The notes: generated by a model not told the origin, from the sequence alone. Shown: positions 1 through 55,831, counted from the first letter of the stretch. The stretch is 55,831 bases of DNA from Dehalococcoidia bacterium (GCA_035310145.1 DATGEL010000063.1:1-55831); one strand, 5' to 3'. A program made the numbers and translations.

Positions 1-1432
1 TAGCGGCTATGGGCGAGTTGGCGAAGGTCCGTCTCCTGAACCCCGTCGAGCAGCAGCAGCGCATCGACGCGCTGGAGCGGCAGGTGGGCGAACTGCAGGC
101 GGTGATTGCCGCCCTGCGGGCCGAACTGGAGCAACTCACCCGGCGCGGCAAGCGCCAGGCGGCGCCGTTCAGCAAGGACACGCGCGTCGCCGACCCCAAA
201 CGCCCGGGACGCAAGCCGGGCCAGGGCCCCTTTCACTTCCGCGCCGCCCCGTTGGCCGCAGACCTGAGTGAGCCGCCGATCACGGTGCCGGTGACCGAGC
301 GGGCGTGCCCCGTCTGCGGCGGCGCGTTGGTCGAAGAGCGGGTAGACCTCGCCTCAGTGACCGACCTCTCGGAGCAACCGCAAGCGCAGGTGCGGCAGTA
401 CCGTGTGTCGGTGTGCCGCTGCCAGACCTGTGGCAAGGCCGTGCGCGGCCAGCACCCGGCACTGGCGCCTGACCAGTACGGCGCCACGGCGGACCGGGTC
501 GGCGAGCGGCTGCTTGCGGCCGGCCACGTCCTCCACCATGCAGCGGGCGTGCCGCTGCGCAAAGTGCCAGGCGTCCTCCAGCTTCTCACCGGCGCGGCGG
601 TGACTGAGGGTGCGCTCGTCCAGGATGCGCAGCGCCGGGTCGCGGGGCCGGTGGGCGAGGCGTACACCGCCTTGCGGGCCGCGGTGGCGACGGCCGCGCG
701 AGTGCACACCGATGACACCGGCTGGCGGGTGGGCGGCAGCGCCGCCTTCCTGATGGCGTTTGAGTCCGACAGCGAGACGGTCTACCAGATCCGGGCGCGG
801 CATCGCAACGAGGAGGTGCGGGAGATCATCGGTGATGCCTTCGCGGGCGTGCTGATCACCGACCGCGGCAAAAGCTACGACGCGGAGGCGCTCGCCGCCG
901 TCGCCCAGCAGAAGTGCCTGGCCCATCTCCAGCGTTCGATCAGCCTGGTGCTGGAGATGAAATGGGCACGCGGCCGCTCGCTGGGGCTTTCGCTGCGGCG
1001 GCTGTTGCGCGAGGCGCAGACGCTGTGGCAGACGCAGCAGCTGGCACCGATGGCGGAGGACTACGCCGCGCAGGTGGCGGCGTTGGAGGCGCGGCTGACG
1101 GCGCTGTTGGCGCCGCGCACGCTGCCGGACCCGGACAACCAGCGGCTGCTGGACCAACTGCGCTGGCACCATGCCCGGGGCAGCGTGCTGCGCTTGCTCA
1201 GCGACCCGCGCATTGAGCCGACCAACAACCGCGCGGAGCGGGCGCTGCGGCCGGCGGTGATTGCCCGCAAGGTCTCGCAGTGTTCGAAGAACGAACGGGG
1301 CGCGGAGACCTTCGCCGCCTTCGCCAGCGTGACGCGCACCATTCGCCAACGTGGCGGTGCGCTGCTCGACGACCTGCTGACCACCTTCCGCACCGGCCGC
1401 GTGCCCGCACCGCTCCCGCCGTAGCGCCGCTA
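1..1432 (+). mobile_element. IS66-type insertion sequence, left end outside window
   Basis: The first 1.4 kb is filled by one IS66-type transposase gene. The 7-base word TAGCGGC at 1-7 recurs inverted at 1426-1432, directly after the transposase stop, so the terminal inverted repeats may lie just outside these points; the left terminus is cut off by the window edge. No accessory IS66 genes (tnpA, tnpB) are visible on the right side. The exact ends and any target duplication cannot be defined from this window. Confidence 0.6.
9..1424 (+). CDS. IS66 family transposase
   Basis: A 471-residue DDE transposase that would catalyse cut-and-paste or copy transposition of its IS. It has the IS66 layout: an N-terminal coiled coil (about residues 10-45, LERQVGELQAVIAALRAELE), a basic linker, a zinc-finger-like stretch with CPVCGG and CRCQTCGK (about 98-145), then the catalytic core with HTDDTGWRVGG, DRGKSYDAEAL and the C-terminal block NNRAERALRPAVIARKVSQ holding the last acidic residue. 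Length is typical of the family and no frameshift is visible, so it may be active. The start is taken at the first ATG; an upstream ribosome binding site cannot be judged because only 8 bases precede it. Confidence 0.93.
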   Translation: MGELAKVRLLNPVEQQQRIDALERQVGELQAVIAALRAELEQLTRRGKRQAAPFSKDTRVADPKRPGRKPGQGPFHFRAAPLAADLSEPPITVPVTERACPVCGGALVEERVDLASVTDLSEQPQAQVRQYRVSVCRCQTCGKAVRGQHPALAPDQYGATADRVGERLLAAGHVLHHAAGVPLRKVPGVLQLLTGAAVTEGALVQDAQRRVAGPVGEAYTALRAAVATAARVHTDDTGWRVGGSAAFLMAFESDSETVYQIRARHRNEEVREIIGDAFAGVLITDRGKSYDAEALAAVAQQKCLAHLQRSISLVLEMKWARGRSLGLSLRRLLREAQTLWQTQQLAPMAEDYAAQVAALEARLTALLAPRTLPDPDNQRLLDQLRWHHARGSVLRLLSDPRIEPTNNRAERALRPAVIARKVSQCSKNERGAETFAAFASVTRTIRQRGGALLDDLLTTFRTGRVPAPLPP

Positions 1433-1541
1433 TTCAATTACCAACGCATGTTAAAGGCCGAGCTGGCAGTGGTCCGTGCTGCCAATGTTGCCGGCAGTAC
1501 ACCGGTGCTTTCAGGCGAGAGGATGCTCAACGGGCTGGGAG

Positions 1542-2051
1542 TTACGCTGGGGTGAGCGACGTTACGTGGACGCGTACCGTCTGTAGCCCTGCCGGTGGGG
1601 GGATTGGGTCGAGCAGCGTCCCCGTTACGCGAACTCGCACCGGTGTTGAGGACGTGAGGGCCTGAGAAAGCAGCGGCTCTGGGCCATCAACGATAAGCAA
1701 TAGCTGGGGAAAGCGCGGATCGTCTGGGGCGAGGTAGAAGCGGGTGAACCCCGGACCGGAGCGGCCTGTCGCGGGGTCCGGCACTGGGTCACCGAACAGC
1801 ACATGGAGAGTGCCGCTGACAGACACCTCATCGCCAGGCTGACCGATGAACGGTGTCGGAGCTACCGCGATGGTTGATCGGGTAGGCGCCGAGACTACGC
1901 CTTGCTGTACAGCAGCGGCAGGGGGCGCGGTGGGCGCGCTCCCGTCGTCACCTGGGGCCACCGATTCACCGGATGGCGGAACGGTGCAGGCGAGAAGACC
2001 GGTCGAGACCGCCAGAACCGCCGCCATCAGGAGGATGTGGCACCGGGCCAT
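1542..2051 (-). CDS. small lipoprotein with OB-like domain, paralogous to the peptidase N-terminus
   Basis: A 169-residue predicted lipoprotein. The ATG at 2051 is chosen over further upstream codons because GGGAGAG lies about 8 bases before it and because it puts a signal peptide (MARCHILLMAAVLAVSTG) and a lipobox ending LLAC at the N-terminus. A Pro/Ala/Ser/Thr-rich linker follows, then a domain containing GQPGDEVSVSGTLHVLFGDP and FTRFYLAPDDPRFPQLL. The same domain, in the same order, is found at the N-terminus of the upstream secreted peptidase (4776-5108 continuing past its stop), so the two are paralogous modules. The gene follows the peptidase on the same strand with a 108-base gap and may be co-transcribed. 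Function unknown. Confidence 0.75.
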   Translation of the reverse strand: MARCHILLMAAVLAVSTGLLACTVPPSGESVAPGDDGSAPTAPPAAAVQQGVVSAPTRSTIAVAPTPFIGQPGDEVSVSGTLHVLFGDPVPDPATGRSGPGFTRFYLAPDDPRFPQLLLIVDGPEPLLSQALTSSTPVRVRVTGTLLDPIPPPAGLQTVRVHVTSLTPA

Positions 2052-2159
2052 GTAAACTCTCCCATTGTGCGCGAGCGCCGCACCTATATCCCCAACCCCC
2101 CAGCCTTTGCCGATCACTCCCACCTCGCCCCAGGGCAGCATCCCTGACCAACGCGGAGG

Positions 2160-4757
2160 TCAGAAATGATAGCCGAAGCGCGTGTTGCGGTGAGCAGCCG
2201 AGCGCCCATGCGGCGTAACGATCGAGATCTGGACGCTGCCTGGCCGATCCGGCGGCACCACGACCGTCAGCTGTCGATCTGAGTCCACGGTGAACTGCGT
2301 GGTCTTGAGGCGGCCGAAGCGCACGCCGGTTGCCCCCGTGAAGCCAGAGCCCTGGATGACGAGCCGTTCGCCACCAGCGATACCTGCCACGTTGCTGGAC
2401 AGCGCGGTGATCACCGGTGGCGCTGCCCTCGAGCTGGTGACCGATCCGTTTCTTGCATCGAGCATGCCGGCGTAGTCGCGTGCATCCGGCAGGTCCAGCG
2501 AAGATCCGGAACTCGTGTAGATGTACTGATCGGCGAGGGCCAGTGGTGAGGTGTACACGGCGTCCGTCACGACCACCACGTCGGCGGGCGTCGGCGGGCC
2601 AGGATACCCCCACGGCGCCGGCGGCACGTCTGCACTCCCAACCGTGATCTGACCCGCGTGCGGATCGAAGTCGTAGGCGGAGTTCAGGTCGCCAAACTGG
2701 ACATCCCCGGCCGTGGCCAAGTTCGTCCCGGTAATTACTATGTTGGTGCTACTGCCGCCGTCCGCGGGTCCGACGTTCGGTTGCACGCTCGTGATCGTCG
2801 GCGTGTCCGGGCGCGATGGGCCAGTGAAGGTGTAGAGATCCCCGCTCGTGGGCTGCGAATAGGCCGTACCGGAGGCCGTGCGCGCGACAGCGGCGACATG
2901 AACCGTCTGTCCATAGGTCACGGCGCCTGTGACGAAGGTCGCAGTACTGTCGTCGATCACCTGCACGCTCCCTCCCCGCACGCCACCAAAGCCAAACAGG
3001 TCGAGCATAGTGAAGCCGCTGAACGTGTACGAGCCGCCCTGTGGCATGAAGCCGGAGCCTTTCACTGTGACAGTCTGCCCGCCGGCAACGGACCCGGAGG
3101 ATGGTGTGATGCTCGTGATCGTGAGGCCCGGCTGCAGCGTGAGGGGCGGATCGTCGAAGGTGAATACGTCCGCCGATGAGATAGTGGAATACCCGCTGGC
3201 GGTGATGACCTGGAGGTGCGCCGGATCGCCTCCATCGCTCCCTGGATTCCAGGCCGTGATCTCTGAATCGGAATCGACGGTGAAGCCCTGGCCAGGGCCG
3301 ATGTCTCCGTTGTTGTCCATCGCCTGGAACTCGCCAAAGTAGACTGCGGTGGCGCCGGTGAAATGGGCTCCATAGATGTGCACCTGGTACGGTTGAGCGC
3401 CGCCCGGGCCCACGTCCTGTCCGTGCATTGGATCGATCGACGTCACCGTCGGCGGCGGAGGGATGGAGACGACGTAGCCCGTCCCCGTATCCTGGACCGC
3501 GGTGATCGACACATGGTTCAACATGTCCGAGAACGCAGCTGACCCGCCTGGCGCGAGGCTAAACGAGTATCCTGGCTGCCCCGCTGCCGGGAACGCTTGC
3601 GGGCACAGCTTGGATGGCAAATCGGCGCCGGCCTGGCAGACGAAGGCAAACTCATCGCCGTTGTCCGGGTTTGGTGACTGAGCGAACACATAGTGCACCA
3701 CCACGCCGTCAGTAGGAGCCGATGCCTCATAACCATCGGCCGTCCGGTGCCGTGATTCTACCGTATAGTAATCACCGTTCGGCAGCGGGATCTTGGCCAT
3801 CAGAAAGTGACAGGTTCCAGGTTGCGGCTGTGAACCACCGAGGTAGTCGATCGTCACGGAGGAGCAATCCGGTCTGGAACTCGTGTCGTAGACGAGCTCT
3901 GATGGCATGATCGATGAGTTGAAGCTCTGCGCCAGGCGCATCTTGTTATCGGCGATAGTGTGTACATCAATGTCAGTAATATCTCCCACATAAGTAGCAT
4001 GATTGCCGTATGACATGATGTCCCATGCGCTCGCGTGTGAGTGCGGCAAGGCAAAGCCATGGCCCATCTCGTGGCCGACTTCATGTTGACTGTGTGCACT
4101 ATCAATACCAGGAGTTATCCACGCCGCTGCATGGTTTGCGTCAAGTTGTTGACCATAGTTTTGACACGGCCCAACCATCGGTGGTGGAGAGCAGTTATCG
4201 ATTCCGGTGTTGAAAAGCATGATGACGCCGTAATAGCTTGAAACATCGACTTGAACGCCACCAGCGGTGATCCGGTTGTTAGGATCGGTGCTGGTTGTAC
4301 CACCGGTCGCGCAGTCGGTGTACAGCTTCCCTGTTTCAGCGGTGCCGCTGGAGTCATAGTAGACGCTGCGATTGCCGGGCATCGTGTACCAGCCGTCGGC
4401 GCCAGTGCTGCCAGTCAGCTTGATCTGATTGTAGGAGACACGTTCCCAGTAGTCTCCCAGGAAGGGATACGCCTCGCCTACGAGCTCAGAGAAATAAGAC
4501 GGGGTATCCGTTTCCGTGGAGACATCCTGAAACTTGCAGCCGACCACGAGCCATAGCTTCGTAACTGGCGCGTCGTCCGCGACATCGGCTGAAGCATAGG
4601 TCGAGGAAGTGGATGGGTTGGGCGAGTTGGCGGCTGCCGTGATGGTTCGAACCGTCACACGCGGTGTACCGCGTGAGGTGCGCGGACTGAGGGTGATGCC
4701 ACGAAGGCTAACGTTACGGCTAGCGAGCGAGAGGAGGCCTCCCTTCGGCAGTGCCAA
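2160..4757 (-). CDS. metzincin-like secreted metallopeptidase with four IPT/TIG domains (main open part of an interrupted gene)
   Basis: An 865-residue open stretch, counted from an unlikely TTG at 4757; the natural gene appears to begin at 5108 and is broken by a TAG at 4776-4778. The peptidase region carries HEMGHGFALPH (H229, E230, H233, H239) and the Met-turn DIMSYG (about 246-251), a gametolysin (M11)-like zinc site. Before it lies VTKLWLVVGCKFQD, typical of the start of such domains. After it are four immunoglobulin-like IPT/TIG modules, recognisable by SIDPMHG, SITPSSGSVAGG, SVQPNVGPADGG and ALSSNVAGIAGG. The product would be an extracellular protease with adhesive repeats. Without the upstream exported part it has no signal peptide, so it is probably nonfunctional unless the stop is read through or is a sequencing error. 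The gene is visibly lower in GC than its neighbours. Confidence 0.8.
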   Translation of the reverse strand: MALPKGGLLSLASRNVSLRGITLSPRTSRGTPRVTVRTITAAANSPNPSTSSTYASADVADDAPVTKLWLVVGCKFQDVSTETDTPSYFSELVGEAYPFLGDYWERVSYNQIKLTGSTGADGWYTMPGNRSVYYDSSGTAETGKLYTDCATGGTTSTDPNNRITAGGVQVDVSSYYGVIMLFNTGIDNCSPPPMVGPCQNYGQQLDANHAAAWITPGIDSAHSQHEVGHEMGHGFALPHSHASAWDIMSYGNHATYVGDITDIDVHTIADNKMRLAQSFNSSIMPSELVYDTSSRPDCSSVTIDYLGGSQPQPGTCHFLMAKIPLPNGDYYTVESRHRTADGYEASAPTDGVVVHYVFAQSPNPDNGDEFAFVCQAGADLPSKLCPQAFPAAGQPGYSFSLAPGGSAAFSDMLNHVSITAVQDTGTGYVVSIPPPPTVTSIDPMHGQDVGPGGAQPYQVHIYGAHFTGATAVYFGEFQAMDNNGDIGPGQGFTVDSDSEITAWNPGSDGGDPAHLQVITASGYSTISSADVFTFDDPPLTLQPGLTITSITPSSGSVAGGQTVTVKGSGFMPQGGSYTFSGFTMLDLFGFGGVRGGSVQVIDDSTATFVTGAVTYGQTVHVAAVARTASGTAYSQPTSGDLYTFTGPSRPDTPTITSVQPNVGPADGGSSTNIVITGTNLATAGDVQFGDLNSAYDFDPHAGQITVGSADVPPAPWGYPGPPTPADVVVVTDAVYTSPLALADQYIYTSSGSSLDLPDARDYAGMLDARNGSVTSSRAAPPVITALSSNVAGIAGGERLVIQGSGFTGATGVRFGRLKTTQFTVDSDRQLTVVVPPDRPGSVQISIVTPHGRSAAHRNTRFGYHF

Positions 4758-4775
4758 CTGCGCGTCGGTGGCCAG

Positions 4776-5108
4776 CTACACCAACTGAATGGGTCGTCCT
4801 GGCAGGGTAAGGTAGTACCGCGTGGTGCCCCGCTGGTTGGCTGCCGCAGCGGTACGCCCGGGAACGGGATCCCCGTACAGCACCGACACCCTGCCGGACA
4901 GAGTGACCGATTGTCCTGGCTGACCGAGCGGCAAGGCGGCCGGTGGGGTTCCGGCTGCTTGTGGTGTGCGAGCTGGTGTAGGGGACGGTGGAGCAGATGC
5001 AACCTGACCAACGGCAACCGCTGGCAGAGCCGCGGCCAGCAGCAGGACGAGGCTAATGAACGACTGGCGACGCCCGGCGAGGAGTATGCGGACAGGCATG
5101 CGATGCAT
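4776..5108 (-). pseudogene. N-terminal fragment of the TIG metallopeptidase gene, ended by in-frame TAG
   Basis: This 110-codon stretch starts at a good ATG (5108, AGGTG about 8 bases upstream) and encodes a signal peptide (SFISLVLLLAAALPAVAVGQ), a Pro/Ala/Thr linker and a domain with GQPGQSVTLSGRVSVLYGDP. It ends in TAG at 4776-4778, but the frame continues without any shift into the downstream peptidase. The sequence after the stop (LATDAQLALPKGG, then PRVTVRTIT) aligns with the C-terminal half of the same domain in the paralogous lipoprotein at 1542-2051. So this was one gene of about 982 codons (2160-5108), interrupted by a single nonsense codon, unless the TAG is a sequencing error or is recoded. 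Confidence 0.75.
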
Positions 5109-5450
5109 GGCGACACCTCATCATCGAGCTGGTGATGGAGGATTCACGGAACATCTGGGGGACACGCGGCGAGCGGTTCTCGGTCGTCCACGACCGACGG
5201 TGAGCAGGCGTGACTGGAAGCTGAAGATGATGCTGGCGCAACGATGTGTTCGATAGCGGGCGCCCAACCGCGTGCATTATTACAACATCCGCACACGGAT
5301 GAAACGTGCGAACAGTAAAGGAATGGCGACAGCCTTCGATAACGCTGCCGCATGCATCGGCTGGAAATACCGGGAGTCGGTGTGATGCCGTCAAGTGGTA
5401 CGCTGGCGTCGCGGTCTGGCGCACACGGCCGCATGGGGAGACGTGGAGCG
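5109..5450. other. divergent intergenic region, no gene seen
   Basis: This 342-base gap separates the divergent peptidase gene and phosphotransferase gene. It must hold both promoters, but no convincing -35/-10 pair, riboswitch or strong palindrome was found. An open frame runs in from 5352 ahead of the phosphotransferase, but its first 33 codons look non-coding. Confidence 0.5.
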
Positions 5451-6548
5451 ATGACGGCTGATGCGGCGGCGCGGGATCAACAAACCTCCGGCCCCGACGG
5501 CCTCGATCTCGCGGCGCTGGCCGCCTATCTGCCGCGCTTCATTCCCGCCGCCGAAGCGCCGCTTTCGGCCGAGCTGATCGGCGGCGGCCGCTCGAACCTC
5601 ACCTACTACATCCGCTCAAAGCACGGCGAATGGGTGCTGCGCCGGCCGCCGCTGGGCCACGTGCTGCCCACGGCGCACGATATGGCGCGCGAGTATCGCG
5701 TAATCAGCGCCCTCGGCCCGACCGACGTGCCCGTGCCCAAAACGCTGCACCTTTGCGAAGACCCGGCGATCATCGGCGCACCGTTCTACGTGATGGAGCG
5801 GGTGCACGGCGTGATCGTGCACGAGGAGCTGCCGCCGGGCCTGGCGCCGGATCCCGCGAGCCGCCGCTGCATGAGCGAGGCGTTCGTCGAGGCGCTGGTG
5901 CGGCTGCACGCCGTCGATGTCCAGGCCGTGGGGCTGAAGAGCTTCGGCCGGCCGCAGGGCTTCATGGAACGGCAGGTGCGGCGCTGGGGCGAGCAGTGGG
6001 AGCGCTCGAAGACGCGCGAGCTGCCCGACCTCGAAGCTCTGCGCCGCCGCCTGGCGCGTGCCGTGCCGGAGTCGCCGGCGCCCACGATCGTGCACGGCGA
6101 CTACCGCATCGAGAACATGATCTTCGCCGACGGCAAGCCCGATTCGATCGCCGCCATCCTCGACTGGGAGATGTCCACGCTGGGCGATCCGCTGGCCGAC
6201 CTGGGTTACGCGCTGGTCTACTGGGTGCAGGAGGGCGACTCGGAGCTGCGCCGCTTCGCCATGTCGAGCGGCATCTCGACCGCCGTGCCCGGTTTTCTGA
6301 CGCGCGACGAGCTGGTGGCCGAGTACGAGCGCCGCAGCGGCCGCTCGCTCGCCAATGTCGACTTCTACCTGGCCTTTGCCTTCTTCAAGCTGGCCGTGAT
6401 CGTCGAGGGCATCCACGCCCGCTTCCTGGCCGGCGAGACGCGCGGCGAAGGCTTTGAGCGGCTGGGCGAGCGCGTGCCGGCCCTGGCGCGGCTCGGCGTG
6501 GATGTGGCGAACCGCTCGGGCAGCCCGGCGCTGCGCGGCGAACTATGA
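5451..6548 (+). CDS. aminoglycoside-phosphotransferase-fold kinase, ACAD10/11-like
   Basis: A 365-residue APH-fold protein. The ATG at 5451 is preceded by GGGGAG and GGAG and gives a normal N-terminus; the upstream extension to 5352 is rejected. Recognisable elements are IGGGRSNLTYYI (nucleotide-binding loop, about 44-55), the catalytic loop HGDYRIEN (215-222) and the metal-binding DWEMSTLGDP starting at D238. This subgroup is related to the kinase part of ACAD10/11, which phosphorylates 4-hydroxyacyl-CoA, rather than to resistance enzymes; the exact substrate here is unknown. It is translationally coupled (ATGA) to the metalloprotease gene downstream. A HAD phosphatase of the kind also associated with ACAD10 lies 3 kb further on. 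Confidence 0.88.
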   Translation: MTADAAARDQQTSGPDGLDLAALAAYLPRFIPAAEAPLSAELIGGGRSNLTYYIRSKHGEWVLRRPPLGHVLPTAHDMAREYRVISALGPTDVPVPKTLHLCEDPAIIGAPFYVMERVHGVIVHEELPPGLAPDPASRRCMSEAFVEALVRLHAVDVQAVGLKSFGRPQGFMERQVRRWGEQWERSKTRELPDLEALRRRLARAVPESPAPTIVHGDYRIENMIFADGKPDSIAAILDWEMSTLGDPLADLGYALVYWVQEGDSELRRFAMSSGISTAVPGFLTRDELVAEYERRSGRSLANVDFYLAFAFFKLAVIVEGIHARFLAGETRGEGFERLGERVPALARLGVDVANRSGSPALRGEL

Positions 6549-7165
6549 GCGGCGGCCGCCCGGTGACGCGCACGCTGCAGCCCGTGCTCTTCGTCCCCAA
6601 CGACCAGGCCGCGGCCTTGCGGCCGGAGTTCGCTCCCGCGCTTTGGCGGGCGCTGGGCGAGGCGATGCGCTGGTGGCGCGCCTGCCTCGAACGCGACGTC
6701 TTCCAGACGCTGCCGATCGTGGAGTTCGTCGGCGCCAGGCCGGCCGAGTACTACTTTCAAGGCACGCAGGACAAGGCGGCGGCCGAGCTGGGCAAGCTCT
6801 ACCCGCTGGGGCGCGACGGCAAGACGTACGTCTGCTACGGCCTCTGGGGCGAAGGGCCGTACCAGGCGCACGGCAATGTGATCGGCGCCAACGGCGACTA
6901 CCTCGTCGTCCAGTCCAGCACCAGCCTGGTGATGTTCGCCGACGATCACTTCCCCGGCTACGACCCGGGCCTGCCCTGGAACAGCCGCCTGGCGCAGACT
7001 GGGGCGCTGGCGCACGAGCTGGGCCATACGCTCGGCCTCGGCCACACGGACGAGCGTGAGCCGGCCCGCGCCGCCGAGAGCATCATGTACGCCTGGTGGA
7101 GCTTCCCGCGTCTGGGCCTGACGCCGCGCGAGCTGAAGACGGCGCTGGCCAACCTCGACCGCTGA
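6545..7165 (+). CDS. small metzincin-type zinc metalloprotease
   Basis: A 206-residue protein with a full metzincin signature, HELGHTLGLGH (zinc ligands H157, H161, H167; catalytic E158), followed by a probable Met-turn in ESIMYAWW (M181). That is the arrangement of matrixin-like or archaemetzincin-like peptidases. No signal peptide or membrane segment is visible, so it may act in the cytoplasm. It overlaps the preceding phosphotransferase gene by 4 bases (ATGA), implying co-translation. It converges on the VOC gene 17 bases downstream. The fold assignment is secure from the motif; the substrate is unknown. Confidence 0.85.
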   Translation: MSGGRPVTRTLQPVLFVPNDQAAALRPEFAPALWRALGEAMRWWRACLERDVFQTLPIVEFVGARPAEYYFQGTQDKAAAELGKLYPLGRDGKTYVCYGLWGEGPYQAHGNVIGANGDYLVVQSSTSLVMFADDHFPGYDPGLPWNSRLAQTGALAHELGHTLGLGHTDEREPARAAESIMYAWWSFPRLGLTPRELKTALANLDR

Positions 7166-7182
7166 GGCCGGTCTCCTCGACT

Positions 7183-8055
7183 TCAGCCCTCGGCCACGGC
7201 CAACCTGGCGCCGAAGGCTGCCGCGGATGGCAGGAGCATGCCGTCGAAGGTGCCGGGTGCTGGCCTCGGCACCTCGCCAACCTGCGCCAGCCAGGCACTC
7301 GCCTGCGCCAGCGGGCCGCGCAGCGTCACCTGGAAGAGCCCCTCGCCCTGGGCCTGCAGCTCGGTGTCGGCGGCGCCGGCGCCGTCGGCTGCAAGCAGAT
7401 CGATTGTCAGCGGGCCGAGCGCGAAGCGGGCGCGCCGCGCCGCCAGCTGCGGCACGTCATCCTCCGCCACCAGCTCAAGTCCCAGCGCTCGGCGGTACAG
7501 CTCCCGCGTCTTCGCCAGGTCGCGCACCAGCACGCTGACGCCGGCTACGCCCCGCACGCCGAGCGCATGCTGCCCCGGCTGCTCCCAGGCGAGCCGCTCG
7601 GCGTCTGGCGCATCCCACTGGATGAAGAACGGCCAGGGCCGGCGCCAGGAGACGCCGCCCGGAATCAGCAGGCGCCACTTGAGCACGCGGCCGTCGGGGC
7701 GCTCCCGCTGCATGGCGAAGGGGCCAAGCGGGTTCAGTTCGGCGGCGCGCACGCGGCCGGCCAACTCGTCGATGTCGTCGGTGGCGAGCGCGTAGCCGAG
7801 CAAGCCGCCGGGCTGGCGCGCCAGCAGGCTGAGCAGCACCTCGCCGCCGGCGCGGCCCTTGGCCACTTCGTCGGCGTTGTAAACGGCCATCAGCTCCAGG
7901 TAGTCGAGCCCGAAGCGCACGATGCCGTTCTCGGTGCCGCGGCCCGTGTGCCGTCCGCCCGGCTGCGCATCAAGCCCGAGCTCAGCGGGGAAGCGCGCGA
8001 GCGCCCGTGGCAAATCGTTCACCGCGATCACGGCGTGGTCGAAGCGCGTAATCAT
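7183..8055 (-). CDS. VOC (glyoxalase-like) family protein, two-module
   Basis: A 290-residue protein of the vicinal-oxygen-chelate superfamily. It opens with ITRFDHAVIAVNDLPRALA, typical of the first VOC beta-alpha unit, and has a second unit around residue 170 (GVSVLVRDLAKTRELYRRAL). The arrangement resembles the glyoxalase-like PF13468-type fold. The ATG at 8055 is supported by GGGAGAG just upstream. It follows the LLM-class oxidoreductase gene by 23 bases on the same strand, so the two form a probable operon. Members are usually lyases, dioxygenases or isomerases with a divalent metal; the reaction here cannot be inferred. Confidence 0.85.
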   Translation of the reverse strand: MITRFDHAVIAVNDLPRALARFPAELGLDAQPGGRHTGRGTENGIVRFGLDYLELMAVYNADEVAKGRAGGEVLLSLLARQPGGLLGYALATDDIDELAGRVRAAELNPLGPFAMQRERPDGRVLKWRLLIPGGVSWRRPWPFFIQWDAPDAERLAWEQPGQHALGVRGVAGVSVLVRDLAKTRELYRRALGLELVAEDDVPQLAARRARFALGPLTIDLLAADGAGAADTELQAQGEGLFQVTLRGPLAQASAWLAQVGEVPRPAPGTFDGMLLPSAAAFGARLAVAEG

Positions 8056-8078
8056 TTCTCTCTCCCGCGGCCGGGCGG

Positions 8079-9065
8079 CTAGGCGAACGCCGGCAACACC
8101 TCTTCGCTGACGCGCTGGAACTGGCGCTCCTGGTCGTAGCCGGTGGGGCGCAGCGTGATCGTGGTGGCGCCGGCATCGACGAAGGCGCGGATCTCCTCGA
8201 TGCAGCGCTGCGGCGAGCCGGCCGCCACCCAGCGCTCGAGGAAGGCGGGATGGTAGTCGACGCTGTAGTAGCTGTCGAGAAAGCGCTTTGACTCGTCCAG
8301 CGCGGCGTCGCGGTCCTCGTTGACGTTGAAGTTGTAGTAGACGCAGACCTCGAAGTCCGGCCCCAGCTCGCGGCCCTGCTCTTTGGCGAAGCCGCGGATC
8401 AACGCCAGCGACTGCTTCACCTCCTCCGGCGTCTTCGCCGTCACCATCCAGCCGTCTCCCAGGCGCGCCACGCGGCCGAAGCCCGCTTCGACGTTACGGC
8501 GCTTCTTCAGGTCGGGGTTGGAGACGAGCCAGATCGGCAGCGGCTGCTGCGCCGGCCGCGGCAGCACGGTCAGGTCATCGAACTCGTAGTGGGCGCCGTG
8601 GTAGCTGGCATGCTCCCGCGAGGAGACGAGGCGCAGGATCTCGACGAACTCCTCCATGCGCCGCATGCGCGAGGCGGGGTCGATGCGAAAGGCGCGGAAC
8701 TCCTCGGTGAAGTCACCGCCGCCCGCCGCGGGCTGCCCCTGGCAGGCGACGAAAATGGTGCGGCCGTTGCTCATGAAGTCCAATGAGCACCACTGGTAGG
8801 CCAGGACCAACGCATCGCGCAGCGGCGTGCTGGCAAAGCAGGCCGGGCCGAGCCGCACCCGCTGCGTGCAGGCGGCGAGCGCGCCGAGCAGGGCGATCGC
8901 GTCGAGCCGCGGCTTGGCGAAGATCGAGTCGCCCACCCAGACCGAGTCCCAGCCGGTCGCCTCGGCCCGTTGGGCCAGCTTCAGCATCTCGGGCACCGTC
9001 GTGGCGCCGATGATCACGCCCCGGTTGGGCAGTGTCAGTCCGAAACGTGGTGCAGCAGATGCCAT
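8079..9065 (-). CDS. LLM class flavin-dependent oxidoreductase
   Basis: A 328-residue luciferase-like monooxygenase family protein, probably using F420 or FMN. The ATG at 9065 follows a strong GGGGGAGG site; a longer frame to 9152 looks non-coding. Family features: RFGLTLPNRGVIIG at the N-terminus, AQRAEATGWDSVWVGDSIF, and the barrel segments LDAIALLGALAACTQRVRLG and LPIWLVSNPD. It heads a two-gene unit with the VOC protein. The substrate is not deducible; relatives reduce or oxygenate diverse small molecules. Confidence 0.9.
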   Translation of the reverse strand: MASAAPRFGLTLPNRGVIIGATTVPEMLKLAQRAEATGWDSVWVGDSIFAKPRLDAIALLGALAACTQRVRLGPACFASTPLRDALVLAYQWCSLDFMSNGRTIFVACQGQPAAGGGDFTEEFRAFRIDPASRMRRMEEFVEILRLVSSREHASYHGAHYEFDDLTVLPRPAQQPLPIWLVSNPDLKKRRNVEAGFGRVARLGDGWMVTAKTPEEVKQSLALIRGFAKEQGRELGPDFEVCVYYNFNVNEDRDAALDESKRFLDSYYSVDYHPAFLERWVAAGSPQRCIEEIRAFVDAGATTITLRPTGYDQERQFQRVSEEVLPAFA

Positions 9066-9212
9066 GGCGCAGCCTCCCCCCGCCGTGCAGAAGATCGCCG
9101 GCGGCGGCACGACGGGGCGTTCGTTCGAGGGCGAACGTAGCCCCACGGCCATGGCGCGTCAACTGGCCCAGGCCGTGCGACAATGGAACCAGAACAACCG
9201 AGGATGCTCATC

Positions 9213-9422
9213 ATGCTGGCGAAGCCACGCGGCCGCGTCTCCCGCCGCCGCCATCCAGACGAAATGACCGAGGCAGAGATGCAGGCGCTGCGCGAGGCAG
9301 AGGCGCAGCACTACTTCGGCATCAGCGCCGAAGAGTGGCTACGGCGCTGGCACGCGGGCGAGTACGAAGGGATCGATAGTAGCGGGGTTGTAGCGCTCGC
9401 AATCCTGTACGGCTTTGCCTGA
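9213..9422 (+). CDS. small acidic protein, first gene of an unidentified pair
   Basis: A 69-residue protein (from ATG 9213, with GAGG about 9 bases upstream; ATGs at 9183 and 9204 are alternatives). After a basic N-terminus it contains MTEAEMQALREAEAQHYFGI and SAEEWLRRWHAGEYEGID. Its 3' end overlaps the possible TTG start of the next gene by 8 bases, so the two are likely co-translated. The size, order and coupling resemble antitoxin-toxin pairs, but I do not recognise the family. Confidence 0.6.
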   Translation: MLAKPRGRVSRRRHPDEMTEAEMQALREAEAQHYFGISAEEWLRRWHAGEYEGIDSSGVVALAILYGFA

Positions 9423-9918
9423 GCGAACTGCGAGGCTCGCCCTCGCGGCCATGGAAACCCGGCTTCAGCGCGCCGTTTCGTGTGTCAGCCGCTCGGTATT
9501 GCTCCCTTCACCGGCAGCCTACCGCACGACAGACGGCGAACATGCTCTGGCCTTTCGAGAGCGGGATGTGCCGGTACGAGGCGGCATTCCCTTGTTGCTT
9601 GTGGTCAAGATCGGCTTCCGCTTTGTCGCGCTGACTGCGCGATCGTGGGAGACGGCGATCACGAGCTATCACCTTGCGTTCGAGGATCCCGAAGAGCGCG
9701 AGATCCTCGCCTACCATTGGCACCAGCACATCGCGCAGATTCCGTTCCCGCACCTGCATCTCGGTCCCGGCGCGGCGCCCGGCCGGCCAGAATTGAGCGC
9801 GGCGCACCTGCCCACGGGCCACGTGCAGCTGCGTGACGTGATCGCGCTCGCCGTGCGCGACTTCGGCGTGGCGCCGCTGCGCACCGATTGGGCTGACGTG
9901 CTGGCCGGCAGCGATTAA
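9415..9918 (+). CDS. hypothetical protein, second gene of an unidentified pair
   Basis: A 167-residue protein from TTG 9415 (155 residues if ATG 9451 is used; neither start has a clear ribosome binding site). It contains TTDGEHALAFRERD, YHLAFEDPEEREILAYHWHQ and IPFPHLHLG, a compact alpha/beta-looking domain with conserved-looking His clusters. It overlaps the small gene before it and is followed 21 bases later by the HAD gene. The His-rich end faintly recalls TumE-like toxins, but the resemblance is weak. No function is assigned. Confidence 0.6.
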   Translation: MPERTARLALAAMETRLQRAVSCVSRSVLLPSPAAYRTTDGEHALAFRERDVPVRGGIPLLLVVKIGFRFVALTARSWETAITSYHLAFEDPEEREILAYHWHQHIAQIPFPHLHLGPGAAPGRPELSAAHLPTGHVQLRDVIALAVRDFGVAPLRTDWADVLAGSD

Positions 9919-9939
9919 GGTTGAGAGGAGTAACCGAGC

Positions 9940-10599
9940 GTGGGAGGCGGCATGGCCCAGTACAAAGCGGTGATCTTCGACTTCGGCGGCGTGCTGACGG
10001 AGCCGCCGGGCAACGGCATGCGCGCCTACTGCGAGGGCGCCGGCATCTCCTGGGACGCCTTCCGCCAGCTTTTCGCCCCGCCGGACGGCGCCTGGGCCAG
10101 GTTCGAGACGAACGCGCTCTCGCAGGACGAGTTCATCCGCGCCTTCGAGGCCGAGGCCGCCGCCGCGGGCCTGAAGGTAGACGGCGCGGCGTTTCTGAAC
10201 GACTTCTTCTCCGGCATGGCGCTACGCCAGGACATGGTCGCCGTGGCCCGCACCCTGCACGAGCGCTACAAGCTCGGCTGCATCACCAACAACGTGCAGG
10301 CCGTGGGCCGCGCCCGCAACCCGCTGTTCGATGACCTGTTCGAGGTGGTGGTCGAGTCGTCCAAAGTCGGCATGCGCAAGCCGGACCCGCGCATCTACCG
10401 GCACTGCTGCGAGTTGCTGGGCGTGCCGCCGCCGCAGGCGATCTTTTTGGATGACTTCGGCGTCAATCTCAAGGCGGCGCGCGAGCTGGGCATGGGCACG
10501 GTGAAGGTGGACGAATCGCAGAGCGCGATCGACGAGCTGGAGCGGCTGCTGGGCATCACGCTGCCGCGCGACGGATCTGGCCAAAGCGCTGCTGGATAG
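9940..10599 (+). CDS. HAD-superfamily hydrolase (HAD-IA)
   Basis: A 219-residue phosphatase-like protein with all four HAD motifs: FDFGGVLTE (nucleophile D), ITNN (motif II), SKVGMRKPD (motif III Lys) and IFLDDFGVN (motif IV). The sequence resembles the HAD domain found in ACAD10 and at the N-terminus of soluble epoxide hydrolase. Translation could begin at GTG 9940, with GAGAGGAG 9 bases upstream, or ATG 9952. The nearby APH-fold kinase is of the same ACAD10/11-associated group. The substrate is unknown. Confidence 0.9.
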   Translation: MGGGMAQYKAVIFDFGGVLTEPPGNGMRAYCEGAGISWDAFRQLFAPPDGAWARFETNALSQDEFIRAFEAEAAAAGLKVDGAAFLNDFFSGMALRQDMVAVARTLHERYKLGCITNNVQAVGRARNPLFDDLFEVVVESSKVGMRKPDPRIYRHCCELLGVPPPQAIFLDDFGVNLKAARELGMGTVKVDESQSAIDELERLLGITLPRDGSGQSAAG

Positions 10600-10719
10600 T
10601 CCGGCCGTCGCTCGGAGGTTCATATCCACGTCGAGCCCGGCGGCACCTGCTGCGCGGCCGCGAACGTCGCCCTGTATACTGGGCCGAACGCGCGGATCCG
10701 CAGGCAACAAGGCGCAGAG

Positions 10720-12309
10720 ATGACCGCCACATCCGCCGATCGCCGCGAGACCAGCTCCGGGGTGCAACTCGCCGAAGTCGTGGCGGCGATCGCGCTTGGC
10801 GCCGACCTCGGGCTCGGCCTGCCCCTGGAGCACGTGCTGCGTTCCTGCGTGATCGCCACCCGGTTCGCCGAGCGGCTCAGCGCCTCCGGCGAGGACCGCG
10901 ATGCGACGTACTGGGTTACGTTGTTCCTGGCAGCCGGCTGCACGGGCGTGTCCTTCGAGCTGTCGCAGGTGTTCGGCGACGACCTCGCCTTCCGCGCGGG
11001 CGCGCTTTCCGTCGGTCCATCCACCCTGAGCCAGGCACGCTTCCTGCTCGCGCACGCCGGCAGCAACCGCGGCGTGCTGGGCCGCGCCAGCGTGATCGCC
11101 GGGCTGCTTCGCACCCGACTGAGCGTGGTCGAGCAGTCCTCGCTCGCGCACTGCGCCGTCAGCGCCCTGCTGGCCGAGCGGCTTGGTCTGGGCGATGTGG
11201 TTGCCACATCGCTTTTGCAGACCTTCGCGCGCTGGGATGGCAAGGGGCTGCCGCGCCGGCTGGGCGGCGACGAAATCTTGCTGCCGATCCGCATCGCCAA
11301 TCTCGCCAGCCTTGTGGAGACTCGGCACCGGGAGCACGGGGCCGCGGCGGCCATCGCCTGCGCTCGCGAATTCAGTGGCAGCATCTTCGATCCGGCGCTG
11401 GTGGAGGCGTGGTGCTCCGGCGCAGCCGAACTGCTCGCCGGCGTGGACACGGACGCCGTCTGGGAGACCGTGGTCGCCGGGCAGCCAGCCGGGCGCGGTC
11501 CGCTTAGCGAAACGGAGCTCGATGCCGCGCTGGAGTTGCTGGCCGATTATGCCGATCTGAAATCGCCGTGGTTCACCGGCCACTCACGCGGTGTGGCGTC
11601 GCTGGCCGTCGCGGCTGCCCGGCTGGCAGGGCTGCCGGATGCCGACCTGACCGTCTTGCGCCGCGCCGCGCTCGTGCACGATCTGGGCCGCAACGGTGTG
11701 CCGAACACGATCTGGGACAAGATGGGGTCGCTGACCACGGGCGAGACGGAGCGCGTGCGCCTGCACGCCTACTACACCGACCGCGTGCTGCACCGAGCCA
11801 GCCGGCTGGCGCTGCTCGGCAGCGTAGCTTCCGCGGCGCACGAGCGCGCCGGCGGGACGGGCTACCCACGCGGCATCGCCGGCGGCACGATCCCGCTGCT
11901 CGGACGCTTCCTCGAGGCGGCCGACGCCTATCATGCCATGCTTGAAGATCGCCCGCACCGGCCGGCGCTCACCCGCGAGGCGGCCGGCGCCGAATTGCGG
12001 CGCGCGGCGCGGGCGGGTGAATTCGACGGCGCGGCGGTGGACGCGGTGTTGGCGGCGGCGGGCCATCCGGCGCGCCGGAAGCCAACCGCCCCGGCCGGGT
12101 TGACGCCGCGCGAGGTCGAAGTGCTCGTGCTCGCGGCGCGCGGCGGCACCACACGGGCCGTGGCCACCACGCTCGGCATCGCCCCGAAGACCGCCGGCAA
12201 CCACATCGAGCGTATCTACAGCAAGATCGGCGTCTCCTCGCGTGCAGAGGCGGCGATGTTTGCGATGCAGCACGGCCTGCTGCCGAGCTGGGAAACCCCA
12301 CAACCGTAG
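10720..12309 (+). CDS. HD-GYP domain protein with C-terminal LuxR helix-turn-helix
   Basis: A 529-residue regulator. Residues about 275-430 form an HD-GYP unit: GHSRG (H288), VHDLGRNGVP (H320, D321), AAHERAGGTGYPRG (H374, GYP motif at 381-383). Residues about 460-525 are a LuxR-type DNA-binding domain (LTPREVEVLVLAARGG, AGNHIERIYSKIGVSSRAEA). The first 200 residues look like a second, degenerate copy of the same fold (FARWDGKGLPRRLGGDEILL at about 169-188, without the HD pair). HD-GYP proteins hydrolyse cyclic di-GMP, so this may link second-messenger turnover directly to transcription. A TATACT sits at 10675-10680, but without a clear -35. Confidence 0.88.
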   Translation: MTATSADRRETSSGVQLAEVVAAIALGADLGLGLPLEHVLRSCVIATRFAERLSASGEDRDATYWVTLFLAAGCTGVSFELSQVFGDDLAFRAGALSVGPSTLSQARFLLAHAGSNRGVLGRASVIAGLLRTRLSVVEQSSLAHCAVSALLAERLGLGDVVATSLLQTFARWDGKGLPRRLGGDEILLPIRIANLASLVETRHREHGAAAAIACAREFSGSIFDPALVEAWCSGAAELLAGVDTDAVWETVVAGQPAGRGPLSETELDAALELLADYADLKSPWFTGHSRGVASLAVAAARLAGLPDADLTVLRRAALVHDLGRNGVPNTIWDKMGSLTTGETERVRLHAYYTDRVLHRASRLALLGSVASAAHERAGGTGYPRGIAGGTIPLLGRFLEAADAYHAMLEDRPHRPALTREAAGAELRRAARAGEFDGAAVDAVLAAAGHPARRKPTAPAGLTPREVEVLVLAARGGTTRAVATTLGIAPKTAGNHIERIYSKIGVSSRAEAAMFAMQHGLLPSWETPQP

Positions 12310-12405
12310 GGCGAACTCCTCATTCCCTTATGCATGGCTGGCCTTAGCCTCAATCTCAGAGCGAATCACTCGTCTGAGACGGTGAGACGGCAGAAGGAGG
12401 AAGCC

Positions 12406-12792
12406 ATGACGGTCACGGTGAAGAACATCGAGCGGCCGGACGAGCTCAGGAAGATGCCGAACGGTACCGGTGAAGGGGCGCTGGTCACCGTCGGCGACAT
12501 GATTGTGGTGCGCGGGGAACTGCAACCCGGCTGGCGCTGGTCCAACGATCTGCGGCCAATCGTTGGCACGACAAGCTGTGAATTCCCGCACACCGGCATA
12601 CTGCTCGCCGGGCGCCTGCACGTCGAGATGAACGACGGCAGCGCACACGACCTCGAAGCGGGCGATGTCTACATCATTCCTGCCGGGCACGATGCCTGGG
12701 TCGTCGGCGATGAGCCCGTGCGCAGCATCGATTGGTCGCCCGCCAACGCGGAGTTTGCGAAGCCGCCGGCCACCGAAGCCCAGCAGCACTGA
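12406..12792 (+). CDS. single-domain cupin protein
   Basis: A 128-residue cupin. The ATG at 12406 has an excellent AAGGAGG at 12394-12400. The beta-barrel motif region reads TSCEFPHTGILLAGRLHVEM, then LEAGDVYIIPAGHDAWVVGD, matching the two conserved cupin boxes, though with fewer His ligands than metal-binding members (only one His in box 1). It stands alone between the HD-GYP gene and a decayed membrane-protein gene. Possible roles are ligand binding or sugar or small-molecule isomerisation; no evidence selects one. Confidence 0.85.
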   Translation: MTVTVKNIERPDELRKMPNGTGEGALVTVGDMIVVRGELQPGWRWSNDLRPIVGTTSCEFPHTGILLAGRLHVEMNDGSAHDLEAGDVYIIPAGHDAWVVGDEPVRSIDWSPANAEFAKPPATEAQQH

Positions 12793-12915
12793 CCAGACCC
12801 TTTCGGCCACCAGTGGCACAGCGTGTTGCGAGGCGCCTCCGGTTTTGGTGAGCAACCGCATACCACGAGCGTCTGTGACACATAGCATTCTATCTCGCAA
12901 AAAAGAGCAATTACT

Positions 12916-13610
12916 GTGGGTGAGCGTACACTTGATCGAGCCTTTTCGGTCTGCGGCCTCATCTTTGCCGCACTGATCGTCGCCAGCATCATCGTTCTCG
13001 GCGATTCACCCTCGTCCGACGCCAGCACCGAGAAGATCAGCACGTTTTTCACCGATAACCGAGCGCGCCTGCTGGCCTTTGCGTTCATCGGCGCGTTCAC
13101 GATCATTCCTGCCCTCTTCTTCTGGGGCGGGCTGTGGCTGCTGCTGCGCCGGGCCGAGGGCAGCGAAGGCGTGCTCGCCCTGATCGCGATTGGGGCCACG
13201 GTGCTGGCCAGCGCCGTGGTGGTGGTGGGCACCGTAGGCGAAGCGGCGCTGGCCTATCGCGTCGCCGCGCAGGGGATCAAAACCTGACGCGCGCCATCTT
13301 CGACATCACCAACCTTGCCTTCAATCTGTCGAATATTCCGCTCGCCGCATTCTTCATCGCGGCGGGGTTGGTCATCCTGCAAACCGGCGTGCTGCCGCGC
13401 TGGCTCGGTTGGGCCGCTCTGCCGGCGGCAGCCCTCCAGTTGCTGGGTGCAGCGACCTTCGCCACGAGCGGAGCCTTCATGCCGTCGGGCGGCGCCGCAG
13501 GGCCGATCGCCGGTGTGGCCCTGCTGCTCTGAACGCTGGCCGCGAGCGTCGCCATGTTCAGCCGGACGCGACCACGCGCACAGGCATTGGCCGGCGCTGC
13601 CCCCGCATAG
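12916..13610 (+). pseudogene. decayed membrane-protein gene (frameshift plus nonsense codon)
   Basis: From a GTG at 12916 the frame encodes three hydrophobic segments (CGLIFAALIVASIIVLG, LLAFAFIGAFTIIPALFFWG, ALIAIGATVLASAVVVVG) and stops with TGA after GIKT at about 13285. The protein sequence continues in the -1 frame (NLTRAIFDITNLAFNLSNIP, then two more membrane segments), as if one base were lost near the GGGGATCAAAACC run. That frame meets a TGA at 13530-13532 in the middle of a membrane segment (VALLL-stop-TLAASVAMF), where TGG would restore it, and then runs to TAG at 13608-13610. The ancestral product would be about 230 residues with five or six membrane segments. Family not identified; sequencing error is possible for either lesion. 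Confidence 0.7.
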
Positions 13611-13678
13611 GCGGCGCCGGCGGTTCAGGTACGGACAGCACCGCAGAACCACGGACCAATGAAAAAGGATGCGACGAG

Positions 13679-14752
13679 ATGACCGCGCAAGAACTGGACA
13701 TGGCCGGAGTCGAGGCGTTCGCAGGACAGATGATCGGCGTCTTGAACGGGGCAGCGCTGACGCTGATGACGAGCATTGGCCACCACACCGGTCTGCTGGA
13801 CACGCTCGCCGGCCTCGCGCCGTCCACCAGCGCGCAGATCGCCACGGCGGCAGCACTCGATGAGCGCTACGTGCGGGAGTGGCTCGGCGCGATGGTGAGC
13901 GGCCGCATCGTGACCTACGATCCGGCTGGGCAGACCTACGCACTGCCGCCGGAGCATGCGGCGGTGATCACCCGCGCAGCAGGACCAGGCAATCTCGCGG
14001 TGCTCGCGGCCGGGATTCCCTTGCTGGCGCAGGTGCAGGAGGGCATCATCGCGAGCTTCCGCTCGGGCGGCGGCGTGCCCTATGCGGGTTTCCCCGGCTT
14101 CCAGAAGATGATGGCTGAAGTCTCCGGCATGACGTTCGATGCCTCCTTGCTCGCTGCGACGCTGCCGCTGGTACCGGGCCTCATCGAGCGGCTCACGGCG
14201 GGGATCGATGTCGCGGATATCTGCTGCGGCTCCGGACATGCGCTCAACCTGATGGCGCAGACCTTCCCCCGCAGCCGCTTCAGCGGCTACGACTTCTCGC
14301 AAGAGGGCATCGCCGCCGGTAGCGCGGAGTCTGCGCAGCTCGGCCTGAGCAATACACGCTTCGTCGAGCAGGACGTCGTCTCGTTGGATGTCGAAGATGC
14401 CTTCGACTTCATCACAATCTTCGACGCGATCCACGACCAGGCGCAGCCGCGTGCGATGCTCAAGAACGTGGCGCGGGCACTGCGGCCGGCCGGGACGCTG
14501 CTGGCCGTCGATATCCGCGCATCGAGCAGGCTGGAGGAGAATCTCGATCATCCGCTGGCGCCGTCCCTGTACACAATCAGTACCATGCACTGCATGACGG
14601 TGTCGCTGGCGCAGGACGGGGAAGGGCTGGGCGCGATGTGGGGCGAGCAGAAGGCCCGTGAACTGTTCGCCGAAGCCGGGCTGGTAGTCGAGGGCGTTGC
14701 GCAGGTTGCGGGCGACCTGTTGAATAACTATTACCTCTGTCGCAAGGCGTAG
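13679..14752 (+). CDS. class I SAM-dependent methyltransferase with N-terminal winged helix
   Basis: A 357-residue protein starting at ATG 13679 (AAGGA about 10 bases upstream). The N-terminal third looks like the dimerisation/winged-helix part of small-molecule methyltransferases (TGLLDTLAGLAPSTSAQIAT, LDERYVREWLGAMV). The SAM-binding motif is ADICCGSGHALNLMAQTFP with the acidic residue in SGYDFS, followed by FDFITIFDAIHDQAQP and LKNVARALRPAGTLLAVD. The pattern resembles the Rv2258c group. The substrate is unknown. It lies immediately after the decayed membrane-protein gene, 68 bases away. Confidence 0.88.
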   Translation: MTAQELDMAGVEAFAGQMIGVLNGAALTLMTSIGHHTGLLDTLAGLAPSTSAQIATAAALDERYVREWLGAMVSGRIVTYDPAGQTYALPPEHAAVITRAAGPGNLAVLAAGIPLLAQVQEGIIASFRSGGGVPYAGFPGFQKMMAEVSGMTFDASLLAATLPLVPGLIERLTAGIDVADICCGSGHALNLMAQTFPRSRFSGYDFSQEGIAAGSAESAQLGLSNTRFVEQDVVSLDVEDAFDFITIFDAIHDQAQPRAMLKNVARALRPAGTLLAVDIRASSRLEENLDHPLAPSLYTISTMHCMTVSLAQDGEGLGAMWGEQKARELFAEAGLVVEGVAQVAGDLLNNYYLCRKA

Positions 14753-15075
14753 CCTCCGACCCGGGTGCTTGTGCGCGTCTGCTCACTCGCAGTGCGGCCG
14801 GGCTCGATCGCGGCGTGATTCTCCTGCTTCGGACGCAAGCAGTGAGTATCGCCGCGGTTGGCCCGGCTCAGCCACGCGCCTGCGGAGGCGACGAGGCTGA
14901 CAGCGTATCGAAGCTGACCGGCGGAGTTCGACGGGTTCGACGGAGCCATCTCGCCGCCGTTCGCTGCTCCCGCCCCCCGCGATCGATGCGCGGTGATCGC
15001 TCAGCGTGTTTGGCGCGGCACGCGCGAGGATCTGGGTAACGACCTCGTAGGCGATCGTGCCGAGCGCGGCAGGAC
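14753..15075. other. intergenic region carrying a copy of the alr 3' end
   Basis: This is a 323-base gap between the methyltransferase and the toxin gene, which converge. Its only recognisable content is at 15006-15070, a diverged copy of the last codons of the alanine racemase gene found at 15852-15917. The rest (14753-15005) shows no gene, promoter or terminator I could support. Confidence 0.55.
15006..15070 (+). repeat. direct repeat A: remnant of alr 3' end
   Basis: About 65 bases nearly identical (roughly seven substitutions and a 2-base gap by eye) to 15852-15917, in the same orientation. Read on the minus strand it encodes ALGTIAYEVVTQILARA, against ALGTISYEVVTQILARV in the real racemase. 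The two copies bracket the toxin-antitoxin cassette. Confidence 0.85.
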
Positions 15076-15432
15076 TCAGAGGTCAATAATCATGCGTACG
15101 GCATGCTCGACGGTGTGCAGTGTAGTCGGTGAGACTTGGCCGAGAAGACGCCGCAGTCGCAAGTGTGATACGGACCGAATCTGGTCACAAAGGATAAAGC
15201 TGGGCGCGGTGACACCACCCTCCGGTGGCTGGACGAGGATGTGTGCTGGATTCCGCAGATCAGTGCGCGTGAGAGGAAGCACCACGGCAAGGTACCCAGC
15301 TCGTCGATTAAAGGTGTCTGCCGAAAAGACCAGCGCCGGGCGTGGGAACGCCTGTTCATGGCCTCGCGCCGGCGGCGCCGCATCCAGATCCAGAAACCAG
15401 ACCTCTCCCCGTCTGGGCGCGTCAATTCGCAT
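15076..15432 (-). CDS. PemK/MazF-family toxin (predicted endoribonuclease)
   Basis: A 118-residue MazF/PemK-fold protein. It begins RRGEVWFLDLDAAPPARGHE (the RGEVW signature), then RPALVFSADTFNRRAGYLAV and VVLPLTRTDLRNP, and ends with FILCDQIRSVSHLRLRRLLG, the conserved C-terminal strand-helix. Such toxins cleave mRNA at specific short sites and are held inactive by the partner antitoxin. The ATG at 15432 is one base after the antitoxin stop, so translation is coupled. The cassette lies between two copies of the alr 3' end. Confidence 0.9.
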   Translation of the reverse strand: MRIDAPRRGEVWFLDLDAAPPARGHEQAFPRPALVFSADTFNRRAGYLAVVLPLTRTDLRNPAHILVQPPEGGVTAPSFILCDQIRSVSHLRLRRLLGQVSPTTLHTVEHAVRMIIDL

Positions 15433-15433
15433 G

Positions 15434-15775
15434 CTACGTCTCTGACAACTCCGGCCACTCCTCGGGAGGGAGCGGATCGCCGGTCAAGAGATCCCATTCC
15501 GCAAACTCGTCCTGGAACGCGGCCCATCTCTTCGGATCCGCGCGCAGTTCGTCATACGCTTTGCCGACCGCCTCAAGAAACGCCTCGCGCTCCTCGCGGG
15601 AGATCTCCTCGCGCACGGGCTTGATGAGCAGGCCACCGTCGCGAACCTCGACGCGGACCGAGGCAGACTCCTCCATGCCGAGCCAGCGGCGAAAGGCGGC
15701 TGGGATCACCAACACCCCGCGCTTGCCGATCTGCGTCGTGACGGCATGCGGCGCCTCGCTCACGTTGCCGCTCAT
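15434..15775 (-). CDS. AbrB/MazE-family antitoxin
   Basis: A 113-residue antitoxin with an N-terminal SpoVT-AbrB swapped-hairpin domain (TTQIGKRGVLVIPAAFRRWL, residues about 13-32, on to RDGGLLIKP) and an acidic C-terminal tail (WAAFQDEFAEWDLLTGD) of the kind that wraps round the toxin. GGAGG lies 6 bases before ATG 15775. Dimers normally bind their own promoter, with the toxin as co-repressor; TATACT at 15802-15807 on this strand is the likely -10. It forms a bicistronic unit with the toxin downstream. Confidence 0.88.
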   Translation of the reverse strand: MSGNVSEAPHAVTTQIGKRGVLVIPAAFRRWLGMEESASVRVEVRDGGLLIKPVREEISREEREAFLEAVGKAYDELRADPKRWAAFQDEFAEWDLLTGDPLPPEEWPELSET

Positions 15776-15801
15776 TGCCTGCCTCCATATGCACTGCGAT
15801 C

Positions 15802-15807
15802 AGTATA
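15802..15807 (-). promoter_or_regulatory. candidate -10 box of the mazEF-like operon
   Basis: TATACT on the minus strand, 27 bases before the antitoxin ATG. The surrounding 30 bases are AT-rich for this genome. A matching -35 at the usual spacing is not evident. Confidence 0.4.
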
Positions 15808-15846
15808 TCGGAAATTCGAACGCAATCGCGGCCGGGATTGCGCGGT

Positions 15847-18489
15847 TCACCGTGTCTGGCGCGGCACGCGGGCGAGGATCTGCGTCACGACTTCGTAGGA
15901 GATCGTGCCGAGCGCGGTGGCGGCGTCTTCGGCGGTGATCGCCTCCTCGCCCTGGCGGCCGATCAGCACGACTTCGTCGCCTTCCTGCACGCCGGGGATC
16001 TCGGTCACGTCCACCATCGTCATGTCCATCGCCACCACGCCGCGGATCGGCGCCCGCCGGCCCCGAATGAGCACGTGGCCCCAGTTGTGCGGCGAGCGGC
16101 GGAAGCCGTCGCCGTAACCCACCGGCAGGATGGCGATGCGCGAGGTGCGATCGGTCACGTAGCTGCGGCCGTAGCTGATCGCCGTGCCAGGCGGCACCTC
16201 CTTCACCTGTGCCACGCGCGTCTTGAACTGCAGCGCCGGCTGCAGCTCTACCGAGGTCTCTTCGCGCGGCAAGGGATAGAGGCCGTAGAGGGCCATTCCC
16301 GCCCGCACCAGGTTGCCGGCAAAGGGCAAGCCGCGCAGCACGGCGGCGCTGTTCTCCATGTGGACGTAGCGGAAGGCGTGGCCGCGCCGCTCCAGCCCGC
16401 GCAGCACGGCCTCGAAGCGCTCGCCCTGCTCCATGGCGAAGGGTAGGTCCGTGTCGGAGGTTGCCAGGTGGCTGAAGATGCCTTCGAGCCGCAGCCCCGG
16501 CAGCGCGGCCACCGTGTCCACGAAGGCGGGCACGTCGGCCGGCAGCACGCCGAGCCGCGTCATGCCCGTATCGACCTTGATGTGCACGGCGATCTCGCGG
16601 CCCAGGTCGCGTGCCACGCGCGAGAAATGCTCGGCCACCGGCAACGAGAAGACCGTTGCGCGGATGTCGGAGAAGGCGAGGTCGCGCGCTTGCCAGGGCG
16701 GCGCGTAGCCGAGGATCAGGATCGGGGCGCCGATGCCGTCGGCGCGCAGCTCCAGCGCCTCGTTCAGGCTGGCGACGCCGAGCATGGCCGCGCCGTTGAG
16801 CACTGCCGTGCGCGCCACCCAGCGGGCGCCGTGGCCGTAGGCGTCGGCCTTGAGCACGGCCATCACCTCGGCCGGCGCCGCCGCCGCGCGGATCGCCAGC
16901 AAATTCTGCCGGATCGCGTCGAGGTCGACCTCCACCCAGGTCGGCCGCTCGCCGGGCACGTACGTGCGCCGCTGCCAGCCCTCGTCCTGGCGCACCAGCC
17001 GTGCGCCGCCCTCCGGCACGAGCAGCTCGACCACCCGCTCCATCCGCGCCGCGTCTGTCCCCTTCACCAGCACCGTTGCCGGAGCGGCCCCCCGCACCCA
17101 GTCTCCAACCGCGGCCTCCCTCTCTCCATCTGAGATCGCGCGGAGCGCGATGGAATGACCTGGAGAGGGGGCCGGGGGGTGAGGCCCCGCCGCGTCCGCG
17201 CTGTCCCGCGCACCGTAGGTCAGCACGACACGCTCCGGCGCGGCCGCGCGGGCGCGCAGCTCGCGGCCCAGCGCCGCCAGCTCGCGGCCCTGCAGCACAA
17301 GGCGGTCGAGGACGAGCAAGCGTTGCAGCGTTTCCGCGTCGAGGTCCGCGGCGTGGCGCACGCCGGCGATCTGGCCGAGCACCGCGCGGTGCGGCCGCGG
17401 GAAGAGCGCCAGCGTCTCCAGCGCCAGCGCCAGCGAGGCGGCACTCGCGGAGAACGTATCGTCCAGCACGGTCAGACCGCCGCGGCCGGCCAGTGGGGCG
17501 AGGCGGCCCGGCTCCGGCGGCAGCCCATTGAGGCGGGCGGCGATCTCGGCCAGCCCGTGGCCGGAGCCGATCGCCAGCGCCGCCGCCGCCAGCACCGCGG
17601 AGACCGCACCACGGCCGGGCGCCTGCAAGCGCAGGCGAGCCGTCTGCTCGCCGTGCCGCAGCGCCAGCGTGGTGCCAGCCGACGATTCCTCGATCACGGT
17701 TCCGGCCAGGTCGGCGCCGGCGCCGAGGCCGTAGCGCAGCAGCCGGCGCGGCGCGGCGTCACCCGCCTCAGCCACGAGCCGCGCGAGGTACGGGTCGTCG
17801 TCGTTGAGCGCCAGCAGACCGCCGGGCGGCAGCGCGTCGAGCAGGCCGGCGAGACCGTCGCGCAGGGCGATACTGGGCGCATCTTCGGCCGCGGGCGGGG
17901 CGCCGCTGGTGAGCACGATCGCGTCCGGCTGCACCAGGTCGCCCAGGCGGATCAGCTCGGCGCCGGAGGCCGCGGCCAGCTCCAGCACCGCCGTGCGCTG
18001 ACCCGGCGCCAGCTCGCCCAGCGCCAGCGGCAGGCCCAGCTCGTCGTTGCGGTTGCCGTTGCTGAAGAGTTCCGGCCCGCCTGCGGGCGCGCCGAGCGCC
18101 CGCAGCAGCGCGGCACGGGTGCTGCTCTTGCCCACCGCCCCGACGACGGCGATCCTGTAAGGGCGCAGCGAGCGCAGGCGATCGGCGGCGAAGTCGCGTA
18201 GCGCGGCGCGCGTGTCCGCGACGCGCACGACCGTGACCCCGGCGGCGGCCCAGCCGTCACGTCGCTCCGGCAGCCGCTCGCAGAGCACGCCGGCGGCGCC
18301 GCGGGCCACCGCGTCGTCGATGAACTGATGACCGTCGCCGGTGGGGCTGCGCAGCGCCACGAACAGCTCGCCGGGCGAGATGGTGCGGCTGTCGTGGGCG
18401 AAGGCGGCGAATTCGCGGGCGAAGGCGCGGCCGGCCAGCGCGCCGCCCTGCGCCGCCGTGGCCCGCAGCAGATCGTCGAGGTCGATCAT
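15847..18489 (-). CDS. alr: bifunctional MurF-like ligase / alanine racemase fusion
   Basis: An 880-residue fusion. Residues about 1-490 are a Mur-ligase region of MurF type: HDSRTISPGELFVALR, P-loop VGAVGKSSTR (G117-K121) and SNGNRNDELGLPLAL. However, the usual EMG and N-x-G-x-A-H-L-E segments read LELAAASG and TSGAPPAAED, so ligase catalysis is doubtful. Residues about 515-880 are a full PLP alanine racemase: VMAVLKADAYGHGA with the PLP lysine K547, and AISYGRSY with the catalytic tyrosine Y773. It would supply D-alanine for peptidoglycan. A palindromic repeat (17114-17183) is translated in frame around residues 435-460, between the two parts. The membrane-anchored MurF at 19548 and Ddl at 28723 complete the D-Ala-D-Ala branch. 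Confidence 0.92.
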   Translation of the reverse strand: MIDLDDLLRATAAQGGALAGRAFAREFAAFAHDSRTISPGELFVALRSPTGDGHQFIDDAVARGAAGVLCERLPERRDGWAAAGVTVVRVADTRAALRDFAADRLRSLRPYRIAVVGAVGKSSTRAALLRALGAPAGGPELFSNGNRNDELGLPLALGELAPGQRTAVLELAAASGAELIRLGDLVQPDAIVLTSGAPPAAEDAPSIALRDGLAGLLDALPPGGLLALNDDDPYLARLVAEAGDAAPRRLLRYGLGAGADLAGTVIEESSAGTTLALRHGEQTARLRLQAPGRGAVSAVLAAAALAIGSGHGLAEIAARLNGLPPEPGRLAPLAGRGGLTVLDDTFSASAASLALALETLALFPRPHRAVLGQIAGVRHAADLDAETLQRLLVLDRLVLQGRELAALGRELRARAAAPERVVLTYGARDSADAAGPHPPAPSPGHSIALRAISDGEREAAVGDWVRGAAPATVLVKGTDAARMERVVELLVPEGGARLVRQDEGWQRRTYVPGERPTWVEVDLDAIRQNLLAIRAAAAPAEVMAVLKADAYGHGARWVARTAVLNGAAMLGVASLNEALELRADGIGAPILILGYAPPWQARDLAFSDIRATVFSLPVAEHFSRVARDLGREIAVHIKVDTGMTRLGVLPADVPAFVDTVAALPGLRLEGIFSHLATSDTDLPFAMEQGERFEAVLRGLERRGHAFRYVHMENSAAVLRGLPFAGNLVRAGMALYGLYPLPREETSVELQPALQFKTRVAQVKEVPPGTAISYGRSYVTDRTSRIAILPVGYGDGFRRSPHNWGHVLIRGRRAPIRGVVAMDMTMVDVTEIPGVQEGDEVVLIGRQGEEAITAEDAATALGTISYEVVTQILARVPRQTR
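15852..15917 (+). repeat. direct repeat B: 3' end of the intact alr gene
   Basis: The terminal 22 or so codons of the MurF-Alr fusion gene, partner of the diverged copy at 15006-15070. The 846-base unit from one copy to the other contains the complete toxin-antitoxin pair. Confidence 0.85.
17114..17183. repeat. palindromic repeat inside the MurF-Alr coding sequence
   Basis: An imperfect palindrome with outer arms CCCTCTCTCCA / TGGAGAGGGGG and an inner hairpin ATCGCGCGGAGCGCGAT. The inner hairpin and adjoining bases match the intergenic repeat at 24117-24190, so this is a member of the dispersed family. It is translated in frame as about 25 residues containing PHPPAPSPG and IALRAISDGERE. Confidence 0.75.
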
Positions 18490-18753
18490 GGGTCAGTACG
18501 CTCCCGCGAGTTCAATTCGTGAAGGGGCGCACGGTGTGCGCTCTCGGCGGGGCCAGCCGCCGGCATGTGACTCTGTGACTTCGCCGTGCCCGACGCCGAT
18601 CGGTTGGCGGACCATGCTTGTCGCGCCCGTGGCGCGAAGGGCGCACGCCGTGCGCTCCTACGGTCTTGGTGCGGCGTCCCGCACGCGCAGGCCGCTTCGC
18701 ACAGACCCCGACTGCCGACTGCCGGCTCCCGGCTGCCGGCGCGGGAGCCGCTC

Positions 18754-19551
18754 ATGCCGCTAGCGCTGGCCGCCGGGCTGCGGGTCAATTATAGCCGCGC
18801 GGGCACGGGCAGCCCGCTCGTGCTGCTGCACGGCTGGGGCAACAGCTCAGGTACGCTTGACGGTCTGGCGCGGGCGCTCGGCGACACGCACGACTGCATC
18901 GTGCCCGACCTGCCCGGCTTCGGCCGCAGCGAGACGCCGAAGGAAGCCGAAGGCTGGGACGTGGCCCGCCATGCCGAATGGCTGGCGCAGCTTATGGACA
19001 AGCTCAAGCTGGAGCGGATGGATCTCTTCGGCCACTCGCACGGCGGGCGCATCGCCTCGTATCTCGCCGCCACGCGGCCGCAGCGCGTCGACCGCCTCGT
19101 GCTCTGCGCCAGCGCCGGCCTGCGCGAACGGCTGCCGCTCCCGGTGAAGCTGCGGCGCTGGCGCACCCGCCTGCTGCTGCGCACGGCGCATCGCGCGGCC
19201 CGCACCGGCCTCCTGGGCGAAAGCGGCCCGGAACGCGCCCGCGCCCTCTCGGAGAAATACGCCTCGCCCGACTATCGGGCGGCCGGGGCGATGCGGCCCA
19301 CGCTCGCACGCGTGCTGGCCGAGGACCTGCAGCCGCTCTTGCCGCGCATCCAGGCGCCGACGCTGCTGATCTGGGGCGACCGCGACCGCGAGACGCCGCT
19401 GGAGCTGGGACGGCGTTCGGCGCGGTTGATTCCGCACGCGCGCCTCGTCGTGCTGCCGGGCGCCGGGCACCATCCCTTCATCGACCAGCCGGAGCGCGTG
19501 GCGAGCGAAATGCGCGCCTTCCTGCAGCAGGCCGGCGAGGGCGCGGCATGA
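18754..19551 (+). CDS. alpha/beta hydrolase
   Basis: A 266-residue alpha/beta-hydrolase-fold enzyme. The ATG at 18754 has GCGGGAG 6 bases upstream; the longer frame to 18586 is rejected. Key elements are LVLLHGWGNSSGT (oxyanion region), the nucleophile elbow FGHSHGG, the acid in IWGDRDRETP and the catalytic His in GAGHHPFIDQPE. It overlaps the membrane MurF gene by 4 bases (ATGA), so the two are co-translated, which suggests a cell-envelope role, perhaps acting on a peptidoglycan or lipid intermediate (inference). It is divergent from the MurF-Alr gene across 264 bases with no obvious regulatory signals. Confidence 0.9.
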   Translation: MPLALAAGLRVNYSRAGTGSPLVLLHGWGNSSGTLDGLARALGDTHDCIVPDLPGFGRSETPKEAEGWDVARHAEWLAQLMDKLKLERMDLFGHSHGGRIASYLAATRPQRVDRLVLCASAGLRERLPLPVKLRRWRTRLLLRTAHRAARTGLLGESGPERARALSEKYASPDYRAAGAMRPTLARVLAEDLQPLLPRIQAPTLLIWGDRDRETPLELGRRSARLIPHARLVVLPGAGHHPFIDQPERVASEMRAFLQQAGEGAA

Positions 19552-21185
19552 ACGGCTGGCTGGCGCTCGCACTGGGCGTGCTCGTGGCCGCGCCGTGGGG
19601 CTGGTGGGCCTGGCGGCGGCTGCGGCGCGCCGTGCAGATCCTGCAGCTCGAAGAATACGAAAACGGCCGCACACTGCGCTGGGCGGCGCGGAGCTGGTGG
19701 CGTGAGTACGCGCCGGGTTCGCTCGCCGTCGCCACGCTGATGCTGGCCGCCTTCGCCGTGGCCCTGGCGGCGAACGCCGTGGGCGGCGCCGTCGTGCTCG
19801 CCGTGCTGGCGGGGGCTTCGGGCCCGATCGCGCCGCTGATCGCCACCGAGCCGCCGGCGAAGAAGCCGCTCGCCTTCACGATGCGTGTGCGGCGACTGTT
19901 CGGCGCGGCCGGCGTCGCGGCCCTGCTGCTGGCGGCGCTGGCGATGCTGCTCGGCTGGGCGCTGGGCGTGCCGGGACGCATGGCGCTGCTGATCGTGCCG
20001 GTGCTCGTCTGGCTGTGCGTGGCCGCGGGGCCGCTCGTGGCCGTGAGCGCAAACCTGCTCGCCTGGCCCGTGGAAGCGGCGAACCGCCGCCGTTACCGCG
20101 AGGAGGCGCGGGCGCGGCTGCGCGCCGTGAATCCGCGCATCGTCGCGATCACCGGCAGCTACGGCAAGACGACGACCAAGGAACTGGTCGCCACGGTGCT
20201 GGAGTCGCGCTACCGCGTGCTGAAGACGCCGCGCAGCTTCAACACGCCGCTCGGCATCACGCGCACGATCAACGACGATCTGCGCGACGACCACGAGGTC
20301 TTCGTCGTGGAGATGGGCGCTTACGAGCCGGGCAACATCCGCGACCTCTGCCGCTTCGTCGGGCCGCCCGAGGTCAGCGCGATCACCGGCATTAACGAGC
20401 AGCATTTAGAGCGGATGGGCTCGATCGAGAACACGATCAAGACCAAGTACGAGATCGTGGAGGAGACGCGGCCCGGCGGCACGGCCGTGTTCAACATCGA
20501 CAACGCCTACTGCGCGGCGCTGGCCAACAAGACCGTGCACGTCACCGTCGTCCGCGCCGGCGCTGAAACGCACCAGCCACCTTCCGATCTGCGTGTCTCG
20601 AACGTCGCGCTGACGCCGAAGCTGATGCGCTTCGACGTGACGGACGGCGAGCAGAGCGTCACGGTGCGCACGCGCCTGCTGGGCCGGCACCTGATCCCCA
20701 ACCTGCTGATCGCGCTCGCCATCGGTCGCGCCTTCGGCGTCGAGCTGAAGAGCGCTGCCGCTCGCCTGGCCACGGCGCAGCCGGTCGAGCACCGGCTCGT
20801 GGTCAAGGAGAGCGATGGCCTCACCGTGATCGACGATGCCTACAGCGCGAACGTGAACGGCGCGCACGCGGCACTGGAGCTGCTGGCCGAGCTGCCGGCG
20901 GAGCGGCGCTTCCTGGTGACGCCGGGCATTGTGGAGCTGGGGCCGGTGGAGGCGGAGCGCAACCGCGAGTTCGGCGCCCACGCGGCGAAGGTCTGCGACG
21001 TCATCCTCGTCGTCGGGCAGGCGCCGGGCCGCTGGGTGCGCGAGGGGGCGCTGACCACCGGCATGGCCGCGGCGTGTGCGATCGCCTGTGCGCACCTGGG
21101 CGAGGCGCAGGGCTGGCTGCGCGGCCACGCGCGCCCCGGCGATGCCGTGCTCTTCGAAAACGACCTGCCGGACCAGTACCAGTGA
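19548..21185 (+). CDS. murF: membrane-anchored MurF-type Mur ligase
   Basis: A 545-residue protein with a hydrophobic N-terminal region (about residues 3-20, 58-97, 118-168, probably five or six membrane segments) fused to a Mur ligase. The ligase part has the P-loop ITGSYGKTTTKE (G203-K207), VVEMGAYEPGNI, TGINEQHLERMGS, and the lysine in NTIKTKYE that is carbamylated in Mur ligases. Unlike the MurF domain of the Alr fusion, all these catalytic positions look intact. It should add D-Ala-D-Ala to the UDP-MurNAc tripeptide, here tethered to the membrane. The start ATG overlaps the hydrolase stop. Confidence 0.85.
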   Translation: MNGWLALALGVLVAAPWGWWAWRRLRRAVQILQLEEYENGRTLRWAARSWWREYAPGSLAVATLMLAAFAVALAANAVGGAVVLAVLAGASGPIAPLIATEPPAKKPLAFTMRVRRLFGAAGVAALLLAALAMLLGWALGVPGRMALLIVPVLVWLCVAAGPLVAVSANLLAWPVEAANRRRYREEARARLRAVNPRIVAITGSYGKTTTKELVATVLESRYRVLKTPRSFNTPLGITRTINDDLRDDHEVFVVEMGAYEPGNIRDLCRFVGPPEVSAITGINEQHLERMGSIENTIKTKYEIVEETRPGGTAVFNIDNAYCAALANKTVHVTVVRAGAETHQPPSDLRVSNVALTPKLMRFDVTDGEQSVTVRTRLLGRHLIPNLLIALAIGRAFGVELKSAAARLATAQPVEHRLVVKESDGLTVIDDAYSANVNGAHAALELLAELPAERRFLVTPGIVELGPVEAERNREFGAHAAKVCDVILVVGQAPGRWVREGALTTGMAAACAIACAHLGEAQGWLRGHARPGDAVLFENDLPDQYQ

Positions 21186-21289
21186 CGGGGTGCGTAGGGC
21201 GTAGGGCGAAGTGGCGGGTTAACATCTGCGACGGCCGGGATCGTTACGCTACGGGAGATGGTCTCCTCGCTCCACCGGGGCAGACTGGC

Positions 21290-21988
21290 GTGGCAGTTCA
21301 GAGCGTAGTGGTGGCGCGCAAGGCAGAGCGCTGGTTCTGGCCGTTGTGGCTCGGCGCCTGCGGCGTGGCGATTGCACTCACGCTTGCGGCGCGCGCGACC
21401 GCGCACTTTCCCGGCGATGTGCGCCTGGCCGTGGCGCTGCAGGCGCTGGAGTGGCCGGGCGAAGACGCGCTCGTGCGCCTGGAAAACCTCCTGGGCAACG
21501 GCCTGGCGCCGGCGGCGATCATGCTGCTGGCAACGATGGTCTTCCTGCTCACGCGCCGCTTCGTCGCCTGCCTGGCGCTGCAGTTCAGCACCGCCATGTG
21601 GTCGCTGGTCACGGTGCTGAAGGAGGTGGCGCAGCGGCCGCGGCCGGCACCTGCCCTCGTCGCGGTGCACGAACGCGCGACCGGCTACAGCTTCCCCAGC
21701 GGCCACGTGTTCACATCGCTGATGTTGTACGGGGCGCTGGCGGCGCTCGTCGCCGTGCTGCCGCTGCCGCGCTGGTTGCGCCTCTCTGTGCGGGCGTGCT
21801 GCCTTGGCATCGTGCTGCTGATGGGCTTCGCCCGCATCGACGTCGGCGCCCACTGGCCGAGCGACGTGCTCGGCGGCTATCTCTGGGGGGCCATCGTGCT
21901 CTCCGCGATCCTGCGCCTGCTGATCTGGCGCGGCGGCCGTGCCCGGCTGCCGCGCTCACCCGCCCTCGCCGCGCACGAGAGCGGATAA
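21290..21988 (+). CDS. PAP2-family membrane phosphatase
   Basis: A 232-residue integral membrane phosphatase with the three PAP2 motifs: KEVAQRPRP, the PSGH of YSFPSGHVFTS, and ARIDVGAHWPSD (His nucleophile and Asp). Several hydrophobic segments surround them. Such enzymes dephosphorylate undecaprenyl pyrophosphate or lipid phosphates; next to two Mur ligases, a role in lipid-carrier recycling is plausible (inference). The start is uncertain: GTG 21290 is chosen, with GTG 21308 or 21311 as alternatives; no good ATG is in frame. Confidence 0.85.
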   Translation: MAVQSVVVARKAERWFWPLWLGACGVAIALTLAARATAHFPGDVRLAVALQALEWPGEDALVRLENLLGNGLAPAAIMLLATMVFLLTRRFVACLALQFSTAMWSLVTVLKEVAQRPRPAPALVAVHERATGYSFPSGHVFTSLMLYGALAALVAVLPLPRWLRLSVRACCLGIVLLMGFARIDVGAHWPSDVLGGYLWGAIVLSAILRLLIWRGGRARLPRSPALAAHESG

Positions 21989-21995
21989 CACCGCT

Positions 21996-22265
21996 TCAGC
22001 GGCCGAAGCGCTGGGCGGAGCGGGCCTTTGCCCTGGCCGCTTCCGCCTGCCGGTCTTTCGGCGCGGCCGTGGAAGCGAGGGCGCCCAGCAGTTCCCCGGA
22101 GATCCGCGCGATCTGCTCGACCGCCGTGTCGAAGGCGGCGGCGTTCGCCTGCGACGGCTTGTTGAAGCCGGTGATCTTGCGCACGAATTGCAGCGCCGCG
22201 GCGTGAAGCTCGTCGTCGCTCGCCGGCGGCTCGAAGTTGAACAGCGTCCTGATGTTGCGACACAT
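21996..22265 (-). CDS. DUF2277 family protein
   Basis: An 89-residue protein with the hallmark DUF2277 N-terminus MCRNIRTLFNFEPPAS, followed by ALQFVRKITGFNKPSQANAA and an Ala/Arg-rich tail. GGAGG lies 9 bases upstream of ATG 22265. The family is a small, widespread domain of unknown function with an invariant N-terminal CRNI. It is the last gene after the RibD-C gene on this strand and converges on the PAP2 gene 7 bases away. Confidence 0.9.
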   Translation of the reverse strand: MCRNIRTLFNFEPPASDDELHAAALQFVRKITGFNKPSQANAAAFDTAVEQIARISGELLGALASTAAPKDRQAEAARAKARSAQRFGR

Positions 22266-22355
22266 CGTTTTCCGCCTCCGATCAGCAGCGGCAGAAGCGG
22301 CGGTCGCCGTGCCCGCCCGGCGAAGCTCTAACCGGGCCGGGCGGGCACGGCGCGC

Positions 22356-22931
22356 TTATTCGGCAGACCCTGCGCCGGCCGCGTAGGTGAGGGCAACGAC
22401 GCCCGAGCTGAACGGCTTGCACTCGACCAGGTTCATCGTCTTCGCCCCGCCGGTATCGCCGAAGAGACGCAGGCCGTCGCCCAGCACGATCGGATGCACC
22501 AGCAGCCGGAACTCATCCACGAGGCCGTGCTGCATCAGCGTCTGCACCAGCGTGCGGCTGCCGGCCACGAGCAGATCCCTGCCCGGTTGCCGCTTCAGCC
22601 GCGTGATCTGTTCGACGACGTTGTCCCGGATGATCTGCGAGTTGTTCCACTCGGCCTTCTGCAGCGTGGTCGAGACGACGTACTTGGGCATGCCGTTCAT
22701 GCGGTCGGCGAACTCGTCCTGCATCGACGGCCAGGCCGCGGCGAAGCCCTCGTAGGTCTTGCGCCCCAGCAGCTGCGCGTCGCTGGCAGACAGCTCATCG
22801 AACTTGAACTTCGCCGCCTCATCGCTGAAGAAGCGGAGGCTCCAGCCCCCATACCGGCTCTTTTCGGCCCCGCCCGGATCTTCCATCACGCCGTCCAGGG
22901 TCACGAACTCGGTTACGACCAGCTTGCCCAT
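22356..22931 (-). CDS. dihydrofolate reductase / RibD C-terminal family protein
   Basis: A 191-residue RibD-C/DHFR-fold protein: KLVVTEFVTLDGVMEDPGG at the N-terminus, LLGRKTYEGFAAAWP (cofactor-binding helix), DLLVAGSRTLVQTLMQHGLV and EFRLLVHPIVLGDGLRLF. These are the marks of the common YyaP-like group that often accompanies AHSA1 and ArsR genes. The ATG at 22931 follows GGAGGG; the 69-codon upstream extension is discarded. It probably belongs to the ArsR-AHSA1 operon (134-base gap). It likely uses NADPH; the substrate is unknown. Confidence 0.88.
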   Translation of the reverse strand: MGKLVVTEFVTLDGVMEDPGGAEKSRYGGWSLRFFSDEAAKFKFDELSASDAQLLGRKTYEGFAAAWPSMQDEFADRMNGMPKYVVSTTLQKAEWNNSQIIRDNVVEQITRLKRQPGRDLLVAGSRTLVQTLMQHGLVDEFRLLVHPIVLGDGLRLFGDTGGAKTMNLVECKPFSSGVVALTYAAGAGSAE

Positions 22932-23065
22932 GATTTCCCTCCTGCGGCCGGGCCGCGGCGGCCCGTGTCTCGCTGTGCGGCGGGGCGGCAGTGTCCGCCG
23001 ATGCGCCGCGGATCTCGCGGTTGCGAACGTTCTCACGACATAGATAACTGATGTTGAGGCGAGGT

Positions 23066-23584
23066 TCACGCCGCCGCCAGGTGGGCGTCGAGCTGGGCGA
23101 ACGTGCCGGCAAAGCCCTGCTGCACCGAGTCGCGCCACTCCGCAAACGTCTTGCGCTCCGCCTCCGTGGCGTTGACGGTGTAGCCCTGCATGGTGAGCGT
23201 GGTGCGGCCCTCCTGCTCGGCGAAGCTCAGCACATTCAAGATCTCCAGCGGCCAGGTGGCGCTGAACGGCGCGCGCACCGTGTTGCCCGCCGCATCAGAG
23301 AAGGCGCTGACGAAGGCGAGCCGCTCCGGCGGCGTGACTTCGCGGTAGACAAACTTGCCCCACAGATCGGCGCCGTCCGGGGCGCGCATGCCGTAGTGGA
23401 AGACGCCGCCCGGCCGCAGATCGAGCGTGCCGGTCACCCAGGTGAAGCCTTGCGGTCCCCACCACTGCCGCAGGCGCTCAAGCTCCGTCCACGCTTTGAA
23501 GACCAGTTCGCGCGGCGCGGCGAAGACACGGGTGATCGTCAGCTCGGGCGCGGCCGCGTCAGTGCTGCTCGTGCGTTCGGTCAT
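23066..23584 (-). CDS. SRPBCC / AHSA1 family protein
   Basis: A 172-residue protein of the AHSA1-like START superfamily: LTITRVFAAPRELVFKAWTE, LRQWWGPQGFTW, RPGGVFHYGMRAPDG, then WRDSVQQGFAGTFAQLDAHL at the C-terminus. The fold forms a hydrophobic ligand pocket. Its start overlaps the ArsR regulator gene by 26 bases, the classic ArsR-AHSA1 pairing, so expression follows that regulator. Ligand unknown. Confidence 0.9.
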   Translation of the reverse strand: MTERTSSTDAAAPELTITRVFAAPRELVFKAWTELERLRQWWGPQGFTWVTGTLDLRPGGVFHYGMRAPDGADLWGKFVYREVTPPERLAFVSAFSDAAGNTVRAPFSATWPLEILNVLSFAEQEGRTTLTMQGYTVNATEAERKTFAEWRDSVQQGFAGTFAQLDAHLAAA

Positions 23585-23927
23585 CGGGTTGCTCCCTGGT
23601 CTGGTCGCTCTGCACGCTGCGCAGATAGTCGTGCAAACGGTCGAAGCTCGCTTCCCAGTAACGGCGGTACTGCTCCACCCAGTCGGCCACGTCCTTGAGC
23701 GGCGCTGCCTCCAGCCGGCAGGGCCGCCACTGCGCCGCGCGCCCGCGCGTGATCAGGCCGGCGCGCTCCAGCACCTTCAGGTGCTTGGAGACGGCGGGCA
23801 GGCTCATGGCGAAGGGCGCGGCCAGCGCGGTCACCGACGCCTCGCCGCCGGCGAGCTGTGCCAGGATCGCGCGCCGCGTCGGATCGGCGAGCGCCGCGAA
23901 GGTGGTATCGAGGGGGTCCACCGGCAT
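23559..23927 (-). CDS. ArsR-family winged-helix transcriptional regulator
   Basis: A 122-residue regulator: FAALADPTRRAILAQLAGGE, FAMSLPAVSKHLKVLERAGL (recognition helix) and ITRGRAAQWRPCRLEAAPL. It belongs to the metal-independent ArsR group that partners AHSA1 and RibD-C genes. It heads the operon ArsR-AHSA1-RibD-C(-DUF2277). The ATG is at 23927 with no obvious ribosome binding site. A near-palindrome (23934-23949) sits between promoter and start codon, suggesting autorepression. Confidence 0.9.
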   Translation of the reverse strand: MPVDPLDTTFAALADPTRRAILAQLAGGEASVTALAAPFAMSLPAVSKHLKVLERAGLITRGRAAQWRPCRLEAAPLKDVADWVEQYRRYWEASFDRLHDYLRSVQSDQTREQPDDRTHEQH

Positions 23928-23933
23928 GCCGAA

Positions 23934-23949
23934 TCAACCATCTGGTTAA
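23934..23949 (-). promoter_or_regulatory. candidate ArsR operator
   Basis: Minus strand TTAACCA-GA-TGGTTGA, seven-base half-sites with one mismatch. It lies just downstream of the predicted transcription start and 7 bases before the ArsR start codon, where bound repressor would block transcription. The TTAACCA half-site type is familiar from ArsR/AHSA1 loci. A second palindrome, GTTAATTAAC, directly adjoins it. Confidence 0.65.
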
Positions 23950-23962
23950 TTAACTCATCGGT

Positions 23963-23991
23963 AGAATACAACGGCTGCGGCGGGCTGTCAA
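23963..23991 (-). promoter_or_regulatory. sigma70-type promoter of the ArsR-AHSA1-RibD-C operon
   Basis: On the minus strand, TTGACA (23986-23991), a 17-base spacer, then TATTCT (23963-23968): consensus -35 and near-consensus -10. Transcription would start near 23956, immediately before the operator. Confidence 0.75.
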
Positions 23992-24001
23992 GCGCAGCCC
24001 T

Positions 24002-24085
24002 TCGGCCCTCACCCCCGTCCCCCTCTCCCAATCCTGGGCGAGGGGCGATCGAGCGTCGGGCGATCCGTTTCGTGATCGGTTAACC
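24002..24085. repeat. dispersed palindromic repeat, long form
   Basis: An 84-base element beginning TCGGCCCTCA, with a CCCCTCTCCC/GGGCGAGGGG hairpin around AATCCT, and ending CGGTTAACC. It matches 35843-35925 end to end. Confidence 0.75.
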
Positions 24086-24116
24086 CGACGCCGTCCGCTG
24101 CCCGCTCCGCCGGATC

Positions 24117-24190
24117 GCCCCTTTCCCTCATCCCAAATCGCGCTCCGCGCGATGTCAGAGATTGGGGGAAAGGGGATGGGGGGAACGAGG
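24117..24190. repeat. dispersed palindromic repeat, hairpin form
   Basis: Arms CCCCTTTCCC / GGGGGAAAGGGG enclose ATCGCGCTCCGCGCGAT, the same inner hairpin as the copy inside the MurF-Alr gene. Confidence 0.7.
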
Positions 24191-24214
24191 GTCCGCCGCT
24201 ACGGCCGCCGCCCG

Positions 24215-24868
24215 CTACGCCTGGCGCGCCAGCCGCTGTTCAAGCTCCGCCTTCGTCACGTTCAGCAGCACGCCCTTGTCCCCGATCTCCTGCACCCAGG
24301 CGACCGGCAGATCCACCTCGTTCTTGAACAACAGGCCGCGCTTCAGCGTGAGGTGATGCGGCGCGCCGCCGTCCTGGTCGAGGCTCAGCTCACCGACCTC
24401 GCCGATCTTCTCGCCGTCGGCGTCCAGCACATCGCTGCCCGCGCGGATCGCCGCGCGCTGCAGGTCGTCCGGCGAGATCTGCTCGCCGCCGGGGTAGCCC
24501 AACGGCGGTTCGACCTGGCCGTAAGACGCCACGCCGATCGCCGTGATCGCATCCAGCAGAAACTCGGTGTTGTTGAAGCCGGGCGGGCCGACGTAATCCG
24601 GATCGGGGGCGCGGTAGCGGTCGTCGGTGAAGCCGTTGAAGCGCTCAAACGCCTGCTTGTCCGCGTCGAGATAGACGGCGCCTTCCTCGACCTTCGTCAC
24701 ACAGCTCAGCGGCACGATGCGCTCATTGCCGAAGAGGAAGCCGTGCTTCACGACCAGATCCGTGACGTGCCCGCTTTGCGCATCCACGATCACGCGGTGC
24801 ACCTCGCCCAGCTTGCCGTCGGCGCCGTACACCTCGCTGCCGATCCGCAGATCGCTCTTCGTACCCAT
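24215..24868 (-). CDS. PRC-barrel domain protein (two barrels)
   Basis: A 217-residue protein from ATG 24868 (GAGGAG upstream). Two PRC-barrel domains are visible: DLRIGSEVYGADGKLGEVHR with GHVTDLVVKHG (about 6-75), and AGSDVLDADGEKIGEVGELS with HHLTLKRGLLFKNEVDLP (about 135-205). PRC barrels in this arrangement occur in stress-associated and photosystem-assembly-like proteins and usually mediate protein or RNA contacts. No signal peptide. It is divergent from the histidine kinase gene across about 150 bases. Confidence 0.88.
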   Translation of the reverse strand: MGTKSDLRIGSEVYGADGKLGEVHRVIVDAQSGHVTDLVVKHGFLFGNERIVPLSCVTKVEEGAVYLDADKQAFERFNGFTDDRYRAPDPDYVGPPGFNNTEFLLDAITAIGVASYGQVEPPLGYPGGEQISPDDLQRAAIRAGSDVLDADGEKIGEVGELSLDQDGGAPHHLTLKRGLLFKNEVDLPVAWVQEIGDKGVLLNVTKAELEQRLARQA

Positions 24869-25013
24869 GTCCTGCTCCTCTCGCCGGCGGGGCCGTCGCT
24901 GCATCGAGCGTACGCGCATTTGGGCTCGCGCCAACCCCTCCGGCGCGGTAGGCCGCCATACTCGATCGGCGCAAACGGCAGCCGGCCCGACGCCGCTGCA
25001 TGGCGCGCTGCGG

Positions 25014-25019
25014 TACTAT
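25014..25019 (+). promoter_or_regulatory. candidate -10 box giving a leaderless transcript
   Basis: TACTAT lies 7 bases before GTG 25027 of the histidine kinase, so transcription would begin at or next to the start codon. No ribosome binding site is present for that GTG or for the ATG at 25000. The -35 is unclear. Confidence 0.35.
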
Positions 25020-25026
25020 CAAACAC

Positions 25027-26319
25027 GTGATCGCCGCGCTGCGCCGCCCCCTGGACAGCGAACGCCGCGCCAGCCTCGCCATCCTGGTGACGGCGCGCTG
25101 GTTCCTCCTGCTCGCCGCGCTGGTCGCGCAGGACTACCACCCCGGCAGCGGCCCGATCGCGCAGACGGGGATCAACCTGCTGATCGCGGGCTCGATCGCG
25201 CTCAACGCCTGGCTGCACCTGGCGCTGAAGCGCGGCCGGCCGGTGGGCCTCGGCCTCGCCGTGCTGGTCAGCGTCTACGACGCGGCCGCGATCACGGCGG
25301 CGATCGTTCTGGCCGACGGCTTCACCAGCTCGGCCTACATCCTGTACTACCCGGCGCTGCTCGCCTTCGCCCTGGTCTTTCCCGGCCGCTGGGGCGTGCT
25401 CTACGGCGCAACCACGGCGGCGGCCTACTTCGTCGTCTCCTGCCTGGCGCGCGGCACCTTCCACCCGGGCAGCGTGACCGACCAGAAGACGATGGAGCTG
25501 CGCCTGGCGACAATGGCCGCCTCGGTGCTGATCGCCAACCTGATCGTGCGCCTCGAACGCGAGCGGCGCGAGCGCGCCGTGGCCGCCGAGACCGAGCGCC
25601 GCGAGCAAGTGCTGGCGCTGGAGAAGCGGGCGCTGGAGCTGGAGCGCGTCGCGCAGGAGGAACGCGCCCGGCTCTCGCGCGAGGTGCACGACGGCATCTC
25701 GCAGAACGTCTACATGCTCTCGCTGGGGCTGGAGACGGCGGCGCTGATCGAGCGCGAGACGCACGATGCCGCGCTGGCTGAGCGGCTAGAGGCGCTGGTG
25801 CGCCTCGCCAAAGGCACGCTGCTGGAAACGCGCAACCTGCTCTTCGACCTGGCCGGCGTGATGGCCGGCGAGCAGAGCCTGACCGCGTTGGTGCAGAACC
25901 AGGCGCGTGAATTCACCGCCATCACCGGCATTCCGGCGCAGGTCACGGTCGAGGGCGAGGAGCGTACCCTCCCGCCGGCCACGGTCGGCGAGGTCTACCG
26001 CGTGCTGCAGGAGGGGCTGGCGAACGTGTTCAAGCACGCGCGGGCCGGCGCCGTCACGTTGCGCCTCCGCTACGGCGCCAGGGCGCTCGACCTGCAGATC
26101 GCCGACAGCGGCGCCGGCTTCGACGCCGGGGAGCCGGCAGCGCGCGGCTACGGCTTGAAGAACATGCAGGCGCGGGCGGCGCGCGTGGGCGGCGGTATCC
26201 TGCTCGCCTCGCGCCCCGGCGCCGGCACCACGCTCACCGTCACCGTACCGTACGGATCGAACATACCACCGATCCCCCAGGAGCGTAGCGATGCCGCCGA
26301 TCCGCGTGCTGCTGGTTGA
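25027..26319 (+). CDS. NarL-type sensor histidine kinase
   Basis: A 430-residue membrane sensor kinase (439 if ATG 25000 is used). About five or six hydrophobic segments occupy the first 180 residues (AILVTARWFLLLAALVA, AYILYYPALLAFALVF and others), without a large extracellular domain. A coiled coil leads to the HisKA_3 helix ERARLSREVHDGISQN, whose His is the phosphorylation site (H230 numbered from ATG 25000). The ATPase shows EGLANVFKHA (N box) and DSGAGFD (G1 box). It overlaps the response regulator gene by 29 bases, so the pair is a cognate two-component system. The signal is unknown. Confidence 0.88.
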   Translation: MIAALRRPLDSERRASLAILVTARWFLLLAALVAQDYHPGSGPIAQTGINLLIAGSIALNAWLHLALKRGRPVGLGLAVLVSVYDAAAITAAIVLADGFTSSAYILYYPALLAFALVFPGRWGVLYGATTAAAYFVVSCLARGTFHPGSVTDQKTMELRLATMAASVLIANLIVRLERERRERAVAAETERREQVLALEKRALELERVAQEERARLSREVHDGISQNVYMLSLGLETAALIERETHDAALAERLEALVRLAKGTLLETRNLLFDLAGVMAGEQSLTALVQNQAREFTAITGIPAQVTVEGEERTLPPATVGEVYRVLQEGLANVFKHARAGAVTLRLRYGARALDLQIADSGAGFDAGEPAARGYGLKNMQARAARVGGGILLASRPGAGTTLTVTVPYGSNIPPIPQERSDAADPRAAG

Positions 26320-26947
26320 CGACCACGAGGTCGTGCGCATCGGCCTGCGGGCGATGCTGGAGCTGGAGCCGGACATCCGCGTCGCCGGCGAGGCAGCCGA
26401 CGGGCAGACGGCAGTCGCGCTGGCGCCCTCGCTGCAGCCCGACGTGGTGCTGATGGACATCCGGATGGGCGCGATGGACGGCATCGCAGCCTGCCGCGAG
26501 CTGAAGGAGCGGCTGCCGAGCGCGGCGGTGCTGATGCTGACCTCGTTCGGCACGGAGGAGTCGGTGCTGGCGGCGCTGATGGCCGGCGCCTCCGGCTTCT
26601 TGTTGAAGAACACCGGCCGCGCCGAGGTGCTGCGCGCCGTGCGCGCCGTGGCGGCGGGGCAGTCGCTGCTTGACCCGGCCGTCACGCGCAAGGTCACGGA
26701 GCGGCTGGTGCAGCTCGCCAGGCAGGAGGAGAACGCCGAGCTGGCGCAGCTTTCGCCGCGCGAGCGCGAGGTGCTGGCGCTCGTGGCGCAGGGCCGCACC
26801 AACCGCGAGATCGCGGAGCAGCTCGTGCTCTCCGAAGTCACGGCGCGCAACCACGTCAGCCACATCCTCGAAAAGCTGGGCATGAACCGGCGCAGCGAGG
26901 CCGCGGCCTTCGCGGCGCGCCTCGGCCTCGGCGCGCCGCCCGCCTGA
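26291..26947 (+). CDS. NarL/FixJ-type response regulator
   Basis: A 218-residue regulator. The receiver domain has VLLVDDHEVVR (acidic pocket), the phosphorylated D56 in VVLMDIRMG, MLTSF and the lysine of GFLLKN. A LuxR helix-turn-helix follows at about 150-210 (LSPREREVLALVAQGRTNRE, ARNHVSHILEKLGMNRRSEA). AGGAG precedes ATG 26291. It is the partner of the overlapping kinase gene. Target genes are not indicated by the sequence. Confidence 0.92.
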   Translation: MPPIRVLLVDDHEVVRIGLRAMLELEPDIRVAGEAADGQTAVALAPSLQPDVVLMDIRMGAMDGIAACRELKERLPSAAVLMLTSFGTEESVLAALMAGASGFLLKNTGRAEVLRAVRAVAAGQSLLDPAVTRKVTERLVQLARQEENAELAQLSPREREVLALVAQGRTNREIAEQLVLSEVTARNHVSHILEKLGMNRRSEAAAFAARLGLGAPPA

Positions 26948-26953
26948 GCGCGC

Positions 26954-27757
26954 TCAGCCCAGCGGCCGCCGCTCCGCCCAGCCTTCCCAGAAGCGGCAGT
27001 GCTCGCGGTAGCCGAGCGCGGCGTAGACATGGATGGCGGGTGCGTTGTCGGCGCGCACGTTCAGCACCACGTCGCGACACCCCTTCGCCAGCAGCGCCGC
27101 CGTCACCGCGGCCGTCACGGCGCGGGCGAGGCCGCGGCCGCGCGCCTCCGGCCGGGTGAAGATGTTGCCCACGGCGCCCGCGCCCTCTCCTGGACAGACG
27201 ACGTGCGTGCCGCCGGCCGCCAGCAGCCGCCCATCCGCTTCCACGCCGAAGAAGCAACCGCCGTCCAGCAGCTCTTCGCGGAAGACGTTTTCGTCGTAGC
27301 CGGCGTAGAGGTCGAACAGCGCCGCCGCATCGGCCCGGCCGAGCGCACGCGGCCGTGGCGGGCTGGCAACCGGCGGGTGGAAGGCGGCGGCGTCCGTGTG
27401 CATGCGCAGCATCTCGTGCAGGCCGGGTCGCGGCGCGTAATAGCGCTCGACGATCTGCCGATGCCCGGCTCGAACGGACAGCTCGGCGCCGCGCGGCAGA
27501 TCGCCGGCGATCGTGGCAAAGATGGCGGCCACGCCCTCGCCTTCGCCTTGCGGGACGATCACCGTGATCGCCGGGTGTTGCAGCGCCAGGCAGCCGGCGG
27601 AAGGCGTCTCGCCCTCACGCGCGGCCAGGGCGAAGCGGCTGTACTGCCGGAAGGGCTGCTCCAGGTCGGCGAGCGCGTAGCCGTTCCAGGCGCGGTCGCG
27701 GTTGAGCAGCGCCCGCGCGGCGTCTGTACCGGCATCGGGCGTCACGTGCCAGCCCAT
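26954..27757 (-). CDS. GNAT-family N-acetyltransferase
   Basis: A 267-residue acetyltransferase. ATG 27757 (AGGTG upstream) is preferred to the 43-codon extension. The C-terminal half is a GNAT domain: AVGNIFTRPEARGRGLARAV (acetyl-CoA pyrophosphate loop, R-x-x-G-x-G type) and VLNVRADNAPAIHVYAALGY with CRFWEGW. The N-terminal half is a more diverged lobe seen in two-lobed GNATs. It follows the ArsR-like gene by 19 bases on the same strand. Substrate unknown. Confidence 0.88.
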   Translation of the reverse strand: MGWHVTPDAGTDAARALLNRDRAWNGYALADLEQPFRQYSRFALAAREGETPSAGCLALQHPAITVIVPQGEGEGVAAIFATIAGDLPRGAELSVRAGHRQIVERYYAPRPGLHEMLRMHTDAAAFHPPVASPPRPRALGRADAAALFDLYAGYDENVFREELLDGGCFFGVEADGRLLAAGGTHVVCPGEGAGAVGNIFTRPEARGRGLARAVTAAVTAALLAKGCRDVVLNVRADNAPAIHVYAALGYREHCRFWEGWAERRPLG

Positions 27758-27776
27758 GCCACACCTGCCCCGGCCT

Positions 27777-28625
27777 TCACTCCGGCCTCGCCGCACCGGG
27801 GCGACGTTGCCGGCGGCGCGGCTTCCCGCTGCCACCGCGCAGGGAGCGCTTTGCGCCCGAACCGGGGTGAGCGGCCAAGCGTTCATCTCCCGGCGCGGCC
27901 GCCATCTGTTCCAGCTCCCTGGCGGAGCCGGATCGCCCGCCGGACCGTCGTTCGCCCCTGACTATGCGCTCCCTCCGCGGCGAAGGCGCCGCGTCGACGC
28001 CGGCCGAAGCCAGGTCCGGCGGACCCGGCTCCTCGTGCAGCGCCGGGTCCGTTGGGTCACGGTAGATCACGCTGGCGAAGGCCCACATTGGCGCGTCGGG
28101 GTCTTCCTGGGGCGGCACGGCGTCGTTGTCCGGGTCGGCGGCGCGCGGACCGCCCCAGTACTCCGCGATCAGCGCCAGCAGCCGCCGGTGGAACTCGTCG
28201 ACCCGCTCGCGCGGCAGGCGCGCGTGCCGCCCCTCCCAGTTCGGCCGCTCGCCCGCCTCGGTGAAACGCGCCACGCTGGCGATCACCTCCTGGCTCAGCG
28301 CCTCGAACTCGCCGGCGGTGACGGCGGGCAGCAGGTCCGGCCCGGCGCGTACGCCGAACCAGCGCGCGACGCCGCGGTAATACTTCTCGACGTTGCCGCC
28401 CTTGATGCGCTGGTCCACCAGCACGATCAGCCCGGCGTCCAGCAAATAGCGCACGTGGTGCAGCACCTTGGCGTGCGGCTCGCCCAGCGCCGTCGCCACC
28501 TGCTGGTTGGTCGCCTCGCGCTCGCAGAGAATGCTGAGCACGCGGTTGCGCAGCGGGTCGGCGAGCGCCTTGAGCTGCTCGGGCGTGTTGATGATCTGGA
28601 AGAGGACCGGCTGAAACTCGGACAC
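27777..28625 (-). CDS. ArsR-like helix-turn-helix regulator with long basic tail
   Basis: A 282-residue protein from GTG 28625 (GGAG 5 bases before the GTG). Residues about 10-90 are a winged helix: QLKALADPLRNRVLSILCER, NQQVATALGEPHAKVLHHVR and YLLDAGLIVLVDQRIKGGN. A central region (about 95-180) follows the pattern of regulators with a C-terminal ligand or dimer domain. The last 80 residues are Arg/Ser/Gly/Pro-rich and look unstructured; they may be an accidental 3' extension. A 10-base inverted repeat (28642-28672) just upstream is the likely operator. Confidence 0.82.
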   Translation of the reverse strand: MSEFQPVLFQIINTPEQLKALADPLRNRVLSILCEREATNQQVATALGEPHAKVLHHVRYLLDAGLIVLVDQRIKGGNVEKYYRGVARWFGVRAGPDLLPAVTAGEFEALSQEVIASVARFTEAGERPNWEGRHARLPRERVDEFHRRLLALIAEYWGGPRAADPDNDAVPPQEDPDAPMWAFASVIYRDPTDPALHEEPGPPDLASAGVDAAPSPRRERIVRGERRSGGRSGSARELEQMAAAPGDERLAAHPGSGAKRSLRGGSGKPRRRQRRPGAARPE

Positions 28626-28641
28626 GGCTTCTCCACCGATC

Positions 28642-28672
28642 TGCGTTCACGCGCAGCGCGATCGTGAACGCA
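28642..28672 (-). promoter_or_regulatory. inverted repeat, candidate operator of the ArsR-like gene
   Basis: Perfect 10-base arms TGCGTTCACG / CGTGAACGCA separated by 11 bases, 17 bases upstream of the GTG start. Position and symmetry suit autoregulation. Confidence 0.5.
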
Positions 28673-28722
28673 TGCTGCGCCGCGACGCCGGCCCTATCAT
28701 CCCACGGGGGCGGCAACGGCGC

Positions 28723-29877
28723 TCAGATCGCGCTCATATGGCGGTTGTTGCGGCCGCGCTCGGCGTGGCGGCGCTCGGCGATCTCGAGGCAGTGCGTCAC
28801 CACGCTGGCCGGATCGAGCCCGGAGAGCCGCCACAGCTCCAGCGAGAGGGCGCCGGGAATCGTATTGACCTCGTTGAGGATGACGTTCCCCTCGCCGTCG
28901 AGCAGGAAATCGACCCGCGCGGCGCCGGCGCAGCCAAGCGCGACGAAGGCCCGCTTCGCCTGGGCGCGGATCTCCTCGGCCAGCGCGTCGGGGATCTCGG
29001 CGGGCACTTTGCGCCCGACGCCGGCCACCGAGCCGAACAGCTTGGCGCCGCCCGAAAGGTACTTCTTGCCATAGTCCTGCCAGTCGCCGCCAGCGGGCTG
29101 CTCGCAGAGCGAAGCCTGCACCTGCTCGCGGTAGCCCAGCACGGCCACGTTGATCTCGGTCGCCGCCTCCACGGCCTCCTCGACGATAATGCGCTCGTCT
29201 ACCTCGGCGGCCACGCCCATCGCCAGGAAGAGCTGGTCCTCGTCCGGCGCCGGGTTCACGCCCTTGCTGGAGCCGAGGCCGTTCGGCTTGACGAACAGCG
29301 GATAGCGCAGCTCGGCCTCGATCCGCGCGATCACCGCGGGCGAGTCTTCCTCCCACTGCTCGCGCGTGACCGTGATCGCGCGCTGCTGGCGGAAGCCGGC
29401 GCCGGCGAAGACGCGCTTCATCAGCGTCTTGTCCATGCCGGCGGCCGAGGCGGCCACGTCGGAGCCGGTGTAGGGCACGCCAGCCAGCTCGAACAGCCCC
29501 TGCAGCGTGCCGTCCTCGCCGTTGGTGCCGTGCGTGGCGAGGAAGGCGACGTCGAACGGCGTCTCGGCGTGGCGGCTGCCGGGCGCGGTCAGCAGGCGTG
29601 GCCCGCCGGCCTGCGGACGCGGCAAAAGGGTGACTTCCGCGGCCTGGCCGGTGAAGGCCCGCGCCCAGCGATCGACGTTGTTGAACAGCTCCTGGCCGAA
29701 GCTCTGCGTCTCCAGAAAGTCATGGCCCAGCCACCAGGCGCCGTCCTGCGCGATGTAGAGCGGCAGCGTCTCGCAGCTCGCGGCGCGCAGCGCCTCCCAG
29801 ATCGTGCGCGCCGTAACCACGGAGACACCGTGCTCGACGGAGCGGCTGCCGAAGAAGAGGGCGACGCGACGAGCCAT
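28723..29877 (-). CDS. ddl: D-alanine--D-alanine ligase
   Basis: A 384-residue ATP-grasp ligase joining two D-alanines for peptidoglycan. ATG 29877 has GGGAG upstream. Motifs: RRVALFFGSRSVEHGVSVVT (the first Glu, which binds substrate in known Ddl enzymes, is kept, but the usual EHEVS reads EHGVS), PFDVAFLATHGTNGEDGTLQ, YTGSDVAASAAGMDKTLMK, YPLFVKPNGLGSSKGV, and ARVDFLLDGEGNVILNEVNT with IPGALS for the metal and ATP site. Length is normal. It is first in a same-strand run with the ArsR-like and GNAT genes. Confidence 0.93.
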   Translation of the reverse strand: MARRVALFFGSRSVEHGVSVVTARTIWEALRAASCETLPLYIAQDGAWWLGHDFLETQSFGQELFNNVDRWARAFTGQAAEVTLLPRPQAGGPRLLTAPGSRHAETPFDVAFLATHGTNGEDGTLQGLFELAGVPYTGSDVAASAAGMDKTLMKRVFAGAGFRQQRAITVTREQWEEDSPAVIARIEAELRYPLFVKPNGLGSSKGVNPAPDEDQLFLAMGVAAEVDERIIVEEAVEAATEINVAVLGYREQVQASLCEQPAGGDWQDYGKKYLSGGAKLFGSVAGVGRKVPAEIPDALAEEIRAQAKRAFVALGCAGAARVDFLLDGEGNVILNEVNTIPGALSLELWRLSGLDPASVVTHCLEIAERRHAERGRNNRHMSAI

Positions 29878-30010
29878 CCGGGCGCTCCCGCAGCAGAACT
29901 GCGGTAACCATATAACAGCGGCAGGAAACGAGCGACCGCGCCGGCCGCCCTCGCGCGGACCGGGTGCGAGCCGCATCGCCTCTGCCGCGTGGGCCACACC
30001 GGGCGCCGCC

Positions 30011-30056
30011 GGCAGGACAAAACCCGCGAGCCGCCCTATGCTGGGCGGCTCGCGGG
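30011..30056 (-). terminator. intrinsic terminator of the tad operon
   Basis: A perfect 14-base-pair stem (CCCGCGAGCCGCCC / GGGCGGCTCGCGGG, 30023-30036 and 30043-30056) with a 6-base loop. In the minus direction it is followed by TTTTGTCC, as expected for a Rho-independent terminator. It lies 26 bases past the cpaB stop. Confidence 0.88.
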
Positions 30057-30081
30057 CTGCGGTGCTGCTCGAACCCGTGCG

Positions 30082-31005
30082 CTAGTGCGAAGCGGCCGGC
30101 GAAGGAGCCGGGGAGGCGGCCGGCTGCGGCCCAGCGGCCGGCTTCGGCGAGGCCACCGGCACCGGCAGCGGCACGCCGCAGGCGAGGCCCAGCGCCTGGA
30201 TCAGCGACTGGCCCGAGTTCTCGATGCAGTTGATCGACTGGCCGTCCGACTCGTCGAAGCGGTGCGCGGAGAGGCGCAGCGAGCCGATCGTGTCGGCCAG
30301 GGCCAGGCGCTCGGCGTCCTGCGGCGAAACGGCCAGCGTCACGGTCTTCGCCTCGGCCTGCGTCTTGCCGGCCGCGACTTTGCCGCTCGACGGCTGCGTG
30401 GAGCCGTTCTCGCTCGCCTGTGCGACCGCCAGTACCGTGGCGCTCTGCAGGATCGTGGCGGCGATCATATGCGTGGGCTTGCTGGCGTCGGATTTGCCCA
30501 GCGGCGCCCCGCTCGTGCCGTTGTCATTGACCTGGAACACGCCGATCACATCCACGAGATCGCCCGGCTGCACCAGGCCGCCGACGCTCGCGACTTCCGT
30601 CACCTGGATCGAGGCGGCGCGCAGGCCGGGCGGCACGGTGCCGGTGAAGCCGAGTTCCTTCGGATCGGCGGCGATGCGCGCCGTGAGCACCTGCTCGCCG
30701 GCGCCGATCGCGGCCTTCGTCGCCTTGCCCACCAGCGGCTTGCTGTCGGTGTAGGCGGTGGCGAGGCGCAGGCTGGACGGCACCTGCTTCACGGTGACCA
30801 TACCGTCGGTCACAACCGTACGCGCCGGAATATCCTGCCGCGCGACGATGACGGGCACCAGTGTGCCGCCGGTGCTGCTGGCGCCGGCGCTGCTCAGCAA
30901 GCGCCAGACGAGGAAGGCGCTGAGCAAGCCGAAGACCACCGAGATGATCAGTACCCGGCGGCTGCCCGATGCCTTTGCGCGCTGTGCGGGCCACGTGGTC
31001 GCCAT
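30082..31005 (-). CDS. cpaB: Flp pilus assembly protein CpaB (RcpC)
   Basis: A 307-residue protein with one N-terminal membrane anchor (RRVLIISVVFGLLSAFLVWR) followed by a SAF domain (VPVIVARQDIPARTVVTDGM, LVGKATKAAIGAGEQVL) and the CpaB/RcpC region (GLRAASIQVTEVASVGGLVQ, PGDLVDVIGVF). The C-terminus is a Pro/Ala/Ser tail. CpaB stabilises the outer part of the Flp/Tad pilus machine in diderms; in monoderm-like Chloroflexota the role is less clear. Last gene of the operon tadG-tadE-tadE-cpaB, ending at the terminator. Confidence 0.88.
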   Translation of the reverse strand: MATTWPAQRAKASGSRRVLIISVVFGLLSAFLVWRLLSSAGASSTGGTLVPVIVARQDIPARTVVTDGMVTVKQVPSSLRLATAYTDSKPLVGKATKAAIGAGEQVLTARIAADPKELGFTGTVPPGLRAASIQVTEVASVGGLVQPGDLVDVIGVFQVNDNGTSGAPLGKSDASKPTHMIAATILQSATVLAVAQASENGSTQPSSGKVAAGKTQAEAKTVTLAVSPQDAERLALADTIGSLRLSAHRFDESDGQSINCIENSGQSLIQALGLACGVPLPVPVASPKPAAGPQPAASPAPSPAASH

Positions 31006-31055
31006 GAAGTTCCCCCCTCTTGTGCCGGGTGCTGGCCGCTGCCATACCCGCGCTG

Positions 31056-31523
31056 CTACTCGATGCGCATATGCGCAGTGGCCGTGATCGTCATGCTGCT
31101 GCCCCAGTTCGGGGCGCCGGGCAACAGCTTGACCAGCGAGTTCACCGGCGTGGCGAAGGGCAGCGAATACTGGACCGTCATCGCCACATCGGAGCCGCTG
31201 CTGCCGCCCACGTTGCTGGAAGTGGCCGTCGGCGTCACGCCGAAGCAGGTGCCGGCCGAGGCGACCGCGCGATCCTCCGACGTAGATTGGTTGGCGCCGC
31301 CGATCGCCAGGCGCGCGCCCTCACGGGCGCCGTTGGTGCCGTCGACCCAGCAGGTGTAGGCGCGGCCGAAGTCCACGGCGCCGAACAGCAGCACACAGGT
31401 GATCGTGAGCACCAGCGCGAACTCGACGAACGCCTGCCCGCGCTGCGCTTGCAGGCGGCGCACGGCTGCCGGCAGCCTGCGCGCCGTCCAACGCCTCTCG
31501 CTTCCCGTCCGATGCACGGTCAT
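31056..31523 (-). CDS. TadE-family minor pilin
   Basis: A 155-residue TadE-like protein (ATG 31523; GTG 31529 is also possible). The hallmark is the prepilin-like N-terminus RGQAFVEFALVLTITCVLLF, a short basic leader, E at the cleavage-proximal position, then a single membrane helix and DFGRAYTCWVDGTNGAREGA. The rest is an extracellular beta-rich domain. It starts within a few bases of the end of the preceding tadE gene, so the two are co-translated. Confidence 0.88.
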   Translation of the reverse strand: MTVHRTGSERRWTARRLPAAVRRLQAQRGQAFVEFALVLTITCVLLFGAVDFGRAYTCWVDGTNGAREGARLAIGGANQSTSEDRAVASAGTCFGVTPTATSSNVGGSSGSDVAMTVQYSLPFATPVNSLVKLLPGAPNWGSSMTITATAHMRIE

Positions 31524-31530
31524 CGCCACA

Positions 31531-31983
31531 TCACTCCATGTGCATCCGGGACGTGGATGAGATGACCCAGGGGCCGGTGGCGATCGTGCCGCCGGTCAGC
31601 AGCTTGACCAGACCGCCCAGCGGCGTGATGAAGGAGAGGTTGTAGGAGGTGTCCACCTGCACCTGCGAATCGAGGCCCGGCGAGGTCACGTAGCTGACGT
31701 TCGCGCTGAAGTTCGCATCGCCGAAGGGGCCGGCCGTGCTCTTGGCCTGCGCCTGGATCGCGGAAGTCGTCGCGTGGGTGACGCCCAGCCGGGCACCCTC
31801 GCGCGCGGCGTTGCTGACCTCGACGTAGCAGATATAGGCGCGGCCAAAGTCGATCAGGCCGAAGATCAGCACCAGCATCAGCGTGATCACCAGCGAGAAC
31901 TCGACCATCGCCTGGCCGCCCTCCCGCAGGGCGCGGCCGGCGCGGCGGCTGGGCGGACGCCAGCGGGCAGTGGGCCAGAGCAT
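31531..31983 (-). CDS. TadE-family minor pilin
   Basis: A 150-residue TadE-like protein. ATG 31983 is chosen because AAGGAT lies 7 bases upstream. Signature: GGQAMVEFSLVITLMLVLIF, then DFGRAYICYVEVSNAAREGA, the same layout as the next gene, with which it shares clear sequence similarity; the pair arose by duplication. Located between tadG (117 bases upstream) and the second tadE. Likely a pseudopilin processed by a prepilin peptidase not present in this window. Confidence 0.88.
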   Translation of the reverse strand: MLWPTARWRPPSRRAGRALREGGQAMVEFSLVITLMLVLIFGLIDFGRAYICYVEVSNAAREGARLGVTHATTSAIQAQAKSTAGPFGDANFSANVSYVTSPGLDSQVQVDTSYNLSFITPLGGLVKLLTGGTIATGPWVISSTSRMHME

Positions 31984-32100
31984 CGACGTTATCCTTGTGC
32001 TCGCTCTGCGACTCATGGGCGCTGCCGGGACTACCGCTAAGCATCGACCGTTCCACCCGTTCGCTTTAGCCCCAGCGGCCGGCTGCTGCACTTCTGGCCG

Positions 32101-33132
32101 CTACTGCACCAGGTGCGGAGTGCAGGTGCCGATGCCGGTGCCGCACTGCGCGTACGTGGGCGGCTGCGGGTCGCCCGACTGGAAGGTGCCTTCTGTGCTG
32201 GTGAACTTGATGATCTTGCCGGTGAAGTCGTTGGGACAGCCGTTTGGCAGCCCGGTGGTGTCGACGCTGATGTCCAGCGTGACGAAGCCGATGACGTGCA
32301 GCACCTGGTTGTCGCCGCTGCCGGAGGAGGCGTCGGTGATCGGCAAGACGATGTACGGCGATCCGCTCTTCTGAATCGCCTGAAGCTGGCTTACCGGCTC
32401 CTGGCCGCAGCGGTTGCCACCTTTTGTCCGGTTTTCGCCGAGAACAACGGTGTAGTCGCAGCCCGGCGGGATGAAGCAAAGGAAGCCTTTGAAGTCGTTC
32501 GCGTTCGTATTCCAGGCCGGGTTGGTGCGGTATTGGTAGACGTTCTCGGCGATCCAGCTCGTGGAACGATAGGTGACGATATCGTTCACCTGATGCGGCA
32601 AATTGGTATCGACTCTATTGTTCCAGACCGTGTACGGGAAAAAGCTGCCGCTGCAGCTATTGCCGCTGCCGGGACAGTAGGTGAACTCGCTGGCGCCGCC
32701 GATCACGACTTTGGCCGTGGCCGTCACGTTGGCGCTGGTGATCCCCAGCACCCTCGCCAGCGAGAAGGGCACGTTGCGCTTGAGCGAGACGGTGATCGTG
32801 TCATTGGTGAAGTTCGTCGAGCTGACCGCGTTGGTCACGACGCTGTCGCTCGCGCTGCCGAAGTTGTTCTTCGTCAGCCACTGCACCGAATCCGTCGTCG
32901 CCTGGGTGTTGCTCACCGGCAGGTCGTAGGCGCCGGCGAAGGCGGCGGCGTCGGCGGCGTTCTGCAGCTTGCGGCGGTTCTCCACCGTGTTGCTGCCGTC
33001 GAGCGTCAGGCCCGCCATGCCCACGATCGCGACCAGGGCCAGTGCCCACAGCACCAGCGACTGACCGCGTTCGCCGTCGCGCCCGCCGCGGTTGCAAGGT
33101 TCTTTGCCTCGAAGCCATCGCAATGCGTGCAT
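32101..33132 (-). CDS. tadG: TadG-like pilus assembly protein
   Basis: A 343-residue protein with the TadG N-terminal motif RGQSLVLWALALVAIVGMAG, DGSNTVENRRKLQNAADAAA and FAGAYDLPV, i.e. a membrane helix followed by the conserved N-R-R-x-L-Q-N-A-A-D-A-A-A stretch. The extracellular part is Asn/Ser/Thr-rich and contains several Cys pairs (CPGSGNSC, CFIPPGCDY, CGTGIGTC). No obvious von Willebrand MIDAS motif is seen. GAGG precedes ATG 33132. First gene of the four-gene operon; the pilus ATPase and secretin genes are absent here. Confidence 0.85.
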   Translation of the reverse strand: MHALRWLRGKEPCNRGGRDGERGQSLVLWALALVAIVGMAGLTLDGSNTVENRRKLQNAADAAAFAGAYDLPVSNTQATTDSVQWLTKNNFGSASDSVVTNAVSSTNFTNDTITVSLKRNVPFSLARVLGITSANVTATAKVVIGGASEFTYCPGSGNSCSGSFFPYTVWNNRVDTNLPHQVNDIVTYRSTSWIAENVYQYRTNPAWNTNANDFKGFLCFIPPGCDYTVVLGENRTKGGNRCGQEPVSQLQAIQKSGSPYIVLPITDASSGSGDNQVLHVIGFVTLDISVDTTGLPNGCPNDFTGKIIKFTSTEGTFQSGDPQPPTYAQCGTGIGTCTPHLVQ

Positions 33133-33722
33133 ATTGACCTCACCAGCCGGAATCCTCCGGCCGCGGGTTGCTCGCCTGCGCCGTGCAGGCCGTCACCTTA
33201 AGAATCGCCTTCCGGCGCGGGAAGTTACGCCGCTGTGGGAACGGCCGCGGCGTTGTATCCAAATCGTTCCTCGGCCAACCGCCGCTCCGGCTCACGCGCA
33301 GACGGCGGCGACGGCGTAGCCGCGCCGATCTGCCGCGGACGCCACGTTCCATTAATAGGCACAAATAGGCACACGTCGCCGCCGCCTGCAGCGCTGCCGG
33401 CGCACCCAGGCGCCGGGCCAGATCGCGATCGATCGGCGATTGGCAGATCGGCAATCCAGGGACCAACCATGCACACGGGTTGCACACCGAAGCGGGGCGC
33501 CTGCCATCCTGGCCAGGCAGCGGGCAGGCGGGCGCAGGCCCCGGCCTGAGGCGGGCTGTGACATCGCTGTGTCACGGTTGTTGCCGAATCGTGACTGTTA
33601 TTGCCGCTGGCGCCAGCAACAGGGCGCCGATCCGTTCGTTACTTGTGGCAGGAACCGGCGCTGCCCGGCGCCGCACCGCAAAACGCCGACAGACGTCGGC
33701 CCGTGAAGAGCGAGGTATCGAG
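33133..33722. other. long divergent intergenic region
   Basis: A 590-base gap between tadG (minus) and a secreted-protein gene (plus). No convincing gene was found; short open frames in it lack start signals. Noted features: the direct repeat AATAGGCACA twice near 33354-33374 and an inverted repeat at 33558-33575. It probably holds the tad promoter, but no consensus -35/-10 pair was found. Confidence 0.5.
33558..33575. promoter_or_regulatory. inverted repeat, possible regulator site
   Basis: GTGACA-TCGCTG-TGTCAC, perfect 6-base arms with a 6-base spacer, followed at 33591 by another GTGAC half-site. It lies about 150 bases before the secreted-protein gene. The spacing does not fit CRP (TGTGA-N6-TCACA). 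Confidence 0.35.
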
Positions 33723-34133
33723 ATGTCCCGTTTCTCCCGCCTGCTGCCCCTGGCGATCGCTCCCCTGCTGGCGCTTGGCGCTCTGCCGGCCGTCACCAGC
33801 CATGCGCCGGCCGCGGTTCATGCCCAGGTCGTCGGCATTGTCAGCTTCAGCCCGTTCCACGGCCAGGCGAGCGACCAACGGCTGGTGGAGTTCAGCGGCT
33901 TCCAGTCCGACGAAGCGGTCTACATGGCCTTCACCGATCCCAGCGGCCAGGCGGTCACCGTCTCCGGCTACTCGACCTGGCTTACCTCCGCCCAGGATGA
34001 CGGCACCGGCGCCTTCTTCTTCCGCCCCAGCGACTGGCTGGACAGCCTGAGCTCGGGCCTGTGGACGGTGACGATCACCGGCGAGTCGAGCGGGCTATCG
34101 GCGGTGTCGTCCTTCTGGATCGACGGCAACTAA
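33723..34133 (+). CDS. small secreted protein of unknown function
   Basis: A 136-residue protein with a clear signal peptide (RLLPLAIAPLLALGALPAVT, cleavage near AVHAQ). The mature part is a beta-rich domain of about 100 residues (VSFSPFHGQASDQRLVEFSG, VYMAFTDPSGQAVTVSGYST, SGLWTVTITGESSG) resembling an immunoglobulin-like fold. ATG 33723 follows GAGCGAGG. Single-gene unit followed by a strong hairpin. No family recognised. Confidence 0.75.
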   Translation: MSRFSRLLPLAIAPLLALGALPAVTSHAPAAVHAQVVGIVSFSPFHGQASDQRLVEFSGFQSDEAVYMAFTDPSGQAVTVSGYSTWLTSAQDDGTGAFFFRPSDWLDSLSSGLWTVTITGESSGLSAVSSFWIDGN

Positions 34134-34159
34134 CAGCGGCGTGTTCCGCCAGGTTCAGC

Positions 34160-34194
34160 CCGGCACCGTGCCCGCCTGCGGGTCACGGTGCCGG
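34160..34194. terminator. strong hairpin after the secreted-protein gene
   Basis: An 11-base perfect stem CCGGCACCGTG / CACGGTGCCGG extended by an inner CCCGC/GCGGG stem with a single bulged T. No T-tract follows on either strand, so it is a transcript end or attenuator of uncertain type. Confidence 0.5.
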
Positions 34195-34208
34195 CGCGCG
34201 CCCGATGC

Positions 34209-34214
34209 TACACT
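34209..34214 (+). promoter_or_regulatory. candidate -10 box for leaderless ppx
   Basis: TACACT six bases before GTG 34221. Transcription would begin at the start codon itself, and no ribosome binding site is present, consistent with a leaderless mRNA. Confidence 0.4.
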
Positions 34215-34220
34215 GACCGC

Positions 34221-35834
34221 GTGACGGAGCATCCTCCCGCGCGGCTGACGCGCCTGGGCGTGATCGACCTCGGCTCCAACACCGGCCGCCTGATCCTCTG
34301 CCTGCGCCAGGTGCACGGCATTCCCCTGATCGTGGACGAGGCGCAGGTCTCGCTGCGGCTGGCCGAGGGCCTGCAGCAGAGCGGCGCCATCGGCCGGCCG
34401 GCGATCGATCGGGCGCTGGTGGCGCTGCGCGCCTTTCGCGTGGCGGCCGAGCGCTTCGGCGTCGAGCGGCTGCTGGCCGTGGGCACCAGCGCCCTGCGCG
34501 ACGCGGCCAACGGGGCCGAGGTGGCGGCCGAGCTGCAACGCGAGAGCGGCGTGCCGATCGCCGTGCTCAGCGGCGAGCAAGAGGCGTTCTACGGCTACCT
34601 CGCGGCGGCGAACAGCCTGCCCGTGTACGACGGCCTGGTCTTCGATCTCGGCGGCGGCAGCCTGGAACTGTCCTTCGTGCGTGGCCACGCCCTGGAGCGC
34701 GCCGTTTCGCTGCCGCTGGGCGCCCTGCGGCTGCACGAGCGCTTCCTGCGCGGCGACCCACCTGCGCCGGGCGAGGCGGCGGCGCTGCGGCAGCATGTGG
34801 AGTCGGCGCTGCGCGAGGCCGGCGTACGCAAGCTGGCCACGGGCGAGACGCTCGCCGGCGCGGGCGGCACGATCCGCGCCCTGGCCAAGCTCGTGCGCAA
34901 GGCTTCCGGCGCGCCGTCGCTGCGCCTGCACGGCTACGCGATCGATGCCTCGCGCCAGCGCGACCTGGCGCGGCTGCTCGCCGGCCAGACGGCCCAACAG
35001 CGGCGGCGTGTGGCCGGCCTCGCCCCCGAGCGGGCCGAGATCGTCGCCGCCGGGGCGCTGATCGTGCAGGGCGTGCTGCAGGCCACGGGGGCGCGCTCGC
35101 TGCTGGTCTGTGGGCAAGGGCTGCGCGAGGGGCTGGCCTACGAGGCGTTCCGCGTGCACCACCGCTCGCCGGTGATCCGCGACGTGCGCCGCGCCGGCAT
35201 CGAGGCCTTCCGCGAGCGCTACGTCACCGGCGCCCTGCGCGACTTCACGCATGAGAGCCTCGACCCACTCGACGAGGCGGGCCGCGCGGCGCCGCTCTAC
35301 GCCGGGCTGCGCGGCCCGCATCCCAGCGACGGCGTCGAGCCGCTGGCGCTGCGCTTGCTGGAGAAGCTGGCGCCGGTGGCGTCCGTCTCCGCGGCAGAAC
35401 GCGACTTGCTGTCCGCCGCGGCGGCGCTGTGCGACGCGGGCCGCGCGATCTCCCTCTACCGCTGGCCCGAGCACGCCTTCTACCTGCTCACCAACGGCGA
35501 TTTGAACGGCTACACCCAGCGCGAGGCGGTGCAGATCGGCCAGCTGATCGCCGCGCAGGCGGGCAGCCGCATCGAGCCGGCCCGCGGCTTCGGACCGCCG
35601 GCCGAGGGCGCCGCCTTCGAGTCGATGGCGCTGGCGCTGGGCCTGGCGCGCTGGCTGCGCCGCTTTGGCGTGGATGCGGAGACACCGCTCAGCGTGCTGG
35701 CGCCGCCGGGCGCGCTGCTGGTGGTGCTGCCGCCCGACGTGCCGCTGATCGCCGACGAGTGGGAGGAAGGGCTGGCCCGCGCCTGCCGCCGCGCCTTCGA
35801 CCGCGAGTTGCGCATCACGCGCGTGGGCGACTGA
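34221..35834 (+). CDS. ppx: Ppx/GppA family phosphatase
   Basis: A 537-residue member of the exopolyphosphatase / pppGpp phosphatase family. The ASKHA ATPase-like fold is shown by RLGVIDLGSNTGRLILCL (phosphate 1), LLAVGTSALRDAANG, VLSGEQEAFYGYLAA, LVFDLGGGSLELSFVRG (phosphate 2) and TLAGAGGTIRALAKL. The C-terminal 200 residues are the helical HD-like extension of longer Ppx enzymes. The start GTG 34221 is preferred to an upstream GTG at 34188 because a -10 box and a hairpin end just before it. It would degrade polyphosphate or pppGpp. Confidence 0.9.
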   Translation: MTEHPPARLTRLGVIDLGSNTGRLILCLRQVHGIPLIVDEAQVSLRLAEGLQQSGAIGRPAIDRALVALRAFRVAAERFGVERLLAVGTSALRDAANGAEVAAELQRESGVPIAVLSGEQEAFYGYLAAANSLPVYDGLVFDLGGGSLELSFVRGHALERAVSLPLGALRLHERFLRGDPPAPGEAAALRQHVESALREAGVRKLATGETLAGAGGTIRALAKLVRKASGAPSLRLHGYAIDASRQRDLARLLAGQTAQQRRRVAGLAPERAEIVAAGALIVQGVLQATGARSLLVCGQGLREGLAYEAFRVHHRSPVIRDVRRAGIEAFRERYVTGALRDFTHESLDPLDEAGRAAPLYAGLRGPHPSDGVEPLALRLLEKLAPVASVSAAERDLLSAAAALCDAGRAISLYRWPEHAFYLLTNGDLNGYTQREAVQIGQLIAAQAGSRIEPARGFGPPAEGAAFESMALALGLARWLRRFGVDAETPLSVLAPPGALLVVLPPDVPLIADEWEEGLARACRRAFDRELRITRVGD

Positions 35835-35842
35835 GCTGCCCG

Positions 35843-35925
35843 TCGGCCCTCATCCCCTTCCCTTCCCCCAATCCTGGGGGAAGGGCGATCCAGCGCCGAG
35901 CCGTCCGATCGACGAACGGTTAACC
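35843..35925. repeat. dispersed palindromic repeat, long form
   Basis: An 83-base copy starting TCGGCCCTCA and ending CGGTTAACC, with the CCCTTCCCCC/GGGGGAAGGG hairpin around AATCCT. It matches 24002-24085. Confidence 0.75.
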
Positions 35926-35956
35926 GGCCTCCTCTCCATCAAGGTCTGCTGGATAG

Positions 35957-35985
35957 CCCCTCACCCAGGAGTGGGCGAGGGCAAG
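35957..35985. repeat. short palindromic repeat, partial copy
   Basis: CCCCTCACCCAGGAGTGGGCGAGGG followed by CAAGCGAG: a shortened relative of the same family, 32 bases after the long copy. Confidence 0.5.
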
Positions 35986-36029
35986 CGAGATGAGAAAAGA
36001 GGGCCGGCCGCGGCGAGGGTAGGCGCGGC

Positions 36030-37070
36030 TCACCATTCCGTCCAGGAGGCGCCATCCCACAGCCACGTGTCATCGAGCCGGCGCGTGGCGCCGAAGCCGC
36101 CGAAGAGCAGCACCTGCCGTTGTGCGGCGGCGTAGGCGATCGAGGCGTCCTGTCGCGGCGGTGGACCGCGCACCAGCAGGCGCTGGTTCCAATCGACGCC
36201 GTTCCAGATCCACGTGTCGGCGAGCGGCCGGCCGAGATACTCGCCGCCGAACAGCACAACTTCACCGCGGGCGGCATCCTCGGCCAGCACGGGATTGTAG
36301 CGCGCCGGCGGGCTGGCCGCGGGGCTGAGCTGCTTCCAAACCGTGCCGGCGCCATCCCAGAACCAGGTATCGTTCGGCGGCGCCGGGGCGCGGTAGCCGC
36401 CGAACAGCAGCAACCCGTCGCCGTGCACATTGCGGACGAGGCCGGCATAGACGCGCGGCGATGGACCGCTCTCCGGCGTGAGCCGGCGCCAGGTTGCGCC
36501 ATCCCATCCCCAGAGATCGTCGCTGGAATCGTTGCCGGGCAGGACTTCGCCGCCGAAGAGCAGCACCAGGCGCGAGCGGGGGTCGTAGGCCATCGCCGCC
36601 TGGCTGCGCGCCGGCGGACTGGCCGGCGGATGCGCCTCCGTCCACTGGGCGCCGTCCCAGATCCAGGTATCGCTCAGACCGTTGTTGTCGAGGCCGTCGC
36701 AGCAGCCGCCGAAGAGCACCACCACCTGGCGCGCTTCGTCGTAGGCCATCGCCGCGTCGTAACGGTACGACGGGCTTTCGGCGCTGCGCCGCTGCACCCA
36801 GCCGTTATCCCAGGTCCAGGTGTCGTCCAGGAAGATCCCGGTGGCATCGAGACCGCCGAACAGCACGACCTTGTCGCGCGCCGCGTCGTAGGCCATGGCG
36901 GCGCGGTTGCGTGCGGGCGGATGCACGATGTGCCCGGCGGGAGTCGGCGTGACGGCCGCATCCCGTCCGGCCGGCCGCGCGGCACTGCGCTTCGCCGCTC
37001 GCGGTACGCTGGGGGCGCAGCTCAGCGACAGCAGCGCCAGCAGCAGCGCCGGCCAGCGGAGGCGTCTCAC
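36030..37070 (-). CDS. kelch-repeat lipoprotein
   Basis: A 346-residue predicted lipoprotein from GTG 37070, whose first base overlap (GTGA) with the stop of the upstream gene shows translational coupling. The N-terminus RRLRWPALLLALLSLSC gives a lipobox with Cys18. Six kelch-type blades follow, each about 45-50 residues with the pattern AMAYD-x4-KVVLFGG-x6-12-DDTWxWDG; for example VVLFGGLDATGIFLDDTWTW and VLLFGGFGATRRLDDTWLWD. This predicts an extracytoplasmic beta-propeller for binding. It is translated with the NTF2-like membrane protein before it, so they may act together. Confidence 0.85.
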   Translation of the reverse strand: MRRLRWPALLLALLSLSCAPSVPRAAKRSAARPAGRDAAVTPTPAGHIVHPPARNRAAMAYDAARDKVVLFGGLDATGIFLDDTWTWDNGWVQRRSAESPSYRYDAAMAYDEARQVVVLFGGCCDGLDNNGLSDTWIWDGAQWTEAHPPASPPARSQAAMAYDPRSRLVLLFGGEVLPGNDSSDDLWGWDGATWRRLTPESGPSPRVYAGLVRNVHGDGLLLFGGYRAPAPPNDTWFWDGAGTVWKQLSPAASPPARYNPVLAEDAARGEVVLFGGEYLGRPLADTWIWNGVDWNQRLLVRGPPPRQDASIAYAAAQRQVLLFGGFGATRRLDDTWLWDGASWTEW

Positions 37071-37717
37071 AGCGTCCGCTTCCCCAGCCACGCGCCGGCA
37101 ACGATCAGGCCGCCCAGCGCCACGCCGAGCAGCGCCAGCAACGACGCGGCCACATCCGTCTGGCGTCGCGGGCCGCCGGCCAGCTCCGGCCGCGCGGAGG
37201 GCGCGTGCGAGCCGCGGCGCACGAACGCGATGTAGCTGTCCATCGGCGGATCGGGATCGGGTTGCTGTACGTAGGCGGCGATCTGGCCGCCGTGCGCCAC
37301 CACGCTCACCAGGTAGTAGCTGCGGCTTTCGTCGTCGCGCAGTTCCAGGCGCGCGTGCAGCAACGTGCCGCTGGTGCGCTGCTCGCCCGCCGTCGCCCGC
37401 GCGTGCAGGGTGATCGCGAACTGCACCTCGCGGCGGGCGGCCTCCATGCCTGTGCACGGCTGATACTCGGGGCAGAGGACGGTGCCGGAGATGAACACAT
37501 CATCGCTGAGCAACGCCAGCGCCGCGGCGCCGTCGCCGGTGTTGATCGCGGCCACGTAGCGCTGATAGACGGCGGCCGGATCGTCGGGAGCGGCGGCCTG
37601 CGCGGCGGGCAGCCGGGCGGCGCCCAGCAGGCCGAGCGCGGCAGCGAGCAGCAGCAGACCGCATGGGCCATGCCGCGCGGCGCGCGGCAGCGCCGACCGC
37701 CGGGCAATCGCCGCCAT
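37067..37717 (-). CDS. NTF2/SnoaL-like secreted domain with C-terminal membrane anchor
   Basis: A 216-residue protein. ATG 37717 has GGAG 8 bases upstream. A signal peptide (LLLLAAALGLLGAARLPAAQ) precedes an NTF2-like domain (AVYQRYVAAINTGDGAAALA, LLSDDVFISGTVLCPEYQPC, then VQFAITLHARATAGE), and the C-terminus has a membrane helix (SLLALLGVALGGLIVAGAWL) with a short basic tail. The domain sits outside the membrane. Its stop overlaps the kelch lipoprotein start. Confidence 0.8.
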   Translation of the reverse strand: MAAIARRSALPRAARHGPCGLLLLAAALGLLGAARLPAAQAAAPDDPAAVYQRYVAAINTGDGAAALALLSDDVFISGTVLCPEYQPCTGMEAARREVQFAITLHARATAGEQRTSGTLLHARLELRDDESRSYYLVSVVAHGGQIAAYVQQPDPDPPMDSYIAFVRRGSHAPSARPELAGGPRRQTDVAASLLALLGVALGGLIVAGAWLGKRTL

Positions 37718-37814
37718 CTCGCAGCTCCGGCCGCACAAGCACCGCCAACGATGCGGACAGCGTACTCCAATTCCGCAGGCGCGGCACGCCGCCGAGCCGG
37801 CCGGAAGCCGGGTG

Positions 37815-38243
37815 CTATGCCGAGCCGGCGGCGCCGGGTTCCCGCTCCAGCTCGGCGCGGCCGAGACGCAGCGCCGCCCAGAGCGACGGCGCGGCCATCG
37901 CCCGGCGGCGGAAATCGACGGCGCCGTCGATCGCGGGGCGCGGCGCATTCCGGGCGCTGAGAAAGCCATCGAACTGCGCCAGATCGCGGGCGAAGGCGGC
38001 GCGGTAGCCCTCGGTCTGGTCCAGCGTCGGGTGCGCCTCGAAGTGGCCGACGAGGTTGAGCCGGTCGAGCCAGCGAAGCGTGGCGAGCGATTCCGCGCGG
38101 AAGACGATCACGCGCAGATCGGTAAGCAGGTTGTAGGCAGCCACCAGATCGAAATCGGCCGGCGGCGGTTGCCCCTGCCAGAGCACCGCCCAAAACTCCA
38201 GGTCCTTGGCCCGATCGACCCGAAACAGCCCGACGTACAGCAT
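37815..38243 (-). CDS. hypothetical protein
   Basis: A 142-residue protein with no recognised family: MLYVGLFRVDRAKDLEFWAV, FDLVAAYNLLTDLRVIVFRA and LNLVGHFEAHPTLDQTEGYR. It looks like a compact soluble alpha/beta domain, in outline resembling small ferredoxin-like DUFs (DUF3303-type). No signal peptide. It lies on the same strand as its neighbours, 97 bases upstream of the NTF2-like gene. Confidence 0.7.
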   Translation of the reverse strand: MLYVGLFRVDRAKDLEFWAVLWQGQPPPADFDLVAAYNLLTDLRVIVFRAESLATLRWLDRLNLVGHFEAHPTLDQTEGYRAAFARDLAQFDGFLSARNAPRPAIDGAVDFRRRAMAAPSLWAALRLGRAELEREPGAAGSA

Positions 38244-38291
38244 CGTTTTCCGCCGCTCAACTCCAGCCCGCGCGAATCCGGCGCATCGCGC

Positions 38292-39125
38292 TCAGCGCCC
38301 CGTACTGGTGACGGCGAAGAACGTGTCGGTGGAGGCGCTGACGCCGTCCAACGTCGCGTCGACGTGGATCAGCACTTGCGTGCCGATCGGCAGCGCCGGC
38401 GTGGGAAAGCGCAGCCTCTCGCCCGTCTGGCCGCGCAGCACGTCCGGCCCGAACGACATGCTGGACGCATCGCCGCCCACGGCCACCGAGCCGGAAACCG
38501 TGGCGCCCTGCACGGGCAGGCCGTTGCGCTGCACGTCGATCTGCAGCACCAGCGTGCCGGGCGCGAGGTAGCTCGTCGTCGTCTCGACCGGATCGACGAA
38601 GGCGGTGACGGAGAGCGGTTTCACCACCGGCACGGCGCCGGCCGGCGCGCTGAGTGTGAGCTGGCCGGCGCCGAGCACCCAGGCGCCGGCGCCCACCGGG
38701 ATCGAGCTCACGCTCACGTAGCCGTCCTCCGGCACGAAGATCAGCGCCGTGAAGTCGCCGGAGAGCGTGACGCTCGCCTTCGAGTTCGGGTTGCCGACCA
38801 GCGTCCACTGGCCGGGCACGAGCGTAACCGAGTACTCCGCGACGCCGATCGTCGCCTCGAGGGAGCCGCCCTGCGGAAAGTAGGCCCAGTAGCCGAAGCC
38901 GCCGCTCAACGGGGTGTCGGCGGGAAACGCCTCGTAGTCGGCGTCGCCGGGCTGCATGGTGAAAATGTCGCCTTCGGCGCCGACCAGGTGCGACCCTTCC
39001 GGACCGGAGACGAGGTTCCAACCCGGCGCGTACGTCACCGCCAGCGCGTGCTGCGCCCGCGTCTGCGCGGCCGCGAAGATCGCCAGCGCCGCGATCGCCA
39101 GGAGTGCGAGCCTTGTCCGCCCCAT
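38292..39125 (-). CDS. secreted protein with beta-rich domains
   Basis: A 277-residue exported protein; signal peptide RLALLAIAALAIFAAAQTRA. The first half has WNLVSGPEGSHLVGAEGDIF, GYWAYFPQGGSLEAT and QWTLVGNPNSKASVT, a repeated pattern known from surface proteins of this type. The second half (PLSVTAFVDPVETTTSYLAP to the end) resembles an immunoglobulin-like fold. ATG 39125 is used; GTG 39140 is an alternative. Probably cell-surface or extracellular; function unknown. Confidence 0.75.
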   Translation of the reverse strand: MGRTRLALLAIAALAIFAAAQTRAQHALAVTYAPGWNLVSGPEGSHLVGAEGDIFTMQPGDADYEAFPADTPLSGGFGYWAYFPQGGSLEATIGVAEYSVTLVPGQWTLVGNPNSKASVTLSGDFTALIFVPEDGYVSVSSIPVGAGAWVLGAGQLTLSAPAGAVPVVKPLSVTAFVDPVETTTSYLAPGTLVLQIDVQRNGLPVQGATVSGSVAVGGDASSMSFGPDVLRGQTGERLRFPTPALPIGTQVLIHVDATLDGVSASTDTFFAVTSTGR

Positions 39126-39344
39126 GAATACGCGTCTCACGCTGATCGTTTCCCATTGAGCCGCAGCCCAGCCGCGACAGCCGCCAGGCGCGGGCGCGGC
39201 ATGGGGATCACACCGGTTCTGGCCGGTACGGTCAAATGCAGGACCATCCGCAGGCGGCAGAGGCCGGCGCCTGGCCACGGGTTCGCGCCCGCCGCGGAGC
39301 TTCCGCCGAGAGCGTCCGGACAGGTTGAGGGCCTCCGACCGCGC

Positions 39345-40718
39345 TCAACCCAGCCGCTCCGCCTCGCGCTCCAGCTCGTGCAGGCCGGCCTCGTCCGGCG
39401 CGGTACGGCCGTAGCGGGCCTCGACGAAAGCGTGGGTGAGCGCGGCCGACGCGGATGAGGCGAGCGTCTGCGACAGTTCCGGCTCGAACTCGTCCGGTGT
39501 CGCCGGCGGCGGGCGCGGGTGACCGCGGTGGCTCGCCCGTTCGAGCATGCGGAGATAGAGCCGGCGCACGCGTAGCAGGTTCGCGGGCAAGGGCGGCTCG
39601 GGCGGCGCCGCGGGATGCTCGCGTCGTGGCAGCAGGCGGCGGAAGAGGGCGGCCAGATCGCCGCGCAGGCTGCCTTCGTGCGCCAGCGCCTCTCGCTCTT
39701 CGTCGTCCGCCGGGGCGCGGTGCAGGCGGTAGAACAGGCGATAGGCCAGGTAGCTGAGCAGCGCCACCAGCAGCAGCACGAAGACGAGCTTGAACAGCAC
39801 CAGGAGGAGCGCCGAGGTGCCGTGCTGTGCGCCGTTCTTCAGCAGTTGCGAGCTGTCGTCCGTGTTCACGTCTGCGGGCTTGGGCGGCGTGAACTTGATG
39901 TTGCCGAAGATGCGATAGAGGAACTGCGCGATCAACCAGGCGAAGGGATAGGCGATCACGATCAGCGCCCAGGAGACGAGCAGCAGACCCAGGGCCAGCA
40001 CCGGCTCGATCGCGTGGTCGTAGAGCCAGCCGGCCGGGCCGAGCGGCAGCACGCCGATCGCCGCGCCCGCGAGCGCCAGGACCGCAATCGTGCCGGCCGT
40101 GATCAGCAGCCAGGGGCCGCGCAACGCATCGACGCCGTCCGGGCGCGCCTCGCGCAGGTGCAGCAGCGCCAGCGTCAGCAGGCCGAAGGCCACCAGCGGG
40201 ATCGAGGCGGCGTTCACGGCGCCGCGCGCCCGCGAGTCCTGGCCGGCGAGCAGGCCGAGTACGAGAGCGCCCAGACCGAGCGAAAACGAGCGCAACGCCT
40301 GCGCCCGCTCCAGCCGCTCCTGCGAGAGCATGACGCCGCGCCCCCAGGCGATCAACAGGAAGGCGCTGCCGTAAACGGCGGTGGGGCCGGCCGCGTTGGC
40401 CGTGTCGCCGGGGTTGCCCAGGAAGCGGAAGACGCCGGCCCAGCCGGGCGGAAAGGCGGTGGGATCGAAGGCCAACCCGCCGATCGTGACCAGGCAGACG
40501 ATCGAGAGCACGCCGCCGGCGATCACGAGCGCGCGATGCGACAGGTCGAAGCGCAGCAGGCCACGCACCAGGAAGAAGCCGCCCGCCTCCGCCGCGAAGT
40601 AGGCGGGAAAGAGCATGCCCTCGCCGCCGGAGGCGCCGCTGAGCACGGCGCCCACGACGAACAGCGCCAGCGACTCCATAAGCAGGAACGAGAGGACGAG
40701 CACCAGCCGCCGGCTCAT
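39345..40718 (-). CDS. polytopic membrane protein with C-terminal DUF4129 domain
   Basis: A 457-residue protein with about nine hydrophobic segments in the first 350 residues (LVLVLSFLLMESLALFVVGA, LLVLFKLVFVLLLVALLSYL and others). Its cytoplasmic C-terminus is DUF4129-like: LRVRRLYLRMLERASHRGHP, ATPDEFEPELS, ALTHAFVEARYGR. DUF4129 proteins regularly occur with MoxR, DUF58 and transglutaminase genes, as here (it is the third gene after moxR and DUF58). Probably part of a membrane complex assembled by the MoxR ATPase. A short AT-rich repeat lies just upstream (40737-40768). Confidence 0.82.
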   Translation of the reverse strand: MSRRLVLVLSFLLMESLALFVVGAVLSGASGGEGMLFPAYFAAEAGGFFLVRGLLRFDLSHRALVIAGGVLSIVCLVTIGGLAFDPTAFPPGWAGVFRFLGNPGDTANAAGPTAVYGSAFLLIAWGRGVMLSQERLERAQALRSFSLGLGALVLGLLAGQDSRARGAVNAASIPLVAFGLLTLALLHLREARPDGVDALRGPWLLITAGTIAVLALAGAAIGVLPLGPAGWLYDHAIEPVLALGLLLVSWALIVIAYPFAWLIAQFLYRIFGNIKFTPPKPADVNTDDSSQLLKNGAQHGTSALLLVLFKLVFVLLLVALLSYLAYRLFYRLHRAPADDEEREALAHEGSLRGDLAALFRRLLPRREHPAAPPEPPLPANLLRVRRLYLRMLERASHRGHPRPPPATPDEFEPELSQTLASSASAALTHAFVEARYGRTAPDEAGLHELEREAERLG

Positions 40719-40761
40719 TGGCCCCCCATCCTCATGGTTAATGGCTATATGTTGTTATATG

Positions 40762-42096
40762 TTATATCGCCCGGCGTACGAGGCGGCGGGCGCCGGCAGT
40801 CTCGCCGCCGTAGACCAGCGGGTCTTCGCGCTCGAAGGCGCGCAGCCGCGCCGAAAGGTCGTATACGGCGACGCCGCGGGGCGCCTGGCGCGGCGGCTCG
40901 TCTCCTACCCAGTAGATCGCCACCGCCAGGCCGTCGCGCCGCAGCCGGTCGAGCTGCTGCGCCAGCGCGGGCGTCAGGTAGCCGGCGACCAGCGCGACGC
41001 TGGCGCCGAAGGGCAGCCGCCGCCGTTCGCGCGCCAGCAGCTCCTCGGGCGGCACGATCGTGAAGGGCGTGACCATGGCCAGCGCTTCGAGCAGGCGCGT
41101 GAGCTGGCCCTCGTCTCTCCCGGCGGCGACGCGGATCGGCCGGTCGGCGCCGGGAAAGCTGGCATTGGCGATCAGGCCGACGGCGAAGCGCTCCTCCTCG
41201 CCCCTCGCCGCGATGCTCGCCGCCGTGGAGATCGCCCGTTCCAGCAGGAGCGGGTCGTAGCCCTCCCAGGGGTGGGCGAAGGTATCGACGCTCAGCGTGA
41301 TCAGCAGCGTAAGCGTGGCCGAGGGGTCGTAGAGGCGTGACTGCAAGCTGCCGCGCCGCGCCGTCGCCTTCCAGTCGATGCGTTTGAGCGGGTCGCCGGG
41401 GCGGTAGTCGCGCACGCCGGCGAGGCGGCTCTGGTCCTCGAAGATGCGGTTGCCGCCCTTCGCCTCGCCGAACGGCCGCCGCGCCGGCAGATCGACCTCG
41501 CCCAGCTCCACCAGCCGCGGCAGCACGGTGATGCGCTCGGGCAGCTCCAGCCGCGCCTCGCGCGGGAAGAAGCCGAAGATATCGCCGGCGCGCAGCCGCG
41601 TGGGGCCGACCTCATAGTAGCCGCGCGCGGAGCAGAGGAAACGCTGCCGCCAGCTCACGCGCTCGTACCAGGCGAGCGAGGTCGTGTGCGTGTAGTAGAA
41701 GGCGCCGGGCCAGGCCGCGGGCAGGATGTGCGCCCCAGCGGGCGGCAACTGGTCGGGCACCAGCTCGCGCGCCTCAAACCAGGGCACCGGCAGCGCCTTG
41801 GCGTTGCGCACGCTGAAGACCGCCTCGATCTCCTCGCCGACGAAGGCCCGCGTCGCCGACCAGCGCCGCTCGTAGGTCAACCGCTCCAGCGAAAGGCGGC
41901 TCCAGACGATCGCCACGGCGCCGGCAAGCAGCACGAGCATGCCCACCGCCGCCGGCACCGGCCGCTGCAGGGCCATGCCGGCGAGCAGCAGCACGACCGC
42001 CGTCAGCACCCAGACGTTGCGCACCAGGCGGCGGAAGTCGTCGCGGTTGTTGGCCGTGGCCACGGCCAGCGGCGGCGCCTGGCGCTGCACCATCAT
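40762..42096 (-). CDS. DUF58 domain protein
   Basis: A 444-residue protein with two N-terminal membrane helices (VWVLTAVVLLLAGMALQR, VGMLVLLAGAVAIVWSRL) and the DUF58 core: DQSRLAGVRDYRPGDPLKRI, DWKATARRGSLQSRLYDP, then a von Willebrand-like fold with LLITLSVDTFAHPWEG. It follows the MoxR gene by 18 bases; the conserved pair is thought to function in chaperone-like assembly at the membrane. The product likely binds MoxR. Confidence 0.9.
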   Translation of the reverse strand: MMVQRQAPPLAVATANNRDDFRRLVRNVWVLTAVVLLLAGMALQRPVPAAVGMLVLLAGAVAIVWSRLSLERLTYERRWSATRAFVGEEIEAVFSVRNAKALPVPWFEARELVPDQLPPAGAHILPAAWPGAFYYTHTTSLAWYERVSWRQRFLCSARGYYEVGPTRLRAGDIFGFFPREARLELPERITVLPRLVELGEVDLPARRPFGEAKGGNRIFEDQSRLAGVRDYRPGDPLKRIDWKATARRGSLQSRLYDPSATLTLLITLSVDTFAHPWEGYDPLLLERAISTAASIAARGEEERFAVGLIANASFPGADRPIRVAAGRDEGQLTRLLEALAMVTPFTIVPPEELLARERRRLPFGASVALVAGYLTPALAQQLDRLRRDGLAVAIYWVGDEPPRQAPRGVAVYDLSARLRAFEREDPLVYGGETAGARRLVRRAI

Positions 42097-42114
42097 CGGT
42101 CGGCTCTTCGTTCG

Positions 42115-43140
42115 CTATTCGAGCACGGGCGCGGGCACGGAATCCAGCACCTCGGCGACGATGCCGGCGGCGTCGCGGCCGCGCAGCCGCGCCGACGAGG
42201 AGAGGATCAGCCGGTGCGGCAGCACGGCCCGCGTCAGCGCCTTCACGTCGTCCGGAATCACGTAGGCGCGGCCGCGCACCGCCGCCAGCGCGCGCGCCGC
42301 GCGGAACAGCGCCAGGCTGGCGCGCGGGCTGGCGCCGAGCTCGAGGCCGGCGTGCGCCCGCGTGGCCTGCACCACGTGCACGATGTAGTCACGCACGATA
42401 CCCTCGCAGTGCACGCGCGTGACGGCGTGGGCGCCGGCGATCAACTCCTCCGCCGTGGCCACCACGGGCAGCTCGCCCAGCGGGCTCTCCTCTTCGAAGC
42501 GATCCAGAATCGCGCGCTCCTCGCGCTCGCTGGGATAGCCGAGCTTGAGCCGCAGGAGAAAGCGGTCGAGCTGCGCCTCGGGCAGCGGAAAGGTGCCTTC
42601 CAGCTCGATCGGGTTTTGCGTGGCGATCACCAAAAATGGCGCCGGCAGCCGCAGCGTCACGCCTTCGACCGTGAGCTGGCGCTCCTCCATCGCTTCGAGC
42701 AGGGCGCTCTGCGTGCGCGGCGTGGCGCGGTTGACCTCGTCGGCCAGCACGATCTGTGCCGTGATCGGGCCGGGGCGGAACTCGAACTCGCCGCTGCGCT
42801 GGTTGTAGAAATTGATGCCGGTGATGTCGGTGGGGATCAGGTCCGGCGTGAACTGGATGCGCTTGAACGAACAGCCGAGCGAGCGGGCGACCGACTTGGC
42901 CAGCATCGTCTTGCCGAGGCCGGGCACGTCCTCGAGCAGGATGTGCCCCTCGCTCAGCAGCGCCACCAGCACCAGCTCGATCACGCCGTCCTTGCCGACG
43001 ATCACGCGGCCGATGTTCTGTCGCAGCCGCTCGGCCAGCGCGGCCACGCCCGCCAGATCGAGATCGCGCGGCACGGCCCGCGTGGGAGCGCCGCGCGACC
43101 AATCCGCCGTCTGTTCCGTGGCCGCGCTCGGCTCGCTCAT
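42115..43140 (-). CDS. MoxR-family AAA+ ATPase
   Basis: A 341-residue AAA+ protein. ATG 43140 is preceded by GGAGG; the 35-codon extension runs into a palindromic repeat and is dropped. Motifs: HILLEDVPGLGKTMLAKSVA (Walker A), VLADEVNRATPRTQSALLEA (Walker B and sensor region), IATQNPIELEGTFPLPEAQL (sensor 1), DRFLLRL, and SPRASLALFRAARALAAVRG (sensor 2). First gene of the moxR-DUF58-DUF4129 operon. Acts as a chaperone ATPase for maturation of partner proteins. Confidence 0.92.
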   Translation of the reverse strand: MSEPSAATEQTADWSRGAPTRAVPRDLDLAGVAALAERLRQNIGRVIVGKDGVIELVLVALLSEGHILLEDVPGLGKTMLAKSVARSLGCSFKRIQFTPDLIPTDITGINFYNQRSGEFEFRPGPITAQIVLADEVNRATPRTQSALLEAMEERQLTVEGVTLRLPAPFLVIATQNPIELEGTFPLPEAQLDRFLLRLKLGYPSEREERAILDRFEEESPLGELPVVATAEELIAGAHAVTRVHCEGIVRDYIVHVVQATRAHAGLELGASPRASLALFRAARALAAVRGRAYVIPDDVKALTRAVLPHRLILSSSARLRGRDAAGIVAEVLDSVPAPVLE

Positions 43141-43218
43141 CCAACCTCCAGCCGCGTGTGAGTTCGCGGCATCAGCCGCGGCGACGTAGCCTCGCTGCTC
43201 AGGGAGTATAGCAGGAGT

Positions 43219-43272
43219 GGCCTCACCCCCTGGCCCCCTCTCCATTCCATGGAGAGGGGGAAGCTATGGAAT
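43219..43272. repeat. dispersed palindromic repeat upstream of moxR
   Basis: CCTCACCCCCTGGCCCCCTC and TCCATTCCATGGA then GAGGGGGAAGC form a long hairpin. Similar to the copy inside the MurF-Alr gene (outer arms CCCCCTCTCCA / TGGAGAGGGGG). Confidence 0.75.
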
Positions 43273-43302
43273 ACGACTACGGCACCGCCACGCTGCCCGC
43301 GC

Positions 43303-43341
43303 GCCCCCCTCTCCATGGAATAGGGAGGGGGAAGCTATGGA
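43303..43341. repeat. dispersed palindromic repeat, second copy upstream of moxR
   Basis: CCCCCCTCTCCATGGAATAG and GGAGGGGGAAGCTATGG, a shorter copy 30 bases from the first and sharing the trailing GGGGGAAGCTATGGAAT. Confidence 0.7.
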
Positions 43342-43407
43342 ATGGCAAGGGGAAGCTTCGGTGTGGTTTGGGCGGGCTGCGCTGGGCACCTCCGCTGCTT
43401 GCCGCGG

Positions 43408-43437
43408 TTGACCGCCTCAATTGGGCGTCCCTATGCT
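43408..43437 (+). promoter_or_regulatory. sigma70-type promoter of cinA
   Basis: TTGACC (43408-43413), an 18-base spacer, then TATGCT (43432-43437). Predicted transcription start near 43444, leaving a leader of about 23 bases containing the AGGAGGT ribosome binding site. Confidence 0.6.
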
Positions 43438-43466
43438 CGGCTCGACACGATGCAGGAGGTGCGGCG

Positions 43467-44702
43467 ATGAAGGCCGAGGTCATCTCGATCGGCACGGAGA
43501 TCCTGCTCGGCGAGATCCTGGACACCAACGCGCAGTTCATCGCCTCGCGGCTGCCGGCGCTGGGCATCGATCTGTACTGGATGTCGAAGGTCGGCGACAA
43601 CCGCGGCCGGCTGGTGGAGCTGCTCACGCAGGCGTGGGGCCGCTCCGAGCTGATCGTCTGCACCGGCGGCCTCGGCCCGACGGAAGACGACGTGACCCGC
43701 GAGTCGATCGCCGAGACGCTGGGCGAGGAACCGTACCTCGACGCCCAGCAGGAGGACCACCTGCGCAGGTGGTTCGCCGGGCGGGGCGTCGCGATGCCCG
43801 AGCGCAACCTGAAGCAGGCCTGGCTCACGGCTTCTACGCGTGTGCTCCCCAACCCGCGCGGTACGGCGCCGGGCTGGTGGGCGGAGAAGGACGGCCGCAT
43901 CATCCTTGCCATGCCCGGCCCGCCGGCCGAGATGACGCGCATGTGGGAGAAGGAGGTCGAGCCGCAACTGCGCGGCCGTTCGTCCAACGCCGTGATCGTC
44001 TCGCGCACGATCAAGACCTCGGGGATCGGCGAAGGCAGCGTGGATGAGATGATCAGCCCGCTGCTGCAAAACACGAACCCCAGCATCGGCGTCTACTCGC
44101 GCGTGGACGGCATCCACGTGCGCGTCACGGCGAAGGCGCCGACGCCGCGCCAGGCCGAGGCGCTGATCGAGCCGGTCGAGCACGATCTGCGCACGATCCT
44201 CGGCAACGCCGTCTGGGGCGTGGACGACGAGTCGTTCGAGTCGGCCGTCGGCAAAATCCTCAAAGAGCGCGGGCTGACGCTGGCGGCGATGGAGTCCGCC
44301 ACGGGCGGCCTGCTCAGCGCCACGATCACGAACACGCCCGGCTCATCGGCCTACTTCAGGGGCGGCATCGTCAGCTATGCGACGGCGGTGAAGGAGCAGT
44401 TCGGCGTGCCGCGCGAGATCATCGACCAATTCGGCGTAATCAGCCCCGAGTGCGCGAAGGCGATGGCGAGCGCCGTACGCGAGGCGCTGCACGCGGACCT
44501 TGGTGTGAGCGTCACCGGCGTGGCCGGTCCGGACGAGCAGGAAGGGAAGCCGGTGGGCACGATGCACGTCGGCTTCGCGGACGGCGCCGGCGAGCCGTCG
44601 GTGCTCAGCTACCAGTTCGCGCAGGGCCGCGACGCCGCCCGCCGACGCGCCGTCACCAACGCGCTGCTGCTGATCCGCCGCTCGGTGCTGGCGCGGCCGT
44701 AG
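43467..44702 (+). CDS. cinA: CinA-family protein (competence/damage-inducible; PncC-type nicotinamide-nucleotide amidohydrolase)
   Basis: A 411-residue two-domain CinA. The N-terminal MoCF-like domain begins KAEVISIGTEILLGEILDTN and includes LIVCTGGLGPTEDDVTRESI and MPGPPAEM. The C-terminal amidohydrolase domain (about 255-411) shows AAMESATGGLLSATITNTPG, YFRGGIVSYATAVKEQFGV and VTGVAGPDEQEGKPVGTMHV. It would deamidate NMN and hydrolyse ADP-ribose in NAD recycling. AGGAGGT lies 6 bases before ATG 43467. Single-gene unit with its own promoter; palindromic repeats separate it from moxR. Confidence 0.93.
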   Translation: MKAEVISIGTEILLGEILDTNAQFIASRLPALGIDLYWMSKVGDNRGRLVELLTQAWGRSELIVCTGGLGPTEDDVTRESIAETLGEEPYLDAQQEDHLRRWFAGRGVAMPERNLKQAWLTASTRVLPNPRGTAPGWWAEKDGRIILAMPGPPAEMTRMWEKEVEPQLRGRSSNAVIVSRTIKTSGIGEGSVDEMISPLLQNTNPSIGVYSRVDGIHVRVTAKAPTPRQAEALIEPVEHDLRTILGNAVWGVDDESFESAVGKILKERGLTLAAMESATGGLLSATITNTPGSSAYFRGGIVSYATAVKEQFGVPREIIDQFGVISPECAKAMASAVREALHADLGVSVTGVAGPDEQEGKPVGTMHVGFADGAGEPSVLSYQFAQGRDAARRRAVTNALLLIRRSVLARP

Positions 44703-44755
44703 CGCATGCTCCGCCCACTCTAGACAACGCCACTCCCACCCGCCAGGGATGGTGC

Positions 44756-45121
44756 GTGAAATAGCTGACCGACGAGAACGTCCCGAACCTTGTGCCCGAG
44801 TTGCTTCGCCGCGCCGGCGTAGATGTGCGCACCGCCAACGAGTGTGGCTTGCAGGGTAGGCCAGATGAAGAGGTGTTGGCGTACGCCGGGCGCGAGGGGC
44901 GCTGCGTGCTTACGTCGGACGTCAAAGACTATCCAGAATTGACGCGAGCATTCGAGCGGCAGGTGCTCGGTCACGCTGGCGTCATCTGCGCGACGTGGTC
45001 GATGCGCACGCACGATGCGCCATATGTGGTGACGCAAATCCTGGCGTTTGAGCGACAGCTCCCGGATGGTGTGCCCTCGTACTACGTCCACTACATATCA
45101 AGAAGGTCATTCAATTCCTGA
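44756..45121 (+). pseudogene. DUF5615 PIN-like toxin gene with TAG at codon 3
   Basis: From GTG 44756 the frame reads V-K-stop-LTDENVPNLVPELLRRAGVD, then VRTANECGLQGRPDEEVLAY and CVLTSDVKDYPELTRAFERQ, a typical DUF5615 (Mut7-C-like PIN) protein of about 120 residues with the acidic DEN and TSD positions. The third codon, tyrosine in the related copy at 49109 (V-K-Y-LTDENVPN), is TAG here (44762-44764). Initiation after the stop (CTG 44765 or GTG 44792) would be needed; the latter loses the first catalytic acid. It converges on and overlaps the DUF433 gene by 31 bases. Confidence 0.75.
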
Positions 45122-45441
45122 GGGAACGGCGGAAAGAACGGCCCCGGATGCGCTTCAGCATAGGCGGCGATCTTCGCGTTGATTTCCAACCGCTTGTCGA
45201 TCTCCTCGGGATACAGCTCGTAGTAGCGCAGGCCGGCGTCGATCTCCTCCGGCGTCAGCGTTTCCAGATATTCGGGCAAACGCGCGCGGTCGCCGCCGGC
45301 GTCGCGGCAGCACTGGATGATATACCAGACGTCGATGCGGTGCCCGATGATGCGCGCCTTGCGATGCCCCGGTGCGCCGGTGAACATGATCCCCGGCACG
45401 CGCCGCATGCGCTCGGCTTCGTCCACAATTTCGGTCGCCAT
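45091..45441 (-). CDS. DUF433 family antitoxin-like protein
   Basis: A 116-residue protein from ATG 45441 (GGAGGG upstream). It resembles DUF433: VPGIMFTGAPGHRKARIIGH, RIDVWYIIQCCRDAGG, YLETLTPEEIDAGLRYYELY, PEEIDKRL. DUF433 proteins are helix-turn-helix antitoxins usually placed directly before a DUF5615 toxin on the same strand. Here the toxin-like gene is on the opposite strand and the two 3' ends overlap by 31 bases. Confidence 0.8.
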   Translation of the reverse strand: MATEIVDEAERMRRVPGIMFTGAPGHRKARIIGHRIDVWYIIQCCRDAGGDRARLPEYLETLTPEEIDAGLRYYELYPEEIDKRLEINAKIAAYAEAHPGPFFPPFPQELNDLLDM

Positions 45442-45587
45442 AGTCTGCCCTCCGCTCACCGCGGCCTGTCTTCAGCATACACCGTGCCCGATTCGCTCCA
45501 GGGAAGGCGAAGAGTGAAGCGTGGCCATGTGGGGCCTGCTCAACTTAGGGACGCTGCGTACGCTCTGGTGCCACGGCCGCCGGCAAG

Positions 45588-46061
45588 TCAGGGCAATCGG
45601 TGGTCGAGGGCGAGGATCAGATGTTCGAGGCGATGGCGGAGCTGTTTCAGGCGCTGTGGCCCCACGCGCTCGACCCAGCCGGCTTCCAGCTCCGCGATGA
45701 TCGCTTCCGCCACACGGGTCAGCTCCCAGCCGCGCTCCGTCATGCGCACGAGCTTGGCCCGGCCGTCGGCGGGGTCGGGCACCCGTTCGAGATAGCCGCG
45801 TGCAAGCAGATCTGCGACCAGGGTCCCGATGTACTGCTTGGTGAGCTGGGCGCGTTCGGCCAGCTCCGTGACCCGAACCCCCTCGGCGCGCAGGTGCTGA
45901 AAGACGATGCCGTGCGCGGGCCGGATATCGGGATAGCCGGCGTCGGCCAGGCGGGCGTGCAGCTCCGCGATGAACGCCTGGTACGGCATGCGCAGCAACT
46001 GCGACAGGTTCTGACGCTCCAGGTCGCGTAGCCGCTCGCGCCGGGTTTGCTGCACGCCCAT
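45588..46061 (-). CDS. MarR-family transcriptional regulator
   Basis: A 157-residue regulator from ATG 46061 (AAGGGGGGAG just upstream). The winged helix reads RPAHGIVFQHLRAEGVRVTE, LAERAQLTKQYIGTLVADLL, ARGYLERVPDPADGRAKLVR (the wing with the D-x-R-A-K pattern). Flanking helices form the dimer interface. It is divergent from a cupin gene; a strong palindrome (46089-46106) between them is the probable operator for both. Ligand unknown. Confidence 0.9.
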   Translation of the reverse strand: MGVQQTRRERLRDLERQNLSQLLRMPYQAFIAELHARLADAGYPDIRPAHGIVFQHLRAEGVRVTELAERAQLTKQYIGTLVADLLARGYLERVPDPADGRAKLVRMTERGWELTRVAEAIIAELEAGWVERVGPQRLKQLRHRLEHLILALDHRLP

Positions 46062-46088
46062 CTCCCCCCTTGACAGATAGTAAAGTAT

Positions 46089-46106
46089 ACTGGCTATATA
46101 GTCAGT
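46089..46106. promoter_or_regulatory. palindromic operator between marR and cupin genes
   Basis: ACTGGCTATATAGTCAGT: 18 bases, symmetrical at 16 positions about TATA, in an otherwise GC-rich genome. It lies 28 bases from the marR start and 65 from the cupin start, the usual position for MarR autoregulation. Confidence 0.7.
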
Positions 46107-46171
46107 ACTACTTCCTAATTGGCTCGCCACGACCCGAGCCACGGCAGCCGAACGCGCGAAAGGACGCGGCG

Positions 46172-46675
46172 ATGAGCGCGTCGAATATCTCGAATACCTC
46201 GAACTCTACGCCCAGGGCAACAGGGTACGCGTTCCGGCGTGAGGAAGGCGAAACGTTCGCCTTCCTCGGCACGCAAATGACGCTGAAGGCATCGGGCGCC
46301 GGCAGCGGCTTTGGCCTGATCGAACAGGTGGCGCCGCCGGGCTTCGCCGCCCCGCCCCACATCCACCACGCCGAAGACGAGGCCTTCTACGTGCTCGAAG
46401 GCGAGGCCACCTTCACCTGCGGCGACCAGGATTGGGCTGCGACCGCCGGCAGCTTCGTCTTCTTGCCCCGAGGTGTGGCGCACCACTTCGCCGTCGGCGG
46501 TGAGCGGCCCGCACGGCTGCTGCAGCTCAATCTGCCTGCCGGGCTTGAGCGCTTCTTCGTCGAGGCGGGCGCACCGATCGACGCCGCGGAGGCCGGTCCG
46601 CCTGACTTCGCGCGGTTAGCCGCGCTGGCCACTGCGTATCGCGTTGAGCTGCTCGGCCCACCGCCCGGCCACTAG
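46172..46675 (+). CDS. cupin domain protein, quercetinase-like
   Basis: A 167-residue cupin from ATG 46172 (AAGGA 8 bases upstream). Box 1 is PPHIHHAEDEAFYVLEGEAT with the metal ligands H, H, E; box 2 is GSFVFLPRGVAHHFAVGGER with the final His. The intact G(x)5HxH(x)3-4E(x)6G pattern implies a bound metal, as in quercetin dioxygenase-like or pirin-like enzymes. Probably controlled by the divergent MarR regulator. Substrate unknown. Confidence 0.88.
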   Translation: MSASNISNTSNSTPRATGYAFRREEGETFAFLGTQMTLKASGAGSGFGLIEQVAPPGFAAPPHIHHAEDEAFYVLEGEATFTCGDQDWAATAGSFVFLPRGVAHHFAVGGERPARLLQLNLPAGLERFFVEAGAPIDAAEAGPPDFARLAALATAYRVELLGPPPGH

Positions 46676-46829
46676 ACGGCCGTTCGCCCGGGTGGCGGCG
46701 AGCGCACCCGACTCCCGGCCACCGGCTCCCTGCGCGGATGACTTGCCATGGCGCACGCGCGCCGTCTGTGGCTCAACGGCACGGGCGGGCCGCGGCACGC
46801 TCCGCTCCGTCCGTGCGCCGGCGCAACGC

Positions 46830-48080
46830 CTACACCGTGGCCGGCTCGGCGGCGAACTGCGCCTGGAACTCCGCGTAGTGCGCGTCCCACATCGGCCCCA
46901 TGCGCGGCTCGTCGCTAATCGTATCCAGCGGCCAGACGCGGTGCCGTTCGGGATGCAGCGGCAGCTCTGGCTCGACCCCGTCGTCGAGGCGTTGCGCCAG
47001 GCGCAGTAACTGCTTGCGCATGAAGATGATGGCGACGTCCGTGCTGCCCAGGTGCTCGTCGCTGCGGTCCACAATCGGACCCATCGAGTCGGTCATCGCC
47101 GCGTCCTGCACGCGGTTGGTAGGCAGTCCCGTGTAGTTGACGGAGCGCTGCATCTCTCGATCGATCAGGTAGTTGTTATCCTTGTTGCGCGTCAGCCGCC
47201 AGCTGCCCGGAATCAGATCGATGTATGGCGGCTCGTTTGTGGTGCTCGGCGGGCGCGGCGTGCTGGTGATCGTCCACCACCAGCTATGCTCGTCGTCCAT
47301 CGGCAGCACGAAGAAGCCGGCGCCGGGGCCGCCGGCCGGTCCGGGGATCGTGGTGAAGACCGGCAGCACGAACGGCGTCAGACGCCAGTAGTAGCGGCCG
47401 TCGGCCACGTCGCGCCGCGCGCCGTAGACGAAGCCGAAGTCCGTCTCCTGCACCTCGATCTCGGGAGCGCCGTCCAGGATCTGCTGCCGCGCGCCGGGGA
47501 TCGGCCGGTCGAACCAGCGGTGCAGGTAGGTGACGTGCGCGGAGTCGATGTTGCCTTCCAGCCCCTGCGCGTAGTTGGCCTCCTGCATCCACTTCCACAC
47601 GCGCAGGTGCGGGTTGTTTGGCCGCACGCACCAGTCGTACAGCGGCAGCGGCGGCTGGCGCTCGGCCGGACCCATGTAGATCCAGATCATGCCGCCCCAG
47701 TCGGCGCCGGGGTAGGCGGTGATGTGGATCTTCTCTTTGAAGCCACTGCCTGCCCGCTCGGTGGGCATCTCGACGCAGTTGCCCGCCACGTCAAACTTCC
47801 AGCCGTGGTAGACGCAGCGCAGGCCGCACTCTTCGTTACGTGCGAAGAACAGGCTCGCCCGGCGGTGCGGACAGGCCTCCTGCACAAACGCGATGCGGCC
47901 GTTCGTATCGCGGAAGGCGACCAGGTCTTCGCCCAGGATGCGGAAGCGCACCGGCGTGCAATCCGGCGCAGGCAGCTCCTCGGGCAGCAGCGCGGGCAGC
48001 CAGAAGCGGCGAAACAGCTCGCCCATCGGCGTGCCTTTGCCCGTTTGCGTGAGCAGCTCGTTGTCCTGCGCACTCAACAT
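46830..48080 (-). CDS. Rieske non-haem iron oxygenase, alpha subunit
   Basis: A 416-residue aromatic ring-hydroxylating-type oxygenase. The Rieske [2Fe-2S] ligands are CPHRRASL (C70, H72) and CVYHGWKFD (C89, H92). The mononuclear iron site is EGNIDSAHVTYLH (bridging D179, ligands H182 and H187). The overall pattern resembles phthalate 4,5-dioxygenase-like single-component monooxygenases. Its reductase is not in the window. GGAGGAG precedes ATG 48080. The TetR gene on the same strand 200 bases upstream is a likely regulator. Confidence 0.92.
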   Translation of the reverse strand: MLSAQDNELLTQTGKGTPMGELFRRFWLPALLPEELPAPDCTPVRFRILGEDLVAFRDTNGRIAFVQEACPHRRASLFFARNEECGLRCVYHGWKFDVAGNCVEMPTERAGSGFKEKIHITAYPGADWGGMIWIYMGPAERQPPLPLYDWCVRPNNPHLRVWKWMQEANYAQGLEGNIDSAHVTYLHRWFDRPIPGARQQILDGAPEIEVQETDFGFVYGARRDVADGRYYWRLTPFVLPVFTTIPGPAGGPGAGFFVLPMDDEHSWWWTITSTPRPPSTTNEPPYIDLIPGSWRLTRNKDNNYLIDREMQRSVNYTGLPTNRVQDAAMTDSMGPIVDRSDEHLGSTDVAIIFMRKQLLRLAQRLDDGVEPELPLHPERHRVWPLDTISDEPRMGPMWDAHYAEFQAQFAAEPATV

Positions 48081-48280
48081 CGTCTCGCTCCTCCGTCCCC
48101 GGTCACCTCCACGACCCCGGATGAGGCCGGGCTGTGCCCTTCGAGCCGCGCAGCGCCGCGCCGCACCCGGTCGACGGCAACGCGCCGCGATTGTAGGCCG
48201 TTTGTTGAACGCCCTGCAAGTATCTTTGCGGGCGAACTGCAGGGTCGGCGTCAGAAGCTGAGCCGAGCGTGCCGTCCGGT

Positions 48281-48943
48281 CTACAGCACACTTGGAATTC
48301 GGTCGGGCGCGAGCCGGCCGCGGATCGTGGCGGCGATCTCGCCGCGTGTTGTATCGAGGTCGATACCGGCAGGATCAACCATCCACTGCAGCGCGGCGCC
48401 GCGCAGCAGACCTAGGATCAGCACCGCTTGCGTCCCCGGCTCGGCGTCCCGCCGGATCGTGCCGTCGGCGATGCCAGCGTCGATAAGCGAGCGGATCTGG
48501 GCCCGAAGCGCTTCTGACATTGCGGCCACCAACGGCCGCAGCTCCGGCGCCACCGAGAGCGACTCGAGCATCAGCACGTGGACGGTGCGCATCCGCTCGG
48601 GTCCGGCCGCCGCAATCGACCCGAGATAGTCCTGAGCGAAGCCGAGCACCGCGTCCAGCCCCGGTTGGCTGGCGGGCGGCGGCTGCAACACCCGCTCCTG
48701 GAATCGACGGCTGAGCTCTGCGACGACGGCTCCCATCAGCTCCAGCTTGGAGCCGAAGTAGTGGTGCGGCAGCCCGCGACTGCAGCCGGCGACCTGGCCG
48801 ATCTCGGCCAGCGTCGTACCGTTGTACCCCATCCTGCCGATGACCGCGATCGCGGCGTCGATCACTCGCTGCCGTGATGCAGCCCGCCGCTCGGCCTGCG
48901 TACGTCGCCGCACCTCTTCATGCCGGCCTCGCTGCACCATCAT
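48281..48943 (-). CDS. TetR-family transcriptional regulator
   Basis: A 220-residue regulator from ATG 48943 (a second ATG follows directly upstream in another frame). Helix-turn-helix: RQRVIDAAIAVIGRMGYNGT, TLAEIGQVAGCSRGLPHHYF, GSKLELMGAVVAEL. The C-terminal half is the TetR ligand-binding and dimer region. The N-terminus is strongly basic (QRGRHEEVRRRTQAERRAAS). It probably regulates the Rieske oxygenase downstream. Confidence 0.9.
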   Translation of the reverse strand: MMVQRGRHEEVRRRTQAERRAASRQRVIDAAIAVIGRMGYNGTTLAEIGQVAGCSRGLPHHYFGSKLELMGAVVAELSRRFQERVLQPPPASQPGLDAVLGFAQDYLGSIAAAGPERMRTVHVLMLESLSVAPELRPLVAAMSEALRAQIRSLIDAGIADGTIRRDAEPGTQAVLILGLLRGAALQWMVDPAGIDLDTTRGEIAATIRGRLAPDRIPSVL

Positions 48944-49108
48944 CCCGCGAATCGCCCGATCCCTATCGCCCTGTTCGTACCGCTGATCCCCGGCCCCGCG
49001 CCGCCTGCCTTCAGGATACAGCACGTCCGGCGCCGCCGGATTGCCCCCGCGACGGCCACTCGCAGCAGGCGCTGGCCACCGGCTACGCGGCGCAGCGAGG
49101 GCCGTGCG

Positions 49109-49197
49109 TGAAGTATCTGACCGATGAGAACGTGCCGAACCTTTGCCGCAGCTCTTACGAGGCGCGGGCGTGGGTGCGCGCACTGCAAACGAGTGCA
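49109..49197 (+). pseudogene. frameshifted remnant of a second DUF5615 toxin gene
   Basis: From GTG 49109 the sequence encodes V-K-Y-LTDENVPN and then shifts frame by one base; the continuation LPQLLRGAGVGARTANEC (49140 on) matches the copy at 44756 (PELLRRAGVDVRTANECG). Similarity ends after TANEC. No DUF433 partner is visible nearby. Confidence 0.65.
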
Positions 49198-49313
49198 GAG
49201 GGCATCTATGTACCGCGTGCAATCACGAACAACTCTGCGCCATGGGTCGCCGCGGGGCTCATACGCATGCACGAACGTCACGTTCGCCGGTACGTGGCCC
49301 GGCTTCGTCAGCG

Positions 49314-49547
49314 CTAGCTGGCGTAACGGCGACGGCCACACGAGTGGTCGGGGTGCTGAGTTCTGACGCTGCCCACGCCGGCGCGGGTGCGGCCACGGCC
49401 GCGTACCTGCATCTCAGTCACGAACCGCAGCACCTCGGCGTGGCAGGCCTCGCACAGCGGTTCTTGGTGAAACGGGCACACGGGCACAAGGTGTGGGGCC
49501 ACTCCGACGCCGCAATAGCCGGAGCCAACCGGGGAATGGTCGCGCAT
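49314..49547 (-). CDS. possible small zinc-binding protein
   Basis: A 77-residue frame from ATG 49547 with HLVPVCPFHQEPLCEACHAE, i.e. C-x2-H-x5-C-x2-C, then VLRFVTEMQVRGRGRTRAG. The Cys/His pattern suggests a small zinc finger or a remnant of a larger one. No clear ribosome binding site; the N- and C-termini look low-complexity. It may be spurious. Confidence 0.35.
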   Translation of the reverse strand: MRDHSPVGSGYCGVGVAPHLVPVCPFHQEPLCEACHAEVLRFVTEMQVRGRGRTRAGVGSVRTQHPDHSCGRRRYAS

Positions 49548-49829
49548 GCCGCCCAGCGTAGCGGCTGTGCTCCTGGAGTCACGCACTGAGCGCGATATCG
49601 TAGTCGGTGTAAAACTAACGCTGGTTTTCGACGCATTCGGAGGCTACCGCAGGACGGCACGCAGGGTCCGCTGACAGACGGTCGGATCTCCCCCCGTCCT
49701 GTCCGATTGTGTACCGTCCTTCAGCGCGTGCCAATGCGTGCGCGCACCGCGTTCTTTCTAGCGTGACGCCGTTGTGCTGCCCGGCACCGCTGCTGACTTG
49801 CCGCTGCCGCGAACAGAATCGCCGCCCTC

Positions 49830-50507
49830 ATGACCGCTGCGCACCGCGACCCTCCCTTCAGGACGCTGATCCTCGATGACGACGCGAGGCAGCGCCAGCT
49901 CCTGCGAACCCTGCTGGAGGCCGACGGGCGCTTTGCCATCGTTGGCGAGGCCAAGCTGCGTGTCGGCTTTGCCCTGGATACGCTACGGCCTGATCTGATC
50001 GTGGTCGACCCGCTGAGCGATGGACGCCTCGATCTGCGCTACCTGCGCCAGCTGCTAAGCATGGCTCCGCAGGCGTGCGTGGTTGTTTGCACCGCGTCCT
50101 GGGAGGCGACTGCCTTCGGCGATCTGCTGCTGCTCGGGGTGCGTGATGTCCTGCCGAAGGCAGCCATCGGCTCATCGGATCTGGGCGATATGCTGGCGCT
50201 GGCCGGCGCGGGAGAGGTCGTGGTCGTCGCCGTGCCGATTGTCGAGGCCCTGCGGACTGAGTTCGTCGCCACGCGGCTGCTCGGCCCGCAGCTCCCCACG
50301 CCGGACCTCAACCCGCTGGAGCAGCAATTGCTGCGCGGACTCGTCGGCGGCCAGAGCGTGAAGGCGATCGCCGCGGCGCTCACTGCTGAAGGCAGGAAGA
50401 TCAGCGCCCGCAACGTCCAGCGTATCAGTGAGCGGCTGCAGCAACGCTTCGGCGCGCAGACGGTGGGGCAGCTCTGTGCCGAGGCAGTGCGGCGCGGCAT
50501 CGCCTGA
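49830..50507 (+). CDS. orphan response regulator with divergent LuxR-type output
   Basis: A 225-residue protein. The receiver has TLILDDDARQR, the phosphoacceptor D60 in LIVVDPLSD, the threonine in VVVCTAS and the lysine in DVLPKAA, so the switch residues look complete. The output domain (about 160-225) is LuxR-like in outline (LNPLEQQLLRGLVGGQSVKA, ARNVQRISERLQQRFGAQTV) but with an insertion before the recognition helix. Clearly paralogous to the gene at 50731 (shared LLEADGRFA-V-VG). No kinase gene adjoins. No clear ribosome binding site. Confidence 0.8.
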   Translation: MTAAHRDPPFRTLILDDDARQRQLLRTLLEADGRFAIVGEAKLRVGFALDTLRPDLIVVDPLSDGRLDLRYLRQLLSMAPQACVVVCTASWEATAFGDLLLLGVRDVLPKAAIGSSDLGDMLALAGAGEVVVVAVPIVEALRTEFVATRLLGPQLPTPDLNPLEQQLLRGLVGGQSVKAIAAALTAEGRKISARNVQRISERLQQRFGAQTVGQLCAEAVRRGIA

Positions 50508-50730
50508 GGCATCGCGGCATTGGGTCTGGCAACGATCGTGCACCGGTGTCCAAACGCGCCAACCGCTGGCGTCTTGTTCCAGCTAGGCAACCGTCGCTGC
50601 ACGCCGCATAATCGGGCCACTGTATCACGGCTTCATCTCTATACGCATTGTATTTCCAGCATCGGTTTGTCCGCGACGAGGGGCCGGCTGCTGTCAGAAC
50701 CGCGGTGCAGGGAGAGAGGAGGAGTGTGCC

Positions 50731-51414
50731 ATGGCCCGCATGGACGAAGACGGTCGCATGCGTGCGTTGGTGCTCGACCCCGATCCGACGCAACAAGCGA
50801 TGGTCCGGCGCCTTCTGGAGGCGGATGGCCGCTTTGCCGTCGTCGGCGTCTTCGCACCCGAGGACTGCCCGCCCGCCGTAGCCGCCGCCCTGCGATCGGA
50901 CGTGGTGCTGCTCGATCCGAGTGACGAGACGGGCTTGGACCTGCGCTTGGCCGGCGAGGTGGTGGGATCCGTTCCGCTCGCGCGAGTCGTCCTACGCAGC
51001 GCGTATTTCAGCTTGGAAACCATGGCCGCGGTGACTGCGCTGGGCGTGGGCGGCTACCTGGTCAAGCTGAACCGACCGATCCCGCTTTTGTGCGAGGCGC
51101 TGGCGTTCACCCGGCGCACCGGGATCTTCGTCTGCGCCGGCGCCATTACCAACTGCGTCCGTGTGCAACTCGCGGCACGGACCCTCCTCGAGCGGCCGCA
51201 GGACATGGAGCCGTCAGTGACGTTGACGCCGCGCGAGCAGCAAGTGCTCGCGCTGGTGGCCGCCGGCGAAACAGACAAAGCCATCGCCACCACGCTTCAG
51301 ATCCAACCCAGCACCGTGGATAGCTACGTCGGGCGATTGTGCGAGAAACTGCACTCTCGAAACCGCCCGCATTTGGTGGATGCTGCTTGGCGGCGATGTC
51401 TCCTTGGTGGCTGA
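50731..51414 (+). CDS. orphan NarL-type response regulator, paralogue of the preceding gene
   Basis: A 227-residue regulator with strong GGAGGAG before ATG 50731. The receiver has ALVLDPDPTQQ (the acidic pocket is D-P-D instead of D-D), D62 in VVLLDPSDE, a Ser in VVLRSAY and the Lys in GYLVKLN. The LuxR output is canonical: LTPREQQVLALVAAGETDKA, TVDSYVGRLCEKLHSRNRPH. It lies directly before the AT-richer Mau-like operon (158-base gap) and could regulate it, which is inference from position only. Confidence 0.85.
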   Translation: MARMDEDGRMRALVLDPDPTQQAMVRRLLEADGRFAVVGVFAPEDCPPAVAAALRSDVVLLDPSDETGLDLRLAGEVVGSVPLARVVLRSAYFSLETMAAVTALGVGGYLVKLNRPIPLLCEALAFTRRTGIFVCAGAITNCVRVQLAARTLLERPQDMEPSVTLTPREQQVLALVAAGETDKAIATTLQIQPSTVDSYVGRLCEKLHSRNRPHLVDAAWRRCLLGG

Positions 51415-51572
51415 GCGGATGGTATTCCAGCGGTGCTGTCAGGAATTCCGCACAGGTTCTGTGGTGGATTACCTACATCGCCATACGGCATTCACTACAG
51501 ACAGGGCTGCTGGTTGCCTGCAGACTGTAGCCGTCAGCGCCCCCGCCCTGCCCGGCCTCTGGGAGGCCAACC

Positions 51573-52142
51573 ATGATAGGGATTCTGGTCATTCTCCTCG
51601 GCCGCGGCAGTCTTGCGTGGATACTCATCAGTGCAGGGCTGGAGAAAGCTTGGCAGCCAGCGCAGCTAGCCACTCTGCTTACCAGTCGCCTTCCCTTTAC
51701 CGCGCGCGTGGCTAGACGCATCGTCTGGCTGGTAATCCTGAGCGAGTTCCTCATCGGAATCGGCTTGTTCTTGCCGATCGACTCGCCCGTCCCTGCGATC
51801 GCCGCCTGTGGACTCTTGGCAAGTTTCGCCGTCGTGCTGGCTGTATGGGCTAAGGTCGGCCTTTCAGACGCTTGCGGCTGTGGCGGCCTGTTGCCGACCC
51901 AGCGTGTTAGCTGGCCGCATGTCATCAGCGTCGCGTCGCTCGCTTTACTCGCCGGCTGCATCGCGGTGGTCGGTGCTTCGTTCTGGCCAGCCCTTGCGCC
52001 TCGCGAGGTATCGCTGCCAGAGCAGCTCTTTACCTTGTTTATACCACTTCAACTCCTCATTGGTACAGCTATCGGACGCTCTCTTCGCTTGGTGCATCAG
52101 GACATCAGCCGACTTGATCGTTACTATTGTGAGGCAAAGTAG
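51573..52142 (+). CDS. MauE-like membrane protein
   Basis: A 189-residue protein with four hydrophobic segments (LVILLGRGSLAWILISAGLE, IVWLVILSEFLIGIGLFL, IAACGLLASFAVVLAVWA, VISVASLALLAGCIAVVG) and the DACGCGG motif before VSWPHV. This is the MauE/DoxX pattern, in which a CGC-G pair precedes a Trp-containing helix. MauE is a membrane partner of MauD needed for disulfide formation in the methylamine dehydrogenase light chain. Its stop overlaps the next start by one base (TAGTG). First gene of the AT-richer operon. Confidence 0.85.
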   Translation: MIGILVILLGRGSLAWILISAGLEKAWQPAQLATLLTSRLPFTARVARRIVWLVILSEFLIGIGLFLPIDSPVPAIAACGLLASFAVVLAVWAKVGLSDACGCGGLLPTQRVSWPHVISVASLALLAGCIAVVGASFWPALAPREVSLPEQLFTLFIPLQLLIGTAIGRSLRLVHQDISRLDRYYCEAK

Positions 52143-52759
52143 TGAGTGCTCTTCTCGTAGCCGGTGTGATCACATCATTGCTCGCTAACATCCTTCTCTT
52201 AGCGGCAGTTCTCGGTCTAGCGAGAGAACTCGGTGTATTGCTAGCGCGATCTGGACCACCTCATGCCAAGGCATCTGCACATGGTCCGGAGGTTGGTACA
52301 GTAATCGACGCCTTTTCAGTTGTTGGTATAGATGGTACACAGCGCCATGCGCGACCTTCGAAGTCCACCAGTAACCTTCTGCTGTTCACTTCGCCCACAT
52401 GCCCTATCTGCCAATCACTACTCCCGTCACTCGTTGTGTTCGCAAAAGCCTACAAAGGCGTAATTAATACAACAGTAGTTGGCATTAAGAGAACAAGCGA
52501 TGACAACGACGTTGCAGACTATATCAACCGATTCAAACGCCACGGTATGGTATTCACAGTCTCTCAAGAGCTGCACGAACGTCTAGGTGTGACTATGACA
52601 CCGTACGCGATATTACTGGATAATGCTAACACAATACGATCAATAGGCATTGTTAATAGTCTCGAACATCTCGAAAGCTTAGTGACCGTAGAGTCACACG
52701 TTGATATGCGACGCGAGCTCATTCTATCGGACTCAGAATTGTCTTCGCAGCATGCATAG
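52142..52759 (+). CDS. MauD-like membrane-anchored thioredoxin-fold protein
   Basis: A 205-residue protein from GTG 52142. An N-terminal membrane anchor (VAGVITSLLANILLLAAVLG) leads to a thioredoxin-like domain outside the membrane: FTSPTCPICQSLLPSLVV with the redox pair C87-P-I-C90 and the cis-proline in TMTPYAILLD. This is the MauD layout, an enzyme that forms or isomerises disulfides in MauA. Codon use is markedly AT-rich compared with flanking genes. It is followed 21 bases later by the MauA-like gene, its expected client. Confidence 0.85.
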   Translation: MSALLVAGVITSLLANILLLAAVLGLARELGVLLARSGPPHAKASAHGPEVGTVIDAFSVVGIDGTQRHARPSKSTSNLLLFTSPTCPICQSLLPSLVVFAKAYKGVINTTVVGIKRTSDDNDVADYINRFKRHGMVFTVSQELHERLGVTMTPYAILLDNANTIRSIGIVNSLEHLESLVTVESHVDMRRELILSDSELSSQHA

Positions 52760-52780
52760 CCAGGCAGTAGGAGGCTGGAA

Positions 52781-53215
52781 ATGAGCGGCGAATACCTCCT
52801 GCAGCGACTAGCAAATCGCTCTATCCGCCGAAGCTTTATCAGGCGCACCGGTAAGGTAGTTTTCGGTGCAGTTGGTATCGGTCTGGTGGCACGTTCGCTG
52901 GCGGAAGTAACACCAAAGTCGGCATTAGCACAGACATACTGCAGTGGAACAGCCGAACTAGGTATGTGTGGTTTGCCCTGTGATCATTGTTATGACGGAA
53001 CCGTCACGAGCTGCCCTTCGGGTGATTCTACTGGCTCATCGTATTGGGCATACTATATCACAGGACTGCGAGTTTGGTACTACTACTACGATTGCTGTAC
53101 GATATACACGCCATGCGCCAACTCGACAAACCAGTGTAAGAACAACTGTCCACAAGATACTTGGTGTAGCGGTAATTATGACTGCACGTACGTTGTGACG
53201 GGAGGATCGTGTTGA
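52781..53215 (+). CDS. methylamine dehydrogenase light chain-like protein (MauA-like), Tat-exported, cysteine-rich
   Basis: A 144-residue protein. The twin-arginine signal IRRSFIRRTGKVVFGAVGIG ends at SALA-QT (cleavage near A50). The mature 94 residues hold 13 cysteines. From memory of MauA, CYDGTVTSCPSGDSTGSSYW aligns with the stretch around TTQ residue Trp57, YYYDCC with YRDCC, and TWCSGNYDCTYV with the WCFG...YHCT stretch carrying Trp108. So W89 and W128 are candidates for a tryptophan tryptophylquinone. The mature region is shorter than classical MauA. It lies right after MauE- and MauD-like genes. No MauB heavy chain or MauG is present. Confidence 0.75.
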   Translation: MSGEYLLQRLANRSIRRSFIRRTGKVVFGAVGIGLVARSLAEVTPKSALAQTYCSGTAELGMCGLPCDHCYDGTVTSCPSGDSTGSSYWAYYITGLRVWYYYYDCCTIYTPCANSTNQCKNNCPQDTWCSGNYDCTYVVTGGSC

Positions 53216-53289
53216 ACCGTTGGATCGCGTATATTGCGGCGCTAATCATCGCTGTTGAGGCTGGAGTCAAGAGTTGGTGGACAGCCTGA
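53212..53289 (+). CDS. 25-residue membrane peptide
   Basis: A TTG at 53212 overlaps the MauA-like stop (TTGA) and has GGAGG 6 bases upstream. It encodes MNRWIAYIAALIIAVEAGVK then SWWTA, one predicted membrane helix with a WW near the C-terminus. Its stop overlaps the GAGGA ribosome binding site of the next gene. The tight coupling on both sides argues that it is translated. Function unknown. Confidence 0.55.
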   Translation: MNRWIAYIAALIIAVEAGVKSWWTA

Positions 53290-53298
53290 GGATGGTCC

Positions 53299-53853
53299 AT
53301 GGTGGGAACCATGTGTCTTGCCGTGCGCAAGACGGAGTCAACCGGGGTGCTTTGGCTATTTGCTGGTGCGACGGCGGCCGGTGGTGCAACGATGGGCCTA
53401 TGCGCCGCCTGTATTTGTGTGGTGGTGGGTGATTGGTCAGCTACCACCCGAGTGGTAGAAATAGTCTTGGGGATGCTGTTGGCTCTCGTGGCGCGGGAAG
53501 CCTTGGTGTCGGATCGCAGGTGCTATGCGGGGCTGAAGCGACAAGTTGCCCCGGGAACGATGCTCTGCAATTCATTGCCAAAGACAGCCATCATCTGGGG
53601 CGTGCAATTGGGTGTCGGGGTGCTGACGCGAGTGAACACGTGGGCACTGTGGGCGATGGTCGCGATACTGATCTGGCTGGCTGACCCTTTCGCTGGTTGT
53701 GTACTCGGCGGCGTTTACGGGCTAACACGAGGCCTGCAACTGATCCTCATTGCCCGTGCTCACGCATGGGAGCCGAGGGTGTTGATGCTCCGGCTCCAGG
53801 CCATCGATGAGCGGTTGCGTGTCGGTGGACTGGCGGGTTTAGCGTTCCTTTGA
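53299..53853 (+). CDS. integral membrane protein of the Mau-like operon
   Basis: A 184-residue protein with about four hydrophobic segments (GVLWLFAGATAAGGATMG, VVEIVLGMLLALVAREAL, IIWGVQLGVGVLTRVNTW, WALWAMVAILIWLADPFAG) and a Cys pair in GLCAACICVVVGDW. Family not recognised; it is smaller than the CcdA-like MauF. GAGGA lies 6 bases before ATG 53299. Position suggests a role in maturation, anchoring or electron transfer for the MauA-like protein (inference). Confidence 0.65.
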   Translation: MVGTMCLAVRKTESTGVLWLFAGATAAGGATMGLCAACICVVVGDWSATTRVVEIVLGMLLALVAREALVSDRRCYAGLKRQVAPGTMLCNSLPKTAIIWGVQLGVGVLTRVNTWALWAMVAILIWLADPFAGCVLGGVYGLTRGLQLILIARAHAWEPRVLMLRLQAIDERLRVGGLAGLAFL

Positions 53854-53891
53854 GGCATACTGACAGCGGTCTGGCGGTAAGGGGGTACCCA

Positions 53892-54281
53892 ATGTCATCG
53901 ATAGGCGTAGCCGCGCGACGTGGTCGGAGATGGGATGGACGACGCCCGCTAGTCCTCGCCGCACTCATGGTGATGCTGCTCGGCGCGGGGCTTGGCCTCG
54001 TGGGGCTGCTGCTTTGGCAAACCAGCAGTCGGTCAGGCGGGCACAGCGGCAGAACGCGTCTTGCCCCCGAGGGTGTAGCTGCCGCACAGGGTGGTGATGG
54101 CTGGCATGTCACGGTTTCACCGGCCTATCGGGACGGCAACTTCATTGTCACTTTAGATCCGAATGCCGCTGTCGTGAGCCTGACCGATGCTGGCACGGGT
54201 GCTGAGGTAGCGACTATCCAGGTCACCTACAACCCGCTTGTGCTGCAGCGACGCAGCGCGCATCCCTCTCTGCCAACCTAA
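53892..54281 (+). CDS. membrane-anchored exported protein at IS3 boundary
   Basis: A 129-residue protein from ATG 53892 (AAGGGGG upstream). A basic N-terminus precedes one membrane helix (LVLAALMVMLLGAGLGLVGL); the outer part (WHVTVSPAYRDGNFIVTLDP, VVSLTDAGTGAEVATIQVTY) is a small beta-rich domain. The stop lies only 2 bases before the left inverted repeat of the IS3 element, so the original C-terminus could have been longer. Family not recognised. Confidence 0.65.
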   Translation: MSSIGVAARRGRRWDGRRPLVLAALMVMLLGAGLGLVGLLLWQTSSRSGGHSGRTRLAPEGVAAAQGGDGWHVTVSPAYRDGNFIVTLDPNAAVVSLTDAGTGAEVATIQVTYNPLVLQRRSAHPSLPT

Positions 54282-54334
54282 GGTGAGACAATCGAAGTCT
54301 CGAAATTAGTGTAGGGCGGGGAGAGAAACGCCTG

Positions 54335-54778
54335 ATGGTTGCCGAACCAATCCCCGCAGACCGTTCCCCCCTTCAAGGCCGTCCCCCGATGGCGGCAGTT
54401 CCCGAACGCCCGGATCCCGAGGTCCGCGAGCGGCCCACGCGCCGCCGCTTCACGGTGGACTACAAGCTGCGCATCCTGGCCGAAGCCGATGCCTGTGCAG
54501 AAGCCCGCCAGGTCGGCGCCCTCTTGCGGCGGGAAGGCTTGTACTACTCGCACCTGGCGCACTGGCGCCAGCAGCGGGCCACGGGTGGTCGCCAGGCGCT
54601 GGCGCAGCCGCGTGGCCGTAAGCCCGCTGATCCCGCTGCGGGCGAGGTGCTACGGCTGCAGCAGGAGAACGGCCAGCTCCGTCGCCGTGTCGCCGTCGCC
54701 GAGGCGATCATTGCCGCCCAAAAAAACTTGGCGGCGGTGTTGGGGCTGACGTTGCCGGAGCCACCGCCAGCGCCGTAA
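54335..54778 (+). CDS. IS3-family transposase OrfA
   Basis: A 147-residue DNA-binding subunit: RPTRRRFTVDYKLRILAEAD, a helix-turn-helix in RQVGALLRREGLYYSHLAHW, and a leucine-zipper-like C-terminal helix (VLRLQQENGQLRRRVAVAEA). It recognises the IS ends. Near its 3' end is the A-AAA-AAC slippery heptamer (54721-54727), which allows production of the OrfAB fusion transposase. Confidence 0.9.
   Translation: MVAEPIPADRSPLQGRPPMAAVPERPDPEVRERPTRRRFTVDYKLRILAEADACAEARQVGALLRREGLYYSHLAHWRQQRATGGRQALAQPRGRKPADPAAGEVLRLQQENGQLRRRVAVAEAIIAAQKNLAAVLGLTLPEPPPAP
54721..54727 (+). promoter_or_regulatory. -1 programmed frameshift heptamer
   Basis: A-AAA-AAC in the OrfA reading frame (codons AAA AAC). The -1 frame downstream is open into OrfB, so slippage yields an OrfAB transframe protein, as in other IS3-family elements. 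Confidence 0.75.
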
Positions 54779-54807
54779 CGGCGCTCGCCGCCACGACGGG
54801 CATCCGG

Positions 54808-55779
54808 GTGGCGTGCGCGGCACTGGGCGTCAACCGCGCCAGCTACTACCGGCAGCAGGGACCCACCACGGGGACGCGGGGCGGCGGTGGTGGGCACCAA
54901 CCACGGGCGCTCAGCCCAGCCGAACAGCACGCGGTGCTGGACGTGCTGCACAGTGCGCGGTTCCGGGATGCCGCGCCGGCCGAAGTCTATGCCACGCTCT
55001 TGGATGAAGGGAGCTACCTGTGTTCGGAGCGCACGATGTATCGGCTGCTCGCCGCCGCCGGCGAAGCGCGCGAGCGCCGCGACCAGGCGCGGCATCCCAC
55101 CTATACCCGGCCGGAGTTGCTGGCGACGCGCCCCAACGAGGTCTGGAGCTGGGACATCACCAAGCTGCTGGGCCCGACGAAATGGACCTATTTCTACCTG
55201 TACGTGATCCTCGACGTCTTCAGTCGCTACGTGGTGGGCTGGATGGTGGGGCTGCGCGAAACGGCGGAACTGGCGCAGGACTTCATCGGCGCCACTGCGG
55301 CCAAACAGGGCATCGACGCGGGCACGCTCACGTTGCACGCCGACCGGGGCACCGCGATGACCTCCAAACCGGTGGCGTGCTTGCTGGCAGACTTGGGCAT
55401 CACGCAGAGTCATTCCCGACCCCACGTGTCCAACGACAATCCCTACTCCGAGAGCCAGTTCAAGACGCTGAAGTACCGGCCGGCCTTTCCCGCTCGCTTT
55501 GCCTCCGTCGAGGTGGCACGGGCGTTCTGCCAGACGTTCTTCCCCTGGTACAACAGCGAACATCATCACAGCAGCCTCGGCCTGCACACGCCAGAGGCGC
55601 TCCACTACGGGCTGGCGGCGGGGCGGCAACGCGTCCGGCGCGAAACCCTGGACGCCGCCTACGCGGCCCATCCCGAGCGCTTCGTCCAGCAGCCACCGAC
55701 CCCACCCGCGATCCCGACGGCTGCCTGGATCAATCCGCCGTTCCCGCTGCCTGAGGAGGTGACGACGATGCCAGAGTGA
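54808..55779 (+). CDS. IS3-family transposase OrfB (DDE integrase domain)
   Basis: A 323-residue catalytic part, counted from GTG 54808, though it is probably made mainly as an OrfAB fusion through the upstream slippery site. The N-terminal helix-turn-helix-21-like region (YATLLDEGSYLCSERTMYRL) precedes the rve integrase core with the catalytic triad: WSWDITKLLG, LHADRGTAMTS and NPYSESQFKTLKY. It appears intact to the C-terminus. Confidence 0.93.
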   Translation: MACAALGVNRASYYRQQGPTTGTRGGGGGHQPRALSPAEQHAVLDVLHSARFRDAAPAEVYATLLDEGSYLCSERTMYRLLAAAGEARERRDQARHPTYTRPELLATRPNEVWSWDITKLLGPTKWTYFYLYVILDVFSRYVVGWMVGLRETAELAQDFIGATAAKQGIDAGTLTLHADRGTAMTSKPVACLLADLGITQSHSRPHVSNDNPYSESQFKTLKYRPAFPARFASVEVARAFCQTFFPWYNSEHHHSSLGLHTPEALHYGLAAGRQRVRRETLDAAYAAHPERFVQQPPTPPAIPTAAWINPPFPLPEEVTTMPE

Positions 55780-55831
55780 ATCCTCCGCTAATTTTCCCAA
55801 CGGGTGGTCTCAACAAGGTTGACAGGTTCCG

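Follow-up and report, generated by a model that had tools for sequence, protein, structure and literature searches.

The operon at 51573–54263 of the analysed DNA stretch of 55,831 nucleotides (hereafter the window) is best explained, with a probability of roughly 0.7, as the 5′ portion of an operon encoding a two-subunit, amine-dehydrogenase-like enzyme, a divergent member of the MADH/AADH superfamily; the propeller gene of this operon would have been broken here by an insertion sequence (IS). Its genes, all located on the + strand, would follow the order mauE, mauD, mauA-like light chain, small membrane peptide, membrane protein and membrane-anchored propeller. The preliminary description of this region proposed an orphan MauA/MauD/MauE-like operon, possibly producing a quinone-cofactor protein that works without a heavy chain. 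This reading was not upheld, because the light chains of the relatives are paired with an anchored propeller and the copy in the window is interrupted by an IS.

The light-chain gene (52781–53215) encodes a protein of 144 residues, P0001, which has a twin-arginine leader (SIRRSFIRR) and 13 cysteines, as previously described for this Tat-type product, and contains three tryptophans (positions 89, 99 and 128). The sequence of P0001 itself did not reach the cut-off of PF02975, the profile proposed earlier as a check of its MauA-like character, and no Pfam family was matched at E ≤ 1. The single NCBIfam match, to TIGR04117, was compositional and far under the cut-off, while neither the phmmer search of PDB sequences with P0001 alone nor the scan of viral contigs gave a match. 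The relationship was revealed through the relatives of P0001. When 400 genomes of the phylum were searched, P0001 and P0012, a protein of Candidatus Dormiibacterota isolate palsa_842 (G325), matched each other with an E-value of 3.5e-9, and P0012 passed the PF02975 cut-off of 25 with 37.5 bits; the remaining PF02975-positive genomes belonged to one genus, Thermomicrobium. A nine-member profile including P0001 detected only MADH/AADH light chains among the PDB sequences (E 4.5e-18 to 5e-13). Since P0012 and this profile match both sides, P0001 can be linked to the PF02975 superfamily, and sequence comparison via these relatives indicates that it is a relative of the MADH/AADH light chains, which supports the original MauA-like assignment. 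Two closer relatives were found in the same class as the window, namely in G639 (39% identity, E 3e-20) and G629 (35%, E 8e-19), and the identity of the family copies to P0001 ranged from 24% to 40%. Weak matches in G369 (with TGA stops), G565, G435 and G703 were rejected as they did not represent coherent light chains. The AF2 model of P0001 was of low confidence (pLDDT 41.7). The MauA-like family is real and divergent from the known MADH/AADH enzymes; so far as the papers found show, it is uncharacterised, and the literature search for light chains of Chloroflexota or Thermomicrobium returned no papers.

To compare the putative cofactor residues, 11 Chloroflexota members were aligned with MauA (3c75) and AauA (2ojy). 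W57, W108 and D76 were invariant in all 13 sequences, as were the eight cysteines at positions 23, 36, 38, 46, 78, 88, 109 and 121, and the T122 position was occupied by Thr throughout with a single Ser. The equivalents in P0001 are W89, W128, D104 and T136, respectively, consistent with the earlier observation that both TTQ tryptophans are conserved, while W99, the sole other tryptophan of P0001, is not invariant among the 11 members. Asp32 is not conserved: it is replaced by Cys in P0001 (Cys63), G639 and G629, and by other residues elsewhere (C/H/W/G/Q across the family). Asp32 and Asp76 are active-site aspartates of MADH. The active-site aspartates are described as critical to TTQ biogenesis in MADH (Jones 2005, as cited in PMC7876137). 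Cys112 of P0001 probably stands in for Cys86, the alignment being ambiguous at this position. Cys29 and Cys61 form a pair in MADH; both are absent from P0001, and because they pair, their joint absence in the alignment is regarded as a concerted loss. The TTQ cofactor, the substrate, the electron acceptor and the amine oxidation activity of the family are putative. Two copies differed from the others. The light chain of HR27 (L042, 2072–2521) carries Leu at the W108 position (NQNLCPNP), which may be an assembly error or indicate a cofactor-less copy, and one of the three light-chain copies of Thermomicrobium sp. CFH 73360 (L021/L014) contains two in-frame TAG codons and has probably decayed.

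The gene at 51573–52142 encodes a MauE-like membrane redox protein, which may supply disulfides. The search against PF07291 suggested for it gave 57.2 bits (E 2.8e-15) at a cut-off of 27, confirming the MauE-like assignment, and the gene occupies the same place in the operons of G325 and G629. The next gene, mauD (52142–52759), overlaps the mauE stop codon by one base and encodes a MauD-like membrane-anchored thioredoxin-fold protein with a CPIC motif. Its match to TIGR02661 (MauD) was nearly full-length (E 5.2e-27), which together with the motif bears out its earlier designation as MauD-like; its 94.5 bits are half of the equivalog cut-off (188.6), which was not reached. The short hydrophobic peptide of about 25 amino acids noticed earlier was also found, at 53209–53289, where its gene overlaps the 3′-end of the light-chain gene. 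It ends in AGVKSWWTA, its hydropathy is under the threshold of 1.6, and it has counterparts in the relatives, that of G639 ending in AGLKAWWSP. Of the two unrecognised membrane proteins listed in the preliminary description, the one at 53299–53853 proved to be real. It is a multi-span membrane protein kept at the same place across the family, and it aligns with Thermomicrobium and Dormibacterota proteins, as well as with proteins of G639 (E 1e-13) and G629 (E 5e-9) in BLASTP. The other, 53850–54281, is not a whole gene, as IS sequence begins at 54264.

The survey of homologous neighbourhoods, which had been proposed as a check, argued against the orphan reading: the light chain adjoins a propeller gene in all relatives whose neighbourhood was read. 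In G325 the order is mauE, mauD, mauA-like gene, small membrane protein, membrane protein and propeller, and the same order is followed in G629 up to a contig end. In G639, where the upstream part lies off the contig, the mauA-like gene is followed by the peptide, the membrane protein and the propeller. Thermomicrobium-type genomes contain up to three light chains, which propeller genes adjoin. One of these propellers (L019, 11405–13189) is fused to a C-terminal MauE domain (PF07291, E 3.4e-15) and is followed by a MauD-like gene and a membrane protein; a large-subunit-like part and a part of the maturation machinery are thus joined in one protein. The propellers of the relatives were recognised by no Pfam family, and the propeller profile gave generic weak matches only against the PDB sequences, with no MADH heavy chain among them. 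The model of the Thermomicrobium-type propeller P0020 (pLDDT 79.9, pTM 0.79) was more informative. Structural ranks 1–22 were all taken by AADH, MADH or QHNDH propellers with Z-scores of 22.6–23.5 (about 300 residues, rmsd 3.2–3.8), while generic propellers reached Z 20–22.5, leaving a narrow gap of about 1 to 3 Z units. Judged from this model, the propellers of the relatives resemble MADH/AADH heavy chains; the AADH/MADH-like partner was found in P0020 of the Thermomicrobium type, not in the fragment of the window. Two further observations were made at these loci. The propeller frame of G629 runs into P-type ATPase-like residues at the contig edge (L052, 1–110), which is probably a chimeric assembly end, and Ca. 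Dormiibacterota has a second MauE gene (L018, 15658–17281; PF07291, E 2.9e-17), which has a LuxR-type gene upstream and is followed by the gene of an unrelated exported protein, Tat-type and rich in Cys, that no Pfam family matched.

In the window, the segment at 53892–54263 occupies the operon slot of the propeller genes of G325, G629 and G639. It encodes a hydrophobic membrane anchor, which starts the fragment as in the tested propellers of the relatives, and what appears to be the first blade. The mature part aligned with the G629 propeller with a score of 58, which was reached by none of 20000 shuffles, while other window proteins scored 22–28. The anchor region matched the G639 propeller in BLASTP with an E-value of 0.004, and hhalign with propeller profiles gave short and weak alignments of low probability (E 0.0065–0.022). 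Based on its position and this modest similarity, the segment resembles the start of a heavy-chain-like (propeller) gene, and the earlier statement that no propeller is present was misleading. The gene is interrupted at the 54263/54264 junction by an IS3-type element (54264–55831; HTH_Tnp_1 and rve transposase, PF01527 and PF00665) that reaches the contig end. Contigs C97 and C17 carry an identical left end of the element, and C130 and C81 match the right end of the window exactly. The SLPT residues and the stop codon that close the 53850–54281 ORF are IS sequence, and the same SLPT ends an unrelated interrupted ORF in C17. The large-subunit gene is thus cut by the IS after about 124 codons, and because of this interruption the operon in this genome probably does not function or has only recently been put out of action. 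The downstream piece of the propeller was not found when the genome was searched with the propeller profile, the best hit (E 0.33) lying in the interior of another contig. Joining the window to the IS right ends in C130 or C81 was considered and rejected; the flanks there code for a piece resembling a restriction S-subunit and for a TIG-repeat-like protein.

The genome, which is 99.8% complete, was also searched for the remaining mau families. In agreement with the preliminary description, which had suggested this search, no match over the cut-off was obtained with PF06433 (MauB) or with PF03150 (MauG; best E 0.35). PF02975 likewise had no match over the cut-off in this genome or in any control genome, yet the same search matched other genomes.

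In the proposed mechanism, the light chain would be exported in folded form via the Tat pathway, as its leader suggests, and its disulfides would be formed or shuffled by MauE and MauD, by analogy with the genes known from Paracoccus. In line with their invariance, W89 and W128 would be converted to a TTQ-type quinone, and an enzyme other than MauG would finish the cofactor, as no MauG was found. Outside the membrane, the light chain may then dock on the anchored propeller, and electrons would pass from an amine through the light chain/propeller complex to a respiratory carrier.

The preliminary description had also offered an alternative, a disulfide-rich secreted protein that borrowed the Mau maturation system. 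Such a protein may be RiPP-like or structural, would use MauD and MauE for its folding and would not be a quinoprotein. There is precedent for such borrowing, as Streptomyces clusters contain mauE, in one case with mauD, beside a Cys-rich candidate precursor and no other mau genes (PMC7794033), and the second MauE gene of Dormibacterota described above precedes an unrelated Tat-type Cys-rich protein; the loss of Asp32, and of Cys29 and Cys61 in P0001, also fits it. However, all 11 members, diverse as they are, keep D76 and the two tryptophans of TTQ, while W99 of P0001 is not invariant, the family is homologous to the MADH/AADH light chains, and the light chain adjoins a propeller resembling their heavy chains. 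This alternative is thereby weakened to the point that we regard it as unlikely, although its MauE/MauD precedent stands. It is also rather improbable that the fold and the propeller were kept while TTQ was not, leaving a degenerate or repurposed module. The replacement of Asp32 by C/H/W/G/Q, the Leu at the W108 position in HR27, the other copy with stop codons and the lack of MauG in the genome would all be compatible with such a loss, but W57, W108 and D76 are invariant in the other copies despite only 24–40% identity to P0001, as a retained cofactor predicts.

Least probable, and in our view hardly tenable, is the first reading, in which a protein with TTQ or another quinone would do its work with no heavy chain at all. 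The genome contains neither a PF06433 match over the cut-off nor another propeller of the family, as this reading would expect, but the relatives examined keep a propeller beside the light chain and the window gene at the propeller position is visibly interrupted by the IS. The two-subunit amine-dehydrogenase-like enzyme with an IS-broken propeller gene remains the preferred explanation. The copy in the window matters less in itself, other than as a reminder that orphan novelty can be mimicked where a contig ends in an IS.

Among the known systems, AADH (aau, Alcaligenes faecalis) shares with the window operon a homologous light chain with equivalents of W57, W108, D76 and T122 and the accessory mauE/mauD pair, and its large subunit was the closest structural match of the Thermomicrobium propeller model (Z 23.5). 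Like the genome studied here, the aau cluster is not known to contain mauG. In contrast to AADH, the heavy chain here is membrane-anchored and under Pfam recognition, Asp32 and most of the loop that precedes W108 are missing from the light chain, an extra membrane protein and a small peptide are encoded, and the gene order differs. MADH (mau, Paracoccus) has MauA-, MauE- and MauD-like genes, the Tat-type leader and the Cys pattern in common with the window, and its propeller (3l4m_D) gave Z 23.4 with the model of the relatives' propeller; unlike in that system, the genome here has no MauB or MauG family match, P0001 has no PF02975 match and MauD is under the equivalog cut-off. The propeller subunit of QHNDH (1jju_B) has a similar fold (Z 23.2 against the P0020 model), and the tryptophylquinone chemistry of QHNDH resides in its small subunit, in which no similarity to P0001 was seen. 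According to PMC7876137, that subunit matures to CTQ via other enzymes, for example, the flavoprotein QhpG. The Streptomyces candidate RiPP clusters with MauE/MauD (decRiPPter, PMC7794033) share these two proteins and a small Cys-rich protein with the window family, but, unlike in that family, light-chain homology or a propeller is not reported there. The megaplasmid of Thermomicrobium roseum DSM 5159 (NC_011961) carries a cluster, known from annotation, with WP_143714793.1, annotated as methylamine dehydrogenase light chain; its MauE-annotated ORF of 596 amino acids and the neighbouring genes match other Thermomicrobium clusters in size and order. It differs from the window in having several light chains, large hypothetical ORFs between them, a propeller-MauE fusion and a sigma factor.

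A bolder version of the preferred explanation, which we put forward only tentatively, is that these operons form a Chloroflexota-type third branch of tryptophylquinone amine dehydrogenases, with an anchored heavy chain, which in Thermomicrobium is even fused to MauE, no MauG and Asp32 replaced (Cys63 in P0001). The replacement of Asp32 and completion of the cofactor without MauG would in that case imply a different cofactor-making route or cross-link. TTQ enzymes are known from few systems, mainly proteobacterial, and to our knowledge the completion of TTQ where MauG is absent is unresolved. If such a branch exists, its apparently intact operons in the cultured thermophile T. roseum would be a tractable system for MauG-free TTQ completion.

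The G+C content of 51573–54263 is 48–64% compared with 68.8% for the window, and the GC3 of mauD is 0.44 compared with mostly 0.8–0.9 in the window. The family is patchy, with two further convincing matches in 393 genomes of the class and only the one already known in an order of 38 genomes. The drop in G+C and GC3 together with this distribution suggests that the operon was acquired horizontally. Two tandem LuxR/response-regulator-type genes lie directly upstream of mauE (49830–51414) and are possibly regulators of the operon. Further upstream, a Rieske oxygenase with a LigXa-type C-terminal domain (PF19301, PF00355) is encoded at 46830–48080, and an IS66-type transposase gene is located at the other contig end (9–1424), so that transposase genes flank the window at either end.
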